Origin: Pseudomonadota bacterium
GTDB lineage: Bacteria > Pseudomonadota > Alphaproteobacteria > SHVZ01
Length of the DNA: 57,342 nt
NCBI GenBank assembly: GCA_016195085.1
Contig: JACQAG010000030.1
Span: 1-57,342, forward strand
Direction of reading: 5' to 3'
Positions 1-57,342 of the stretch are shown here, one piece after another. Numbering within the stretch: the first letter of the stretch is position 1; every line of letters begins with the position of its first letter. The translations under genes were made by a program, and so were the position numbers. A model generated the notes under the pieces. That model made no database searches, was not told the DNA's origin, and saw nothing but the letters and a program-made list of their open reading frames with translations.

Positions 1-140
1 CCTCAACAACAAAATCCGCGTCATCCAGCGCCGCGCCTACGGCCTGCGCGACCAGGAATATCTCAGACTGAAGGTGCTGACTTGCATGCTGCCGACGCTC
101 TAAAGTTCCCAAAATCACCCACACAACTTCCGGAAGACCC
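1..140 (+). mobile_element. 3' end of an ISL3-like insertion sequence (left part outside window)
   Basis: The end of a transposase gene (stop at 101-103) is followed by a short tail. I place the IS end at about 140 because positions 118-140, read on the minus strand, start with GGGTCTTCCGG, which resembles an ISL3-type terminal repeat. The tail contains a 10-bp perfect palindrome (CTTCCGGAAG, 127-136). An A-rich stretch (AAAAAACA) follows directly and could be one copy of a target duplication. The other end is outside the window, so neither the terminal repeat nor the duplication can be confirmed. Confidence 0.5.
2..103 (+). CDS. ISL3-like transposase, C-terminal 33 residues (partial)
   Basis: The frame opens at the window edge and ends in TAA. 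The visible residues include NKIRVIQRRAYGLRDQEY and then LRLKVLTCML. This matches the closing segment of ISL3-family (IS204/IS1001/IS1096/IS1165) DDE transposases, which typically reads K-x-R-x-x-G-[YF]-R-[ND]-x-x-x-x-R-L-x-I-L. The catalytic DDE residues lie upstream of the window, so activity cannot be judged. Family assignment rests on this short tail only. Confidence 0.55.
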   Translation, partial: LNNKIRVIQRRAYGLRDQEYLRLKVLTCMLPTL

Positions 141-337
141 AAAAAACAATTGCAATTCTTAAAGCTGTAATAGTGAATTTCCTATGACGATAACGTTCGC
201 AAATATGATCAGAATGGTTCCATTCATTAAGGTAAGGGTTCCGATCGCCAACCACTCAAGCTCTAAGCGTGAGGTCTCATAGACCGCGTTCTAAGGCGGA
301 ACATCGATACGCGTTGGGGTAATACACCGATACTCGC
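141..337. other. AT-richer spacer between IS end and kynU
   Basis: No gene is supported here. The stretch is clearly more AT-rich than the rest of the window. It holds one short hairpin (GGTCT-CAT-AGACC near 273-285) that could help end transcription from kynU, which reads towards it. It probably represents sequence disturbed by the neighbouring IS insertion. Confidence 0.4.
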
Positions 338-1576
338 CTAGATCGTCTTGGCCTTCGCGTATTTCGCTGCCCGCCAGCTCCCTTCGCTGAGGATCCCATG
401 CAGACGCTGCATGACGTCCCAAATGTCGACGTAACGGTGATAGAGGGCGCTGAGGCCGAAGCGAATGCTGTCCGGCGGCCGAAACGAGGCGACGACGCCG
501 GCATCGGCAAGCGCGCCGACGACGGCGCCACCGGAATTGTGGCGGAGCGCCACGAAGCCGCCGCGCTCGTCCGGGGAAACCGGGCTCGCCACCTCGATCG
601 CCGCCTCGCCTTGTCCTTCGCGCGCGAGGCGAATGAGGAGATCGCCCAGTTGCGCATGCTTGGCGAACATCAAGGCCGGATCTGCTTTGGCCCAAATGTC
701 GAGAGCGGCCTCCATGACCGCATTGGCGATCACCGAGGGCGTGCCGACCAGGAAGCGGTTCGGGCCCTCGCCGGGCGCGTAGTCGGTGCTGAAGCGGAAG
801 GGATCGGCGTGGCCCATCCAGCCGGCAAGGGCCGGGCGCACAGCTTCCTGATGGCGGCGGGCGACGAATAGATAGGCCGGCGCGCCCGGACCGCCGCAGA
901 GATATTTGTAGCCGCAGCCAACGGCAAAGTCGGCGGCGGCGGCATCGAGCTCGGCTGGCACGGCGCCGGCTCCATGGGACAAGTCCCAGACCGTCAAAAT
1001 CCCTTTCCCATGCGCGGCCGCGGTCAGCCCTCGGATATCGAGCCGCCGCGCCGTCCGGTAGTCGACCTGGCTCAGATAGAGGACCGCGGTCGTATCGGTG
1101 AGGGCAGGCTCGATCGCCGCGCCGTCGGGGACGAGGTGCAGATCCAGTCCAGCCAGGAGCGTTTGCAGGCCCTGGACCACATAGAGATCGGTAGGAAACG
1201 TCCCGACCTGGGAGACGATCCGGCGCCGCCCCGGCTTGAGCGCGAGCGCGGCGGAGAGCGCCTTGAAGAGATTGATCGATGTCGTGTCGCAGACCACGAC
1301 CTCGTCAGGAGCGGCACCGATGAGCGGCGCCAGCTTGGCGCCGAGGCGACGCGGCGCATCCAGCCAGGTCGAGCTGCTCCAGCCGCGCCGGCGGAGGTTC
1401 CGCCACTCCTCGAGAATCCGATCGACCCGGGCGGGCGCGTCCACCGGCATGGCGCCGACGGAATTGGCATCGAAATAGAGCGTGCCCGCTTCGCCGGCTG
1501 CGAACCGACGGGAGAGTGCGGCAAGCGGATCGGCGGCGTCGAGGGCTTCGCAATCGGAACGCGTGAGCCCAGGCAT
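338..1576 (-). CDS. kynU: kynureninase
   Basis: PLP-dependent hydrolase of about 412 residues, the usual length. It cleaves L-kynurenine or 3-hydroxykynurenine to anthranilate or 3-hydroxyanthranilate plus alanine in cytosolic tryptophan breakdown. Visible family marks are an FPTD substrate/PLP-loop motif at residues 127-130, the PLP-contacting aspartate in VWDLSHGAGA (D198, H201), and the Schiff-base lysine in GYKYLCGGPGAPAYLF (K224). It starts at ATG 1576, 19 nt after the DUF2817 gene stop, and is the last gene of a four-gene minus-strand set. No kynA or kynB gene is in the window, so substrate supply must come from elsewhere or from the upstream importer component and hydrolase (inference). 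Confidence 0.93.
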   Translation of the reverse strand: MPGLTRSDCEALDAADPLAALSRRFAAGEAGTLYFDANSVGAMPVDAPARVDRILEEWRNLRRRGWSSSTWLDAPRRLGAKLAPLIGAAPDEVVVCDTTSINLFKALSAALALKPGRRRIVSQVGTFPTDLYVVQGLQTLLAGLDLHLVPDGAAIEPALTDTTAVLYLSQVDYRTARRLDIRGLTAAAHGKGILTVWDLSHGAGAVPAELDAAAADFAVGCGYKYLCGGPGAPAYLFVARRHQEAVRPALAGWMGHADPFRFSTDYAPGEGPNRFLVGTPSVIANAVMEAALDIWAKADPALMFAKHAQLGDLLIRLAREGQGEAAIEVASPVSPDERGGFVALRHNSGGAVVGALADAGVVASFRPPDSIRFGLSALYHRYVDIWDVMQRLHGILSEGSWRAAKYAKAKTI

Positions 1577-1595
1577 TGGGCCGTCGACCTTCAGA

Positions 1596-2687
1596 TCAGC
1601 GCTCAGCGAGGCCGGTCAGAGCCTCGTGGATCATCGCATTCGATTGCCGCAAGACCATGGCGCGCCACTCGGGAGCTGACGGGTAGAAGCGTTCCTTGAG
1701 CTCGGCTCGGATCTCCCGCCCTCTCTGCGAATCCGGGTCGCCGTGCTGGAAGAACCAGTTCTCCTCTCTCAGCGCGCGCAGCATTTCGCGATTGCGTTCG
1801 GTGCGCATCTCCACGAGGCAGCTCGTCACCCGCGCCCCGGTCAGGATCTGCTCAGGCACATACATGAGCAGGCCGGGGACTTCGGCTTGGTTGTGGCCGT
1901 GCTCGGCCTGCATGTCTTCCATCGCCGTGCAGTGCTCGAACCAGCGACGGGACCGGATTCCGGCCTTCTTGTCGTCGACATACAGATCGCAGAAGCCATA
2001 CACTCCGCCGCCGGTGTGGTAGTCGATGACGCAGATGTCCTTTGCTCGCCCGAGCCATTTTGCGACGATCTCGCGCAAAGTTCGATTGGACCAGACTGCC
2101 CGCTCGCCGCCGTAGAAGGTGCCCTTGGGGTTGATGTATTGGCCGCCGTGAATGGCCTTGGGCAGGAAGTCGTCCTTGGGGTTTCCGTAGTAAGCGGCAA
2201 TAGCCGCATCGGCGCGGGTTAGAACCTCCGATGACCATTCGAGCGGATTCACCCACTCTTCGAGCGCCGCGTAGTCGGCATTCACCGGCCGCTTCTTGCC
2301 ATGGTCGATGAAGTTGCGGTTGAGGTCGACATTGTCCTCGTTCACGCGTCTGACCCAGGCGAAGCCATGGGGGTTGATCGCGTGAACGAAGACCACGGCC
2401 ATGTCGGGCGGAAGATCGTGCCCGGCATGGCCGGCCCCGAGCCAGCCCGTGTGGCAGCCGGAGCCGCAGAAGCCCTCGGCGCCATGCGTCCCGCTTATGA
2501 GCACTAGGAGCTTGGCTGCGTCCGCCGGGCCCACGCAGCCAACATCGGTCCACAGTCCTTCGCCCGACGGGCCCTTTGCCGGGTTCTCGTAGCTCGCGAG
2601 CGTCGAGCCGCCTGCTCCCTGCAGCGCGTGAAGGAACTTCTCCCTCGCCTCGCGAAAGGACTCGGCGAAGAACTCCGATGCCGCCAT
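1596..2687 (-). CDS. M14-like zinc hydrolase (DUF2817)
   Basis: A 363-residue protein of the DUF2817 branch of M14 carboxypeptidase/aspartoacylase-like hydrolases. The zinc site is visible: H68-x-x-E71 in GTHGAEGFCGS and a later histidine in VIDYHTGGG. The substrate-binding R/N motif is VNEDNVDLNRNF (residues 115-126). A glutamate in SCLVEMRTER sits where M14 enzymes have their catalytic Glu. No signal peptide is evident, so it is probably cytosolic. It lies between a peptide-binding protein gene (13 nt upstream) and kynU (19 nt downstream). This suggests hydrolysis of an imported amide, peptide or N-acyl amino acid. The exact substrate is unknown. Confidence 0.82.
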   Translation of the reverse strand: MAASEFFAESFREAREKFLHALQGAGGSTLASYENPAKGPSGEGLWTDVGCVGPADAAKLLVLISGTHGAEGFCGSGCHTGWLGAGHAGHDLPPDMAVVFVHAINPHGFAWVRRVNEDNVDLNRNFIDHGKKRPVNADYAALEEWVNPLEWSSEVLTRADAAIAAYYGNPKDDFLPKAIHGGQYINPKGTFYGGERAVWSNRTLREIVAKWLGRAKDICVIDYHTGGGVYGFCDLYVDDKKAGIRSRRWFEHCTAMEDMQAEHGHNQAEVPGLLMYVPEQILTGARVTSCLVEMRTERNREMLRALREENWFFQHGDPDSQRGREIRAELKERFYPSAPEWRAMVLRQSNAMIHEALTGLAER

Positions 2688-2700
2688 GCGGATCGCCTCT

Positions 2701-4281
2701 CTACTTCACCCGCACATAGCGCAACGGGAAATACGCATCCGATTGCTGCACCAAGTCGATATTGGTCTTGGCCGCCCAGACGATCTCCTGCTGCATGATC
2801 GGCACGGTGGGAATGTCGTCGCGGACGATCTTGAGGGCTTCGGCGATCATCGTGCGGCGCTTCGCCGGGTCGAGCTCCACCTGGATCTGATCGGTCAACG
2901 TGTCGACCCGAGGATTCGAATATCCACCGACATTGAACAAGCCTTTGGGAGAGCCCGGGGCCCGGCTCATCAACAGATTGAGCAGATAGTTGTGAGCGTC
3001 GCCCGTGGCTCCACCCCAGCCGACATAGTACAGGCTGGTCTCATAGGGTGGATTGATCAGCTTCACATATTGCGAGAAGGGCTGAACCCGGAGCTTCACC
3101 TTGATGCCGACCTTCGCCAGCATGGCGACGGCCGCGGTGCAGATCGCCTCGTCATTCATGAAGCGGTCGTTCGAGCAGTCCATGCCGGTCTGAAAGCCGT
3201 TGGGATAGCCGGCATCGGCCATCAGCTTCTGCGCCTTGGCGAGGTCGTGCTCGGGCTTGACGTTGAGCGCCGGATCGAAGCCCTCGACACCCGGCCCGAC
3301 CATGAGGTAGTTGGGCACGCCGAAGCCACGCATGACCACGTTGTGGATCGCATCGGTGTCGATGGCCATCCGCATGGCCTCGCGCACGCGCTTGTCCATG
3401 AACGGGTTCTTGCCCTTGACGTCGCCATCGAACAGCTCAGCGTGGCCCATGTCGATCCCGAAATACATCGTGCGCCACTCCGGCGTCTGCAGCACCTTGA
3501 GATTGGGACGCGCCTGGACCTGGGGAACGCTCGAGACCGGCAAGCCGTAGATCATGTCGACCTGACCGGAGACCAGCGCCGCCACCCGGGTCGCCGGATT
3601 GGCGAGCGGGGTGAAGGTGACCTCGGTCAGATTGTGCTCGACCTTGTCCCACCAACTGGGATTGGGCTCGAGCACGGCCACGCTGTCCGCGGCGCGCGAG
3701 CGCAGCTTGAAGGGACCGGTCCCCATCGTGTTGGTCGAGGCGTAGGAGGCTTGGTTGCTCTGGAGGCTGGTCGCTGCGGCCACGCCATGCTGCTCCGACC
3801 AAGCCTTCGACATGATGAGCCAGCCGGTGATCTCGAAGGGTAGGATCGGATCCGGACCCTTGGTGACGAAATCGACCGTATGGTCGTCGACCTTCTTCAC
3901 CTCGGCCACGGGCGCCAGCACGCCGGCCAAGGCCGAGCCCGGCCCCTTCGTCCTTGCCGCGGAGAACACCACGTCATCAGCGGTGAAGGGCGAGCCGTCT
4001 TGGAATTTGACGTTCTGCCGGAGCTTGAAGCGCCAGACTTCGGAGGAAATGTTTGACCATGATTCTGCCAGCGCCGGCTCCAGCTTCATGTTCCGGTCGC
4101 GCCGGATCAGCGGCTCGTAGATGTTTGCCAGAAAGGAGATCGTAGGAAGGACGTTGCGGCTATGCGGGTCCATCGTCCCCGGATCGGAGTCGGCGGCCCA
4201 TTGGAAGTTGGCGGCACCGGCCGAAGCGGCACCGAAGATCGAGGCGGCTGCGATCAGAGCAAGGCCGGGACGGTAGGTCAT
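2701..4281 (-). CDS. ABC transporter periplasmic substrate-binding protein, family 5 (peptide type)
   Basis: A 526-residue DppA/OppA-class binding protein. The N-terminus has a signal peptide (hydrophobic LALIAAASIFGAAS, cleavage after about AGA). The family-5 opening is ADSDPGTMDPH and is followed by the typical NIYEPLIRRD and VKFQDGSPFTADDVVFS segments. I start at ATG 4281 because GGAGGAG lies 3-9 nt upstream (4285-4291). A TTG start 12 nt further out would include the ribosome binding site. No permease or ATPase genes are adjacent, so it is an orphan binding protein that must share membrane components from another locus. Its place before the hydrolase and kynU suggests a peptide- or amino-acid-like ligand (inference). 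Confidence 0.88.
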   Translation of the reverse strand: MTYRPGLALIAAASIFGAASAGAANFQWAADSDPGTMDPHSRNVLPTISFLANIYEPLIRRDRNMKLEPALAESWSNISSEVWRFKLRQNVKFQDGSPFTADDVVFSAARTKGPGSALAGVLAPVAEVKKVDDHTVDFVTKGPDPILPFEITGWLIMSKAWSEQHGVAAATSLQSNQASYASTNTMGTGPFKLRSRAADSVAVLEPNPSWWDKVEHNLTEVTFTPLANPATRVAALVSGQVDMIYGLPVSSVPQVQARPNLKVLQTPEWRTMYFGIDMGHAELFDGDVKGKNPFMDKRVREAMRMAIDTDAIHNVVMRGFGVPNYLMVGPGVEGFDPALNVKPEHDLAKAQKLMADAGYPNGFQTGMDCSNDRFMNDEAICTAAVAMLAKVGIKVKLRVQPFSQYVKLINPPYETSLYYVGWGGATGDAHNYLLNLLMSRAPGSPKGLFNVGGYSNPRVDTLTDQIQVELDPAKRRTMIAEALKIVRDDIPTVPIMQQEIVWAAKTNIDLVQQSDAYFPLRYVRVK

Positions 4282-4342
4282 CGTCTCCTCCAAATTCTCA
4301 TCTGCGGCGGACGCCGGCGTGGCGCCGCCATTGGGATCGTGG

Positions 4343-5410
4343 TCAGTAGTTTATCGACGGATTGTCCCCGGGATAGATCACGCCGGCGACCAGCATGCCC
4401 GCGGGATCGGTGCATTCCAGGGAGTGGATCTGCTTGCGCGGAAGAAAGATCACGTCGCCGGCTCGGACCGGCGCCTTGCGCGCCTCGGTCCACATGGCGC
4501 CCGAGCCGCTCATGATGATCAGGGATTCCTCGTAGAGATGGCGGTGGGGTGCCGCCTTCGACTTCGGAATCTCGCCGATGAATTGCGTGACGACGGTCGA
4601 TCCCAAAGTCTTGTCGACGAGCATCTGGAAGAACCGATCGCCCATGCGATTGCGGCCGTCCGGGTCGATGCCGATGGTGCGGCGCGGCTTGGCCGCGTCG
4701 AAATACGCCGGCATCGCCTCATGCCAGAGGACGCCGTCGGCCGACGGGCAGGCCGCCGCGAACACCTTGAGCAGCACATCCTTGGCGTTGCAAAACTGGA
4801 ATCCTTCGCCCGGACATACATAGACACCGGTATTCGGCGAAACGGCAAACGCGCGCTCGCCGATGACGAGTTCGCCCTCGCCCTCGGAAACGAACAGGAT
4901 CACGTGCCGGTTGCCAAATCCGACGATCGGAGAGTGGCCGCGGGCGCATTCGAAGTAGTAGAGCGATTGATGGAGAGCCCCGTCCTGCTTGTTGATGACG
5001 GGACGATGGGACAGCACGCCCCGGCGCTCGAGGCTCGCGGCCGGGATGGTGCAGACATAGCAGCCGCCATCCAGAAGCGCCTTGCCGTCCTTGTCCGCGT
5101 CGATCGTGGGAATGGCGCGGTTCTGGGCGCTGTTCGGGTCATCCTCCTCATAGGTGGCGGAGAGGTTGTTGTGCGCTCCGTCGCAGAACGGCTTCGTCTT
5201 GCTGTGCTTGCAGCCGCAGAACAGCACCTCTTCGCCTTGCTGCTCAGCCTTATAGGCGATGGGGCGATAATCGGTTCCCTTGTGGGACCCATCGCAGAAG
5301 GGCTGGGTCCGGCTGCGTCCGCAGGCGCACCAAAAATAGGTCTTTCCGGCCTCGAGCTCGTAGTAGTACGGCTTCTTCTTGGCAATGACGACGTCGACGG
5401 CGGAGGACAT
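4343..5410 (-). CDS. two CDGSH iron-sulfur domains fused to a double cupin
   Basis: An unusual 355-residue fusion. Residues 28-43 (CACGRSRTQPFCDGSH) and 65-80 (CGCKHSKTKPFCDGAH) are two complete CDGSH motifs, C-x-C-x2-[ST]-x3-P-x-C-D-G-[SA]-H, each expected to bind one [2Fe-2S] cluster. The rest looks like two cupin barrels. The second has a clear metal-type signature (APHRHLYEESLIIMSGSG, then a late FLPRKQIHSLE). The first has VILFVSEGEGELVIGE but fewer obvious metal ligands. The start at ATG 5410 is chosen because the first CDGSH domain begins just after it and GGAG lies upstream. An ATG at 5458 is possible. It is first in the minus-strand set with the binding protein, DUF2817 and kynU. It may be an Fe-dependent oxygenase or a redox sensor; this is inference. 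Confidence 0.8.
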   Translation of the reverse strand: MSSAVDVVIAKKKPYYYELEAGKTYFWCACGRSRTQPFCDGSHKGTDYRPIAYKAEQQGEEVLFCGCKHSKTKPFCDGAHNNLSATYEEDDPNSAQNRAIPTIDADKDGKALLDGGCYVCTIPAASLERRGVLSHRPVINKQDGALHQSLYYFECARGHSPIVGFGNRHVILFVSEGEGELVIGERAFAVSPNTGVYVCPGEGFQFCNAKDVLLKVFAAACPSADGVLWHEAMPAYFDAAKPRRTIGIDPDGRNRMGDRFFQMLVDKTLGSTVVTQFIGEIPKSKAAPHRHLYEESLIIMSGSGAMWTEARKAPVRAGDVIFLPRKQIHSLECTDPAGMLVAGVIYPGDNPSINY

Positions 5411-5598
5411 GCTCCACTCCTGAATCGCCCCGGCCGGCGCGTCCGCGGGGGGCCTCATCTTGCATTCCCTGGAAGGGGTTGTAACCTGGAAAAAACGCCT
5501 GTTCGGCGGCAAATGTCGGTTGATACTGCCAATTCCGCCCTCGCTCCGGCAATGCTCCACCAGGATTGCTTCGGGCTGGCCTAAAGGACTCACGCGAT

Positions 5599-7689
5599 AT
5601 GGCTGAGGGCGTTCGCCACCGTCTTGCCGTCGATATCGGCGGCACCTTCACCGACGTGGTCTTGGAGGGGCCGAAGGGGCGGGTGACGACCAAGGTCCTG
5701 ACCACGCCCGCCGCACCTGAGCTGGGGGTCATCGACGGGATCGAGGCGGTCCTGCGGGCAGCCGCACTCGCTCCGGAGGCGATCGACCTGTTCATTCACG
5801 GAACGACGCTTGCGACCAATGCACTCATCGAGCGCAAGGGCGCCAAGACGGCCTTCATTACAACCGCAGGCATTCGCGACATCCTGGAGATGGGCTACGA
5901 GAAGCGGTTCGAGCAATATGACGTCTACATGGACCGGCCGGCGCCCTTGGTCGAACGCGAGCTGCGGATCGGTGTCGGCGAGCGGGTGACCGCTCGCGGC
6001 CGGGTTCTGAGGCCGCTCGACGAGGAGGATGTCCGACAGGCAGCGCTCCAAATCAACGAGAGCGGCGCCGAGGCGGTCGCCGTCGGCCTCATCCACGCCT
6101 ACGCCTATCCGGAGCACGAGCGCCGCGTCCGCGAGCTGCTGGCCGGTCTTCTGCCTAAATCCGTGACCATTTGTCTCTCGAGCGAGGTGTGTCCGGAGAT
6201 CCGGGAGTATGAGCGCTTCTCGACGACCTGCGCCAACGCCTATGTCCGTCCGCTGATGGCGGGTTATTTGACCCGGCTGCGCGTGCGTCTGGATGCGATC
6301 GGTCTTCGTTCTCCGCTTTTCCTCATGATGTCGGGCGGTGGTCTCACGACCCTGGAGCACGCCACGCGATTTCCCATTCGTCTCGTCGAGTCCGGTCCGG
6401 CCGGCGGCGTCATATTGGCCGGCCAAATCGCCCGCGAATGTGCGCTTGATGCCGTGTTGGCCTTCGACATGGGGGGTACGACGGCAAAGATCTGCCTCTT
6501 GGATGACTACGAGCCGGAGCGGGCCCGGCGCTTCGAGGTGGCGCGAATGTATCGCGATCTCAAGGGCAGCGGCTTGCCGGTGCGCATCCCCGTCATCGAG
6601 ATGGTGGAGATCGGCGCCGGCGGCGGCTCGATTGCCCGGGTCGACGCCATGCAACGCATCACCGTGGGTCCCGACAGCGTCGGGGCCGATCCCGGCCCGG
6701 CCTGCTACGCTCGCGGCGGTTCGAAGGCGACCGTCACCGACGCGAATGTCGCCTTGGGTCGCATCGATCCCCAGCGCTTTGCCGGTGGACGCATTCCCCT
6801 CGACCCGGAACGAGCGACGGCGGCGATCGCCGGCGATGTCGGGGCCAAGCTCAAGCTCGATGGGCACTGGCCTGCCGCCGGCATATCGGAGATCGTCGAG
6901 GAGAACATGGCCAATGCGGCTCGCGTGCATGCCATCGAGCGCGGCAAGGTGATCGATCGCTACACCATGGTGGCGTTTGGCGGTGGGGCGCCTTTGCACG
7001 CGGGCCGCCTCGCCGAGAAGCTTGGCATCATGCGCGTGATCGTGCCGGTCGGTGCCGGCGTCGGCTCCGCCATCGGCTTTCTGCGGGCACCCATTGCCTA
7101 TGAGGTGGTGCGGAGCTGGCGGGTGGCGTTCGACGAGCTGGATCTTGCAGCCGCCAATCGGCTCTTGACCGAGCTCGGCACGGAGGCCCGCGGGGTCGTA
7201 GCGGCCGGGGCCGCAGGGGCGCCGATCAGGGTCACGCGGTTGGTGGATGTTCGTTATGTCGGCCAAGGCCATGAGCTGCCGATGAGCCTCTCCGAGCGGA
7301 CTCTGGTCAAAGCGGACTTCGACGATCTCCGGCAGCGTTTCGAGGCGCGCTATCGCCAGATCTACGGGTTGCATCTGCCGGCAATGGCGGTGGAGATCGT
7401 CACTTGGTCGGTGACGGCCTCGACCATCCTGGCCGAGACGGCGAGGGTATCGTCCATCCCTCGCCGCCCGGTCGAGAGGTCGCGGGAGCGACGTCCGGTC
7501 TACGAGCCGGCGTTGGGAGGATTGGTCGAGATGCCGGTTCATAGGCGCAGCGACCTCGTGCCCGGCGTCAGCATCGAGGGGCCGGCGGTCATCGTCGAGG
7601 ATGAGACGACCACGATCGTCCCCTCGAGCTTCGCCGCGATGATCGATCGCAGCGGCTATATCGTCATGGAGGCCAAGAGCCATGTCTAA
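5599..7689 (+). CDS. hyuA: hydantoinase/oxoprolinase subunit A
   Basis: A 696-residue ATP-grasping subunit of the hydantoinase/5-oxoprolinase/acetone carboxylase-like family. It carries the acetate-kinase-type phosphate loops AVDIGGTFTDVV near the N-terminus and FDMGGTTAKICLL in the middle, and the HGTTLATNALIERKG motif. With subunit B it would use ATP to open a cyclic amide such as a hydantoin or 5-oxoproline. ATG 5599 is preferred because residues from there fit the family and AAGGA lies about 10 nt upstream. An ATG 33 nt earlier has no such support. The stop overlaps the start of subunit B by 8 bp, so translation is coupled. It is divergent from the CDGSH-cupin gene across 188 bp. Confidence 0.92.
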   Translation: MAEGVRHRLAVDIGGTFTDVVLEGPKGRVTTKVLTTPAAPELGVIDGIEAVLRAAALAPEAIDLFIHGTTLATNALIERKGAKTAFITTAGIRDILEMGYEKRFEQYDVYMDRPAPLVERELRIGVGERVTARGRVLRPLDEEDVRQAALQINESGAEAVAVGLIHAYAYPEHERRVRELLAGLLPKSVTICLSSEVCPEIREYERFSTTCANAYVRPLMAGYLTRLRVRLDAIGLRSPLFLMMSGGGLTTLEHATRFPIRLVESGPAGGVILAGQIARECALDAVLAFDMGGTTAKICLLDDYEPERARRFEVARMYRDLKGSGLPVRIPVIEMVEIGAGGGSIARVDAMQRITVGPDSVGADPGPACYARGGSKATVTDANVALGRIDPQRFAGGRIPLDPERATAAIAGDVGAKLKLDGHWPAAGISEIVEENMANAARVHAIERGKVIDRYTMVAFGGGAPLHAGRLAEKLGIMRVIVPVGAGVGSAIGFLRAPIAYEVVRSWRVAFDELDLAAANRLLTELGTEARGVVAAGAAGAPIRVTRLVDVRYVGQGHELPMSLSERTLVKADFDDLRQRFEARYRQIYGLHLPAMAVEIVTWSVTASTILAETARVSSIPRRPVERSRERRPVYEPALGGLVEMPVHRRSDLVPGVSIEGPAVIVEDETTTIVPSSFAAMIDRSGYIVMEAKSHV

Positions 7690-9358
7690 GGATTCGCTCA
7701 AGGCCATTCGTCTGCAGGTCATGTGGAACCGGCTCATCGCCGTGGTCGAGGAGCAGGCCCAGGCTTTGCTGCGTACCGCCTTCGGTCACGTGGCGCGCGA
7801 GGCCGGCGATCTGTCCGCGGGCGTCTATGACGTGGCCGGGCGCATGCTGGCCCAGGCGGTCACCGGCACGCCAGGCCATGTCAACACCATGGCCGCCGCC
7901 GTTGGGCATTTTCTCGAACGCTTCCCCGTCGCTACGATGGCGCCCGGCGACGTCTACGTGACCAACGATCCTTGGCTGGGTACCGGCCATCTCTTCGACT
8001 TCGTCGCGGTCACCCCGGCCTTTCGCGACGGCAGGCCCGTCGCGTTGTTCGCCTCCACCTGCCACATGGTCGATGTCGGCGGCATCGGTTTCTCCGCGGA
8101 TGCGAATTCGGTCTTCGAGGAAGGCACGCTGATCCCGCATCTTCGGCTGCGCGCCGGCGATCGGCTGAATGAGGACATATTGGCGATCGTCACCGCCAAT
8201 AGCCGCAACCCGACGGAGGTCCGCGGCGACATTCTGTCATTGGTGAGCTGCAACGACGTTGGGGTCGCCAGGCTTCTCGGCATGATGGCGGAGTTCGACC
8301 TCACCTCGATCGATGAGCTGGCCCGGCACGTGATCGAGAAATCACGAGAGGCGACCTTGTCGGCGATCAAGCGGGTGCCGCCCGGGATCTATGGGACCGA
8401 GATGCAGCTCGACGGTTACGATGCGCCGATCCTGCTCCGGGCGAAGATGACCGTGAGCGAGAGGGAGATCGTCGTCGACTATGCCGGCAGCTCGCCGGCC
8501 TCGCTCTTCGGCATCAATTCGCCGAAATGCTACACGGACGCCTATACCGTCTTCGGCCTCAAATGCGCCATCGCGCCCAGTGTTCCCAACAATGCCGGCT
8601 CGCTCGCGCCGTTCAAGGTGCTGGCGGAGCCAGGCTCCATCGTCGACCCGGTGCGGCCCTCGCCGGTCACCGCTCGCCATGTCGTGGGCCAGATGCTTCC
8701 CGATGTCGCCTTCGGTTGCCTTGCCCAGGCGTTGCCGGACGCGGTTCCGGCAGAGAGCGCCGGCAGCATTTGGGTTCTGGCCATGGCCAGCGCCCATGAG
8801 CGGGTCGCCGATGCGCGTCTGAGCAATGCCGCACGCTTCAATGTGATGAATGTCGGCCTCGGCGGGGTCGGGGCTCGGCCGGGCAAGGACGGGTTGTCGA
8901 CCACGGCCTTTCCGAGCGGCGTCGGCACCATTCCCATCGAGGTCACCGAAGACCAATGCCCGCTCGTCTTCTGGCGCAAGGAGTACCTCCGCGACTCCGG
9001 CGGGCCCGGCACCTATCGCGGCGGCCTCGGGCAGGTGATCGAAATCGGCAACAGCGAGGAGGCGGCGTTCACCATCTCGGCGGCGACCTTCGATCGGATT
9101 CGGTTTCCGCCGCGTGGGCGCAATGGCGGCCATTCCGGCGGGGTAGGGGCGGCTCGCCTGGGATCGGGTGCGGCGCTCGCCACGAAGGCAACCCATGTGG
9201 TGCCGGCCGGCGACCGGCTGGTGGTCGAGCTACCTGGCGGCGGCGGCCTCGGGGAGCCAACCGAGCGGCCTCCCGAACGCGTGAAGGCGGATATCGCCGC
9301 GGGCTTGGTATCGCCCGAAGCAGCCCTCAGGGTCTATGGCCTCAAGAGCGGAATGTAG
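7682..9358 (+). CDS. hyuB: hydantoinase/oxoprolinase subunit B
   Basis: A 558-residue HyuB-family protein, the partner of subunit A. It has the family opening LQVMWNRLIAVVEEQAQALL, the metal/ligand segment GDVYVTNDPWLGTGHLFDF, and the late PGGGGLGEP-like segment (residues about 516-524) with glycine-rich sequence ahead of the C-terminus. The length is normal. Its first codons lie inside the end of hyuA. A new gene starts 8 nt after its stop. Whether the cyclic substrate is a hydantoin, 5-oxoproline or another lactam or ketone cannot be told from sequence. Confidence 0.92.
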   Translation: MSKDSLKAIRLQVMWNRLIAVVEEQAQALLRTAFGHVAREAGDLSAGVYDVAGRMLAQAVTGTPGHVNTMAAAVGHFLERFPVATMAPGDVYVTNDPWLGTGHLFDFVAVTPAFRDGRPVALFASTCHMVDVGGIGFSADANSVFEEGTLIPHLRLRAGDRLNEDILAIVTANSRNPTEVRGDILSLVSCNDVGVARLLGMMAEFDLTSIDELARHVIEKSREATLSAIKRVPPGIYGTEMQLDGYDAPILLRAKMTVSEREIVVDYAGSSPASLFGINSPKCYTDAYTVFGLKCAIAPSVPNNAGSLAPFKVLAEPGSIVDPVRPSPVTARHVVGQMLPDVAFGCLAQALPDAVPAESAGSIWVLAMASAHERVADARLSNAARFNVMNVGLGGVGARPGKDGLSTTAFPSGVGTIPIEVTEDQCPLVFWRKEYLRDSGGPGTYRGGLGQVIEIGNSEEAAFTISAATFDRIRFPPRGRNGGHSGGVGAARLGSGAALATKATHVVPAGDRLVVELPGGGGLGEPTERPPERVKADIAAGLVSPEAALRVYGLKSGM

Positions 9359-9365
9359 GTGAGCC

Positions 9366-9794
9366 ATGGCCGACACGCTCACCCATGCGGTCTCGATCGA
9401 GCTGGCGGCGCCGGCGGCCAAGGCCTTTGCCTTCATGTCGGACCCGGCCAAGCTCGACCGCTGGTCATTCGGGACCTGGCGCACGGTGCTGCACGAAGGT
9501 GGGCTGGTCGAGGGCCAATCCATCTTCGATGGCGCCGTCACCTGGGTCCGTATCGACGCCGATCCAAAGCGCGGCGTCATCGATTATCACTTGGGCAAGA
9601 GCAAGGACGCGCTCACCCCGCGGATCATGGCGCGCGTGGTGCCCGGCGACCGGCTCGAGCTCGGAGCCGAGGCATCGGTGCTGACCTTGATCGCCTGGCG
9701 CCTTCGAGGCATGAGCGACGAGCGCTGGCGACGGTTGACGACGGCGCACGAGTTCGAGGTGGTCCTGATCAAGTCGCTGATCGAGGCCGTCTGA
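9366..9794 (+). CDS. SRPBCC-family ligand-binding protein
   Basis: A 142-residue single-domain START/SRPBCC (polyketide cyclase-like) protein. The N-terminal strand THAVSIELAAPAAKAFAFMSDP followed by KLDRWSFGTW is the usual beginning of this fold. The end is the long helix around LTTAHEFEVVLIKSLIEA. No catalytic residue can be named. It is co-directional with hyuAB and 7 nt behind hyuB, with a GGTGAG ribosome site overlapping the spacer. This suggests it handles the same substrate or its product (inference). Confidence 0.75.
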   Translation: MADTLTHAVSIELAAPAAKAFAFMSDPAKLDRWSFGTWRTVLHEGGLVEGQSIFDGAVTWVRIDADPKRGVIDYHLGKSKDALTPRIMARVVPGDRLELGAEASVLTLIAWRLRGMSDERWRRLTTAHEFEVVLIKSLIEAV

Positions 9795-9812
9795 GCAGGC
9801 GCTGAGCGTCCC

Positions 9813-10805
9813 ATGAATCATCCACGAGGTGCACCCGTGATTCCCCCGAAGGACCGTCTCAAGATCTGCTTCGCCCATGTCGCCTACCGGTTTCAGGCCC
9901 GCTTCCAGCCGCGCAACACCGGCATCGGCCATTTTCAGGTCTCCAGCCGGGAGGATCTCGATGCGAAAATCGGCGATGCCGACGTCCTCGTCATCTCCGG
10001 CCTCTGGCGCAACGAGCTGATCGGGCTGGCACCGAAGCTCGGCTTCATCCAATCGATCGGGGCAGGGGTCGATCAATTCTCCAAGGAGGCGCTCGCCGCC
10101 AAGGGGATCCGTCTGGCGAGCGCGGCCGGGGTCAACGCCCGTGCGGTCTCGGAGCATGCGCTGTCCCTCATCCTCGCCTTGAGCCGACGCCTGCCGGAAG
10201 CGCGCGACAATCAGAAGAAGCATGTTTGGCGCGGGATGATCGGCGACTTCGCCCGCCGGGAAGACGAGCTCGGCGGCAAGACGCTGATCGTGGTAGGGCT
10301 TGGTCGCATCGGCGGGCGCCTCGCCGAGCTCGGAAAAGCCCTCGACATGCGCGTCATCGGCATCCGTCGCGATCCGAGCCAGGGCGGCGGTGCGGCGGAC
10401 TCGGTGCATGCGACCAAGGAGCTGAAATCGCTGCTGCCGGAGGCCGATTTCGTGGCGCTCACCTGTCCCTTGACCAAGGAGACCGAGAATCTGATGGATG
10501 CCGACGCATTCTCCCGAATGAAGAAATCGGCCTTTCTGGTCAATCTCGCCCGGGGCAAATGCGTGAACGAGGCGGCGCTGGTCGATGCGCTCTCCAAGGG
10601 GAAGATCGCAGGTGCCGGCATCGACGTCACGGTGGAGGAACCCTTACCGGCAGACTCGCCGCTATGGGATTTGGAAACCGCGTTCATTACCCCGCATACG
10701 GGCGGCGAAACCCGGCGCTACGAGGACAATGTCCTCGATATCCTCATGGATAATCTCGAGCGGCTCTGGCGCGGCGAAACCACGCTCAGAAACCAGATCG
10801 TATGA
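9813..10805 (+). CDS. D-2-hydroxyacid dehydrogenase (NAD-dependent)
   Basis: A 330-residue member of the D-isomer-specific 2-hydroxyacid dehydrogenase family, which interconverts 2-oxo acids and D-2-hydroxy acids in the cytosol. The NAD fold shows VGLGRIGGRLAELGKAL. The catalytic triad residues are seen as Arg in VNLARGKCVNEAAL, Glu in VTVEEPLPADSPLWD and His in ITPHTGGE. Two starts are possible. ATG 9813 has a weak ribosome site. GTG 9837 lies 6 nt after GAGGTG and also precedes the first strand of the fold. It is the fourth gene of the hyu set and would fit reduction of an oxo acid formed from the ring-opened product (inference). Confidence 0.88.
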   Translation: MNHPRGAPVIPPKDRLKICFAHVAYRFQARFQPRNTGIGHFQVSSREDLDAKIGDADVLVISGLWRNELIGLAPKLGFIQSIGAGVDQFSKEALAAKGIRLASAAGVNARAVSEHALSLILALSRRLPEARDNQKKHVWRGMIGDFARREDELGGKTLIVVGLGRIGGRLAELGKALDMRVIGIRRDPSQGGGAADSVHATKELKSLLPEADFVALTCPLTKETENLMDADAFSRMKKSAFLVNLARGKCVNEAALVDALSKGKIAGAGIDVTVEEPLPADSPLWDLETAFITPHTGGETRRYEDNVLDILMDNLERLWRGETTLRNQIV

Positions 10806-10814
10806 TCCTTCCGC

Positions 10815-12110
10815 TCACTTGCTCTGAGACTTGAGCTCCTCGATCGCCGAAGCCCAAGCCTCTGAGGTGTGCCGGATATCCTCGGCCGTATGGGCGAGCG
10901 AGACATAATATTTCGACTCGCCCTTCATGATGCCGCGCTGGCGCAGAAGCGCATTGAAGCGCCGCAGCATCTCCACATCGCCGCGCAGCGTGCCGCGATA
11001 GTCGCGGATCTCGCCGTCGGTGAAGACGACGTCGAACAACGGCGGCTCGCCGATGACCTGGGCCTTCAAGCCGGAGCGCTTCAACAGCCGTGACAGCTCG
11101 TTCATCAAGGTGCGGCCGGTCTCGAAGATGCGCTCATAGGCGCCGGGTCGCCGCAGGATCTCAAGGGTGGCGAGGCCGGCGACGGCGGCGACGGGGTTGC
11201 CCGACAGCGTCCCGATCTGGGTCAGGAAGCCGTCATCGCCGACCCTGCCGCGGTCGAAATGCGCCATGATGTCGTCCCGACCGGCGATCGCCGCCAGCGG
11301 AAACCCGCCGCCGATGACCTTGCCCAGGGTGCAGATGTCGGGGACGACGCCGTAGTACTCCTGAGCGCCGCCATAGGCGAGGCGGAAGCCGGTGACGACC
11401 TCATCGAAGATGAGCGGCACGCCGTTCTCGGACGTCGCCTTCCGGAGCGCCTGCAGAAAGCCCGGCGCCGGCGGAACGATGCGCTGGAACGGCTCGACGA
11501 TGACGCCCGCCAGCTCATCGCGATGCGCGCGGATGAGGGCGTTCACGCTGTCGATGTCGTTGAAGGGGGCTACCAGAATCTCGTCGCTGACGCTCCGCGG
11601 AATACCGGGGGAGTCAGGGACCGGCTGCGGGAAGTTGCCCGGCCGCTTCGGGGCGAGGCTTTGCAGCGCATAGTCGCTCATGCCGTGATAGCCACCCTCG
11701 AATTTGAGGATCTTCTCACGCTTGCGATAGGCCCGGGCAAGACGCATGGCATAGGCATCCGCCTCGGTGCCGCTGCTGACGAAGCGCACCTTGTCGGCGC
11801 AGGCGACGGCATCGACGATGGCCTCGGCGAGGCGGATGCCGTGGCGGTTGTTGGCGAAATAGGTCGTGCCGAGAGGCACCTGCGCCTGGACCGCAGCGGT
11901 AACCTCCGGATTCGCATGGCCGATGAGCATCGGGCCGGATCCCAGCAGGAAATCGACATATTCTTTGCCGTCCTCATCCCAGACCCGTCCGCCACGGCCT
12001 TCCCGGATCACGAAGTCGGCAGGCGTATTTCCGAACGTGCCGGCCGGCAGAACGCGCTTTGCCGTTTCCAACAGTCCAAGATCAGCCTCGCTGCGGGCCT
12101 TCGCGGTCAT
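10815..12110 (-). CDS. class III aminotransferase / glutamate-1-semialdehyde aminomutase-like
   Basis: A 431-residue PLP enzyme of aminotransferase class III. It shows the GSA-aminomutase-type SSGTEADAYAMRLARAYR segment (112-129), the PLP-binding aspartate in IFDEVVTGFR (D236) and the Schiff-base lysine in TLGKVIGGGFP (K264). Sequence resembles HemL, but many such proteins in catabolic clusters are transaminases or mutases of unknown substrate. It converges on the hydroxyacid dehydrogenase with 9 nt between stops and lies 86 nt downstream of soxA on the same strand. It may therefore be read through from the Sox operon. I would not call it hemL from this context. Confidence 0.85.
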   Translation of the reverse strand: MTAKARSEADLGLLETAKRVLPAGTFGNTPADFVIREGRGGRVWDEDGKEYVDFLLGSGPMLIGHANPEVTAAVQAQVPLGTTYFANNRHGIRLAEAIVDAVACADKVRFVSSGTEADAYAMRLARAYRKREKILKFEGGYHGMSDYALQSLAPKRPGNFPQPVPDSPGIPRSVSDEILVAPFNDIDSVNALIRAHRDELAGVIVEPFQRIVPPAPGFLQALRKATSENGVPLIFDEVVTGFRLAYGGAQEYYGVVPDICTLGKVIGGGFPLAAIAGRDDIMAHFDRGRVGDDGFLTQIGTLSGNPVAAVAGLATLEILRRPGAYERIFETGRTLMNELSRLLKRSGLKAQVIGEPPLFDVVFTDGEIRDYRGTLRGDVEMLRRFNALLRQRGIMKGESKYYVSLAHTAEDIRHTSEAWASAIEELKSQSK

Positions 12111-12196
12111 GGGATCCTCGTGTTCATCGCTGCGGTCGCCGGGACTCTATCGCCAACACCGGCAATTCCGCGATGCTTTTCGAAATGCCGGCGGAA

Positions 12197-12997
12197 TCAG
12201 GGGCGTACGGCGGGAGTCTCCACGGGTAGCTCGCGGGCGCGCCACATCAAATACAATTCGAGGTTGACGTACTCGGGCGCACCAAAGGGATAGGACTGGG
12301 CGCGCATGCCGACGAGGCAGTTGCGGAGCCGTCGCTGCAGCGAGCCGAGGGCCTGCCATTCGAGCCGGTAGAGCGGATAGCCCGTGGGATGCGCCTGGGG
12401 CACCGGGGCGCCTGCCAGCTTTTGACCCCAATTATCGTCGTGGCACTGGGCGCAGGAGAGATTGAGCTGTCCCTGACGCTCCTCGAAGAGCGCGCGACCT
12501 CTCTCGATGAACGGCTTGATCCGATCGTCCTCGACGATGCTGATGGGCTGGCCGCGGGACTGCCGTCCGACATAGGCGGTCAAAGCCAACAGCTCCTTGC
12601 TCTCGAACGGCAAGGGCGCCGCCTGCTGCTTCTCAGTGCGGCAGACGTTGATGCGCTCTTCTAGATCGACCGGTCGACCATGCGCGGCATCGAAGGCGGG
12701 GTAGCGTGCAGCAACGCCTTTCATGCTCACCCGGGCGTCTTGGTGGCAATCGGCGCAAGACTTGTCCCGGGATCCTTCCTTCCGGCTCCAGAGAGCCTCG
12801 CCGTCGAGCACCCACAGCATGCCGGGATTGGCGGTGTCGTCGTCCTGCATCGCCCGAGTCTCGCGCCCCATGAACTCGTAGCCTGACCGCCGGTCCGCGA
12901 ACGGGATTTCCGTGGCGCCTGCCGCAGAAGCGAAGCCCAGCGCCGGAAGCAGGCATTGGAGGAGGGTGGCGAACCGACGGACCCAGCGGGCGATCAT
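12197..12997 (-). CDS. soxA: sulfur-oxidation diheme cytochrome SoxA
   Basis: A 266-residue exported cytochrome c with a signal peptide (about residues 1-29). It has two CxxCH sites, CADCH (81-85) and CAQCH (182-186), so it is a diheme form. The conserved RSGYEFM...RAMQDDDTANPGM N-terminal motif and the RRLRNC motif are present. C227 in the latter is the cysteine that forms the active-site cysteine persulfide ligand in characterised SoxA. With SoxX it would join a reduced sulfur compound to the SoxY cysteine in the periplasm and pass electrons on. It starts in a 4-bp ATGA overlap with soxZ. It is the last sox gene of the operon. Confidence 0.94.
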   Translation of the reverse strand: MIARWVRRFATLLQCLLPALGFASAAGATEIPFADRRSGYEFMGRETRAMQDDDTANPGMLWVLDGEALWSRKEGSRDKSCADCHQDARVSMKGVAARYPAFDAAHGRPVDLEERINVCRTEKQQAAPLPFESKELLALTAYVGRQSRGQPISIVEDDRIKPFIERGRALFEERQGQLNLSCAQCHDDNWGQKLAGAPVPQAHPTGYPLYRLEWQALGSLQRRLRNCLVGMRAQSYPFGAPEYVNLELYLMWRARELPVETPAVRP

Positions 12998-13314
12998 TCG
13001 ACGGCGATGGCAGCAGACTCAATCATCGCGAAGCCATTGTCGCCGGACCAGCGGAAGGCGATCGTGCCGCTCTCGCTCGCAACCGTATGGAAGGTAATGA
13101 AAGGATTGGCGGCGATCGCCGGGGCGAGCGTGGCGCGGAATATTTCCTCGCCGTTGTATGTGCACACGAACAGATCGATGATGTCGCGCGGAATCATTTC
13201 GCCGTTGTAGCCGACGCGAAAGCCGGTCTCCATGGGATGGGAGATCAGCGTCTTGATCTCGATGATCTCGCCGCGTTTGGCCTTGGCCGGGACGTTGATC
13301 AGAGCCCGCGCCAT
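12994..13314 (-). CDS. soxZ: sulfur carrier complex subunit SoxZ
   Basis: A 106-residue immunoglobulin-like protein that dimerises with SoxY. Typical SoxZ sequence is visible: ALINVPAKAKRGEIIEIKTL, HPMETGFR and IIDLFVCTYNGEEIFRA. It has no signal peptide, as usual, because it is exported bound to SoxY through the Tat route. I use ATG 13314, which overlaps the soxY stop as TGATG. A GTG one codon upstream also fits. Its stop overlaps the soxA start by 4 bp, so soxY-soxZ-soxA are translationally coupled. Confidence 0.94.
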   Translation of the reverse strand: MARALINVPAKAKRGEIIEIKTLISHPMETGFRVGYNGEMIPRDIIDLFVCTYNGEEIFRATLAPAIAANPFITFHTVASESGTIAFRWSGDNGFAMIESAAIAVE

Positions 13315-13808
13315 CACTTTATGACCTCGATGCAGGCCGCGACCGTCACGATGACGTCGGCGCTTTCGGTCCAGAACGAGCCATCGCTCATCTCCGCGAT
13401 GGCGACGACACGCTGCGCATCGGCAAGCTTGATGCGTGTGGCGAACGTCGCTTTGCCGGCCCGCGGTCCGAGGCTCACGGAGATCACATGAGGCTGCGGG
13501 TTCTTCTCGTTGAAGACATGGATGGCCTTGACGTGATCGACGTCGGTCATCGGGCTTTCGACTGCGACCGTGACCGGCACAGTATTGCCGTTCTCGACCA
13601 AAGGCGGCAAATCGAGGCTGATGCGCCCACGGCGCAGCTGCGCCTCGCCGATCACCTCCTGAATCGCCGCCTGCATGGATTCCGGCGTGGCAAGGCTGGT
13701 CTTGGCGGCGAACACCGACAGGAGCCCGGCACCGGCGGCCAGGCGCGCCGACCCGATGAGGAAGCGGCGTCGGCTCGTGCCCGAAATTGCATGATCCTCG
13801 CTGGTCAT
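13314..13808 (-). CDS. soxY: sulfur carrier protein SoxY with atypical C-terminus
   Basis: A 164-residue SoxY with a twin-arginine signal (SRRRFLIGS, residues 12-20). The body is typical (DLPPLVENGNTVPVTVAVESP, KAIHVFNEKNPQP, RIKLADAQRVVAIAEMSDG). In the thiosulfate-oxidising Sox system the carrier cysteine lies in a C-terminal GGCGG arm. Here the chain ends VTVAACIEVIK. A cysteine is kept (C159) but the flanking glycines are replaced and five residues follow it. This could be a distinct SoxY subgroup with a stiffer arm. The gene lies 10 nt after soxX and overlaps soxZ by one base. Confidence 0.9.
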   Translation of the reverse strand: MTSEDHAISGTSRRRFLIGSARLAAGAGLLSVFAAKTSLATPESMQAAIQEVIGEAQLRRGRISLDLPPLVENGNTVPVTVAVESPMTDVDHVKAIHVFNEKNPQPHVISVSLGPRAGKATFATRIKLADAQRVVAIAEMSDGSFWTESADVIVTVAACIEVIK

Positions 13809-13818
13809 CGTCTCCGCT

Positions 13819-14316
13819 CTATTGGCGCAGCGTCTTCAGGTAGGCGACCACGTCCTCGACCTGCTCGGCGGTCAGCAAGGCCTTGCCGACTGCGCTGGGC
13901 GCCACGCGGGTCAAGCCTTCGGTTCGGTAGTAGGGCGGCATGATGGTATCAGGGTTGACGCGGCTCGCATCGACGATCCTCAGACGCAGTTGACCTTCCG
14001 ACCAGCGATTTCCCGCTCCCTCCATGTTCGGCGCCAAGGTTCCCTGGAATGCCTCGTCGGGAAAGGGGCCGCTGTGGCACAGGAGACAGAGCCCGACCTG
14101 CCGATTGCCGACGATCAGGCGCCCCTTGGCGGGATCTCCCGCCATTCCCGTCAAGGAGGCAGGAATGGCATCCTCCACCACAATATAATGGCGAAGGCCT
14201 TCTTCGGCGAGGGCGACCGGGCTCGAAGGGCCGGCCAAGGCCGCGAGCAAGGCGAGCCCAAGCCAGGCACCGCGGCTAGCCGAATACTTCGCCGGTGATC
14301 GTCTTGAACCAACCAT
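13819..14316 (-). CDS. soxX: sulfur-oxidation cytochrome SoxX
   Basis: A monoheme cytochrome c of 165 residues, partner of SoxA. A signal peptide is formed by GAWLGLALLAALAGPSSP with cleavage near ALA-EE (about residue 38). The heme site is CLLCH (C77, C80, H81) and the likely axial methionine is M126 in DTIMPPYY. I start at ATG 14316, which lies inside the end of the preceding flavoprotein gene (41-bp overlap). The reading frame is open further upstream, but that stretch lacks signal-peptide character. The ending EQVEDVVAYLKTL is the standard last cytochrome helix. Confidence 0.9.
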   Translation of the reverse strand: MVGSRRSPAKYSASRGAWLGLALLAALAGPSSPVALAEEGLRHYIVVEDAIPASLTGMAGDPAKGRLIVGNRQVGLCLLCHSGPFPDEAFQGTLAPNMEGAGNRWSEGQLRLRIVDASRVNPDTIMPPYYRTEGLTRVAPSAVGKALLTAEQVEDVVAYLKTLRQ

Positions 14317-15556
14317 CGGCAAAGCCGGCTTCCTGGGCGCGCACGGATGGCGGCGCATCCAACGGGCTGGTGCCGCCGGCACCTTCGATGTCGGCGAGGA
14401 TACCGTTGGCGGGCCGATAGACGCCGGCGACGGTGATGCCATAGTCAGGTGCCACCAGGCTATAGCAGGTGTTGATCAGCCTCGGCTCCGGGGGCGTGGC
14501 GCCGTCCATGAGGTTCACCACAGCGGCCGCGCAGACCTTCGCCTGGGCGTTGGCGGAGAAGGCGGACTTCGGCATGGCGCCGGCGATCGAGGCATCGCCG
14601 ATCACATGGATGTTGGGTTGCAAGCTCGAGGCGAAGCTCACCGGGTCGATGGGGCACCATCCGGTTTGGTTGGCAACACCGGCGAGCTCGGCGATGCGCC
14701 CCGCCTTCTGTGGGGGAATGACGTTGGCGACATCGGCCTTGTACTTGTTGAAATCGGTCGTCAAGGTCAGCGAGGCCGGATCGACCGAAGTCACCTTGCC
14801 GCCCGAGGACAAGGAGACCCACTCGATGTGGTTGGGGTAGAGCTCTTTCCAGGCATTTTGGAAGAGGCGCTGCTTGGAGAAGGCATCCTTGGCATCGAGG
14901 ATGATGAGCTTCGATTTCGGCTTCTTGGTCTTGAGGTAGTAGGCGATCAAGCTCGCCCGCTCGTAAGGACCGGGGGGGCAGCGGAATGGATTGGCCGGCG
15001 CCGAGATGACGACGATGCCGCCATCCTCCATCGACTCGAGCTGGCGGCGCAGCAGGAGGGTCTGCTCGCCTGCCTTCCAGGCATGGGGCATGCGCTCGGC
15101 GGCGGCTTCAGTATACCCGGGGAGCCCTTCCCATCGGAGGTCGATTCCCGGGGCCAGAACGAGCCGGTCATAGGCAAGCCGCCCGCCATCGGCCAAGGTC
15201 ACGCTGCGGGCCAGGGGATCGACCGCCGTCGCTGCGGTGAACGCCAGGGCGATTCCGTCTTGCGCGAGCCGGTCATAGCCGAATTGCTGCTCCTTGAGCT
15301 CGCGCAGACCGGCGATGACGCCATTGCTGAACGGGCAGGCGGTGAAGCTGCGGTTGGCTTCGACCAGCGTCACCGTCAGGCGCGGCTCGAGCCGCTTCAA
15401 CGTCCTCGCGCAGGTGGCGCCGGCAAAGCCGCCGCCGATGACGACGACGCGGCCGCTTGCCCCTTGGCCGAAGGCCGGTAGCGGCAGGAGCGCGCTCGCC
15501 GCTCCGGCCGTTACTTTCCGTAAGAAATCGCGACGTGACGTCCAGCGCCTGCTCAT
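14276..15556 (-). CDS. soxF: flavocytochrome c sulfide dehydrogenase flavoprotein (SoxF/FccB type)
   Basis: A 426-residue FAD enzyme that oxidises sulfide in the periplasm and hands electrons to a cytochrome c subunit. It has a Tat signal (SRRDFLRKV), the FAD fold VVVIGGGFAGATCARTL, and the FTACPFSNGV segment whose cysteine is the covalent FAD attachment site in characterised FccB. The two redox cysteines of the family are visible in FRCPPGPYER and GWCPIDP. The start at ATG 15556 gives the Tat peptide; an open frame upstream of it reads through the cytochrome gene and is not real. It overlaps the upstream cytochrome by 4 bp (ATGA) and soxX by 41 bp. Confidence 0.92.
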   Translation of the reverse strand: MSRRWTSRRDFLRKVTAGAASALLPLPAFGQGASGRVVVIGGGFAGATCARTLKRLEPRLTVTLVEANRSFTACPFSNGVIAGLRELKEQQFGYDRLAQDGIALAFTAATAVDPLARSVTLADGGRLAYDRLVLAPGIDLRWEGLPGYTEAAAERMPHAWKAGEQTLLLRRQLESMEDGGIVVISAPANPFRCPPGPYERASLIAYYLKTKKPKSKLIILDAKDAFSKQRLFQNAWKELYPNHIEWVSLSSGGKVTSVDPASLTLTTDFNKYKADVANVIPPQKAGRIAELAGVANQTGWCPIDPVSFASSLQPNIHVIGDASIAGAMPKSAFSANAQAKVCAAAVVNLMDGATPPEPRLINTCYSLVAPDYGITVAGVYRPANGILADIEGAGGTSPLDAPPSVRAQEAGFADGWFKTITGEVFG

Positions 15557-15870
15557 GGTCTTGATCCCGCGCAGTCCCTCTGCTCGCCATACCAGGCGGC
15601 GATGATTCTGCTCTCCTCGTCGCTGAAGCCCTTGGCGATGCGGTCCATGATCGTCGTCGGCAGCTTCCCCGAGCGGAATCCCTGCATCGCCGCGGTTATC
15701 TCCGTCGCGGTGCGGCCGATGAGCCTGGGTACCGGCGTCTCGACGGCTTGGCCGGCCGGATGGCAGCCGGTGCAGGAGGCGGCTCCCGGCGGGCCTTCCG
15801 GCGAGGCGGCGACGGCGATCTGGGCCGTCGCCCAAAGAATCATTCCGGCGAGAATCGTGCGAGCTGTCAC
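15553..15870 (-). CDS. soxE: small monoheme cytochrome c (SoxE/FccA type)
   Basis: A 105-residue exported cytochrome. It has a signal peptide (ILAGMILWATAQIAVAA), a heme site CTGCH (C33, C36, H37) and a likely axial methionine M75 in TTIMDRIAKGF. The start is GTG 15870, supported by AGGTGGGA 6 nt upstream. Another GTG at 15930 overlaps the stop of the molybdenum subunit as GTGA and would add 20 residues before the signal peptide. The 3' end overlaps the flavoprotein by 4 bp, so it is expected to be its cytochrome subunit. Its closeness to the Mo enzyme means it could also serve as that enzyme's electron acceptor (inference). Confidence 0.85.
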   Translation of the reverse strand: MTARTILAGMILWATAQIAVAASPEGPPGAASCTGCHPAGQAVETPVPRLIGRTATEITAAMQGFRSGKLPTTIMDRIAKGFSDEESRIIAAWYGEQRDCAGSRP

Positions 15871-15876
15871 CTGATG

Positions 15877-15884
15877 TCCCACCT
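15877..15884 (-). promoter_or_regulatory. ribosome binding site deciding the soxE start
   Basis: On the minus strand this reads AGGTGGGA, 6 nt before GTG 15870. It is the strongest Shine-Dalgarno match in this junction and favours the internal GTG over the GTG at 15930 that overlaps the upstream stop. Confidence 0.6.
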
Positions 15885-15926
15885 GACGAACGGGAGCGGC
15901 GGCCGATGGGGCCGCCGCAGGGTCGA

Positions 15927-18092
15927 TCACGCCGTTCTGAGGTCGTGGTTCATGAGCGGGAAGGCGCGGACGCGCTTGCCGGTGGCGGCGAAGATCGCGT
16001 TCAGCACCGCCGGTGCGGCGACCGAGATCGTCGGCTCGCCGACGCCGCCCCAGAACCCGCCGGAGGCTGCCATGACCGCTTCGACCTTCGGCATCTCGTC
16101 CATGCGCATGAGGTTATAGGTATCGAAGTTGGTCTGCTCGATGGCGCCGTTGCTGACCGTGCAGCCGCCATAGATCATCGCCGACAGGCCATAGACGAAG
16201 GAGCCGGCGACCTGGCGCTCGACCTGCGCCGGGTTGACGATGTAGCCGGGATCGGTGGCGCCGACGATGCGGTGGATCTTCAAGCGGCCGTCATTGCTGA
16301 CCGACACTTCGGCGCAGGCTGCGACATAGCTGCCATAGCCCATGAACTGCGCCAGCCCGTGATACCGGCCTTTCGGTGCCTTGCCGTAGCCGGCTTTGGC
16401 GGCGGCGGCCTCCAGCACGGCCCGGTGCTTCGGCTTCAGCATCTTGCGGCGGAACGCGAGCGGATCCTGGCCCGCCGCATGGGCGAGCTCGTCGATGAAG
16501 CATTCGACATAGATCGCATTGTGATTGGTATTGACCCCGCGCCAGGGTCCGACCAGGACATGGCTGTTGCGCATGGCGTGCTCGACCAGCAGGTTCTTGA
16601 CCTCATATCCGAAGGCGCTCTCGGTTCCGCCGGGATTGAGGCCTTGGAAGACCCCCGGATCCATGCCGTTCCGCAGGTTCTGGGGATTGAGCGAGGCGGC
16701 AATCGAGTGGCTGGAGAGGCGTATGTGGAAGCCGACGAGGTTGCCATTGGCGTCGAGGCCGCCGGTGAGTTTGCATTGGCCCGCCGGGTGGTATGAGCAA
16801 TGGGTCATGTCCTCTTCGCGGGTCCACAACAGCTTGACCGGCGTGCCCGGCATCTGCTTGGCGATGAGGACCGCCTGGCGCACATAGTCGGTCCGTCCGC
16901 GCCGGCCAAAGCCACCGCCGACCATGGTCTTGTAGAACTCGCATTTGGCAAGCGGCAGGCCCGAGGCCTCGGCCGCCATGGCCAGCGCCGCCTCGCCGTT
17001 CTGGGTCGGCGCCCACACCTCGCACCTGTCCGGGGTATAGAGGGCGGTGGCGTTCATCGGCTCCATGGTGGCGTGGTTCTGGAAGGGGTAGGCGTAGACC
17101 GCCTCCACCTTCTTCGCCGCGGACGCAATCGCCGCCTTGGCATCCCCGGCCTGGTTGCCGATGAAAGCCTTCTCGGCGCTCAGGCCCTCCTTCAGCATCT
17201 CGGCGATGGTGGCGCTCGAGACCTTGGCGCCCTCGCCCTCGTCCCAGACGATCGGCAAGGCCAGAACCGCCGTCTTGGCGTTCCAGAAGCTGTCGGCGAT
17301 CACCGCCACACCGCTCTCGCCAACCGGAACCACCTTCTTAACCCCGGCCATCCGCTCGACCTTGGCCGCATCGAAGCTCTTCACCTTGCCGCCATTCACC
17401 GGGCAGTCCCTGATCGCCGCCGTCAGCATCCCCGGCAGCTTCACATCGATCCCGTAGACGGTCTTGCCCGTCACCTTGTCGGCCGTGTCCAGCCGCTTCA
17501 CCGGCTTGCCGGCGATCTTCCAATCCTTCGGATCCTTGAGCTTCACCGCCTTCGGCGGCTCCAACTTGGAGGCAGCCTCGGCAACCTTGCCGTAGGTGGT
17601 CTTGCGCCCCGAAGGCTTGTGCGTGATCACGCTGTTGGCCGCCCCGCACTCCGAGGCCGGCACCTTCCAGCTATTGGCAGCCGCCTGGACCAGCATCTCG
17701 CGCGCCGCCGCCCCACCCTGGCGCACATACTCATTCGACTCCCGGATGCCGCGGCTGCCGCCGGTGGAGAAGTTCCCCCATACGCGCTTGCGCGCCACGT
17801 TCTGGCCCGGCGTGGGGAACTCGGTCGTCACCTTCGACCAGTCGCATTCCAGCTCCTCGGCAACCAGCTGGGCCAAGCCGGTCAAGGTCCCCTGGCCCAT
17901 CTCCGAGCGGGCGATGCGGATCACCACCGTGTCGTCCGGCTTGATCACCACCCAGGCATTCACCTCGGGCGCCGCCTCCGCCGCCGAGGCGGAGCCCATG
18001 GGCAGCGTAATGCCCAGGGAGAGCCCGCCGCCAAGCGCCGTGGCGCCAACCAGGAAGGAGCGACGATCGATCACGGTCATCTGCTGGGTCAT
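15927..18092 (-). CDS. periplasmic molybdenum hydroxylase large subunit (IorB/xanthine dehydrogenase family)
   Basis: A 721-residue molybdopterin-binding subunit. A Tat signal is present (DRRSFLVGATALGGG, about residues 9-23), so the holoenzyme is exported. Family marks are IARSEMGQGTLTGLAQ, the MVGGGFGRRGRTDY cofactor loop, VGPWRGVN and, near the C-terminus, GGVGEPTISVAAPAV with the catalytic glutamate. It resembles isoquinoline 1-oxidoreductase beta subunits and related aldehyde dehydrogenases, which hydroxylate N-heterocycles or aldehydes. The start at ATG 18092 has GGGAGAG upstream. It lies 11 nt after the [2Fe-2S] subunit and runs into the cytochrome and sox genes. The substrate is unknown. 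Confidence 0.9.
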   Translation of the reverse strand: MTQQMTVIDRRSFLVGATALGGGLSLGITLPMGSASAAEAAPEVNAWVVIKPDDTVVIRIARSEMGQGTLTGLAQLVAEELECDWSKVTTEFPTPGQNVARKRVWGNFSTGGSRGIRESNEYVRQGGAAAREMLVQAAANSWKVPASECGAANSVITHKPSGRKTTYGKVAEAASKLEPPKAVKLKDPKDWKIAGKPVKRLDTADKVTGKTVYGIDVKLPGMLTAAIRDCPVNGGKVKSFDAAKVERMAGVKKVVPVGESGVAVIADSFWNAKTAVLALPIVWDEGEGAKVSSATIAEMLKEGLSAEKAFIGNQAGDAKAAIASAAKKVEAVYAYPFQNHATMEPMNATALYTPDRCEVWAPTQNGEAALAMAAEASGLPLAKCEFYKTMVGGGFGRRGRTDYVRQAVLIAKQMPGTPVKLLWTREEDMTHCSYHPAGQCKLTGGLDANGNLVGFHIRLSSHSIAASLNPQNLRNGMDPGVFQGLNPGGTESAFGYEVKNLLVEHAMRNSHVLVGPWRGVNTNHNAIYVECFIDELAHAAGQDPLAFRRKMLKPKHRAVLEAAAAKAGYGKAPKGRYHGLAQFMGYGSYVAACAEVSVSNDGRLKIHRIVGATDPGYIVNPAQVERQVAGSFVYGLSAMIYGGCTVSNGAIEQTNFDTYNLMRMDEMPKVEAVMAASGGFWGGVGEPTISVAAPAVLNAIFAATGKRVRAFPLMNHDLRTA

Positions 18093-18103
18093 GGCTCTCT
18101 CCC

Positions 18104-18559
18104 TCACGCCTTGGCGTTGGCAGCGGCGTGGATCGCTTCGCGCACCTGCTGATAGGTGCCGCAGCGGCAGATATTGGTGATCGCCCCGTCGATGTCGGCA
18201 TCCGTCGGCTTCGGCTTCGACTTCAACAGCGCCGCCACCGCCATGATCATCCCGCTCTGGCAATAGCCGCATTGCGGCACGTCATGCTCCACCCACGCCT
18301 TCTGCACCTTGTGCAGCACCCCGTTGGTCGCCAGACCCTCGATCGTGGTGATCTTCTTGCCCGCCGCCGCACTCACCGGAACCGAGCACGACCGCATCGC
18401 CACCCCGTCGATATGCACCGTGCATGCCCCGCACTGGGCAATCCCGCACCCGTACTTGGTCCCGGTCATCCCCAAGGTGTCCCGCAGCACCCACAGCAAG
18501 GGCGTGCGCGGGTCCACATCAGCCTGCTGCGACTTCCCGTTGATGTTCAGCGTCGGCAT
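18104..18559 (-). CDS. molybdenum hydroxylase [2Fe-2S] small subunit (IorA type)
   Basis: A 151-residue two-cluster iron-sulfur subunit. A plant-ferredoxin-type site is formed by C38, C43, C46 and C58 ([15 protein letters not shown]...SC). The second cluster uses C97, C100, C131 and C133 (QCGYCQSG...ICRCGTY). It passes electrons from the Mo site to the outside acceptor. The start at ATG 18559 follows GGGGGAG by about 7 nt; an in-frame start 30 nt earlier lacks this. It has no signal of its own and would be carried out by the Tat-tagged large subunit. It is the first gene of the operon and is divergent from urtA. Confidence 0.93.
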
Positions 18560-18626
18560 CAAAATTCTCCCCCTGGCGTCTCGGGCCATGCGCTCATTTT
18601 CTTATGGATCGACATTGCTACTTTAG

Positions 18627-18675
18627 GCAGCACCATGATTCCACGGATTCCGACGGCCCGAAATCACGGTGCTGC
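18627..18675. repeat. imperfect 14-bp inverted repeat (possible operator)
   Basis: Left arm GCAGCACCATGATT (18627-18640) and right arm AATCACGGTGCTGC (18662-18675) match at 13 of 14 positions when paired, with a 21-nt spacer. It lies about 70 nt before the Mo-hydroxylase start and about 185 nt before the sigma-54 promoter, where an activator such as NtrC could also sit. The arms do not match the classical NtrC site. Function is unproven. Confidence 0.45.
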
Positions 18676-18858
18676 GAGTGGCGAGGAATGTTTCTGGATG
18701 CCGCCGCTGCTCCGGGCACCTCAGTGACGCGAATTTGTGCAGTTGCGAAAATCATAGTCAGGCCGGTGACTGCAAGTCCAGCGGCACCCCGGCGTTAATT
18801 CATGCAAAGCGGTTCTGTTACAGGTTTCTGACGGACCCTTTGAAAGTAAGATATCGCA

Positions 18859-18874
18859 TGGCTCGGTTCTTGCT
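18859..18874 (+). promoter_or_regulatory. sigma-54 promoter for the urt-ure operon
   Basis: The sequence is TGGCTCG-GTTC-TTGCT, against the consensus TGGCACG-N4-TTGCW. It has the invariant GG and GC with exactly 10 bp between them and only one mismatch in the conserved bases. It predicts a start near 18885 and a leader of about 47 nt before urtA. Sigma-54/NtrC control under nitrogen limitation is the known mode for urea transport genes, so the match makes biological sense. Confidence 0.75.
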
Positions 18875-18931
18875 GTTGCCCCTCCTGCATGCTGCGCCGC
18901 AATAGGCGCGAGGCTCAATAGGGGGACATTC

Positions 18932-20218
18932 ATGCAAAGACTAAGCAAATTGACGGGAACCCTGGCCCTTGCCGGGGCGGTTGGCCTGTGGGCAACCGGT
19001 GCAGCCGCGCAGGGCACCATCAAGGTGGGCGTGCTGCATTCGCTCTCCGGCACCATGGCCATCAGCGAGAGCACGCTCAAGGACACGGTCTTGATGATGG
19101 TCGACGACCTCAACAAGAAGGGTGGCCTGCTCGGCAAGAAGGTCGAGGCCGTGGTCGTCGATCCGGCGTCCAACTGGCCGCTGTTCGCCGAAAAGGCGCG
19201 CGAGCTCATCTCCAAGGAGAAGGTGGACGTGGTCTTCGGCTGCTGGACCTCGGTGTCCCGCAAGTCGGTGCTGCCGGTCTTCGAGGAGCTGAACGGGCTC
19301 CTGTTCTATCCGGTGCAATACGAAGGCGAGGAGAGCTCCAAGAACGTGTTCTACACGGGAGCGGCTCCCAATCAGCAAGCGATTCCGGCTGTCGAATACC
19401 TGATGAGCAAGGAAGGGGGTGAGGTCAAGCGCTGGGTGCTCGCCGGAACCGACTACGTCTATCCCAGGACCACCAACAAGATCCTGGAAGCGTTCCTCAA
19501 GGCCAAGGGTGTGGCACCTGCGGATATCATGATCAACTACACGCCCTTCGGGCACAGCGATTGGCAGACCATCGTCGCCGACATCAAGAAGTTCGCCTCC
19601 GCCGGCAAGAAGACCGCGGTGGTCTCGACGATCAATGGCGATGCCAATGTGCCGTTCTACAAGGAGCTGGCCAACGCCGGGATCAAAGCCTCGGACATTC
19701 CGGTCGTCGCCTTCTCGGTCGGCGAGGAGGAGCTCGCCGGCATCGATACCAAGAACCTGGTCGGCCATCTCGCCGCCTGGAACTACTTCGAGTCGATGAA
19801 GAACCCGACCAACGACGCGTTCATCAAGGAGTGGCACACGTTCATCAAGAGCGATAAGCGTGTGACCAACGATCCGATGGAAGCCACCTATATCGGCTTC
19901 AAGATGTGGACGAAGGCTGTCTTGCAGGCCGGATCGACCAATGTCGACGCCGTTCGCCAGGCCATGTACGGCCAGAAGGTGAAGGCACCCTCCGGCTTCA
20001 CGGCGGTGATGAACACCAACCACCACCTGTCCAAGCCCGTGCTGATCGGGGAGATCCGCCCGGACGGGCAGTTTAGCGTGGTGTGGCAGACGAAAGGGCC
20101 GATCAAGGCAGAGGCTTGGTCGAAATACATCCCGGAGAGTTCCAAGCTCACCGCGGACTGGACCTTCCCTTGGGTCTGCGGCAACTGTGAAAAGCCGAAA
20201 TTCGTAAAGTACGACTAA
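18932..20218 (+). CDS. urtA: urea ABC transporter substrate-binding protein
   Basis: A 428-residue periplasmic binding protein for urea. It has a signal peptide (TGTLALAGAVGLWATGAAAQ) and the UrtA-type opening TIKVGVLHSLSGTMAISEST. Other family segments are FGCWTSVSRKSVLPVFEE, GLLFYPVQYEGEESSKNVFY and the C-terminal WVCGNCEKPKFV. The start follows AGGGGGA by 5-6 nt. It is first in the operon, behind the sigma-54 promoter. A hairpin after the stop should allow more of this protein to be made than of the membrane parts. Confidence 0.96.
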   Translation: MQRLSKLTGTLALAGAVGLWATGAAAQGTIKVGVLHSLSGTMAISESTLKDTVLMMVDDLNKKGGLLGKKVEAVVVDPASNWPLFAEKARELISKEKVDVVFGCWTSVSRKSVLPVFEELNGLLFYPVQYEGEESSKNVFYTGAAPNQQAIPAVEYLMSKEGGEVKRWVLAGTDYVYPRTTNKILEAFLKAKGVAPADIMINYTPFGHSDWQTIVADIKKFASAGKKTAVVSTINGDANVPFYKELANAGIKASDIPVVAFSVGEEELAGIDTKNLVGHLAAWNYFESMKNPTNDAFIKEWHTFIKSDKRVTNDPMEATYIGFKMWTKAVLQAGSTNVDAVRQAMYGQKVKAPSGFTAVMNTNHHLSKPVLIGEIRPDGQFSVVWQTKGPIKAEAWSKYIPESSKLTADWTFPWVCGNCEKPKFVKYD

Positions 20219-20227
20219 GCAAGAGAG

Positions 20228-20259
20228 CGGGGCCGCCCGGTTGCGGAGCGGCCCCGTTT
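20228..20259 (+). terminator. attenuating hairpin between urtA and urtB
   Basis: A perfect 9-bp stem, CGGGGCCGC (20228-20236) with GCGGCCCCG (20248-20256), an 11-nt loop and TTT directly after. It begins 9 nt after the urtA stop. With no other promoter obvious before urtB, it most likely acts as a partial terminator or an mRNA-stabilising structure that raises urtA over urtBCDE. Confidence 0.7.
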
Positions 20260-20285
20260 CGCTCAAGAGGCCCATCCGAAGAGTT

Positions 20286-22262
20286 ATGCATTTGTTGGGT
20301 CGGTCGAGCGTTTGGGGCTGGGCAATGGGTCGCGTCTTGCTGGCGGCAGTATTCGCCGCCATTGGCGTGCTGAGCCTGTCTTTGGCGGCACGCGCCGACG
20401 CTCTGGGTGATGCGATCGCGGGCTTGGCCGACTCGGATCCCAAGCCCGCCATTCAGGCACTGATTGCGAATGACGATCCCCAGGCTAAGGCGGCGTTGCA
20501 GGCGATCGCGGTCGACAAGCTGTTCCGCCGCGTCGCGGACGGCGCCGTCGTCATCGGTGAAAAAGACGGCGAGATGGTCCTCATCACCAATGCCACGACC
20601 GGTGATATCGAGGACATGGCCAAGGAAGGAGAGATCGAGAGGATCGCCTTCGACGACGAAGCGAAGGCGCTGTTGGCCGGCGCCGGCGTCACCGCGGCCA
20701 CGACCGAAAGCCAGCCGCTCGACTTCGCCGGGTCCATCAAGCTTCTGACCGCTGAATCGTTTGCCGCCAAGGGCGAAGCCATCGTGCGGTTGACCGCGCT
20801 GGGCGACGAGCGCGCCGTGCCCGTGCTGCGAGCGCTCGCCGACGGGCGACTGTTTACGCGCAAGGAAGACGGCACCATTGTCATCGGCGACCCCAGCGGC
20901 AATGATGTCCGGATCACGCGGGCGGCAACGCTGGAAGCCGCTGGGATTGTGAGGGCGTCAAGCCTCGACCCGGTCGTCATCAACAACAACCTCCGCAATG
21001 TCGTGCGCGAAGCGGTGGGCAGGCTCGGCCTCGTCAGCATGAACGTCGAGCAGCGCCGGCTTGCCGCCGATGCCCTGCTCGAAAGCGCGACGCCCGAGGC
21101 GGTGACGCTCTTGCGCGAAGCCGCGGCCAAGGAGACCGATGCGAGCGTCAGAGCGGCGATGGACATTGCGCTGGCCGCCGCCGGTTTGACCGATGCGGAG
21201 AAGGCGAACCGGATCGCGGCGGCGAAGCTATTGAGCGGTGCGACCGATATGCGTGTTGGCTCGCTGCTCGAGGGGCGCGCGGCGGTGGAAACCGATCCGG
21301 AGGTCAAGGCGGTCCTCGCAGCTGCGCTCGCCGGCGTCCAGCGGCGCCTCACCTTTATCGGCTACGCCGCCAATCTTTTCCAGGGCATCAGCCTCGGCAG
21401 CGTTCTGCTGCTCGCCGCGATCGGTCTTGCCATCACCTTCGGGGTCATGGGCGTCATCAACATGGCGCATGGCGAGATGATCATGCTGGGTGCGTATTCC
21501 GCCTTCGTCGTGCAGGAGGTGTTCCGCGCCTATTTGCCGCCGGGCTGGATCAACGCCTATCTCGTCGTCGCTGTCCCCGTCGGTTTTGTGGTGGCCGGCG
21601 CGGTCGGCATGGCACTCGAGCGCAGCGTGATCCGCTATCTCTATGGGCGGCCCCTGGAGACGCTGCTGGCGACCTGGGGCATCAGCCTCGTGCTGCAGCA
21701 GGCGGTCCGCTCCATCTTCGGCGCGCCCAACCGAGAAGTGGCCAATCCGAACTGGATGACCGGCGGCTTCGAGCTGGCGGGCGGCTTCACCGTCACCTGG
21801 AGCCGGCTGGTCATCATCGTCTTCTGCTTCATGGTCTTGGGCGGCCTTGCCGTGTTCCTGAGGCGCACGGCCTTCGGCCTCTATACGCGTGCAGTCGCGC
21901 AAAACCGCGACATGGCCGCAGTCATGGGCATCGCCACCTCGAGGGTGGATGCTCTCACCTTTGGGCTCGGCTCCGGCATAGCCGGCATTGCCGGCGTGGC
22001 CCTCAGCCAAATCGGCAATGTCAGCCCCAATCTCGGCAGCTTCTACATCGTCGACAGCTTCATGGTCGTGGTCTTCGGCGGCGTCGGCAACACCATGGGA
22101 ACGCTGATCGGCGCCATGACGCTGGGCATCGTCAACAAGCTGCTCGAGCCCTATGCCGGCGCGGTGCTCGGCAAGATCGCGGTGCTCGTCGCCATCATCC
22201 TCTTCATTCAAAAGCGGCCGCGCGGGTTGTTCGCGCTCAAGGGCCGGGCGGCGGAGATTTAG
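20286..22262 (+). CDS. urtB: urea ABC transporter permease UrtB
   Basis: A 658-residue inner-membrane permease. The C-terminal half (from about residue 360) is a branched-chain-type permease with ITFGVMGVINMAHGEMIMLGAY, LATWGISLVLQQAVRSIFG and the AVAQNRDMAAVMGI loop. The first 330 or so residues are a soluble periplasmic part with a signal-like N-terminus (GRVLLAAVFAAIGVLSLSLAARA) and two similar DGxVVIGxxxGxxVLIT segments. The start is uncertain. ATG 20325 gives a clean signal peptide of 645 residues in total, while ATG 20286 adds 13 residues. Its stop TAG abuts the urtC ATG with no gap. Confidence 0.93.
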   Translation: MHLLGRSSVWGWAMGRVLLAAVFAAIGVLSLSLAARADALGDAIAGLADSDPKPAIQALIANDDPQAKAALQAIAVDKLFRRVADGAVVIGEKDGEMVLITNATTGDIEDMAKEGEIERIAFDDEAKALLAGAGVTAATTESQPLDFAGSIKLLTAESFAAKGEAIVRLTALGDERAVPVLRALADGRLFTRKEDGTIVIGDPSGNDVRITRAATLEAAGIVRASSLDPVVINNNLRNVVREAVGRLGLVSMNVEQRRLAADALLESATPEAVTLLREAAAKETDASVRAAMDIALAAAGLTDAEKANRIAAAKLLSGATDMRVGSLLEGRAAVETDPEVKAVLAAALAGVQRRLTFIGYAANLFQGISLGSVLLLAAIGLAITFGVMGVINMAHGEMIMLGAYSAFVVQEVFRAYLPPGWINAYLVVAVPVGFVVAGAVGMALERSVIRYLYGRPLETLLATWGISLVLQQAVRSIFGAPNREVANPNWMTGGFELAGGFTVTWSRLVIIVFCFMVLGGLAVFLRRTAFGLYTRAVAQNRDMAAVMGIATSRVDALTFGLGSGIAGIAGVALSQIGNVSPNLGSFYIVDSFMVVVFGGVGNTMGTLIGAMTLGIVNKLLEPYAGAVLGKIAVLVAIILFIQKRPRGLFALKGRAAEI

Positions 22263-23378
22263 ATGTTCGGGCGTCTCTTCGATGCCCGCAGCTGGGCGGT
22301 GCTCCTCGGCCTCGGCCTCGTGCTGCTGGTCGTCGTCCCGCTCGCGAACCTGGCTTTGCCCGCCACATCGCCGCTGCATCTGCCAAACTACCTCGTGCCG
22401 CTCCTCGGCAAATACGCTTGCTACGCCATTCTGGCGCTCAGCCTCGATCTGGTTTGGGGCTATGCCGGCATCCTCAGCCTGGGCCACGGCGCCTTCTTCG
22501 CGCTCGGCGGCTATGCCATGGGCATGTATCTCATGCGCCAGATCGGCACGCGCGGCGTCTATGGCCATCCGCTCCTGCCGGATTTCATGGTCTTCCTCAA
22601 TTGGAAGGAGCTGCCCTGGTACTGGTGGGGCTTCAACCACTTCCCCTATGCGGCAGCGATGGTCTTGCTGGTGCCCGGACTGCTGGCCCTGGTCTTCGGC
22701 TGGTTTGCGTTCCGCTCGCGGGTAACCGGCGTCTACCTCTCGATCATCACCCAGGCGATGACCTATGCCTTGATGCTGGCCTTCTTCCGCAATGACATGG
22801 GGTTCGGCGGCAACAACGGCATGACGGATTTCAAGGAGATCCTCGGCTACGAGGTGCAGGCGCCGTCGACGCGGCTGGCTTTGTACATCGCTTCCGTGCT
22901 GGCCCTTGGGATCAGCCTCCTCATCTGCCGGTTCGTGGTGACCTCCAAGCTCGGCCGCGTATTGCTGGCGCTCAAGGATGCCGAAAGCCGGGTTCGATTC
23001 CTCGGCTATTCGGTGACCGGTGCGAAGCTGTTCACCTTCACCTTGTCGGCGATGCTGGCCGGTCTTGCGGGCGCGCTCTACGTGCCGCAGGTCGGTATCA
23101 TCAATCCAAGCGAGTTCTCGCCCGGCAACTCCATCGAGATCGCGATCTGGGTTGCGGTCGGGGGGCGGGGCACGCTCTTCGGTGCCGTGCTGGGAGCCGG
23201 CATCGTCAATGCCGCGAAGACCTGGCTCACCGGTGCTGCGCCGGAGATCTGGCTCTTTTTCCTCGGCGCCCTGTTCATCCTCGTGACCCTGCTGTTCCCG
23301 AACGGCGTCGTCGGGCTCGCCCGGCAGCTCCGCGACCGGCGTCGCCAGCGTTTGGCGCTCGCCGCCGCCGGCGACTGA
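22263..23378 (+). CDS. urtC: urea ABC transporter permease UrtC
   Basis: A 371-residue multi-helix inner-membrane protein of the LivM type. Typical sequence includes DLVWGYAGILSLGHGAFFALGGY, the cytosolic loop AGNI-equivalent ALKDAESRVRFLGY that contacts the ATPases, and PNGVVGL near the end. It pairs with UrtB to form the channel. It starts on the base after the urtB stop, and the UrtD gene begins 2 nt after its stop, so expression is coupled. Confidence 0.95.
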   Translation: MFGRLFDARSWAVLLGLGLVLLVVVPLANLALPATSPLHLPNYLVPLLGKYACYAILALSLDLVWGYAGILSLGHGAFFALGGYAMGMYLMRQIGTRGVYGHPLLPDFMVFLNWKELPWYWWGFNHFPYAAAMVLLVPGLLALVFGWFAFRSRVTGVYLSIITQAMTYALMLAFFRNDMGFGGNNGMTDFKEILGYEVQAPSTRLALYIASVLALGISLLICRFVVTSKLGRVLLALKDAESRVRFLGYSVTGAKLFTFTLSAMLAGLAGALYVPQVGIINPSEFSPGNSIEIAIWVAVGGRGTLFGAVLGAGIVNAAKTWLTGAAPEIWLFFLGALFILVTLLFPNGVVGLARQLRDRRRQRLALAAAGD

Positions 23379-23380
23379 TC

Positions 23381-24184
23381 ATGGATGTTGCCATGACCCA
23401 GCGCGAGCCAGCGGCAACCCCCGGACCCGGATCCTCGCTGAGACCGCCCAACACTCTCCTCTACCTGGACGGAGTCACCGTCAGCTTCGACGGCTTCCGT
23501 GCGCTCGACCGGTTGTCGCTGGTCATCGAGAAGGGCGAGCTGCGCACGGTGATCGGCCCGAACGGCGCCGGCAAGACCACGATGATGGACGTGATCACCG
23601 GCAAGACCCGGCCGGATGCAGGCGTGGTGTTCTATGACGGGGATACGGATCTCACGCGTCTGGACGAGGCGTCTATTGCCAATCTGGGCATCGGCCGCAA
23701 GTTTCAGAAGCCGACGGTATTCGAGAATCTCAGCGTCTTCGAGAATTTGGAGCTGGCGCTCAAATCGGAACGCGGCACCTGGCGCACACTCCTGGCGCAG
23801 CTCTCCGCCGGCGACCGCGATCGCATTCAGGCGGTCTTGGGTACGGTCGGCCTCGTCGATCGCGAGCAGGCCCTGGCCGGGGCGCTCAGCCACGGCCAGA
23901 AGCAATGGCTCGAGATCGGCATGCTGCTCATCCACAATCCGCGGCTGCTCTTGCTGGACGAGCCCGTCGCCGGCATGACCGATCACGAGACCGACGCAAC
24001 CGCAGGCCTCATTCTCGAGCTGGCGGGCAGCCGAACCATCGTCGTCGTCGAGCATGACATGGAGTTCGTTCGTTCGCTCGGCGCGCGCGTGACCGTGCTG
24101 CATGAGGGATCGATGCTTGCCGAGGGATCGATCGACCATGTGCAGCAAGACCCGCGGGTCATCGAAGTCTATCTGGGGCGGTGA
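23381..24184 (+). CDS. urtD: urea ABC transporter ATP-binding protein UrtD
   Basis: A 267-residue ATPase of the LivG type. Walker A is GPNGAGKTT (59-67), the ABC signature is LSHGQKQWLEI and Walker B is LLLLDEPVAGM. The LSHGQKQWLEIGM form is characteristic of UrtD. The first 25 residues are a low-complexity Pro-rich extension; an internal ATG (residue 5) is an alternative start. Its TGA stop overlaps the urtE ATG by one base. Confidence 0.95.
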   Translation: MDVAMTQREPAATPGPGSSLRPPNTLLYLDGVTVSFDGFRALDRLSLVIEKGELRTVIGPNGAGKTTMMDVITGKTRPDAGVVFYDGDTDLTRLDEASIANLGIGRKFQKPTVFENLSVFENLELALKSERGTWRTLLAQLSAGDRDRIQAVLGTVGLVDREQALAGALSHGQKQWLEIGMLLIHNPRLLLLDEPVAGMTDHETDATAGLILELAGSRTIVVVEHDMEFVRSLGARVTVLHEGSMLAEGSIDHVQQDPRVIEVYLGR

Positions 24185-24879
24185 TGCTGAGCGTCGAGAA
24201 CATCGATCTCTTCTACGGCGCCTCCCATACCTTGAAGAAGGTCACGGTCGAGGCGCTGCCCGGGCGTGTCACCTGCATCCTCGGCCGCAACGGCGTCGGC
24301 AAGACCTCGCTGCTGCGCGCGATCTTCGGGCTGCAGCCGATCCGCGCCGGGCGCATCTCTTGGCAGGGGAAGGATCTGGGTGCCGCCCCGCCCCATGCCC
24401 GCGCCAAGCTCGGCTTTGCCCTTGTCCCGCAGGGCCGCGAGATCTTTCCCCGGCTGTCGGTGCTGGAGAACCTGCAGACGGGCTTTGCGCCTCTGCCACG
24501 GCCTCTCCGTCATATTCCCGATCATATCTTTCAGCTGTTCCCGGTTCTTCGCGACATGCTGGGCCGGCGCGGCGGCGATCTCTCGGGTGGTCAGCAGCAG
24601 CAATTGGCGATCGCTCGGGCCTTAGTAATGCGCCCTAAGCTTCTAGTGTTGGATGAGCCGACCGAGGGGATCCAGCCCTCGATCATCAAGGACATCGAAC
24701 GGGTGATCCGCACGCTTGCCGCGGGCGGCGACATGGCGATCTTGCTGGTGGAGCAATATCTCGATTTTGCCCGCGAGCTCGCCGACGAGATCGTGGTGAT
24801 GCAGCGCGGTGAAGTGGTTATGGCGGGCGAAAAGGCGGACTTGGTGGAAGCCGATGTTCGCCGCTACCTTACCGTCTGA
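24184..24879 (+). CDS. urtE: urea ABC transporter ATP-binding protein UrtE
   Basis: A 231-residue ATPase of the LivF type. Walker A is GRNGVGKTS, the signature LSGGQQQQLAIARAL and Walker B LLVLDEPTEGIQPS, the last being a usual UrtE form. The start ATG overlaps the urtD stop (TGATG); a GTG one codon earlier is possible. The 3' end overlaps the ureD start by 26 bp, which joins transport to urease synthesis in one transcript. Confidence 0.95.
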   Translation: MLSVENIDLFYGASHTLKKVTVEALPGRVTCILGRNGVGKTSLLRAIFGLQPIRAGRISWQGKDLGAAPPHARAKLGFALVPQGREIFPRLSVLENLQTGFAPLPRPLRHIPDHIFQLFPVLRDMLGRRGGDLSGGQQQQLAIARALVMRPKLLVLDEPTEGIQPSIIKDIERVIRTLAAGGDMAILLVEQYLDFARELADEIVVMQRGEVVMAGEKADLVEADVRRYLTV

Positions 24880-25732
24880 GGTGCCCGAAGATGCTCCCCG
24901 CATACGGCCGGCAGCGCCATTGCAGCGTGGCGATGGGGCCGCCCATATCCGTGTCCGCCGCCGCGGACGCCAAACGGTCTTGGCCGAGCTTTACCAACGC
25001 TCGCCCGCCCGCGTGCTCTTTCCCAATCGGGCGGCAGACGAGCCGCTCGAGGCGGTGCTGGTGACGACTTCGGGCGGGCTTGCCGGCGGCGATCGCTTGC
25101 AGCTCCGCTTCGCCGCCGCCGAGGGTGCCAAGGCGATCGTGACCACGCAGGCGGCGGAGAAGATCTATCGCTCGCTGGGGGACGATTGCCGAATCTCGGT
25201 CAACCTCGAGGTCGCGGCAGGAGCCGAGCTCGAGTGGCTGCCACAAGAGACCATTCTTTTCGATGGAGCGCGCCTCGACCGCCGGAACGAAGCTGAGATT
25301 GCCCCGGAGGGCCGGTTTTTCGCGGCCGAGATGGTCGTATTCGGCCGCTTGGCTCGTGGGGAGAGCTTCTCGCGCGGATTTTGGCATGAGCGATGGCGGT
25401 TGTGGCGCGGCGGGAGGCTGGTCTGGGCCGATGCGCTCAGCCTCGAGGACGACATCGCCGAGACCATCGGGGCACCCAGCGGCTTTGCCGGCGCCGAAGC
25501 CTCCGCGACCGCTTTCTATCTCGGGGCGGGTGCCGAGCGGTTGCTTTCCGCGGCGCGCGCGATCGTGGAACGGGCGGAATGCCGCGCCGGCGTCACCCGG
25601 CTCGGCGACCTTCTGGTCGCTCGCTGGCTGGGCTCTGCAGGCCGCGTGCGCGACGATCTGCAAACGTTTCTCGTGCAATTTCGAACGGCGGCTTGCCTTC
25701 CAGGCCGGTTGCCGCGGGTCTGGTACAGTTGA
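24854..25732 (+). CDS. ureD: urease accessory protein UreD
   Basis: A 292-residue metallochaperone scaffold that binds apo-urease and helps deliver nickel with UreF and UreG. The family segments LVTTSGGLAGGDRLQL, VTTQAAEKIYRS and LEWLPQETILFDGARL are clear. The chosen ATG follows GGTGGAAG and lies inside urtE. GTG 24881, two bases after the urtE stop, is an alternative that would give 283 residues. ureA follows after 29 nt with its own strong ribosome site. Confidence 0.93.
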   Translation: MFAATLPSEVPEDAPRIRPAAPLQRGDGAAHIRVRRRGRQTVLAELYQRSPARVLFPNRAADEPLEAVLVTTSGGLAGGDRLQLRFAAAEGAKAIVTTQAAEKIYRSLGDDCRISVNLEVAAGAELEWLPQETILFDGARLDRRNEAEIAPEGRFFAAEMVVFGRLARGESFSRGFWHERWRLWRGGRLVWADALSLEDDIAETIGAPSGFAGAEASATAFYLGAGAERLLSAARAIVERAECRAGVTRLGDLLVARWLGSAGRVRDDLQTFLVQFRTAACLPGRLPRVWYS

Positions 25733-25761
25733 GGAAATGAATTCGAGGAGGAGACGTCTCC

Positions 25762-26064
25762 GTGCATCTAACCCCACGGGAAAAGGATAAGCTGCTCATC
25801 GCCATGGCGGCGATCGTGGCGCGCCGGCGGCTCGAGCGCGGCGTCGTTCTAAACCATCCGGAGGCCGTGGCTCTCATCAGCGATTTCGTGGTGGAGGGGG
25901 CGCGCGACGGTCGCAGCGTGGCGGAGCTGATGCGCGACGGCGCCTCGGTGCTCAAGCGCGAGCAGGTGATGGAAGGGGTGGCCGAGATGATCCGGGAGAT
26001 CCAGGTCGAGGCGACCTTCCCCGACGGCACGAAGCTGGTCACCGTCCACCAGCCCATTCGTTGA
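25762..26064 (+). CDS. ureA: urease gamma subunit
   Basis: A 100-residue structural subunit of normal length, beginning with the standard [16 protein letters not shown] and ending in [11 protein letters not shown]. It contributes to the trimer of the (alpha-beta-gamma) urease, which splits urea to ammonia and carbamate in the cytosol. The start is GTG, supported by GAGGAGGAG about 9 nt upstream; a shorter alternative would cut the conserved first helix. Confidence 0.97.
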
Positions 26065-26074
26065 GGACAAGAGC

Positions 26075-26380
26075 ATGATTCCTGGCGAAGTGATTGCGCG
26101 CGACGGCGAGATCGAGATCAATGCTGGGCGTTCGGCGATCGAGATCGAGGTGGCGAACACCGGGGACCGGCCGATCCAGGTCGGCAGCCATTATCACTTT
26201 TTCGAGACCAACAGCGCCCTACGCTTCGATCGGGACCGCGCCCGCGGCTTTCGTCTCGATATCCCCGCGGGAACAGCGGTGCGCTTCGAGCCGGGACAGA
26301 CCCGGCGAGTCAAGCTCGTCGCTTATGCGGGGGCGCGGATGGTCTACGGCTTCAACGGTAAGGTGATGGGGCGCCTATGA
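26075..26380 (+). CDS. ureB: urease beta subunit
   Basis: A 101-residue structural subunit. The family sequence starts [16 protein letters not shown] and includes [17 protein letters not shown] and GKVMGRL at the end. It is separate from ureA, as in most proteobacteria. Its stop overlaps the start of a LysE-type gene (ATGA), which splits the usual ureB-ureC junction. Confidence 0.97.
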
Positions 26381-27024
26381 GCATCGCAGGGATGGATCCG
26401 ACCTCGCTCGCCGCGTTCGCGACGACTAGTTTCCTGCTGAATATCACGCCTGGTCCCGCCGTCATGCAGGTGGTCGGCCATTCGATGGTCAATGGCTGGC
26501 GGCCGGCACAGGCCAGCGTGCTTGGCATCCTCGCCGCCAACGGCATGTATTGCATGTTGGCAGCCTTGGGGTTGGGTGCTCTGGTGCTGGCGGTCCCCCA
26601 GCTTTTTGAGGCGGTGAAATGGGTGGGCATGGCCTATCTCGCCTGGCTCGGCATCCGCGCCCTCAGGAGCGCGTGCAGCGCCGATAGGGCCGGCGTGACC
26701 CGGGGCCCGGCCGCCAGGCCGTCGCAGCTGTTTCGCCAAAGCTTCCTGCTGCAGGGCGCCAACCCGAAATCCGTGCTGACCTTCTGCGCCTTGCTGCCGG
26801 CCTTCGTCGGCAGCGCCGATGGCGCCTCGGCGCGAATCGTCGTCCTTGGCTTCCTCGCCATCGCCTGGGAATACCCCGTGCTGCTGGCCTACTCGGCGAT
26901 GGCCTCGAAGGCGCGCGCGCTCGCCTTCAGCGGCCGCGGTCGCCGCATCCTCGATGCCTTGAGCGGCTGTGCCCTGCTCGGTGCCGCCGGCTCGGTCGCG
27001 GCCACGAGCCTGCAGCGGCGCTAG
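26377..27024 (+). CDS. LysE/RhtB-family exporter inserted between ureB and ureC
   Basis: A 215-residue membrane protein with about six hydrophobic segments. It has the family marks [18 protein letters not shown] near the N-terminus and AKAxLAWLGI-like sequence ([11 protein letters not shown]). It also has [23 protein letters not shown], where the NPK motif is typical of LysE/RhtB amino-acid and small-metabolite exporters. It overlaps ureB by 4 bp and ends 9 nt before ureC, so it is made as part of the urease operon. A role in moving ammonium, a nitrogenous product or nickel-linked metabolite is possible but cannot be inferred from sequence. Confidence 0.88.
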
Positions 27025-27033
27025 GAGCCAACC

Positions 27034-28746
<1,713 letters not shown>

Positions 28747-28754
28747 GGCGAGGC

Positions 28755-29267
28755 ATGCGTCGAGCGACCCAGGTCATGGCGGCCGGCACCTGGCCCTCCG
28801 CCGAGCAGATCGACAGCATCACGCTCGATTATGATGAACGGCATCGTCGCCGGCGGCGCTATGCTTGCGACGGGGGATTGGAGTTCCTCTTGGACCTGCC
28901 CGAGGCAACGGTGCTTCGTCAGGGAGATGGGCTCAAGCTCCAGGGTGGCGGATACGTCGCGGTCGGCTCCGCCGCGGAGGCTTTGGTCGAGATCACCGCT
29001 TCATCATCGGCCGCGCTGGCGCGCCTGGCCTGGCATCTCGGCAATCGCCATCTGCCGGCGGATATCGCCGAAGGCCGCATCCTCATCCGCGACGATCACG
29101 TGATCGTGGACATGCTGCGCCGTCTTGGCGCCGAGGTGCGGCCGATCCAGGCGCCCTTCAATCCGGAAGGCGGCGCCTACGGCCAGCACAACCACGATCA
29201 TCGCCATCCGCACCGCCATGAGCACGGCGATGGGTCCGATCACCACCATCACCACCATGGCGAGTGA
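28755..29267 (+). CDS. ureE: urease nickel chaperone UreE with His-rich tail
   Basis: A 170-residue UreE. The N-terminal part (LEFLLDLPEATVLRQGDGL) and the metal-binding C-terminal domain (WHLGNRHLPADI) are clear. A UreE-type IRDDHVIVDMLRRLGAEV segment follows. The last 28 or so residues hold about 15 histidines, ending in DHHHHHHGE. This type of tail stores extra nickel. The ureF start codon lies within the histidine-coding stretch, giving an 11-bp overlap. Confidence 0.95.
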   Translation: MRRATQVMAAGTWPSAEQIDSITLDYDERHRRRRRYACDGGLEFLLDLPEATVLRQGDGLKLQGGGYVAVGSAAEALVEITASSSAALARLAWHLGNRHLPADIAEGRILIRDDHVIVDMLRRLGAEVRPIQAPFNPEGGAYGQHNHDHRHPHRHEHGDGSDHHHHHHGE

Positions 29268-29937
29268 AGCGGCACTCTATCGGCTGCTGGCTTGGCTGTC
29301 CCCGGCCTATCCGACGGGCGCCTACAGCTACAGCCACGGAATCGAAGCGGCAGTGGATGCCGGCCTGGTGACCGGTCGATCCGACCTCGTTGCCTGGGTG
29401 GGCGGGATCCTCAGTCGAGGCGGAGGCCGGGTCGATGGTGCGATGTTCGTAGCGGCGTGGCGCGCCGTGGCAGCCGGCGATCTCAGCGCGCTCGACACGG
29501 TGGTGGAGTTCGCCGCCGCGTGGCGGGGCACCGCCGAGCTCGCGCTCGAGAGCAGGGCGCAGGGTTCCGCCTTCCTGACGATCACCGGGACGGCGTGGCC
29601 GGTGCCCAAGCTTGAAACGCTCGTGCGGCGCTATGAAACGATCACGCTTCCGGTCGCAGTCGCTCTCGCGGCCGCCTGCCACGGGTTGCCGCTGCAACCG
29701 GCACTGACCGCTTATTTGGCGGCGTTTGCTGCCAATCTGGTCTCCGCCGGCGTTCGCCTGATTCCGCTGGGACAATCGGACGGACAGGCGGCCATTGCCG
29801 TCCTGGAGGCGGATGTGGCGGCGGCGGTGAATGCCGCGCTCGGTAGCGATCTCGGTCAAATCGGCACCGCGGCGCCGATGGTCGACTGGTGCTCGATGCG
29901 CCACGAAGTGCAATATTCGAGGCTCTTCCGATCATGA
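29257..29937 (+). CDS. ureF: urease accessory protein UreF
   Basis: A 226-residue all-helical protein that bridges UreD and the UreG GTPase. Family segments are [21 protein letters not shown] near the N-terminus and, near the C-terminus, [13 protein letters not shown]. It starts at ATG 29257, inside the end of ureE; the longer open frame upstream is only the ureE His region read in another frame. It overlaps ureG by 4 bp (ATGA). Confidence 0.95.
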
Positions 29938-30560
29938 ACCCATCACCTCGTGGACCATTGCGCGTGGGCGTCGGCGGCCCGGTCGGCTCCGGCAAGACGG
30001 CGCTCGTCGACCGACTATGCAAGCATTTGCGCGATCGCTACGAGATCGCCGTGGTGACCAACGACATCTACACCAAGGAGGACGCCGAGTTCCTGGTCCG
30101 CTCGGGCGCGCTGCCAGCCGAGCGGATCGTCGGCGTCGAGACCGGCGGCTGCCCCCATACCGCGATCCGCGAGGACGCCTCGATCAATCTGGCGGCGGTC
30201 ACGGACATGTCGCGGCAGTTTCCCAAGCTTGATATCGTCTTCATCGAATCCGGCGGCGACAATCTGGCAGCGACCTTCTCGCCGGAGCTCGCGGATCTGA
30301 CGATCTACGTGATCGACGTGTCGGCGGGCGACAAGATCCCGCGAAAGGGCGGGCCCGGCATTACCCGCTCCGACCTCTTGGTGATCAACAAGATCGATCT
30401 GGCACCGATCGTCGGAGCCAGCCTGGAGGTGATGGACCGGGATGCCCGTAAGATGCGCGGCAGCCGTCCGTTCCTGTTCACGAACCTCAAGGAGAACCGC
30501 GGCGTGACGGAAATCGCCCATTTCATCCGCGACATTGGCGGCTTGCGGGCCGTCGCCTAG
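29934..30560 (+). CDS. ureG: urease accessory GTPase UreG
   Basis: A 208-residue SIMIBI-class GTPase that drives nickel insertion. The P-loop is [13 protein letters not shown] (residues about 14-26). The CPH-like metal motif is [14 protein letters not shown], and the guanine-specificity motif is VINKIDLAP. Length and motifs are standard. It is the last gene of the urea operon. The next gene converges on it with 12 nt between stops, and no clear terminator is visible there. Confidence 0.97.
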
Positions 30561-30572
30561 ATCTTCCAGGCC

Positions 30573-31322
30573 CTACGCCGATCTGTGCAATCGCCGGTCG
30601 ATCGCCAGCAGCAAGCTGCTCACGCTGGCCGCGCCCAGAACCAAGAGGAATGTCACCGACATGATCACGTCGACATTGTGCAGCCCGATGGCGGTCATCA
30701 GGAGATAGCCAAGCCCGCGCTGCGCGGCAAACATCTCGCCCAGCAGTGTTCCGATCAGCGTTAGCGAGAACCCGACCCGAAATCCGGTGAAGATCTCGGG
30801 AGCGGCGGCCGGAAAGAGCACCGAGGCGACCATTTCAGAGCGGCTCAAGGCAAAGACGCGGCCGGTCTTGATCAGGATCGGCTTGACGTTGCGGACGGCG
30901 TTTATGGTGAAGAGCGCGATCGGGATGATGCCGTGAATCGCGCCGAAGGCGATCTTCGCCGGCATGCCCAGGCCGAACGCCAGCAGCACGATCGGGTAGA
31001 GGGTTATCTTGGGAATCGAATAGAGGGCGACCAGCATCGGCTCGAGCACGTCGCCGGCGAGGCGAGAGAAGCCAAGCCAGAACCCAATGGCCAAGCCCAG
31101 GCCGACGGCAATTGCGAGCGCCGCAGAGAAGGCGCGGAGGGACTCGGACAGGTGCGGCCAGAATGAATCCGTCGACACCAGGCGCTGGGTGAAGCGAATC
31201 GTTTCCAGAGGCGAGCGCATGGCGATATCGCCGACGAACCAATAGAGCAGCTGCCAAGCAAGGACGAGGCTGACGAGAAGGAACAGGATATTGTGGAGCG
31301 ACCTCCAGCGCTCGTCGATCAC
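30573..31322 (-). CDS. ABC transporter permease, NitT/TauT type (distal)
   Basis: A 249-residue inner-membrane permease of the SsuC/TauC-like family with five to six hydrophobic spans. The ATPase-contact EAA-type loop is seen around MVASVLFPAAAPEIFTGFRVG. It is the last gene of a five-gene operon and overlaps the other permease by 4 bp (ATGA). Together they should form the membrane pore of one importer. Confidence 0.88.
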   Translation of the reverse strand: MIDERWRSLHNILFLLVSLVLAWQLLYWFVGDIAMRSPLETIRFTQRLVSTDSFWPHLSESLRAFSAALAIAVGLGLAIGFWLGFSRLAGDVLEPMLVALYSIPKITLYPIVLLAFGLGMPAKIAFGAIHGIIPIALFTINAVRNVKPILIKTGRVFALSRSEMVASVLFPAAAPEIFTGFRVGFSLTLIGTLLGEMFAAQRGLGYLLMTAIGLHNVDVIMSVTFLLVLGAASVSSLLLAIDRRLHRSA

Positions 31323-32071
31323 CTGAGCCCCCTGCGGGCCAACAGCACCGACTCCACCCGCGACAGCGCGCCATTGACGGCCATTGAGACCAGCAAGATC
31401 AGCAGAATCAGCGGATACATGGTGCGATTGTCGAAGTTGGTGAAGGCAAAGCTGATCTCGTAACCGATGCCCCCGCGGGACATGATGAATTCCGCTCCGA
31501 TGATGCCGATGAGAGAGTAGGCGACCGCGAACTTGGCGCCGGTCAAGAGATAGGGTGCCGCATAGGGAAGGGTGATCTTGAACGCTGTCTCCATCGCACC
31601 CAGACGGTGAACGGCGGCGGTCTTCTTGAGCACGCGAGGCACGCGGTCGAGCCCGTTGAGGGTATTCACGATCACGGCGACAATGCCCAGCATGAACCCG
31701 ATCATGATCTGCGGGGCGTCGCCGAGGCCCATCAGAATGATGAGCAGCGGGTAGAACGCGAAGACCGGGATGGCGTAGTAGGTCGCAAACAGCGGGTCGA
31801 GCATGTCCCTGACGGGCTTGTAGCCGTGCAGGACAACCCCTGTCGCGATACCGACCGCCAAAGCAAGGCCGAGGGCGATTGCCGCATTGGTGAGCGTCTT
31901 GGCGATCGCGGCGTTCAATTTACCCGACGCCAGGATCCGACCGAAATCGAACACGATCTCGTGCGGCGGCTGCATGGTTATGCGGTCAATAACGCCGGCG
32001 ACGCAGAGTCCTTCCAGCAGGAGTATCGCTCCGACAATCGTCAGCAGGCGCAAGAAGCCGACCTTGGTCAC
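31319..32071 (-). CDS. ABC transporter permease, NitT/TauT type (proximal)
   Basis: A 250-residue permease, homologous in type to its neighbour. The coupling loop is around METAFKITLPYAAPYLLTGAKFA. I start at GTG 32071 because this GTG overlaps the ATPase stop in the pattern GTGA and gives a length equal to the partner. A GTG at 32128 within the ATPase gene would add 19 residues. Two different permease genes imply a heterodimeric pore. Confidence 0.85.
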   Translation of the reverse strand: MTKVGFLRLLTIVGAILLLEGLCVAGVIDRITMQPPHEIVFDFGRILASGKLNAAIAKTLTNAAIALGLALAVGIATGVVLHGYKPVRDMLDPLFATYYAIPVFAFYPLLIILMGLGDAPQIMIGFMLGIVAVIVNTLNGLDRVPRVLKKTAAVHRLGAMETAFKITLPYAAPYLLTGAKFAVAYSLIGIIGAEFIMSRGGIGYEISFAFTNFDNRTMYPLILLILLVSMAVNGALSRVESVLLARRGLR

Positions 32072-32874
32072 GGATCGCCCGGAGAGCGACCGATCGTCTT
32101 CAGGGATTCTTGCCGCAAGTTCTTCCACAGCCGGCTGGTGATGGTGCTGAACGCTTCTTGCTCGATGAGGCGGCTATCGCGCTCACGCGGCCATCCGGTC
32201 TCGACGACATCGATGAGACGGCCGGGCCGGGCGGACATGACGGCGATCCGGTCGGCGAGCATCGCCGCCTCGTCGAGCGCATGGGTGATGAGCAGTACGG
32301 TGGCTCCCGTCTGGCGCCAGAGCCGCAGCACCTCCTCGCCCATCAACAGCCTTGTCTGCTGATCAAGCGCGCCGAAGGGCTCGTCGAGAAGAATAAGCCG
32401 CGGTTCCATCACCAATGTGCGGGCGATGCAAACGCGCTGTCGCATGCCTCCCGACAATTGCGCGGGATAGCTGCGGGCGAAATCGGAAAGGCCCATCATG
32501 TCGAGGACCTCCGATACGTGCCGATCTCGCTCCGCCGACGGGAGGTCCCTCTTGCGGAGCCCGAAGGCGACGTTTTGGGCAACGGAAAGCCAGGGAAAGC
32601 AGGCGTCCTCCTGGAACACCACGCCGACCCCATCGGCGATCTGTCCTTGGATCGAATGCCCTTCGAACTCGATTGCGCCCTGGGTCGCTTGAGCCAGGCC
32701 GGCGACGAGCTCGAGCAGGGTCGACTTGCCGCAACCCGATGGGCCGACGAGAGCGAAGAATTCGCCTTGGTAGAGGTCGAGATCGATTGGGCCCAAGGCG
32801 TGCACCTGCCGGCCGCCGCCGGGGCTGGCAAAGACCTTGGTGACCGCCCGCAGCGATACGTGAACCTTCGCCAC
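32068..32874 (-). CDS. ABC transporter ATP-binding protein, NitT/TauT type
   Basis: A 268-residue ATPase. Walker A is GPSGCGKST, the signature LSGGMRQRVCIARTL and Walker B LILLDEPFGALD, as in SsuB/TauB. The start is taken as GTG 32874, 20 nt after the binding-protein gene stop, because the longer open frame runs back through that gene. The family serves sulfonates, nitrate, pyrimidine precursors and aromatic acids, so the ligand stays open. Confidence 0.9.
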   Translation of the reverse strand: MAKVHVSLRAVTKVFASPGGGRQVHALGPIDLDLYQGEFFALVGPSGCGKSTLLELVAGLAQATQGAIEFEGHSIQGQIADGVGVVFQEDACFPWLSVAQNVAFGLRKRDLPSAERDRHVSEVLDMMGLSDFARSYPAQLSGGMRQRVCIARTLVMEPRLILLDEPFGALDQQTRLLMGEEVLRLWRQTGATVLLITHALDEAAMLADRIAVMSARPGRLIDVVETGWPRERDSRLIEQEAFSTITSRLWKNLRQESLKTIGRSPGDP

Positions 32875-32894
32875 GCGCGGACCCCGGCTGTGCC

Positions 32895-33890
32895 TTACTT
32901 CACGGCCTTCAAGTCGTCCGGCAGGAACTGCGTGTCGATCATCTTCATGAGGTCGATCTCGCCTTCGATGGCGCCCACCATCTTCTGCACGTCGACCATC
33001 CGCTTCATCCCCTCGAGGTTGATTTGGCCCTCGCCCCAATAGGGCACGCCTTGCGTCTTGGCGGATACGAGATTCCTGATCGCGCTGCGTGCGACGCTGG
33101 GCTCGAGATCATAGGCCTTGGCGACGATGTCGCCGGCCTCGTCGGGATTGGCGTACATGAACTGGACGGCCCGCCGGCGCGCCCGGATCACGGCGCGAAT
33201 GAAGTCGCCCCTAGTCGCGGCCGCGGCCGACGTCGTCACGCCGACGACATTGTCGAGGGGTGGCAGGACCTCGGTCGCCGTCACCACGGCACGATATTTC
33301 GACTTGAACTTCGACCACACCGGTTCGGCCATCGGCGCCACGTCGATGAGGCCGGCGTCCAGCGCCGCCACGCCTTCGCCGAAGCCGCCGGTCTTCACCA
33401 GCTCCGCCTCGTCGGGTTTGTAGCCGGCGGATTGCAGAAGGAGGATGGCAAGCGCCTGGCTGGTCGAGCGGGGATTGGTGTAGCCGATCTTCTTGCCCTT
33501 GAAGTCTTTGGCCGACTTGATGGGAGAGTCCGGCTTCACCGCCCACACGAACTCGGCGACAGTCAGCACGTTGTCGCTGATGATCTTGATATCGGCACCT
33601 TCGCGAATGGCGACGGTAACGACACCGGGATTGACCTCGCCATAGGCGACGCCGCCCGCCAGCATGTTGCGCAATGATGTGCCGCCGCCCTGCGAGGAGA
33701 TGATGCCGGTGACGTTGGCGCCCTCTTCCTTGAAGTAGCCCTTTGCCATTGCGACGGCGAAGGGCATGCCGTTCGCGGCGATGCCGTAGTTGCCGACGGC
33801 GATTTCATCGGCCTTGAGCTCCGTGAACGGAGCGGCGCTGAACAAAAGCCCGGCGACGAGGCCGACAAAGCCAAATCGGTGCGACTGCAT
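32895..33890 (-). CDS. ABC transporter substrate-binding protein (NMT1/SsuA-like)
   Basis: A 331-residue periplasmic protein. It has a signal peptide (RFGFVGLVAGLLFSAAP) and the family opening AVGNYGIAANGMPFAVAMAKGYFKEEGANV. The segment SAKDFKGKKIGYTNPRSTSQA is the typical hinge-side motif of NMT1/TauA-like proteins. It sits between the thiamine-diphosphate enzyme (54 nt upstream) and the ATPase, so its ligand is likely the enzyme's substrate or a precursor (inference). Confidence 0.87.
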   Translation of the reverse strand: MQSHRFGFVGLVAGLLFSAAPFTELKADEIAVGNYGIAANGMPFAVAMAKGYFKEEGANVTGIISSQGGGTSLRNMLAGGVAYGEVNPGVVTVAIREGADIKIISDNVLTVAEFVWAVKPDSPIKSAKDFKGKKIGYTNPRSTSQALAILLLQSAGYKPDEAELVKTGGFGEGVAALDAGLIDVAPMAEPVWSKFKSKYRAVVTATEVLPPLDNVVGVTTSAAAATRGDFIRAVIRARRRAVQFMYANPDEAGDIVAKAYDLEPSVARSAIRNLVSAKTQGVPYWGEGQINLEGMKRMVDVQKMVGAIEGEIDLMKMIDTQFLPDDLKAVK

Positions 33891-33944
33891 CCTTACCTCC
33901 CATCCGGCAAAATCTGGCTCCGTGGCGGCCCGCTGCGGTCAGTC

Positions 33945-35726
33945 TCACGAGGGGATCTGGCGCAGCAGTGCGGTCGAGGTGGCGCGAGCGTACTCCGGAG
34001 CGACATGCACATCCACCACGCAGGTTGCGCCCTGGCGAACCTTGTCGATGGCGGCGGCCAGGGTGGATTTGAGCTGGGATGGCGTTGTCACCGGCCCCAG
34101 GCCGACGGCTCCCTGCCCCTCAGCCAGAACCGCGAGATTGAGCGGCGGATCGCTCATCCGGAGCCCGATCCATCGGTTTTCGACGGGACGCTGGCGCATG
34201 CGGGCGACGCGTTCCTGGTGCAGCTCGTCGTTGAAGAAGCTCTGATTGTTGGAGACGATGATCAGGACGGGCACCTTGTGATGGACGCCGGTCCAAATCG
34301 CGGTGAGCCCCATGAGATAGTCGCCATCGCCGATGATGGCGACGGGAAGACGGCCGGTTCCGCGGAGCGCCAGCGCTGCGCCCACCGCCATTCCCGGACC
34401 CGAGCCGATGCCGCCGCCGCCGTCGTAGCCGATATAATCGAGCGGGTGCGAGAAGCGGCAATGCTCCCCGGGCCAGCCGATCGGCAGGCGAATATAGGAA
34501 GGGCTGTGGCCGGCAAGCGCCGAGGTTGTCGCTTCCGCCATCACCTCGATCGAAATCCGTCCTTCGCGCATCGCCGGTCCGGTATCGACGGCTGCCGGTG
34601 CTCTGGTCGGCGGCTTGCGCTTCGGAGAGGAAGATGACGGGATCGCCTCGAGCAGCTTGCGCACCAGCCTGTCGGGCGAGGCCAGCATGGTAATCTCCGC
34701 CGGCGGCAATGCCTGGTAGTCCATGCTCCAGCCATTGTGGACGTATTGATCGAGCGAGCACTGGATGACGGCCGCAACCGGCCAGGTGCCTCCGCATGCT
34801 TGCCGCAAGGTGCCGCCGAGGTCGATCCAATCGAGGCTGAGGATGACGTCGGCGTCCTTGATGAGCGTTCCCGCCTCGTTGCTGATGTAGAGGCCCGGAG
34901 GAAACGGATGCAAGGGGTGCATCGTTGGAAAGCTTGCGCCGGTCTTGATGTCCGTGACCACCGGCGCATCGAGGCGCTCGGCGAGCTGCACGCGGCGATG
35001 CCAATCTTCCGGAGCGCTGGAGACACGTCCGATCAAGATCAACGGGCTCTTGGCCTCAGCCAACATCTTGGCGGCCTCGCTAACGGCTTCTGCAGGCGGA
35101 TCGGCCGGCTGGGGAGCCTGGAACCGGGCGACTCCAGGCGGGGCCTGTGTCGCGTCGATCTCCTGCTCCTGCAGGCCGGCATCGAGGCAAACGAACACCG
35201 GGCCGTTCGGGGCGGTCATCGCAATCTGATGGGCGCGAAGGACGGATTCGAGCGCGGCAGGCACGGAGCTGGGCTGATCGTCCCATTTGGTGTAGCCGCG
35301 CACCAAAGCGCCAAGGTCGCGCGCCGTATGAATCCAGTCGATCCAAGGTCGACGCTGGACCGCATCCATGGGACCGACCGCGCCCAGCATCAGGATAGGC
35401 ACGCGATCGCACCAGGCATTGAAGATCGCCATGGTTGCATGCATCAGGCCGACATTGCTGTGGAGCGCCACCGCCATCGGGCGGCCACGGACTTTGGCGT
35501 AACCATGGGCGATGGCGACCGAATGCTCCTCATGCAGGCAGAGCAGCAGCTCGGGGCGGGTGTTTCCGAGATAGTTGACCAGGCTGTCGTGCAGGCCTCG
35601 GAAGCTGGCGCCGGGCGTCAGCGCGATGAATTCGATATCCAGGGTTCTAAGCAGGCCGGCAATGGGATCGCTGCCCCAAAGCCGTGCGTTGGGGATCGCC
35701 TTATCCATGTGAGCGGCGGGGGCCAT
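33945..35726 (-). CDS. thiamine-diphosphate-dependent enzyme (acetolactate synthase/benzoylformate decarboxylase-like)
   Basis: A 593-residue three-domain ThDP enzyme. The N-terminal Pyr domain has the activating glutamate in LHEEHSVAIAHGYAKVRGRP. The C-terminal PP domain has the Mg/ThDP motif GDGDYLM...NNQSFFND. It does not resemble sulfoacetaldehyde acetyltransferase closely at the N-terminus, and there is no small regulatory subunit as for IlvB/IlvN. A decarboxylase or carboligase of a 2-oxo acid is likely. It is the first gene of the importer operon and is divergent from a LysR regulator. It starts at ATG 35726 with GAGAAAG upstream. Confidence 0.85.
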   Translation of the reverse strand: MAPAAHMDKAIPNARLWGSDPIAGLLRTLDIEFIALTPGASFRGLHDSLVNYLGNTRPELLLCLHEEHSVAIAHGYAKVRGRPMAVALHSNVGLMHATMAIFNAWCDRVPILMLGAVGPMDAVQRRPWIDWIHTARDLGALVRGYTKWDDQPSSVPAALESVLRAHQIAMTAPNGPVFVCLDAGLQEQEIDATQAPPGVARFQAPQPADPPAEAVSEAAKMLAEAKSPLILIGRVSSAPEDWHRRVQLAERLDAPVVTDIKTGASFPTMHPLHPFPPGLYISNEAGTLIKDADVILSLDWIDLGGTLRQACGGTWPVAAVIQCSLDQYVHNGWSMDYQALPPAEITMLASPDRLVRKLLEAIPSSSSPKRKPPTRAPAAVDTGPAMREGRISIEVMAEATTSALAGHSPSYIRLPIGWPGEHCRFSHPLDYIGYDGGGGIGSGPGMAVGAALALRGTGRLPVAIIGDGDYLMGLTAIWTGVHHKVPVLIIVSNNQSFFNDELHQERVARMRQRPVENRWIGLRMSDPPLNLAVLAEGQGAVGLGPVTTPSQLKSTLAAAIDKVRQGATCVVDVHVAPEYARATSTALLRQIPS

Positions 35727-36049
35727 GATGAGCTTTCTCGCCGAGAGTGACCATCGTGCGCGCCAAGATGCGGCGGTCGATTTCGCGCCGCAGCGCGCGA
35801 TTGCGCGCGGCGCCGCGCCGAGACCGCAGCGTCAACGGCAGGTCCTTGCGTATTGCGCCTTGCATCGGCTCCCCTTGGCGGGCTTCTACGGCCCGGCCCC
35901 TTCTCCCCGCGGATCCGGTCTTCAACCCTTGCGTTCGGACGACCGGTCCCGCGTGACTTAATTAGCCCATTCAAGGTCATCAGAAAGCGGTTGACGAGGC
36001 AGTTTTATTCCGTTTCGCTTGATCAAAAGTCATTCATAGGGATGCTCGA
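35727..36049. promoter_or_regulatory. divergent control region for the ThDP/importer operon and LysR gene
   Basis: This 323-bp gap holds no gene I can support. Part of it can be read as a 74-codon Arg-rich frame, which looks like non-coding GC-rich sequence. The 60 bp before the LysR gene are AT-richer and include TTGACG (near 35993), a plausible -35 box. A LysR-type regulator often binds such a gap to control both sides. I could not fix an operator. Confidence 0.5.
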
Positions 36050-36958
36050 ATGCTGCGTCTGCCGCCCTTGAACGCACTCCGCGCCTTTGAAGCCGCGGCC
36101 CGGCATGTCAGCTTCAAGGCGGCGGCGGACGAATTATTCGTGACCCAAGGGGCGATCAGCCGCCACATCCTCAAGCTTGAGGAAGCGCTCGGCGTGAAGC
36201 TTTTCCTGCGGCTGCACCGACAGGTCGAGCTCACGCGCGAGGGCGCACGCTATCTTCGGGAGGTTCGTGACGCGTTTCTCCAAATCTCCCGCGCGACCGC
36301 CAACCTCTCTTCCGCCCCGGACGAGCGGATGCTGCGCATCAAGCTGCCGCCGACCTGCGCCATCCGATGGCTGGTGCCGCGGCTGGGACGATTTCACGCC
36401 CTCCACCCCGACATAGCCGTGCAGGTCACGACATCGCATGATCCCGTCGTCTTCGAGCGCGACGAGGTGGATGTGGCCGTGGCCTATGGCGAGGGCATCG
36501 ATCGGAAGCTCGCCGGCGATCGCCTGTTCGGCGAGGTCCTCATACCGGTCTGCAGCAGGAAGCTGCTCGGTCGAGGGCGTCGGCTCCGCCAGCCGCGCGA
36601 TGTCAGCCGCTACGTCCTCCTCCATTCGATCCGCAGGCCGACGGATTGGAGCCAATGGTTCGCCGCGGCCGGGATCGCCGACCTCACGGCGCAAAAGGAA
36701 TTGACGTTCGAGAATTCGGCCATGACCTATCAAGGTGCGGTCGACGGCCTCGGCATCGCGCTCGCTCAGGCCGCGTTCATTTCCGATGAGCTGTCATCGG
36801 GACGGCTCGTCAATCCGATCGATATCAAAGTTCAGAACCGCGTCGCCTATTTTCTGGTGTTTCCCCGCGAACGACAGACGCATGCAAAGATCCGGGCGTT
36901 TCATGCTTGGATCGCCGAAGAAGCTTCGTTTACCCGCCGGACCAATCCGCTTCTCTAG
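36050..36958 (+). CDS. LysR-family transcriptional regulator (GcvA-like)
   Basis: A 302-residue regulator. The N-terminal winged helix-turn-helix reads LNALRAFEAAARHVSFKAAADELFVTQGAISRHI (the VTQGAISRHI helix is the recognition helix, GcvA-like). The rest is a two-lobed periplasmic-binding-like effector domain. It is divergent from the ThDP/importer operon and convergent with the CoxL-like gene (10 nt apart). The best guess for its target is the divergent operon (inference). Confidence 0.92.
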   Translation: MLRLPPLNALRAFEAAARHVSFKAAADELFVTQGAISRHILKLEEALGVKLFLRLHRQVELTREGARYLREVRDAFLQISRATANLSSAPDERMLRIKLPPTCAIRWLVPRLGRFHALHPDIAVQVTTSHDPVVFERDEVDVAVAYGEGIDRKLAGDRLFGEVLIPVCSRKLLGRGRRLRQPRDVSRYVLLHSIRRPTDWSQWFAAAGIADLTAQKELTFENSAMTYQGAVDGLGIALAQAAFISDELSSGRLVNPIDIKVQNRVAYFLVFPRERQTHAKIRAFHAWIAEEASFTRRTNPLL

Positions 36959-36968
36959 CCACTGGCGA

Positions 36969-39338
36969 TCAGCGAGGGGTGCCCGCGCCGGACTGCGCCT
37001 CCTGGATCGCCCGCCAGACGCGCTCCGGCGTGGCCGGCATGTCGATGTGGCTTATTCCATAAGCCGATAGCGCATCGACCGCGGCATTCATCACCGCTGG
37101 GAGCGCTCCGGCGCACCCGGCCTCGCCGCATCCTTTGACGCCGAGCGCGTTGGTCGTCGCCGGGACGGGGTGGCTGGCGAACCGAAACGACGGCAGATCG
37201 CTCGCTCTGGGCAACGCATAGTCCATATAGGAGCCTGCCAGGGGCTGGCCCTGCTCGTCGTAATGCGTCCGCTCCATCAGGGCCTGGCCGATCCCCTGGG
37301 CGATGCCGCCGTGAGCTTGCCCCTCGACCAGCATCGGATTGATGATGGTCCCGAAGTCGTTGACCATCGAGTAGGCGACCACCTCGATCACGCCGGTCTC
37401 GGGGTCGATCTCGACCTCGGCTACATGGCAGCCATTGGGAAAGGCCGATGGCGGGCTATCCAGCACATGCCCGACATCGAGAGATTGCGGCAGCTCCTTC
37501 GGTACCGACAATCCGGTCCGAAGGCGCCCGGCCAGCTCCATGAGGCCGATGCTGCGATCGGTGCCGACGATATGAAAGCGGCCTTGCCGGAACTCGATAT
37601 CGGCCGATGCCGCCTCCAAAACGAAGGCTGCGATCTGCCGACCTTGGTCGACAACGCGGCGGCTCGCTTCGACCATTGCCTGACCGCTCGCCATCATCGA
37701 GCGCGAGCCTCCGGTGCCGCCGCCGGCGAGCAGCTCGTCGCTGTCGCCCTGCAGCAACCGCAGGCGATCGAACGGTATGGCGAGCCTGTCGACCAGGACT
37801 TGCGCGAAGGCCGAAGCGTGTCCTTGGCCGTAATCGAGAGTCCCGGTGATCATCGTCACCGTGCCGTCGGCCTCGAACCGTATCCCTCCCATCTCCTTCT
37901 GCGGCGGACCGGTCACCTCGAGATAGCTGCCGATGCCTCGGCCACGGAGTTTGCCCAGGGTAGCGCTCGCCTTCCTGCGCCTCTCGAAGCCCTCCCAATC
38001 GGCCGCTTCTAGGGCCCGGTCCATGACCTTGGTGAACTCGCCGCTGTCATAGAGCATGCCCGAAGGAGCCTTATGGGGAATGGCCTCGGGGCGGATGTGG
38101 TTTCGGCGGCGCAGCTCGGCTCGATCGATGCCCATCTCGGCGGCGGCGACGTCGATGAGCCGCTCGATGTAATAGTTGCCCTCGGGCCGGCCGGCGCCGC
38201 GATAGGCTCCGACCGGCGTGGTGTTGGTGAAGACGATCTTGGCGGAGACCTCGATCAGCGGCGTTGCGTAGACGCCGACGATGTTCTTGACGGCGTTGGT
38301 CGTGGCCTGCAGGGGAGGATTGAGGAAGGCCCCGGCATTGCCATAGCCGGCGAGGCGTACGGCCAGAATTCGTCCATTGGCGTCGAGCGCCATTGCGGCG
38401 GTTCTGATGTGGTCGCGACCGTGATGGTCCGACAGAAAGCTCTCGGAACGCTCGTCGGTCCATTTGACCGGACGCCCAAGGACGCGCGTGGCATGCAGCA
38501 GGCACACATATTCGGGATAGACCGGCGCCTTCATTCCGAAGGAGCCGCCGACATTGCCGGTGAGCACCCGAACGCGGTCCGGCGGCACATTCAAGATGTC
38601 GCGCGCCAAGGCAGCACGCAGTCCGAACACGCCTTGGCAACCGACGTAGAGGATCCACCTCTCCTTGGCCGCGTCGAAGTGGGCGATGGCCGAGCGTGGC
38701 TCGATGGCGTTCACGACAATGCGATTGCTGACGATATCGAGGCGGGTGACATGTGCCGCCCGGGCGAAGGCGGCCTCCACCGCGGCGGAATCGCCATAGT
38801 GGTAGTCGAGAACGACATTGCCGGTCGCCTCGGCATGGAGCTGCGGCGCTCCCGAAGCCACCGCGGAAATGGGGTCGGTCACGGCCGGGAGCGCTTCGAT
38901 TTCCGCCTCGACCAGCTCGGCGGCATCCTTGGCCTCAGCCGCCGTCTCGGCGACGACGAATGCCAGCGCCTCGCCGACGAAGCGAACGCGCCCGCGCGGC
39001 AGTGCCGGACGCGATGGCGGCTTCATCGCCGTCCCGTCGCGATTGGTGAAGGCGACGGCGCATTTCATTTGCCCAAAGCCCGCCGCATCGAGATCGGCAC
39101 CGGTATAGGCGCCGAGCACGCCAGGCATGAGACGGGCGGCCGACAGGTCGATCGTGCGGATAGTGCCGTGGGCATGGCGGCTGCGGACCATGACCGCGTA
39201 GGCTTGATGCGGGAGGCTGATGTCGTCGGTGTATCGACCCTCGCCGCGGAGCAGGGTCGAATCCTCCTTCCGCGGAACCGGCCGTCCGATTCCGAACTCG
39301 CTCGGCGGTTGACTGCCGCTCAGGGGGCCTTCGTTCAT
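36969..39338 (-). CDS. orphan CoxL-like molybdenum hydroxylase subunit (form II)
   Basis: A 789-residue molybdopterin subunit of the xanthine dehydrogenase/CO dehydrogenase family. Visible are RFVGEALAFVVA, the QGVFGLR loop (235-241), GGSFGMK (264-270), and the catalytic glutamate E739 in KGCGEAG. The active-site loop is AYRGAGR (378-384). True aerobic CO dehydrogenase has a cysteine in the AYRCSFR loop, so this is not a CO oxidiser by sequence. There is no Tat signal, so it is cytosolic. No small iron-sulfur or FAD subunit gene is adjacent, so it must use subunits from elsewhere. Confidence 0.9.
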   Translation of the reverse strand: MNEGPLSGSQPPSEFGIGRPVPRKEDSTLLRGEGRYTDDISLPHQAYAVMVRSRHAHGTIRTIDLSAARLMPGVLGAYTGADLDAAGFGQMKCAVAFTNRDGTAMKPPSRPALPRGRVRFVGEALAFVVAETAAEAKDAAELVEAEIEALPAVTDPISAVASGAPQLHAEATGNVVLDYHYGDSAAVEAAFARAAHVTRLDIVSNRIVVNAIEPRSAIAHFDAAKERWILYVGCQGVFGLRAALARDILNVPPDRVRVLTGNVGGSFGMKAPVYPEYVCLLHATRVLGRPVKWTDERSESFLSDHHGRDHIRTAAMALDANGRILAVRLAGYGNAGAFLNPPLQATTNAVKNIVGVYATPLIEVSAKIVFTNTTPVGAYRGAGRPEGNYYIERLIDVAAAEMGIDRAELRRRNHIRPEAIPHKAPSGMLYDSGEFTKVMDRALEAADWEGFERRRKASATLGKLRGRGIGSYLEVTGPPQKEMGGIRFEADGTVTMITGTLDYGQGHASAFAQVLVDRLAIPFDRLRLLQGDSDELLAGGGTGGSRSMMASGQAMVEASRRVVDQGRQIAAFVLEAASADIEFRQGRFHIVGTDRSIGLMELAGRLRTGLSVPKELPQSLDVGHVLDSPPSAFPNGCHVAEVEIDPETGVIEVVAYSMVNDFGTIINPMLVEGQAHGGIAQGIGQALMERTHYDEQGQPLAGSYMDYALPRASDLPSFRFASHPVPATTNALGVKGCGEAGCAGALPAVMNAAVDALSAYGISHIDMPATPERVWRAIQEAQSGAGTPR

Positions 39339-39354
39339 GCGATCTGCCTATCTG

Positions 39355-40401
39355 TCAGAAGAGGAAGGAGACGGAGAAGGAGCCGAAGGTGTCGCCGCCG
39401 CGCTGACCATAGAATTCCTTGGTGTTGAAGACATGCGTATAGGAGACCCTGGTGCCCCCGATGGCCATGGCGACGCCCATTTGCAGATCGCCGACCAGGG
39501 GCTTCTTGCTGACATGGGGACCGTCGCGGAAGGTATTGCCGTCGAGGAAGATGTTGCGCGCGATAGCCCGGCCCTCGACGCCGGCAAAGAGATACCAGCC
39601 GAAATCGCGCTGGGGCAAGAAATAGTCTGATCCCGTCAGGCTCGGCCGGATGCGCGGCGGCCCGAAATCTGCCGGCAGGTCGAAGCCGACACGGAGCATT
39701 CCGCCCGCGGCTGCCTGGGTCAGCACATTGCCGACATTGCCGCCGGCATAGGGCGTGAAATCGGCCCCGAGGCCGAAGCGGGACACCTCTTAGAGGCCGC
39801 GCCATTTCCGTTGGTAGCTCAGCAAGACGCCAGGCTCGTCGTGAAGCTGAAAGTCCCAGCCCTGCGGACGGCGAGACTTGGTGATGCCGTGAACGAACTT
39901 CTGCGCGCGGTCCGCCAGCGAGTCCGGTCCGACGATGCCGAGGTCGAATTCCAAGGCATCGAGCCTGGTCTCGGTCTCCGAAATCACTCCGGCGCTGCCG
40001 TAGAGCCATCCGGCAAACGGCCGATCGGTCGGGTCAGGGGGCCTTCGAGTGATGTCTTGGGGCGTGTACATGCTTTGGCCGAGGGCGAACCCGACGCGAC
40101 GCTTGCCCTCCGCGGCGAAGAGCGGAAACGCGTCCGCCGCCTGGGAGATCCAAGCGGGAATGTCGGATTCGGCACCGAGATAGGACAGCCGAATGCCATT
40201 GGTGTAGTGGCGGTCGGCATTGGCGAATAGATCGTTCTCGAGCGACAGGCTCCAGATCGCCCCGGGCTTGGCGTCCGGCTCGCCCGCGGCCGCGAATGCT
40301 CCCTGCAGCATGCACCCCAGCAGGAGCGCGCCGAGAAAAGGGAAATTGCGAGCCTTCCGTGCGGCACAGTGATCGTCGCGAGGAGTCGTGGACTTCGTCA
40401 T
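39355..40401 (-). pseudogene. lpxR: LpxR-family lipid A deacylase gene interrupted by an in-frame stop
   Basis: Two parts lie in the same frame, separated only by TAA at 39790-39792. The upstream part (ATG 40401 to the stop) has a signal peptide (FPFLGALLLGCMLQGAFAA) and the LpxR marks SLENDLFANADRHYTNGIRLSY and DRPFAGWLYG. The downstream part continues RFGLGADFTPYAGGNVGNV and ends in GSFSVSFLF, which resembles the closing beta-strand of an outer-membrane barrel. No base is missing at the junction. Without the stop the protein would be about 348 residues, close to the family length. It may be a nonsense-inactivated gene or a sequencing error. It overlaps the upstream epimerase stop by 4 bp. 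Confidence 0.8.
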
Positions 40402-41423
40402 CGGCCTTCGAAGCTTGCTATCCAATCCATATAGGAGTGAAGCGCCTCGCGCAGCGGCCGTGAACGCCAGCCAAACTCTTGCCCGAGCCGGCTGATGTCA
40501 TAGGCACCCCATTTGCCGCCGGTCAGGCGCTCATCCTGCAGCAGGTTCGCCTCGTCTGCCGGAGCCGTCTCAAAGGTGAACCCCGGTGCCTTCTCCTTCG
40601 CATACTGGGCCAAGGTCCGCGTCCGCGTCGCTTCGCCGGAAGCAAGATTGTAGGTCCTGTGTCTTAAAGTGGGGGCTCGAAGCAAGAGCGCCATCGCCAC
40701 GGCGGCGTCGCCGGCATGCAGATAGTCGCCCACGCCGTCCAAGGTATTGACGCGAAGCCGGCTGCCCGCAACCGCCAAATGCGCCAATCGGTGCATGGCG
40801 GATTGGTAGTCGCGCGAGCGAGTCTTGCGATCCATCGGTCCGAACATCGACGGCAGCCGCACCGATACGACGTCGAGTCGGAAAAGATCGGCATAGCGCG
40901 CCACGATCAGCTCGGAGGCCTGCTTGGAGATGCCATAGAGCGCCCGGGGCCCGACATAGCCATCCTCCGGCAGCGGCGCGCCGGCGACTGCCGGGCCGTC
41001 ATCGAGATAGACCGCGCCCGAGCTCACATAGAGGAAACGCTGCAGCCCTTGGCGTTGCCGCGCCCAATCCAGCACCGCCACGGTACCCATGACACTGACG
41101 TCGATGACCCGGCGCGGGTCGTCGGCCTCGGGTTCGCGGCGCGCCTCGGTAATGGTGCCTCGGGCAATGGGCGTCACGGTGGCACCATGTGCCACATGGG
41201 TGATCCCATGCGCCGCCAGGGTTTGCGCCCAGGTTCGAGGCTCTGTTACATCGCCCTCGATGAACCGCAACCGATCGGCGACCGGTTGAAAGAAGCGCAG
41301 GGCGATCGCATCGGGTGGCGATGAATCGAGGATGACGCATCGTGCCTGCGTATCGCTTTCGAGCCAATGGCGAGCGAGATTGCTCATGACGAATCCGTTG
41401 CCGCCGGTGACCAAGAGCGTCAT
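40398..41423 (-). CDS. NAD-dependent epimerase/dehydratase-family protein
   Basis: A 341-residue extended short-chain dehydrogenase. It has the Rossmann motif [12 protein letters not shown], the active-site serine region YVSSGAVY, and the catalytic YGISK. The expected fold runs through [13 protein letters not shown]. The start at ATG 41423 has GAGGAG about 10 nt upstream and places the glycine motif at the N-terminus; a longer frame adds 29 unlikely residues. It probably acts on a nucleotide sugar or a similar hydroxy compound in the cytosol. It overlaps the LpxR gene, which may suggest an envelope role (inference). Confidence 0.87.
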
Positions 41424-41584
41424 GGGGTCAATACTCCTCGGACATGCGATCGCAACCGAGCCAGTGTCCCATGGTACGCGATCGGAGGAATACGCTACGA
41501 TGTCGGCCATCAGGAACCGCGGCCAGATCGAGAACGTGCAGTGAACGAGGCGTCCGCGAACGTCCAGTGTGCAGAGGAGCCGTC

Positions 41585-42790
41585 ATGACCGAAGCATTCA
41601 TCTGCGATGCCGTCAGGACCCCCATCGGTCGCTTTGCCGGGGCGCTGGCAACGATCCGAACCGACGATCTTGCGGCGTTGCCGATCAAGGCATTGATGGC
41701 GCGCAATCTCCGGGTCGACTGGTCGAAGGTGGACGATGTCATCTATGGCTGCGCCAACCAGGCGGGCGAGGACAACCGCAACGTGGCGCGGATGGCGGCG
41801 CTTCTGGCCGGCATGCCGACGGAGGTTTCCGGCGCCACCGTCAATCGCCTCTGCGGCTCGGGTATGGAGGCGATTGCCCAATGCGCGCGGGCGATCAGGA
41901 CGGGCGAGGCGGAGCTGATGGTCGCGGGCGGCGTCGAGAGCATGAGCCGTGCGCCCTTCGTCATGCCGAAGGCCGAGGCGGCGTTCAGCCGCAGTGCCGA
42001 GATCTACGACACGACCATCGGCTGGCGCTTCGTGAACCCGCTGATGAAGGCCCAGTATGGCGTCGACGCCATGCCCGAGACCGCCGAGAACGTAGCGGAG
42101 GAGTTTCAGGTTACCCGCGAGGACCAGGACGCCTTCGCGCTGCGCAGCCAGCAACGCGCCGGCCGCGCGATGAAGGATGGTCGGCTCGCCGAGGAGATCG
42201 TTCCCGTGCCCATCCCGCAGCGGAAGGGCGAGCCGAAGCTTGTCCGAGACGATGAGCATCCGCGTCCGGACACGACCATGGAGATGTTGGCCAAGCTGCC
42301 GGCACCGTTCCGCAAGAATGGCACGGTCACCGCCGGCAACGCGTCCGGCGTCAATGACGGGTCGGCCGCGGTGATTGTCGCCTCGGAGCGTGCTGTCAAG
42401 GAGCATGGCCTCACGCCGCGGGCCCGGGTGGTCGGCGCCGGCACGGCCGGCGTGCCGCCGCGCATCATGGGCATCGGTCCGGCGCCGGCCTCGCGTAAGC
42501 TCCTCGATCGGTTGGGCCTCAAGATCGGGGCCATGGATGTCATTGAGCTCAACGAGGCCTTCGCGAGCCAGGCGCTGGCGAGCCTGCGCCAGCTCGGCCT
42601 GCCGGACGATGCCGAGCACGTGAATCCCAATGGCGGGGCGATTGCCCTTGGCCACCCGCTCGGCATGAGCGGGGCTCGTCTGGTGACGACGGCGGCCAAT
42701 GAGCTCATCCGGCGCAGCGGGCGCTACGCCTTGGCGACGATGTGCATTGGCGTCGGGCAGGGCATCGCGATGGTCATCGAAAGGATGTGA
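41585..42790 (+). CDS. acetyl-CoA acyltransferase (thiolase), PcaF-like
   Basis: A 401-residue thiolase. The catalytic residues are C90 (NRLCGSGM), H357 ([10 protein letters not shown]) and C387 (MCIGVGQG), and NEAFASQ is also present. The segment [23 protein letters not shown] is typical of 3-oxoadipyl-CoA thiolases (PcaF/PaaJ). The exact chain specificity cannot be fixed. It stands alone on the plus strand with a GAGGAG ribosome site, and is divergent from the epimerase across 161 bp. No other pca genes are present. It may cleave a 3-oxoacyl-CoA in aromatic or branched-chain breakdown. Confidence 0.92.
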
Positions 42791-42806
42791 GGCGGCGGTC
42801 CGACCG

Positions 42807-43229
42807 TCAGGTTTGCTTGAAGGCGGCAATCACGTCCTGCGGAACCGGCGATGCTTTGATGCGCGAGGGATCGGCAGGGTCGCGAATGGCCCAGACCCGT
42901 GTCTCGAAAGCCTCGACCGCGAGCACGGCGCCTTTGAGCAACCGGTGGCGGACATTGAAGCTGGACCGTCGGAATTCCTCGAGCGCGGACTCGACGACGA
43001 CATCATCGCCGAAGCGCGACGGGACGATAAAGCGGGCGCTGGTATCGACCATCGGGCATCCGATCATGCGATAGGCTTCGGTCATCTGATATTTGGTCAT
43101 GCCGAGCGCGCGCTCGAAGAGGGCGTGGGTGCAGTTGTCGAAGATGGCGAAGTAGCGCGGGTAGTACACGATTCCAGCGGGATCGCAGTCTCCCCACTCG
43201 ATACGTACGGTGCGGCTGTTGGTCAGCAT
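42807..43229 (-). CDS. hotdog-fold acyl-CoA thioesterase (4-hydroxybenzoyl-CoA thioesterase-like)
   Basis: A 140-residue single hotdog-domain protein. The nucleophile-side motif EWGDCDPAGIVYYPRYF contains the aspartate of the 4-HBA-CoA/YbgC class. The start at ATG 43229 has GAGGAG 7 nt upstream. It converges on the thiolase with 16 nt between stops, and the flavoprotein disulfide reductase is divergent. It would release a carboxylate and CoA from an acyl-CoA, in line with the thiolase beside it. Confidence 0.86.
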   Translation of the reverse strand: MLTNSRTVRIEWGDCDPAGIVYYPRYFAIFDNCTHALFERALGMTKYQMTEAYRMIGCPMVDTSARFIVPSRFGDDVVVESALEEFRRSSFNVRHRLLKGAVLAVEAFETRVWAIRDPADPSRIKASPVPQDVIAAFKQT

Positions 43230-43352
43230 CAGAGGGCTCCTCACCCGATCGAGAATTTCATGGGAAGCATGCGGTCATGAAGAGGTCAATAGGAGGGACG
43301 GCTTCGTTGATCCATCGACACGCGGAAGGTCGCTCACCACGAGGAGGTTCCT

Positions 43353-44732
43353 ATGCCAACCCAATTTGACGCGATCATCATCGGCACTGGCCAGGCCGGC
43401 CCGCCCTTGGCGGCCCGGCTGGCCGGGGAAGGTCTCAGAACGGCGATCATCGAACGAAAGCTGTTTGGCGGCACATGCGTCAATGTCGGCTGCATTCCGA
43501 CGAAGACACTCATCGCCAGCGCCCGCGCCGCTTATGTGACGCGCCGCTCCGAGGATTTCGGCATCAAGGTGAGCGGGCCGGTCGAAGTGGATATGGAACG
43601 GGTCAAGGCGCGCAAGGATGCGGTCGTCAAGAAATCCAAGGACGGGCTCGAGGCCTGGCTGCAGGGAACGAAGAATCTTACCGTATACCGGGGTCAGGCG
43701 CGCTTCGAAGCACCGAAGCTGATCGCCATCGGCGGCGAGCAGCTCAGCGCCGAGCGGATTTTCATCAATGTCGGCGCCCGCGCCCATGTCCCGGACCTGC
43801 CGGGTATCAAGGATGTGCCCTACCTGACGAATGCGGGAATGATGGAGGTGAATTTCCTGCCCGCGCATCTCGCGATCATTGGCGGCAGCTATATCGGGCT
43901 GGAGTTCGCGCAGATGTACCGGCGCTTCGGCAGCCGGGTGACGGTGGTGGAGACAAAGGGGAGACTGATCCCGCGCGATGATGAGGACATATCGAACGCC
44001 GTGCGGGACATTCTCCAGAATGAAGGGATCGATATTCGGCTGAATTCGGCCTGCATCGCCGTCGAGAGACGTGACGGCCAGATCGAGGTCAAACTCGACT
44101 GCGATGACGGTGCTAAGTCCGTCAGCGCCTCGCATTTGCTCTTGGCCGTCGGCCGGGCGGCGAACACGCATGATCTCGGTTTGGACAAGGCCGGCGTGGC
44201 GGTCGATGCGCGCGGATTCATCACGGTCGACGACGAGCTCAGGAGCAATGTTCCAGGGATCTGGGCGCTCGGGGATTGCAACGGGCGCGGCGCCTTCACT
44301 CACACCTCCTATAATGACTATGAGATCGTTGCCGCAAACCTGCTGGACGGTGGCAAGCGCCGCGTGAGCGACCGCATACCCACCTACGCGCTCTACATCG
44401 ACCCGCCCTTGGGGCGGGCGGGCATGACCGAAGAGGAAGCGCGTTCGAGCAAACGCAAGGTCGTGGTCGGCAAGCTGGCGATGAGCCATGTCGGGCGTGC
44501 GCGAGAACGCGGCGAAACGCAAGGTTTCATGAAGATCTTGGTCGATGCCGAGAGCGAGCGGATTCTGGGCGTCGCCTTCCTCGGCATCGAGGCTGACGAA
44601 GCGGTTCAGTCGCTGCTCGGCCTCATGTACGCCGATCAGCCCTATACGCTGCTTGAGCGAGCCATGTTCATCCATCCGACCGTGAACGAATACCTGCCCA
44701 CCCTGGTCGGCGATCTCGAGCCTCTGGCCTAG
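43353..44732 (+). CDS. flavoprotein disulfide reductase (mercuric reductase/dihydrolipoamide dehydrogenase-like)
   Basis: A 459-residue class I pyridine nucleotide-disulfide oxidoreductase. FAD binding is IIIGTGQAGPPLA, the redox disulfide is C42 and C47 in GGTCVNVGCIPT, the NAD(P) fold IIGGSYIGLEFAQ, and the second FAD motif GIWALGDCNGRG. The C-terminal active-site base is H441 in HPTVNEYLP, with the paired E446. There is no N-terminal heavy-metal domain and no C-terminal cysteine pair of MerA. The substrate is unknown; lipoamide is not suggested by neighbours. A GAGGAGG ribosome site precedes the start. Confidence 0.9.
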   Translation: MPTQFDAIIIGTGQAGPPLAARLAGEGLRTAIIERKLFGGTCVNVGCIPTKTLIASARAAYVTRRSEDFGIKVSGPVEVDMERVKARKDAVVKKSKDGLEAWLQGTKNLTVYRGQARFEAPKLIAIGGEQLSAERIFINVGARAHVPDLPGIKDVPYLTNAGMMEVNFLPAHLAIIGGSYIGLEFAQMYRRFGSRVTVVETKGRLIPRDDEDISNAVRDILQNEGIDIRLNSACIAVERRDGQIEVKLDCDDGAKSVSASHLLLAVGRAANTHDLGLDKAGVAVDARGFITVDDELRSNVPGIWALGDCNGRGAFTHTSYNDYEIVAANLLDGGKRRVSDRIPTYALYIDPPLGRAGMTEEEARSSKRKVVVGKLAMSHVGRARERGETQGFMKILVDAESERILGVAFLGIEADEAVQSLLGLMYADQPYTLLERAMFIHPTVNEYLPTLVGDLEPLA

Positions 44733-44792
44733 AGCAGCATCCGGCCAGATGGAATCGCTTGGCGATTCCATCTGGCCGGATAAAGCTGCTCT
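44731..44792. repeat. large hairpin, 20-bp plus 8-bp stem (palindromic element or bidirectional terminator)
   Basis: Left arm 44731-44758 and right arm 44762-44792 pair over 8 bp (AGAGCAGC with GCTGCTCT) and then 20 bp without mismatch (inner arm ATCCGGCCAGATGGAATCGC, 44739-44758). The only flaw is a 3-nt AAA bulge. The loop is 3 nt. The left arm overlaps the stop codon of the flavoprotein gene. It sits between convergent genes. It looks like a REP-type mobile palindrome that also works as a terminator. Confidence 0.75.
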
Positions 44793-44817
44793 ACTCTTTG
44801 AAAGATAGGGCAATTTC

Positions 44818-44857
44818 ATCCACCGGGATCGAACCGTCCGGTTCGATCCCGGTGGAT
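44818..44857. repeat. perfect 18-bp hairpin
   Basis: ATCCACCGGGATCGAACC (44818-44835) pairs perfectly with GGTTCGATCCCGGTGGAT (44840-44857) around a GTCC loop. It is unrelated in sequence to the hairpin 25 nt to the left. It ends 19 nt before the stop of the DUF4387 gene, which reads towards it, so it is well placed to end that transcript. Confidence 0.75.
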
Positions 44858-44876
44858 ATTGTCCTAGCGCCTCAAC

Positions 44877-45215
44877 CTACGAGATCGGCACCTCGATCCC
44901 GAGCAGCGGCCCATATTGCTGGCTACCGAAGATGTCGGCATCGCCGACGCTGCCGCTCGGCACCTTGCGGAAGATGGTGAACTTGATCGCGAGACCCGGC
45001 TCGAACTCGACATGGTCGCTGATGCGCGAGTCGGAAATGCCGTAGAGCTTGCAAACCGCCTCTCGCGACAAGACGCGGCTCTGGCGGACGAGATCATAGT
45101 TCTTCTTCTCCTGAAAGATGACGTCGAAGGTGATCTTGTCGACGCCGGCATTCTTGCTGCGAATGGCCTTGGCGAGCGAGGTCAGCGGTGTCGTGCGCGC
45201 GGCATTGCTCGTCAT
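44877..45215 (-). CDS. DUF4387 protein (partner of AtuA-like protein)
   Basis: A 112-residue protein of the DUF4387 family. It has the typical opening TPLTSLAKAIRSKNAGVDKITFDVIF and then LVRQSRVLSREAVCKLYGI. The function is unknown. In many bacteria this family is encoded next to, or fused with, AtuA-like proteins, as here with 3 nt between the stop and start. It is the last gene of the transporter operon and faces the paired hairpins. Confidence 0.85.
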   Translation of the reverse strand: MTSNAARTTPLTSLAKAIRSKNAGVDKITFDVIFQEKKNYDLVRQSRVLSREAVCKLYGISDSRISDHVEFEPGLAIKFTIFRKVPSGSVGDADIFGSQQYGPLLGIEVPIS

Positions 45216-45218
45216 CGA

Positions 45219-46628
45219 TCAGACTCCCGCTTCGATCATGTGCACCGGAAAAAGCTCCATCGGGTCGGCGATCGGCATCGTGTGGTTCAGCGTCCAGCGA
45301 TAAGCGGCGCTTGCGGGCATGACTTCATCCAGCATGAAGGCGACGCCGCCGGCCGTGCCTTTCACGTTGGGAAGCCGCGCGTAGAACATCTGCCTTGTGC
45401 CGGTCATGCAGACCTCCTCGGCCATCTCCTTGGTCGGCGCCACACCCTGCACGACGATGCAGAGCTCGTGGCCGGGGCGATCGCGCAAGGGCTCGAGCTC
45501 GCCCAGGATGCCGTCGCGGCCGTAGACGGTGTAGGCGAGCGTATAGCCCTCATCGCCAAATCGCTCGCGGACGGCGGCTTTGGCCCAGGCGATGACCCCA
45601 TCGATCCGCGAGATGGTGTAGGGGTCTCTGACACCGGCGATGCCGACATAGCGCTCACCGACCTTGCCGGCACCTTCCAGCTTCACCCGCAGCTCCTTCG
45701 CCGGAATGAAGCGTGGGCCGGTGACGCGGGTCGTGCGCTCGTCGAACTGCTCATAGACGCACTGGCTCATATCGATATGGCCGCCCAGAAAGTATTCGAA
45801 ATATGGATTGCTCCGCTCGTACATCGAATGCGCAGCGACCGAGGCGACCGTACAGCGCTGCTCCGGCAGCATGGCCGTGACCTTCACATCCTCCATGGTG
45901 ATCTCACCGATGATGGACTCCTTGCCGGCATAGGGCTCCGCGCAGAAGGATGCGCATTCCATGACCTTGCCGTAGTAGTAGGCAAGCGCTTCCGGATAGC
46001 CCCGGCGAAGTGCGGGTGCGGCGAAGATGGCGCAATCGCTGCTGCGCCCGCCGATGATGACGTCGGCACCCATGTCGAGCAGCTTCATGAAGGGATGGAC
46101 GCCGGCGACGGCGACGATGTGGTCGGTTGCATCGAGCTCCGAGTAGGTGAGTTCCGGTCGTCCGTCGAGCCCCTGCACCATGGCGCCAGACTTCATCTTG
46201 GCGCGGACGAGATCCTTCGATACCTCGGAATAGAAGTAGCCGAGCTTGAACTTGGGCAGCCCGTGCTGCTTGGCGGCTTCCTTGACGATGCCGATGAAAC
46301 GGTCGACGCGGCTGTTCGTGCCGGTATCGCCGGCCGATCCGATCATCATCGGCACCTTGAGGCGGCGGGCGCCCAAGAGCATGGCCTCGATGTCGTGCTT
46401 TTGCCAGGCAAGCGGGCTTGCCGTTCCGTCGGAACCGAGCGGTACCGGGCCGCAATCGCAGCTGCCGGAATCGCAGGCGACCATGTCGGGTTCCGCCGCC
46501 AGGCCGCGTTCGAAGCTGCCGATCTTGGTCGGGGCAAAGCCCAGATGGCCGTTCGGGCAAAGAATGCGCAGGCCGCGATTGGACCGCTTGCTCCGGCGCG
46601 AGGCCGTATCGTCTTGGACGCCAGTCAT
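45219..46628 (-). CDS. AtuA-like protein (DUF1446, acyclic terpene utilisation family)
   Basis: A 469-residue protein of the AtuA family, first named for growth on acyclic terpenes but found in many catabolic clusters. Family sequence includes the DxGSCDCGP-type segment, GSAGDTGTNSRVDRF and DVIIGGRSSDCAIFAAPA. The C-terminal part has GTRQMFYARLPNVKGTAGG. Residues before it are low in cofactor motifs, so the reaction cannot be named. The start is ATG 46628, 7 nt after GGAGGTG; the longer open frame upstream is antisense to the ATPase region. It sits between the importer ATPase (52 nt) and DUF4387. Confidence 0.85.
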   Translation of the reverse strand: MTGVQDDTASRRSKRSNRGLRILCPNGHLGFAPTKIGSFERGLAAEPDMVACDSGSCDCGPVPLGSDGTASPLAWQKHDIEAMLLGARRLKVPMMIGSAGDTGTNSRVDRFIGIVKEAAKQHGLPKFKLGYFYSEVSKDLVRAKMKSGAMVQGLDGRPELTYSELDATDHIVAVAGVHPFMKLLDMGADVIIGGRSSDCAIFAAPALRRGYPEALAYYYGKVMECASFCAEPYAGKESIIGEITMEDVKVTAMLPEQRCTVASVAAHSMYERSNPYFEYFLGGHIDMSQCVYEQFDERTTRVTGPRFIPAKELRVKLEGAGKVGERYVGIAGVRDPYTISRIDGVIAWAKAAVRERFGDEGYTLAYTVYGRDGILGELEPLRDRPGHELCIVVQGVAPTKEMAEEVCMTGTRQMFYARLPNVKGTAGGVAFMLDEVMPASAAYRWTLNHTMPIADPMELFPVHMIEAGV

Positions 46629-46680
46629 CGCACTACACCTCCATGGATCTATGACTCGTCGATCGTCGCGCCGGGGACAT

Positions 46681-47775
46681 CTAGTCGCGGAGCGCCAGGC
46701 ACTTCTCCGGAGAAACCCGCCAAGAGACGGCGGCGCCCTCGACCAGCTCGGGGCGGGGACGATCGTGAACGCAGATTTCGACGGGGCCCGAGCGAACATA
46801 GTAATGGGCGACGTCGCCGAGGAAGAGCGATCGGCTGAGCACGCCCGGAATGCCATCGCCGGGCACGGCATGCCCTGCATCCAAGCGTACATCGATGGGT
46901 CGGAAGCCGATCGCAGCCGCGGTGGTCGATGCGGTGCGATGCCAGGGATCGCGCGCGCGCAAGATCAAGTCCGGGGCGCATTTGGCGTCCGCCAGGTCAT
47001 CCTCACCGGGCACCGGAGCAAGCTCGGCCTCGAGGACATTCTTCATGCCGAGGAAGCTTGCGACGAAGCGCGTCTTCGGTGTCGCGTAGATGTCGCCCGG
47101 CGTCCCTTGCTGCTCGATCCGGCCGTCGCGCATGACGATGATGCGATCGGAGAGCGCAAACGCCTCCTCCTGGTCATGGGTCACGTAGATCGCCGTGAAG
47201 CCCAAGCGACGGCGCAGATCGCTCAACTCGGCGCGCATCGCAATCCGCAATTGCGCGTCCAGATTGGAGAGCGGCTCGTCCAGCAGGATGATTTTCGAGT
47301 CGTAGGCAATCGCCCGTGCCAGCGCGACCCGCTGCTGCTGGCCACCCGACAGCTTCGTAGCCGGCCGATCGGAAAAACCCGCCAAATCGACGAGCGAGAG
47401 CGCGCGTTCGACCGCCGGGCGGGCCTCGGCGCGTCCGATCCCGCGCACCCGAAAACCGAAGGCGACGTTGTCGAACACGGTCATGTGCGGCCAGATCGCG
47501 TAGGACTGGAAGACCATGGACAGGCCGCGCTTTTCCGGCGGCACGTTGCGGCCGTTGGCGGCGTCGTAGACGGGCGCTCCGTCGATGACGATGCGGCCGC
47601 CGCGGGGGGATTCGAGACCGGCGACGGCGCGAAGCGTGGTCGTCTTGCCGCACCCCGAGGGCCCTAGCAAGGTCACGTGCTCGCCTTGGCCGACAGCGAA
47701 ATCGATACCGTCGACGGCGATCGCCGAGCCGTAGCTCACCACCAAGCTCTCGACCTGGAGGAAGCCCGCGCTCAT
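46681..47775 (-). CDS. ABC transporter ATP-binding protein, Fbp/Pot type
   Basis: A 364-residue ATPase of the FbpC/PotA class. Walker A is GPSGCGKTTT, the signature LSGGQQQRVALARAIAY and Walker B IILLDEPLSNLD. The last 110 residues form a TOBE-like domain (MRDGRIEQQGTPGDIY, then IGFRPIDVRL). The start ATG 47775 overlaps the permease stop by 4 bp. The long open frame continuing upstream is the permease gene read in another frame. Confidence 0.92.
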   Translation of the reverse strand: MSAGFLQVESLVVSYGSAIAVDGIDFAVGQGEHVTLLGPSGCGKTTTLRAVAGLESPRGGRIVIDGAPVYDAANGRNVPPEKRGLSMVFQSYAIWPHMTVFDNVAFGFRVRGIGRAEARPAVERALSLVDLAGFSDRPATKLSGGQQQRVALARAIAYDSKIILLDEPLSNLDAQLRIAMRAELSDLRRRLGFTAIYVTHDQEEAFALSDRIIVMRDGRIEQQGTPGDIYATPKTRFVASFLGMKNVLEAELAPVPGEDDLADAKCAPDLILRARDPWHRTASTTAAAIGFRPIDVRLDAGHAVPGDGIPGVLSRSLFLGDVAHYYVRSGPVEICVHDRPRPELVEGAAVSWRVSPEKCLALRD

Positions 47776-49490
47776 ACGAGGACCTGCCGGTGGCGGGCGC
47801 GGATCATGACCAAGAGCGCCAGGAAGGTGACGGCTAGCTGCAGCACGCTCAACGCCGCGAGCGCATTCACGTTGCCGGCTTCCCAAAGATCGAAGACCGC
47901 GACCGCAAGCACAACGGTGCGGCTCGTATAGAGCAGGATCGAGGAGCTGACCTCCTGCATGGACAGGATGAAGATCAGCGTCCAGGTGGCAATCAAGGTT
48001 GGGCGGGTGAGCGGCAGCGTGATCCAGCGCACCATCTTGCTCCAGGTGGCGCCGGTCATCCGTGCCGCATCTTCGAGCTCCGCATGGAGCTGGCGCAAGG
48101 CACCCGTTCCGGCGCGGATGCCGAACGGCAGGTAGTGCGTCACATAGGCGAGCAGCAGGATGCCGATCGTGCCATAGATCGGCAGCCACTTGATCGCGAC
48201 GTAGACCCAAAGGAGCCCGAGCGCCAGCACCATCGAGGGCGTGGCAAGGGGGAACATGCCGACCTGGTCGAGATAGGAGCGGACGGGGCTCCGGCTGCGC
48301 ACGACCACCCAGCTGACGCCGAGGCCCAGCACGCACACGGCACTCGCGGTGGCAGCGCCCAGGATCAGGCTGTTCTGCATGGCGAGAAAGGTCTTCGGGT
48401 ACTGGAAGAGCACGTAACGGAAGTGCCTGAGGTCGAAGGCCATCAGCTTGACGTCGATGGTGATGAAATTGACCAATGCCGCCCAGATGAGCGTTGCGAC
48501 CGGCAGCAGCACCGCCAAGGCGACATAGATCCAGGCGAGCGCCGCAAGCAGGTATCGAAAGGCGCCGACGTCGAGAATCCGGGGCCGGAAGGCCTTGCCG
48601 GTAATGGTGACGAAGGAGCGGCGGTTGAGGATGACGCCTTGCAGCCACACGAGCGCGGCGGTGACCGCAAGCAGGAGCAGCCCCCACGCTGCCGCCTGGC
48701 TTACCCGTGGCGGAAAGTTGTTGAGGAGCCGATAGATCTCCGTTCCGACAACATAGAACCCGCTCGGCATGCCAAGAACCGCGGGCACGCTGAACAAACC
48801 CATCGCCTGCACGAAGACGAGAAGTGCGCTGCCGAGCGCCGAGGGCAACACCAATGGCAGCGTGACCAGGCGGAGCGAGTCCAGCTGCGAGGCGCCGTGA
48901 ATGCGCGCACTCTCCTCCAAGGACGGATCCATGACCCTGAGGGCCGCCCCGATCAGGAGAAAGGGCAGGGGCACATAGGCGAGCGCCGCCACGAAGATGA
49001 CGCCGCCGGCCGTCTGCAGGTTCACCAGGCTGTCGATGCCGAAGACCTGCCGAGCGAATAGGTTGACGAGGCCGCCACGGGGCGAGCCGAGCCATGACCA
49101 GGCGATCGCGGTCAGCAAGGGCGTGATGTAGAGCGGCATAATGACCAATTGCTCGAGCGCCGAGCGGCCCGGCGTATCGATGCGGGCCAGGATCAGAGCC
49201 AAGGCACCGCCCAGCGTCACCGCCAAGATCGTGGTGCCGGTGCCGACCAGCACCGTATTCGTGATGATCCGGGTAGCCGAGAGAACCGTGAGGAAGGGCT
49301 GCAGGCTGAGGCCGCCGGCATCCTTGACGGCGCCCATGGCGACGGCGATCAGCGGCAGGATGACGAGGACGGTCAGCACGACCGAGAGGACGATGGCAAC
49401 GACGCTCTCCGTCGAGAGCGCCAGCCTGACGCTGCGAAAGCGGCGATTGCCGGACGCGGCTTCGCCCAAACCTACGCCGCGTAGCGCCAT
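47772..49490 (-). CDS. ABC transporter permease with two fused domains (FbpB type)
   Basis: A 572-residue inner-membrane protein with about twelve hydrophobic spans. Each half has an ATPase-contact loop, ARIHGASQLDSLRLVTLPLVLPS in the first half and ARMTGATWSKMVRWITLPLTRPT in the second. This duplicated arrangement is that of iron(III), thiamine or phosphonate-type importers. It ends in a 4-bp overlap with the ATPase and starts one base after the binding-protein stop. Confidence 0.92.
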   Translation of the reverse strand: MALRGVGLGEAASGNRRFRSVRLALSTESVVAIVLSVVLTVLVILPLIAVAMGAVKDAGGLSLQPFLTVLSATRIITNTVLVGTGTTILAVTLGGALALILARIDTPGRSALEQLVIMPLYITPLLTAIAWSWLGSPRGGLVNLFARQVFGIDSLVNLQTAGGVIFVAALAYVPLPFLLIGAALRVMDPSLEESARIHGASQLDSLRLVTLPLVLPSALGSALLVFVQAMGLFSVPAVLGMPSGFYVVGTEIYRLLNNFPPRVSQAAAWGLLLLAVTAALVWLQGVILNRRSFVTITGKAFRPRILDVGAFRYLLAALAWIYVALAVLLPVATLIWAALVNFITIDVKLMAFDLRHFRYVLFQYPKTFLAMQNSLILGAATASAVCVLGLGVSWVVVRSRSPVRSYLDQVGMFPLATPSMVLALGLLWVYVAIKWLPIYGTIGILLLAYVTHYLPFGIRAGTGALRQLHAELEDAARMTGATWSKMVRWITLPLTRPTLIATWTLIFILSMQEVSSSILLYTSRTVVLAVAVFDLWEAGNVNALAALSVLQLAVTFLALLVMIRARHRQVLV

Positions 49491-49491
49491 A

Positions 49492-50538
49492 TCATACCTT
49501 GAAGAACGAGTCGAAGTGCTCTGGGAAGTTTCCGGAGGCCTTCTCGTAGTCGGCTAGATCTTTGGGCAAGAGCGGCTTCGTCTGCTCGAACGGCAGCTGT
49601 CCTGCGGGCGGAGGCACGTCCTTGCGGCTCGAATAAACCCCGAAGATGTCGAGGTTGAGCATGGTATTGCCCTCCTTGGAGAGCACGAAATCGACGAACA
49701 GCCGCGCCGCATTCGGATGCGGAGCGCCTTTCAGGATGGCAATTGGGGCGATGGCGACCGGCATGCCTTCGCTTGGATAGACGCCGACGATACCGGCCTT
49801 GACGGCATCCGCCTCGAAGGCGCGGAAATGATCGACGGTCGCACCGACCAAAGCTTCGCCGCGAACCAAGAGGTCGATGAGCTGCGCCGAGGTTGAGACG
49901 ATCACCGGCTGCTGCGCCCCCCATTTCTTCATGAAATCCGCGCCGAGCAGCTTCTCCAGCATGTACATCTGGTTGAAGCTGGTGCCGGCGGCGGAGTCCT
50001 GGATCACCAGTTTTCTGCCTTTGAATTCCGGCTTCAGCATGTCGACCCAAGCCTTCGGTGCCTTGTCCGGCGGCAGCACGTTCTTGTTGTAGGCCATGAT
50101 CACGCCGATCACGCGCGCCGTCGCCCAGAGGTCGCCGTCATGGGACTCATCGGGGTATGCCGCGAGCTCCGGGGATCGGTAGGGCAGCAGCTGCCCATTT
50201 CGCGCCATGGTCACGTACGGGGCCAGATTGGCGACGTGCAACGCATCGAAGCTGAGATTGCCCGCGCTCATCTCGGCGCTGACGCGCGCCAGGACGCGGC
50301 CCGTGGGCGCGGAGTAGTAGCCGCTGCTCACGTCCAAGAACGGATACTTCGCCTTGAACGCGTCCATGAACTTCGGAAATCCCGCCGCCGAAATCGAGGT
50401 GGCGAAGGCGAAGGCGCCTTCCTTCTTGGCGCCCTCGATGATCGCGGATCGGTCCTGCGCCGAGGCGGGCAGCGCTCCCAGCACGAGCCCGCTCGCCAGC
50501 AACCCTTCCAGCACATCACGTCGGGTGATTTCGTACAT
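49492..50538 (-). CDS. ABC transporter substrate-binding protein (Fe(III)/thiamine-type fold)
   Basis: A 348-residue exported binding protein of the extracellular family 1/FbpA-like class. The N-terminus has a Tat-like TRRDVLEGLLASGLVLGALPASA signal. The body has KEGAFAFATSISAAGFPKFMDAF and PEFKGRKLVIQDSAAGTSFNQM. The start ATG 50538 has GGAGG upstream. It is the first gene of the five-gene operon ending in AtuA and DUF4387. Iron is not implied by such neighbours, so an organic ligand is more likely (inference). Confidence 0.88.
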   Translation of the reverse strand: MYEITRRDVLEGLLASGLVLGALPASAQDRSAIIEGAKKEGAFAFATSISAAGFPKFMDAFKAKYPFLDVSSGYYSAPTGRVLARVSAEMSAGNLSFDALHVANLAPYVTMARNGQLLPYRSPELAAYPDESHDGDLWATARVIGVIMAYNKNVLPPDKAPKAWVDMLKPEFKGRKLVIQDSAAGTSFNQMYMLEKLLGADFMKKWGAQQPVIVSTSAQLIDLLVRGEALVGATVDHFRAFEADAVKAGIVGVYPSEGMPVAIAPIAILKGAPHPNAARLFVDFVLSKEGNTMLNLDIFGVYSSRKDVPPPAGQLPFEQTKPLLPKDLADYEKASGNFPEHFDSFFKV

Positions 50539-50690
50539 GCAGTCCTCCCTGGGCCGGTGAGCATCTGGGCACGCCAATATCGCGTCAAGTATTTTTATCA
50601 TTCATGCGGCTATATCGGTAATTTAGATAGAATTTATTTATCAAACGACGATACGGATAAATTATCGCAGACCGCGCACCGCAACGAACA
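50539..50690 (-). promoter_or_regulatory. AT-rich promoter/operator region of the Fbp-AtuA operon
   Basis: This 152-bp gap has the highest AT content in the window. It includes two symmetrical motifs: TATC-N7-GATA at 50639-50653 and GATAA-A-TTATC at 50656-50666. These are candidate operators for a dimeric regulator, but no adjacent regulator gene exists. A promoter for the minus-strand operon must lie here since the gene upstream ends at 50691. Confidence 0.5.
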
Positions 50691-53633
50691 TTACGGCTGT
50701 GCGCTCGCCATTTCGAGGATGCGCGCCGGATGCAGCGCCTCGCGTCCGGCGCCGTCGCGGATTTGATGGCGACAGCTGGTGCCGCCGGCGATGAGCAGCG
50801 TGTCGGCGGCGGCGGCACGCATGGTCGGCAGCACCCCGAGCTCGCCGATCTTGAGGGAGAGCGCGTAATGCTCCGCCTCGTAGCCGAACGCGCCGGCCAT
50901 GCCGCAGCAGGTCGCATCGAAGGTCTTCACCGTCAGTCCGGGGACGAGGCGGAGCGTCGCCTCGAGGGCGCCGACCGTGCCCCAGGCCTTTTGGTGGCAG
51001 TGGCCATGCACCAGCGCTTGCCGGGCGCCCAGGCTTTGCATGGGCAGGCGCCAGCGTCCGGCGGCGGCTTCGCCGGCAATGAACTCCTCCAACAACACGG
51101 CGCGAGAAGCGAGCGCCTTCGCCTCGGCGCCAGGCAACAGACCCGGCAGCTCGTCGCGGAGCGTCAGCAAGCAGGAGGGTTCGAGACCGACGATGGGAAC
51201 GCCTTGCTCGACGAACGGGCGAAGGGAAGCGAGCAATCGGCGCTGCGCGCGCTTGGCTTCCTCGGCCATTCCTGCGGCCAAAAAGCTACGGCCACAGCAA
51301 AGGGGCTGTGCCTTGCCTGGCGCCGCCGCGGCGTGCACGCGGTAGCCCGCGCGTGTGAGTACCCGCTCGGCGGCCCGGGCGTTGTCGGGCTCGAACCAAC
51401 GATTGAAGGTATCGACGAAGAGGACGACCGCGCCTGCCTCGCCGGTGCCCGGCGGCTCGTCCCGGGCGCGGTAGGGATGCGCGTGCCAGCGGGGCAGGGG
51501 ACGCTGCCGGCTGAACCCCGTCAGCCATTCGCCTAGCCCGGCGAGGCCCGGAATGCGGTCCCGCAGGTTCAGCAAAGGTCCCAGGCGCGAGGCGACCGCG
51601 GCATAACGCGGCAAATAGCCGATCAATCGGTCGCGCAGGCTCAAGCCGTGGCGCTCTTTATAGTGGTGCAGGAACTCCAGCTTCATCCGCGCCATGTCGA
51701 CGCCGGTCGGGCATTCGCGCTTGCAGCCTTTGCAGCCGACACAGAGGTCGAGGGTGTCCTTGAGCGCATCGGAGGTGAAGGCCCCGGGGCCGAGCTGACC
51801 CGAAAGCGCCAGGCGCAGCGTGTTGGCGCGGCCTCGCGTCAGATGCTTCTCCTCGGCCGTCGCCCGGTAGGAGGGGCACATGACGCCTGGATCCGACTTC
51901 CGGCACTGGCCATTGTTGTTGCACATCTCGACCGCGCCGCCGAGGCCGCCCCATTCCGACCAATCGAACACGGTCTGGAGCGGCTCGACGGCATGTCCCG
52001 GCTTGAACCGAAACAAGCCGCGGTCATCCATCCGCGACGGGCGCACGATCTTGCCCGGATTGAACAGGCCGTCGGGATCGAATGCGTCCTTCACCTCCTC
52101 GAAGGCGCGCACGATGCGCGAGCCGAACATCGGCTCGTGGAACTCCGAACGCACCAGGCCGTCGCCGTGCTCGCCCGAATGCGAGCCCTTGTACTCCCGC
52201 ACCATGGCGAAGGCTTCCTCGGCGATGGCGCGCATCTTCTTCACGTCGACGTCGAGCTTCAGATTGAGGACGGGCCGGACGTGCAGGCAGCCGACGGAGG
52301 CGTGCGCATACCACGTGCCATAGGTGCCGTGCTTGCGAAAAACCTGGGTCAGGCGATCGGTGTATTCGGCGAGATCCTCGAGCGCCACGGCACAGTCCTC
52401 GATGAAGGAGATCGGCTTGCCGTCGCCCTTCATCGACATCATGATATTGAGGCCGGCCTTGCGCACCTCCCAGACCGCTGCCTGGAAGCCCGGGTCGGTC
52501 GCCTCGACGACCGCGTCCGGAAATCCGAGATCGCCCATGAGCTCGACGAGCTCTCGCAGCTTCGCGTGCTGCGCGTCGGCTTCGGTGCCGGAAAACTCCA
52601 CCAGCAACAACGCTTCCGGCCGGCCTTGCACGAAGCGATCGACGATCGGCCTGTACATCGCAATGTCGCGCGATAGGTCGATCATGGTGCGATCGACCAA
52701 CTCCACTGCCGATGGACCCAAGGCGACGATATGCCGCGTCGCATCCATTGCCTGATAGAACGTCGGAAAGTGGCAGACGCCAAGGGTGCGATGCGGCGGG
52801 ACTGCCTGCAGCTCCAGCTCGATGGAATTGAAGAACGCCAGGGTGCCTTCGGAGCCGACCAGGAGCTTCGCCATATTGTGGCCGGCATCGTCGATCATAT
52901 CGATGTTGTAGCCGCCGACCCGGCGCAGAAGCTTCGGGAAGCGCATGGCAATCTCCGCCGCCTCGCGCCGGTGCATGGCGCGCATGCGCTGAACGAGATC
53001 GAGGTAGCGCGGAGCGTAGCCATTGCCGCTGGACGCCAGGTTGCCGGGCACCTCGCCGAGCTCGATGCGGGTGCCGTCGGCCAGCAGCGCATCGATGCCG
53101 CGCACGTTGTGAACCATGTTGCCGTAGCGGATCGAGCGCGAGCCGCAGCTGTTGTTGGCGGTCATGCCGCCGATGGTGGCGCGGTCGCTGGTGGAGACAT
53201 CCACGGGGAAGAACAGCTTGTGCGGCTTCAGCACCCGATTGAGGCGTTCGAGGACGAGGCCCGGCTCGACCACGGCGCGGCGGCGCTCGACGTCCAACGC
53301 GAGCACGCGGTCCAGATGTTTCGAGCAATCGATGACCAGCGAGCGGCCCACGGTCTGGCCGCATTGCGAGGTCCCGCCGCCACGCGGCAGCACGGATACC
53401 CCACTCTCGCCCGCGATCGCCACCGCCACGGCCACGTCGGCGATCGATTTCGGTATGACGACGCCGATCGGCTCGATCTGGTAGATCGAAGCATCGGTGC
53501 TGTAGCGGCCGCGGTCGAACGCTTCGAACAGCACCTCGCCTTCGACATGCCGCTTGAGGCGCGCTGCCAGACCTGGATCGCCCGGAGCAATCCCGGAACT
53601 CGACGCCGTGGTGGAGGAGCTCGGTGCGGTCAT
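50691..53633 (-). CDS. FAD-linked D-2-hydroxyacid oxidase/dehydrogenase fused to an iron-sulfur/CCG domain
   Basis: A 980-residue fusion similar to glycolate oxidase GlcD joined to GlcF (also to D-lactate dehydrogenases of this layout). The N-terminal FAD (PCMH) domain has VLPRGGGTSQCGQTVG and DRATIGGMTANNSCGSRSIRYG. The middle is the FAD-oxidase C domain with the HSGEHGDG motif. Then come iron-sulfur cysteines in CNNNGQCRK...CP and LCVGCKGCKRECPTGVD. The C-terminus has CCG motifs (CCGRSFLA, CCGMAGAFGYE). The start is ATG 53633. It would oxidise a D-2-hydroxy acid and feed electrons to the respiratory chain. The closeness of a glyoxylate aminotransferase makes glycolate plausible (inference). 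Confidence 0.9.
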   Translation of the reverse strand: MTAPSSSTTASSSGIAPGDPGLAARLKRHVEGEVLFEAFDRGRYSTDASIYQIEPIGVVIPKSIADVAVAVAIAGESGVSVLPRGGGTSQCGQTVGRSLVIDCSKHLDRVLALDVERRRAVVEPGLVLERLNRVLKPHKLFFPVDVSTSDRATIGGMTANNSCGSRSIRYGNMVHNVRGIDALLADGTRIELGEVPGNLASSGNGYAPRYLDLVQRMRAMHRREAAEIAMRFPKLLRRVGGYNIDMIDDAGHNMAKLLVGSEGTLAFFNSIELELQAVPPHRTLGVCHFPTFYQAMDATRHIVALGPSAVELVDRTMIDLSRDIAMYRPIVDRFVQGRPEALLLVEFSGTEADAQHAKLRELVELMGDLGFPDAVVEATDPGFQAAVWEVRKAGLNIMMSMKGDGKPISFIEDCAVALEDLAEYTDRLTQVFRKHGTYGTWYAHASVGCLHVRPVLNLKLDVDVKKMRAIAEEAFAMVREYKGSHSGEHGDGLVRSEFHEPMFGSRIVRAFEEVKDAFDPDGLFNPGKIVRPSRMDDRGLFRFKPGHAVEPLQTVFDWSEWGGLGGAVEMCNNNGQCRKSDPGVMCPSYRATAEEKHLTRGRANTLRLALSGQLGPGAFTSDALKDTLDLCVGCKGCKRECPTGVDMARMKLEFLHHYKERHGLSLRDRLIGYLPRYAAVASRLGPLLNLRDRIPGLAGLGEWLTGFSRQRPLPRWHAHPYRARDEPPGTGEAGAVVLFVDTFNRWFEPDNARAAERVLTRAGYRVHAAAAPGKAQPLCCGRSFLAAGMAEEAKRAQRRLLASLRPFVEQGVPIVGLEPSCLLTLRDELPGLLPGAEAKALASRAVLLEEFIAGEAAAGRWRLPMQSLGARQALVHGHCHQKAWGTVGALEATLRLVPGLTVKTFDATCCGMAGAFGYEAEHYALSLKIGELGVLPTMRAAAADTLLIAGGTSCRHQIRDGAGREALHPARILEMASAQP

Positions 53634-53761
53634 GGAACGTCTCGGCTGATGGCCCATCCTGCCGATTTGTCGGGCATATTCAAGGCCGGGGCGGCGGAGG
53701 CGGGTTGTCTGGGTCGCGTTCCGCAGGCAAACTGCGGCCATCCTTCTCAGGGGTAGTGTCT

Positions 53762-54958
53762 ATGAGCTTCCGCAGCGGCCGGCATTTCCTGCAGATTCCC
53801 GGACCGACCAATGTGCCCGAGCGCGTGCTTCGTGCCATCGACCGGGCGACCATCGACCATCGCGGGCCGGATTTCGGCGCGCTGGGCCGGGAGGTGGTCC
53901 AGGGCATGAAGCGCGTATTCAAGACCGAGGGGGCGGTGGCGATCTATCCGGCCTCGGGCACCGGAGCCTGGGAAGCGGCCCTGGTCAATACGCTTTCCTC
54001 CGGAGATCGCGTGCTCATGTTCGAGACCGGCCATTTCGCCAGTCTCTGGCACGAAATGGCGAAGCGGCTGGGTCTGGTCGTCGATCTGGTGCCCGGCGAC
54101 TGGCGTCACGGCGCCGACCCGGCGGTCGCCGGTGAGAAGCTGGCCCAAGACAAAGCGCATGCGATCAAGGCGGTTCTGGTCGTGCACAACGAGACCTCGA
54201 CCGGCGTCACCAGCCGCATCGCGGAGATGCGGAAGGCGATCACGGCCGCGCGCCATCCGGCATTGCTGATGGTCGATACCATCTCATCCTTGGCATCGAT
54301 CGACTACCGCCACGACGAATGGGGCGTCGATGTGACGGTGGCGGGCTCGCAGAAGGGATTGATGCTGCCGCCCGGCCTCAGCTTCAACGCCATCTCCCAG
54401 AAAGCCCGCGCGGCGGCGAAGACGGCGATGCTGCCGAAATCCTATTGGGACTGGCAGCCGCTGATCGCCGCCAACGAGACCGGATTCTTTCCCTATACGC
54501 CGTCGACGAACCTGTTGTACGGGCTTCGTGAAGCGTTGCTGATGCTTCTGGATGAGGAAGGTCTGCCGCAGGTTTTCGCCCGGCACCGGCGCGTTGCCGA
54601 GGCGACGCGTGCGGCGGTGCGCGCCTGGGGACTGGAGCTGCTGGCGGTCGATCCGCGGGAGTACTCGAACTCGCTCACCGCGGTGCTGATGCCGAATGGG
54701 CATGATGCGGACTCATTGCGCGCCACCATTCTCGAAGGCTACGACATGTCGCTCGGCGCGGGCCTTGGCCGCCTCAAGGGCAAGGTGTTTCGCATCGGCC
54801 ATCTCGGCGACTTCAACGAACTGATGCTTGCCGGCACGCTTTGCGGGGTCGAGATGGGATTGAAGCGCGCCGGCGTGCCCTTCAAGGAGGGCGGCGTGCT
54901 TGCAGCCCTCGAGATTCTCTCCGGCGAGCCCGGCGCCCTGAAGGCAGCCGCCGGCTAA
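53762..54958 (+). CDS. serine/alanine-glyoxylate aminotransferase-type PLP enzyme
   Basis: A 398-residue class V aminotransferase. It has the family opening GRHFLQIPGPTNVPERVLRA, the PLP aspartate in LMVDTISSLASID (D172) and the Schiff-base lysine in AGSQKGLMLPPG (K198). It transfers an amino group to glyoxylate, giving glycine. Serine, alanine or a (S)-ureidoglycine donor would all be possible. The next gene is a PuuE-type allantoinase, and members of this family include the ureidoglycine-glyoxylate aminotransferase of purine breakdown, so that role is attractive. It starts at ATG 53762 and its stop overlaps the convergent allantoinase stop. Confidence 0.88.
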   Translation: MSFRSGRHFLQIPGPTNVPERVLRAIDRATIDHRGPDFGALGREVVQGMKRVFKTEGAVAIYPASGTGAWEAALVNTLSSGDRVLMFETGHFASLWHEMAKRLGLVVDLVPGDWRHGADPAVAGEKLAQDKAHAIKAVLVVHNETSTGVTSRIAEMRKAITAARHPALLMVDTISSLASIDYRHDEWGVDVTVAGSQKGLMLPPGLSFNAISQKARAAAKTAMLPKSYWDWQPLIAANETGFFPYTPSTNLLYGLREALLMLLDEEGLPQVFARHRRVAEATRAAVRAWGLELLAVDPREYSNSLTAVLMPNGHDADSLRATILEGYDMSLGAGLGRLKGKVFRIGHLGDFNELMLAGTLCGVEMGLKRAGVPFKEGGVLAALEILSGEPGALKAAAG

Positions 54959-55890
54959 GCGGCGCCATCGCCACGATGGGGATGGATGGCGCGCCAGTGG
55001 CGTGCGATGTCGACCCGTCGGCAAAACCAGACGTCCTTATGCTGGCCCATGTAGTCCAGGACGCGGCAGAGCGCTCCCAGGCGACCGGGGCGACCGGTCA
55101 GCCGGCAATGCAGGCCGATCGACATCATGCGCGGCGTCGGACGCGAATAGAGCCAATCGAAGCTGTCGCGCAGATAGGTGAAGAACACCTCACCGGTCTC
55201 GAAGCCTTGGCCGCGGCTGCTGCGGCTATCGTTGTTGTCGAAGGAGTAGGGAACGACGAGATGCGCTTTGCCGTCGACCGTGGTCCAATAGGGTAGGTCG
55301 TCGTTGTAGGCGTCGCTGTCGTAGAGAAAGCCGCCATCCTCGACGACGAGGCGGCGCGTATTCGGGCTTGGACGCCCGGTGTACCAGCCGAGCGGGCGAG
55401 ACCCGGTCAGCCGTTCGATTGCGGCAACCGCCTGCCGAAGCTGCGTGCGCTCCTCCTCCATCCTCATGTTCTGGTAATCGATCCAACGATAGCCATGGGA
55501 CGCGATCTCGCAGCCGGCATCCCGCATCGCCCGCGCCGCCGTCGGATTCCTTTCGAGCGCCATCCCCACGGCATAAATCGTCGCCGGGATGCTGCGCTCC
55601 TTGAGTACGCTCAGAATCGACCAGAACCCGACACGGCTGCCATATTCGAAGATGGACTCGACGTTCAAATTGCGCGCGCCCATCAGGAGGGGGGGATCGC
55701 GCATATCCGTCAGGACGGTTTCCGAATGCGGATCGCCGTGGAGGATCGAGTATTCGCCCCCTTCTTCGTAGTTGATCACCACGGAGACGGCGATCCGTGC
55801 GCCATTCGGCCAGCGCGGATCAGGCGGATTGCCGCCATAGCCGATGAGGTCGCGCGGGTAGGTTTCGCTCACGGCGGAAGCACCTCGCAT
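54955..55890 (-). CDS. puuE: PuuE-type allantoinase (polysaccharide deacetylase fold)
   Basis: A 311-residue metal-dependent hydrolase of the NodB-homology fold that opens allantoin to allantoate without the usual amidohydrolase. Marks include SVVINYEEGGEYSILHGD, MRDPPLLMGARNLNVES and EYGSRVGFWSI, then the HGYRWIDYQNM and GWYTGRPSPNTRRLV segments that are typical of PuuE. It starts at ATG 55890 (AGGGG upstream), though a GTG 18 nt later also has a ribosome site and starts just before the conserved YPRDLIGYGG. It converges on the aminotransferase with a 4-bp overlap of stops. Confidence 0.9.
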   Translation of the reverse strand: MRGASAVSETYPRDLIGYGGNPPDPRWPNGARIAVSVVINYEEGGEYSILHGDPHSETVLTDMRDPPLLMGARNLNVESIFEYGSRVGFWSILSVLKERSIPATIYAVGMALERNPTAARAMRDAGCEIASHGYRWIDYQNMRMEEERTQLRQAVAAIERLTGSRPLGWYTGRPSPNTRRLVVEDGGFLYDSDAYNDDLPYWTTVDGKAHLVVPYSFDNNDSRSSRGQGFETGEVFFTYLRDSFDWLYSRPTPRMMSIGLHCRLTGRPGRLGALCRVLDYMGQHKDVWFCRRVDIARHWRAIHPHRGDGAA

Positions 55891-55898
55891 CGAAGCCC

Positions 55899-56096
55899 CT
55901 AAGCGCGGGGCCGCTGCCGTTCGGTCGGTTCAGGCCTGCACTTGGACTCTTGCTTGACCGGCTTCCTGTATGCAAGCACACAGGCCTTGCAGATGCACCA
56001 ATCGTCGAATTGGCTGAGCTTGCTTTGGATTTCGGCGGGGCCGTCCGGAAATTCCTTCTGGCAGGTGACGCAGCGGCGCTTGGATTCGGTTCCCAT
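55899..56096 (-). CDS. small cysteine-rich protein (putative zinc ribbon)
   Basis: A 65-residue protein not recognised as a named family. The cysteines are C9-x2-C12 and C34-x-C36-x2-C39 (residues QFDDWCICKACVLAYRK), consistent with one zinc site, or possibly a metal-storage role. There is no signal peptide. The start at ATG 56096 has GGGGAG about 11 nt upstream. It is 8 nt before the PuuE start on the same strand and 70 nt after the alpha/beta hydrolase, so all three could be on one transcript. Confidence 0.55.
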   Translation of the reverse strand: MGTESKRRCVTCQKEFPDGPAEIQSKLSQFDDWCICKACVLAYRKPVKQESKCRPEPTERQRPRA

Positions 56097-56166
56097 TGCC
56101 GCATAACTCCCCAAAATCCTTCGGGCATTTCGGCGAAGGGGGCGAGGCCGGCACGCGCCGATCCGT

Positions 56167-57096
56167 CTATGCATCGCCGCGATAGAAGGGGTCCGGTTGG
56201 CCGAAGAAGGACGCCAGGATGTAGTAGACGAGCATGTAGTTCTTCTGTTGGAACGAGGCATGCGATATGCCGGGCATGACGATGAACTGCTTGTCGGCAT
56301 TCGGCAGTTTCCGGAAGAATGCGATGAGATCATCGAAGCTCGCGATACCGTCGTATTCGCCGCGCATGATGAGGGTGGGCACGAGAATCTTTTTCGGATC
56401 CACGGTCGGCAGCTTCGAGCACATGTCGACATAGGTGCCGGTCGGCATCGAGTTGTCCAAGGCCAGGATTGCATCGGCGAACGCCTCGACCACCTTGGCC
56501 TCGGCCGTGCCTGGATGATCGCGGTTGAAGATGCTGTGCACGAAGGCCCGATCTACCGGCCGACGGTTGCGGGCCAGGAATTCCGGGAGCTTCTTGCGTC
56601 GCTCCGCCAGGGTCGGGCTGCCTTCGCCGGTCCACACGAACGCATCCAGCGCCAGACGTTTTACCCGCTCCGGATGGCGCTCGGCGAACAAGGCTGCCCG
56701 CAAGGCGCCCGATGAGATCCCGTACACGAGCAGCGGCCCGCAGTTGCGCGTTTTCAGGATGTAGTCGGACGCCGCGGCCAGATCGTCGGCGCCGTTGGCG
56801 ATGTCGCTGTTGATGTCCCGGTGCTTGTCAGACCTGCCATAGCCCTCCATGTCGACACACCAGGTGTCGTAGCCGCGACTGGCGAACCAATCCATCACCG
56901 AGGAGTACGGTCGCCCGTGAACCTCGAGGTCGAACGTCGGCTGCGAGGCCATGGACGATCCATGAACGAAGAGTACGGTTCCGGCGCGCGTCGCGGACGG
57001 AACGGCGCTCTTCTCCCACAGGAAAAGACGCACATCGCCTTTCTTCGTCCAATGCTCCCGGCCCTTGAGCCGCGTTTCAGGGCGCGCCTCATCCAT
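56167..57096 (-). CDS. alpha/beta hydrolase
   Basis: A 309-residue single-domain hydrolase. It has the oxyanion-hole segment TVLFVHGSSMASQP, the DMEGYGRSDK loop, the nucleophile elbow in VYGISSGALRAALFAERHP, and an acid/histidine tail MRGEYDGIASFDD with PGISHASFQ. The serine nucleophile lies in GISSG. The start ATG 57096 has GGAG 8 nt upstream. A GTG one codon earlier is also possible. The substrate is not predictable; ester or amide cleavage is likely. Confidence 0.85.
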   Translation of the reverse strand: MDEARPETRLKGREHWTKKGDVRLFLWEKSAVPSATRAGTVLFVHGSSMASQPTFDLEVHGRPYSSVMDWFASRGYDTWCVDMEGYGRSDKHRDINSDIANGADDLAAASDYILKTRNCGPLLVYGISSGALRAALFAERHPERVKRLALDAFVWTGEGSPTLAERRKKLPEFLARNRRPVDRAFVHSIFNRDHPGTAEAKVVEAFADAILALDNSMPTGTYVDMCSKLPTVDPKKILVPTLIMRGEYDGIASFDDLIAFFRKLPNADKQFIVMPGISHASFQQKNYMLVYYILASFFGQPDPFYRGDA

Positions 57097-57203
57097 CACG
57101 GCAACTCCGTTCCTGGCGGTGGATCGTGCACGACAACCTCGCTCGCCGCGATGCCCTCGGCGAAGGAGGCAAGCGAACCGCCGCGGGCGGCCGGTTCCAT
57201 CCT

Positions 57204-57342
57204 AGTGGATGAAATCTGACACTTCGATTCTTTTGGGGATTCCCGCTCGGGCTCGCCGGTGCGAGTCTGTGGAATGCATGCAAGAACCGATATCAAGCTC
57301 AAGCGCCGGGACCGGGCCACTCTTGAAGCGGTGGTGGCGAAC
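57204..57342 (+). mobile_element. 5' end of an IS630-family insertion sequence (continues beyond window)
   Basis: A transposase start lies at 57274 and the 70 bp before it look like an IS leader. IS630 elements insert at TA, and a TA occurs at 57203-57204, just before GTGGATGAAATCTGACAC, which I take as a possible left end. The boundary is a guess and the right end is outside the window. Confidence 0.4.
57274..57342 (+). CDS. IS630-family transposase, first 23 residues (partial)
   Basis: The frame from ATG 57274 to the window edge reads MHARTDIKLKRRDRATLEAV and three more residues. The RRDRATLEAVVA pattern is the N-terminus of an IS630-type helix-turn-helix transposase. Only the start is visible, so the DDE domain and intactness cannot be judged. 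Confidence 0.6.
   Translation, partial: MHARTDIKLKRRDRATLEAVVAN

Follow-up and report, generated by a model that had tools for sequence, protein, structure and literature searches.

The gene described here lies on contig JACQAG010000030.1 of an alphaproteobacterial genome (assembly GCA_016195085.1, lineage SHVZ01). The term window refers to the whole stretch of DNA that was analysed, which is 57,342 nucleotides long. In this window, a single gene encodes two CDGSH iron-sulfur domains and a double cupin in one chain. The genes and features at the locus are listed below.

338–1576, minus strand: divergent kynureninase paralogue, a class-V PLP enzyme (TIGR01814, 242.8 bits; PF22580, KYNU_C)
1596–2687, minus strand: DUF2817 protein (PF10994, 8.1e-95)
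2701–4281, minus strand: family 5 (peptide/opine type) solute-binding protein, adjacent to the fusion gene in its operon (PF00496, 1.1e-83)
4343–5410, minus strand: CDGSH-CDGSH-bicupin fusion protein, 355 residues (ATG with ribosome-binding site; Pfam)
4346–4639, minus strand: C-terminal cupin barrel of the fusion, residues ~258–355, with a predicted metal site H289, H291, E295 and H329 (Pfam, alignment, fold match)
4640–5080, minus strand: N-terminal cupin barrel, residues ~111–257, metal ligands lost (second Cupin_2 stretch, strands, alignment)
5159–5392, minus strand: tandem CDGSH (CISD type 6-like) module, residues ~7–84 (Pfam PF09360; match to PDB 3tbn)
5599–7689, plus strand: hydantoinase/caprolactamase-alpha-like ATP-dependent amidohydrolase (NF050156, 4.6e-143, below cut-off)
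7682–9358, plus strand: hydantoinase/caprolactamase-beta-like subunit (NF050157, 3.2e-43, below cut-off)
9366–9794, plus strand: SRPBCC/polyketide-cyclase-like small protein (PF10604, 8.3e-07)

The reading frame of the fusion runs from 5410 to 4343 and its ATG is preceded by the sequence AGGAG. An alternative in-frame GTG is found further upstream at 5593; the ATG is preferred as the start because both the homologues and the ribosome-binding site back it. Pfam searches of the 355-residue chain returned zf-CDGSH (1e-20) and Cupin_2 (3e-13), each in two stretches and above its gathering cut-off. Together with the predicted bicupin fold, these matches bear out the sequence-only reading from which this work started, including its assignment of the C-terminal half to the cupins. 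An AlphaFold2 model, computed with the family alignment as input, reached a mean pLDDT of 83 and a pTM of 0.80. The bicupin was predicted with high confidence, whereas a large share of the CDGSH part scored poorly (pLDDT 45–76 across residues 11–90), so that the position of this module with respect to the cupins is of low confidence.

A frameshift joining two separate genes had been named as one finding that would overturn this layout. A search for proteins with the same domain order yielded 31 that could be aligned, from Alpha- and Gammaproteobacteria, with homologues 40–71% identical. They come from independent assemblies that include the cultured strains Sphingomonas baiyangensis and Novosphingobium sp. 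KACC 22771. Full-length homologues were found in the family and the class to which the window belongs and on 23 contigs from genomes of Alpha- and Gammaproteobacteria (S. baiyangensis among them), some of these contigs belonging to the same genomes as in the family and class search. Further ones were found on a Novosphingobium replicon and in other Sphingomonadaceae. Among 385 genomes of the class and 169 of the Sphingomonadaceae, every homologue match lies within an open frame of at least 352 codons, and stand-alone bicupin relatives lacking CDGSH domains were not found at E <= 1e-8. A tree of 31 fused and 28 free CDGSH modules set the two kinds apart on a single branch (support 100/99), and such a single group of fused modules is consistent with one fusion event. 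A frameshift or chimera is ruled out by the full-length homologues, the alignment and the tree, and no point in favour of an assembly artefact or an accidental join of two genes was found, which leaves that explanation a negligible probability. The fusion is a genuine bacterial protein with an apparently single fusion origin.

The two CDGSH motifs had been described as complete, and all eight Cys3His ligands are indeed present and invariant in all 31 aligned proteins. The first motif reads C28-x-C30...C39-DGS-H43. The second reads C65-x-C67...C76-DGA-H80, a CDGAH variant with a complete ligand set. The two Cys-Cys-Cys-His motifs place the module with the tandem-motif CDGSH proteins (types 5 and 6), and it matches the tandem CDGSH protein of PDB 3tbn at 102.6 bits. 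The module is thus predicted from its ligands to hold two [2Fe-2S] clusters. It resembles CISD type 6 (MmCISD of Magnetospirillum and human CISD3/Miner2) in its tandem arrangement, spacing and ligands, but type 6 proteins are free-standing, whereas the module in the window is fused to a bicupin and belongs to a group of its own in the tree. A separate CDGSH gene is also present in the window's own genome. Other bacterial CDGSH fusions are described in the main text of the 2011 classification, namely CISD type 5 (a type 6 CISD with the FMN domain of glutamate synthase) and type 7 (CISD with DUF1271; PMC3174974). Their partners are an FMN-binding domain and DUF1271, whereas the partner in the window is a pair of cupins; DUF1271 gave no Pfam match to the fusion up to E = 1.

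The C-terminal part of the fusion matches cupin-type Pfam families alone. Its metal motif, H289-R-H291-x3-E295-x6-G302 ... G318-x10-H329, follows the canonical 3-His/1-Glu cupin site, and H289, H291, E295 and H329 are invariant in 31 of 31 aligned proteins. At the equivalent columns, the N-terminal barrel carries the non-ligands G164, G166, V170 and F204, with no conserved His or Glu. The histidine-rich metal motif proposed for the cupin therefore stands for the C-terminal barrel, but only one of the two barrels retains a site. As in metal-dependent bicupins, two barrels are present and the ligands of motifs 1 and 2 occur together in at least one of them. On the evidence of sequence and model, the N-terminal barrel is predicted to be metal-free and structural, and the C-terminal barrel to keep one intact metal site. 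The final residues, 347–355 (PGDNPSINY), are strongly conserved in homologues up to Tyr355 and were predicted at low confidence; this tail may serve in closing the active site.

The predicted fold of residues ~92–355 matched solved bicupins with Z scores of 19.5–21.5, differences below 1 being counted as ties. The two-barrel fold is shared with quercetinase YxaG, MncA, oxalate decarboxylase, ureidoglycine aminohydrolase and salicylate 1,2-dioxygenase; these are 9–16% identical to the fusion, in which metal ligands occur only in the C-terminal barrel. The likeness to quercetin 2,3-dioxygenase is confined to the fold and to weak sequence similarity, and the named cupin enzymes of NCBIfam gave weak matches, all far under their cut-offs. 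To our knowledge, none of the known bicupins carries a fused Fe-S module. Cupins are functionally diverse and include isomerases, aminohydrolases and decarboxylases, so a bicupin fold is no proof of oxygen chemistry. The top matches included the ureidoglycine-aminohydrolase-type bicupins EF2996 (Z 21.5) and YlbA (Z 20.8). Since CDGSH clusters are labile and redox-active, they could act as sensors of redox or iron state by which a non-redox cupin enzyme of this kind is switched. We regard such a sensor as unlikely: the Z scores of EF2996 and YlbA are tied with others and their identity to the fusion is only 13–16%. Moreover, the MarR, TetR and LysR regulators near the fusion are separate genes that accompany the gene clusters, which makes it unlikely that the fusion is itself a regulator.

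The layout had been put forward as one without a characterised example, and none was described in the literature searched. The 2011 classification recognised seven CISD types plus orphans; the partners of fused CISDs named in its main text are glutamate synthase and DUF1271, with no word of cupins (PMC3174974). Cupins are likewise unmentioned in the main text of a 2018 survey of 494 bacterial CDGSH proteins. A literature search for CDGSH with cupin, or for gene clusters of CDGSH with an oxygenase, returned no description of this layout. Within the literature covered, the CDGSH-bicupin layout is thus an undescribed combination of known domains.

Downstream of the fusion, the genes for the family 5 solute-binding protein, the DUF2817 protein and the kynureninase-like protein follow in an order that is the same at three other loci (L032, L033 and L036). 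The caprolactamase/hydantoinase-like pair is transcribed divergently from the fusion. The alpha-like gene is kept beside the fusion in L032–L036, and the SRPBCC/polyketide-cyclase-like gene is also near it in L032–L034, L036 and L037. The divergent pair may have a role in a hydantoinase-type opening of an oxindole. The kynureninase-like protein falls just below the TIGR01814 cut-off (242.8 against 246.4 bits). Around its putative PLP lysine it reads YKYLCGGPG for YKYLNGGPG, and the Cys is common to its three closest counterparts. As well as this Asn-to-Cys exchange, HSAG is replaced by HGAG in the protein of the window and in those of L032, L033 and L036. The two exchanges possibly reflect a changed substrate. 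The canonical kynureninase and the tryptophan 2,3-dioxygenase (TDO) of the window's genome lie on other contigs, unlinked to the fusion. The fusion does head a gene set with a kynureninase-like member, as had been proposed, but that member is a divergent paralogue. Because elsewhere the adjacent gene is often another class-V PLP enzyme, this position by itself gives no substrate.

Two observations elsewhere in the window concern other functions. An Rfam match to 5' ureB sRNA (117 bits) at 27188–27473 on the minus strand is antisense to a urease alpha subunit-like frame (27034–28746, plus strand) and is probably conserved urease coding sequence, not an RNA gene. By reading of the translations, sox-like (sulfur oxidation) genes for two c-type cytochromes and SoxY/SoxZ-like proteins were recognised at 12197–14442 on the minus strand.

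The neighbourhoods in other carriers vary. A first clustering had suggested kynureninase as a constant neighbour; profile searches and a tree narrowed this to several class-V PLP subfamilies. A true kynureninase adjoins the fusion in L045, L049, L051 and L053, a SufS/kynureninase-like class-V enzyme is near it in L045, L046, L049, L053, L058, L080, L082 and L083, and a TIGR01976-type enzyme in L042, L048 and, by the tree, L040. Of 30 loci, several of which end at a contig edge, 16 have a class-V PLP enzyme no more than about 8 kb from the fusion. Other recurrent neighbours are amino-acid or SNF transporters, Xaa-Pro-dipeptidase-like amidohydrolases and TonB receptors. Indolepyruvate oxidoreductase genes stand beside the fusion in two lineages (L032–L034, L036 and L052). 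The fullest cluster, L045, holds the fusion, a kynureninase, a benzoate-CoA-type ligase, a class-V PLP enzyme, an amino-acid permease, an esterase and PrnB. In L080, the fusion, a class-V PLP enzyme and PrnB are adjacent to one another.

PrnB belongs to the IDO/TDO superfamily (PMC11791213). Carriers of the fusion were searched for TDO (PF03301) and PrnB (PF08933). Among 31 non-redundant carriers, TDO was found in 17 and PrnB in 12 (for one PrnB carrier the search covered a plasmid record only). None of those searched for both held both, and two held neither (G066 and G005, the latter 77% complete). The PrnB-family genes without TDO are in carriers G064, G065, G069–G073, G075, G077, G079 and G546 and on replicon W01; such genes without TDO also occur in G449, G489 and G529. 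Searches of the TDO carriers G185 (class sample), G427, G463 and G567 (family sample) gave no PrnB, and the two never occurred together in any genome checked for both. In the class background of 385 genomes, TDO was present in 68 and PrnB in none, and all seven fusion carriers of that sample were TDO-positive. Enrichment of TDO in carriers over this background gave a Fisher p of 4e-6 before correction for kinship, a value that is indicative only because the carriers are related to one another and the effective independent cases are fewer. In an independent sample of 169 Sphingomonadaceae genomes, all five fusion carriers held PrnB (2) or TDO (3). The association is one-sided, since three genomes hold PrnB without the fusion. 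PrnB adjoins a class-V PLP enzyme in G064, G075 and G546. These results suggest that PrnB homologues are tryptophan oxygenases in catabolism beyond pyrrolnitrin synthesis. They also support the proposed link of the fusion to aromatic amino-acid (tryptophan) breakdown, while its tie to kynureninase holds but is an indirect one. Many loci have a kynureninase and no TDO nearby, which had raised the idea that the fusion replaces TDO; it was rejected, as 17 carriers hold TDO elsewhere and most others hold PrnB.

The fusion is probably an as yet uncharacterised, metal-dependent redox enzyme of tryptophan breakdown. A more specific proposal, to which we give a little less than even weight, is that of a metal-dependent bicupin enzyme of tryptophan-derived aromatic catabolism with a CDGSH electron relay. 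The C-terminal cupin would bind Fe(II) (or Mn), Fe(II) being the probable choice, and would use O2 on an indole, kynurenine or anthranilate-type intermediate derived from tryptophan. Single electrons would travel from the CDGSH clusters to the cupin metal and there either drive oxygenation or return oxidised iron to the ferrous state. The place of the enzyme would be in the aerobic breakdown of tryptophan, at a step after the TDO-superfamily oxygenase (TDO or PrnB) or in a route parallel to it, and its partners would be class-V PLP lyases and transporters for amino acids or peptides. Against the scheme, the PLP partner differs between subfamilies, and the TDO and canonical kynureninase of the window's genome are not linked to the fusion.

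How might the two cofactors work together? In a stronger form of the proposal, the CDGSH pair would supply electrons in each cycle to a mononuclear cupin iron, and an aromatic ring would be hydroxylated or cleaved, a convergent counterpart of the Rieske oxygenases. The likeness is in working principle only, a His-ligated [2Fe-2S] cluster and a mononuclear metal site in one chain. Rieske oxygenases use a Cys2His2 cluster and a helix-grip 2-His/1-carboxylate site, whereas the fusion has CDGSH Cys3His and cupin 3-His/1-Glu ligands in different folds. Rieske and ring-hydroxylating families are absent among its Pfam matches, which sets it apart from the Rieske non-heme iron oxygenases. The invariance of both cofactor sites in one chain of apparently single origin speaks for this form, as does the precedent of mitoNEET, whose CDGSH cluster transfers electrons from FMNH2 to O2 (PMC9490426). 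It is nevertheless improbable: cupin dioxygenases usually need no external electrons, and the geometry from cluster to metal rests on the low-confidence CDGSH part of the model. The loci examined show no reductase as a conserved neighbour and hence no dedicated electron donor, which slightly favours reactivation or a general donor. If this form were true, bacterial tryptophan catabolism would contain a new oxygenase class, in which a CDGSH domain and its electron acceptor share one polypeptide.

Alternatively, the cupin could cleave rings without external electrons, in the manner of 3-hydroxyanthranilate 3,4-dioxygenase or quercetinase, and the CDGSH pair would only maintain or restore ferrous iron. 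Ferredoxins of the XylT kind do so for catechol 2,3-dioxygenase. The bicupin fold is common to quercetinase and salicylate dioxygenase. Kynureninase exceeded 200 bits in 25 of 27 carrier genomes or records searched, yet 3-hydroxyanthranilate dioxygenase (PF06052) gave one strong match among the 31 carriers, a count that covers carriers alone. An anthranilate route would equally account for this near absence, and the benzoate-CoA-type ligase in L045 points to such a route. 3-Hydroxyanthranilate 3,4-dioxygenase is a cupin enzyme of the kynurenine pathway whose bacterial forms hold a second, Cys-bound iron; unlike the fusion, it is a single cupin with a rubredoxin-like site. PF06052 gave no match to the fusion itself up to E = 1. 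Ring cleavage of this kind is not a likely explanation, and replacement of 3-hydroxyanthranilate dioxygenase by the fusion is retained as a rival only. The simplest mechanism is that of a metal-dependent cupin enzyme in which the CDGSH pair would feed the iron or rescue it.

What CDGSH (NEET) clusters do physiologically remains a matter of debate, also for those of human disease proteins. A natural fusion of CDGSH domains with a predicted metal enzyme names a physical partner and turns the role of CDGSH for an enzyme into a bench question on one protein of 355 residues. Furthermore, the fusion is paired with TDO in some carriers and with PrnB in others. This pattern suggests that members of the PrnB family, familiar from pyrrolnitrin synthesis, may take the place of TDO in the ordinary tryptophan breakdown of many bacteria.
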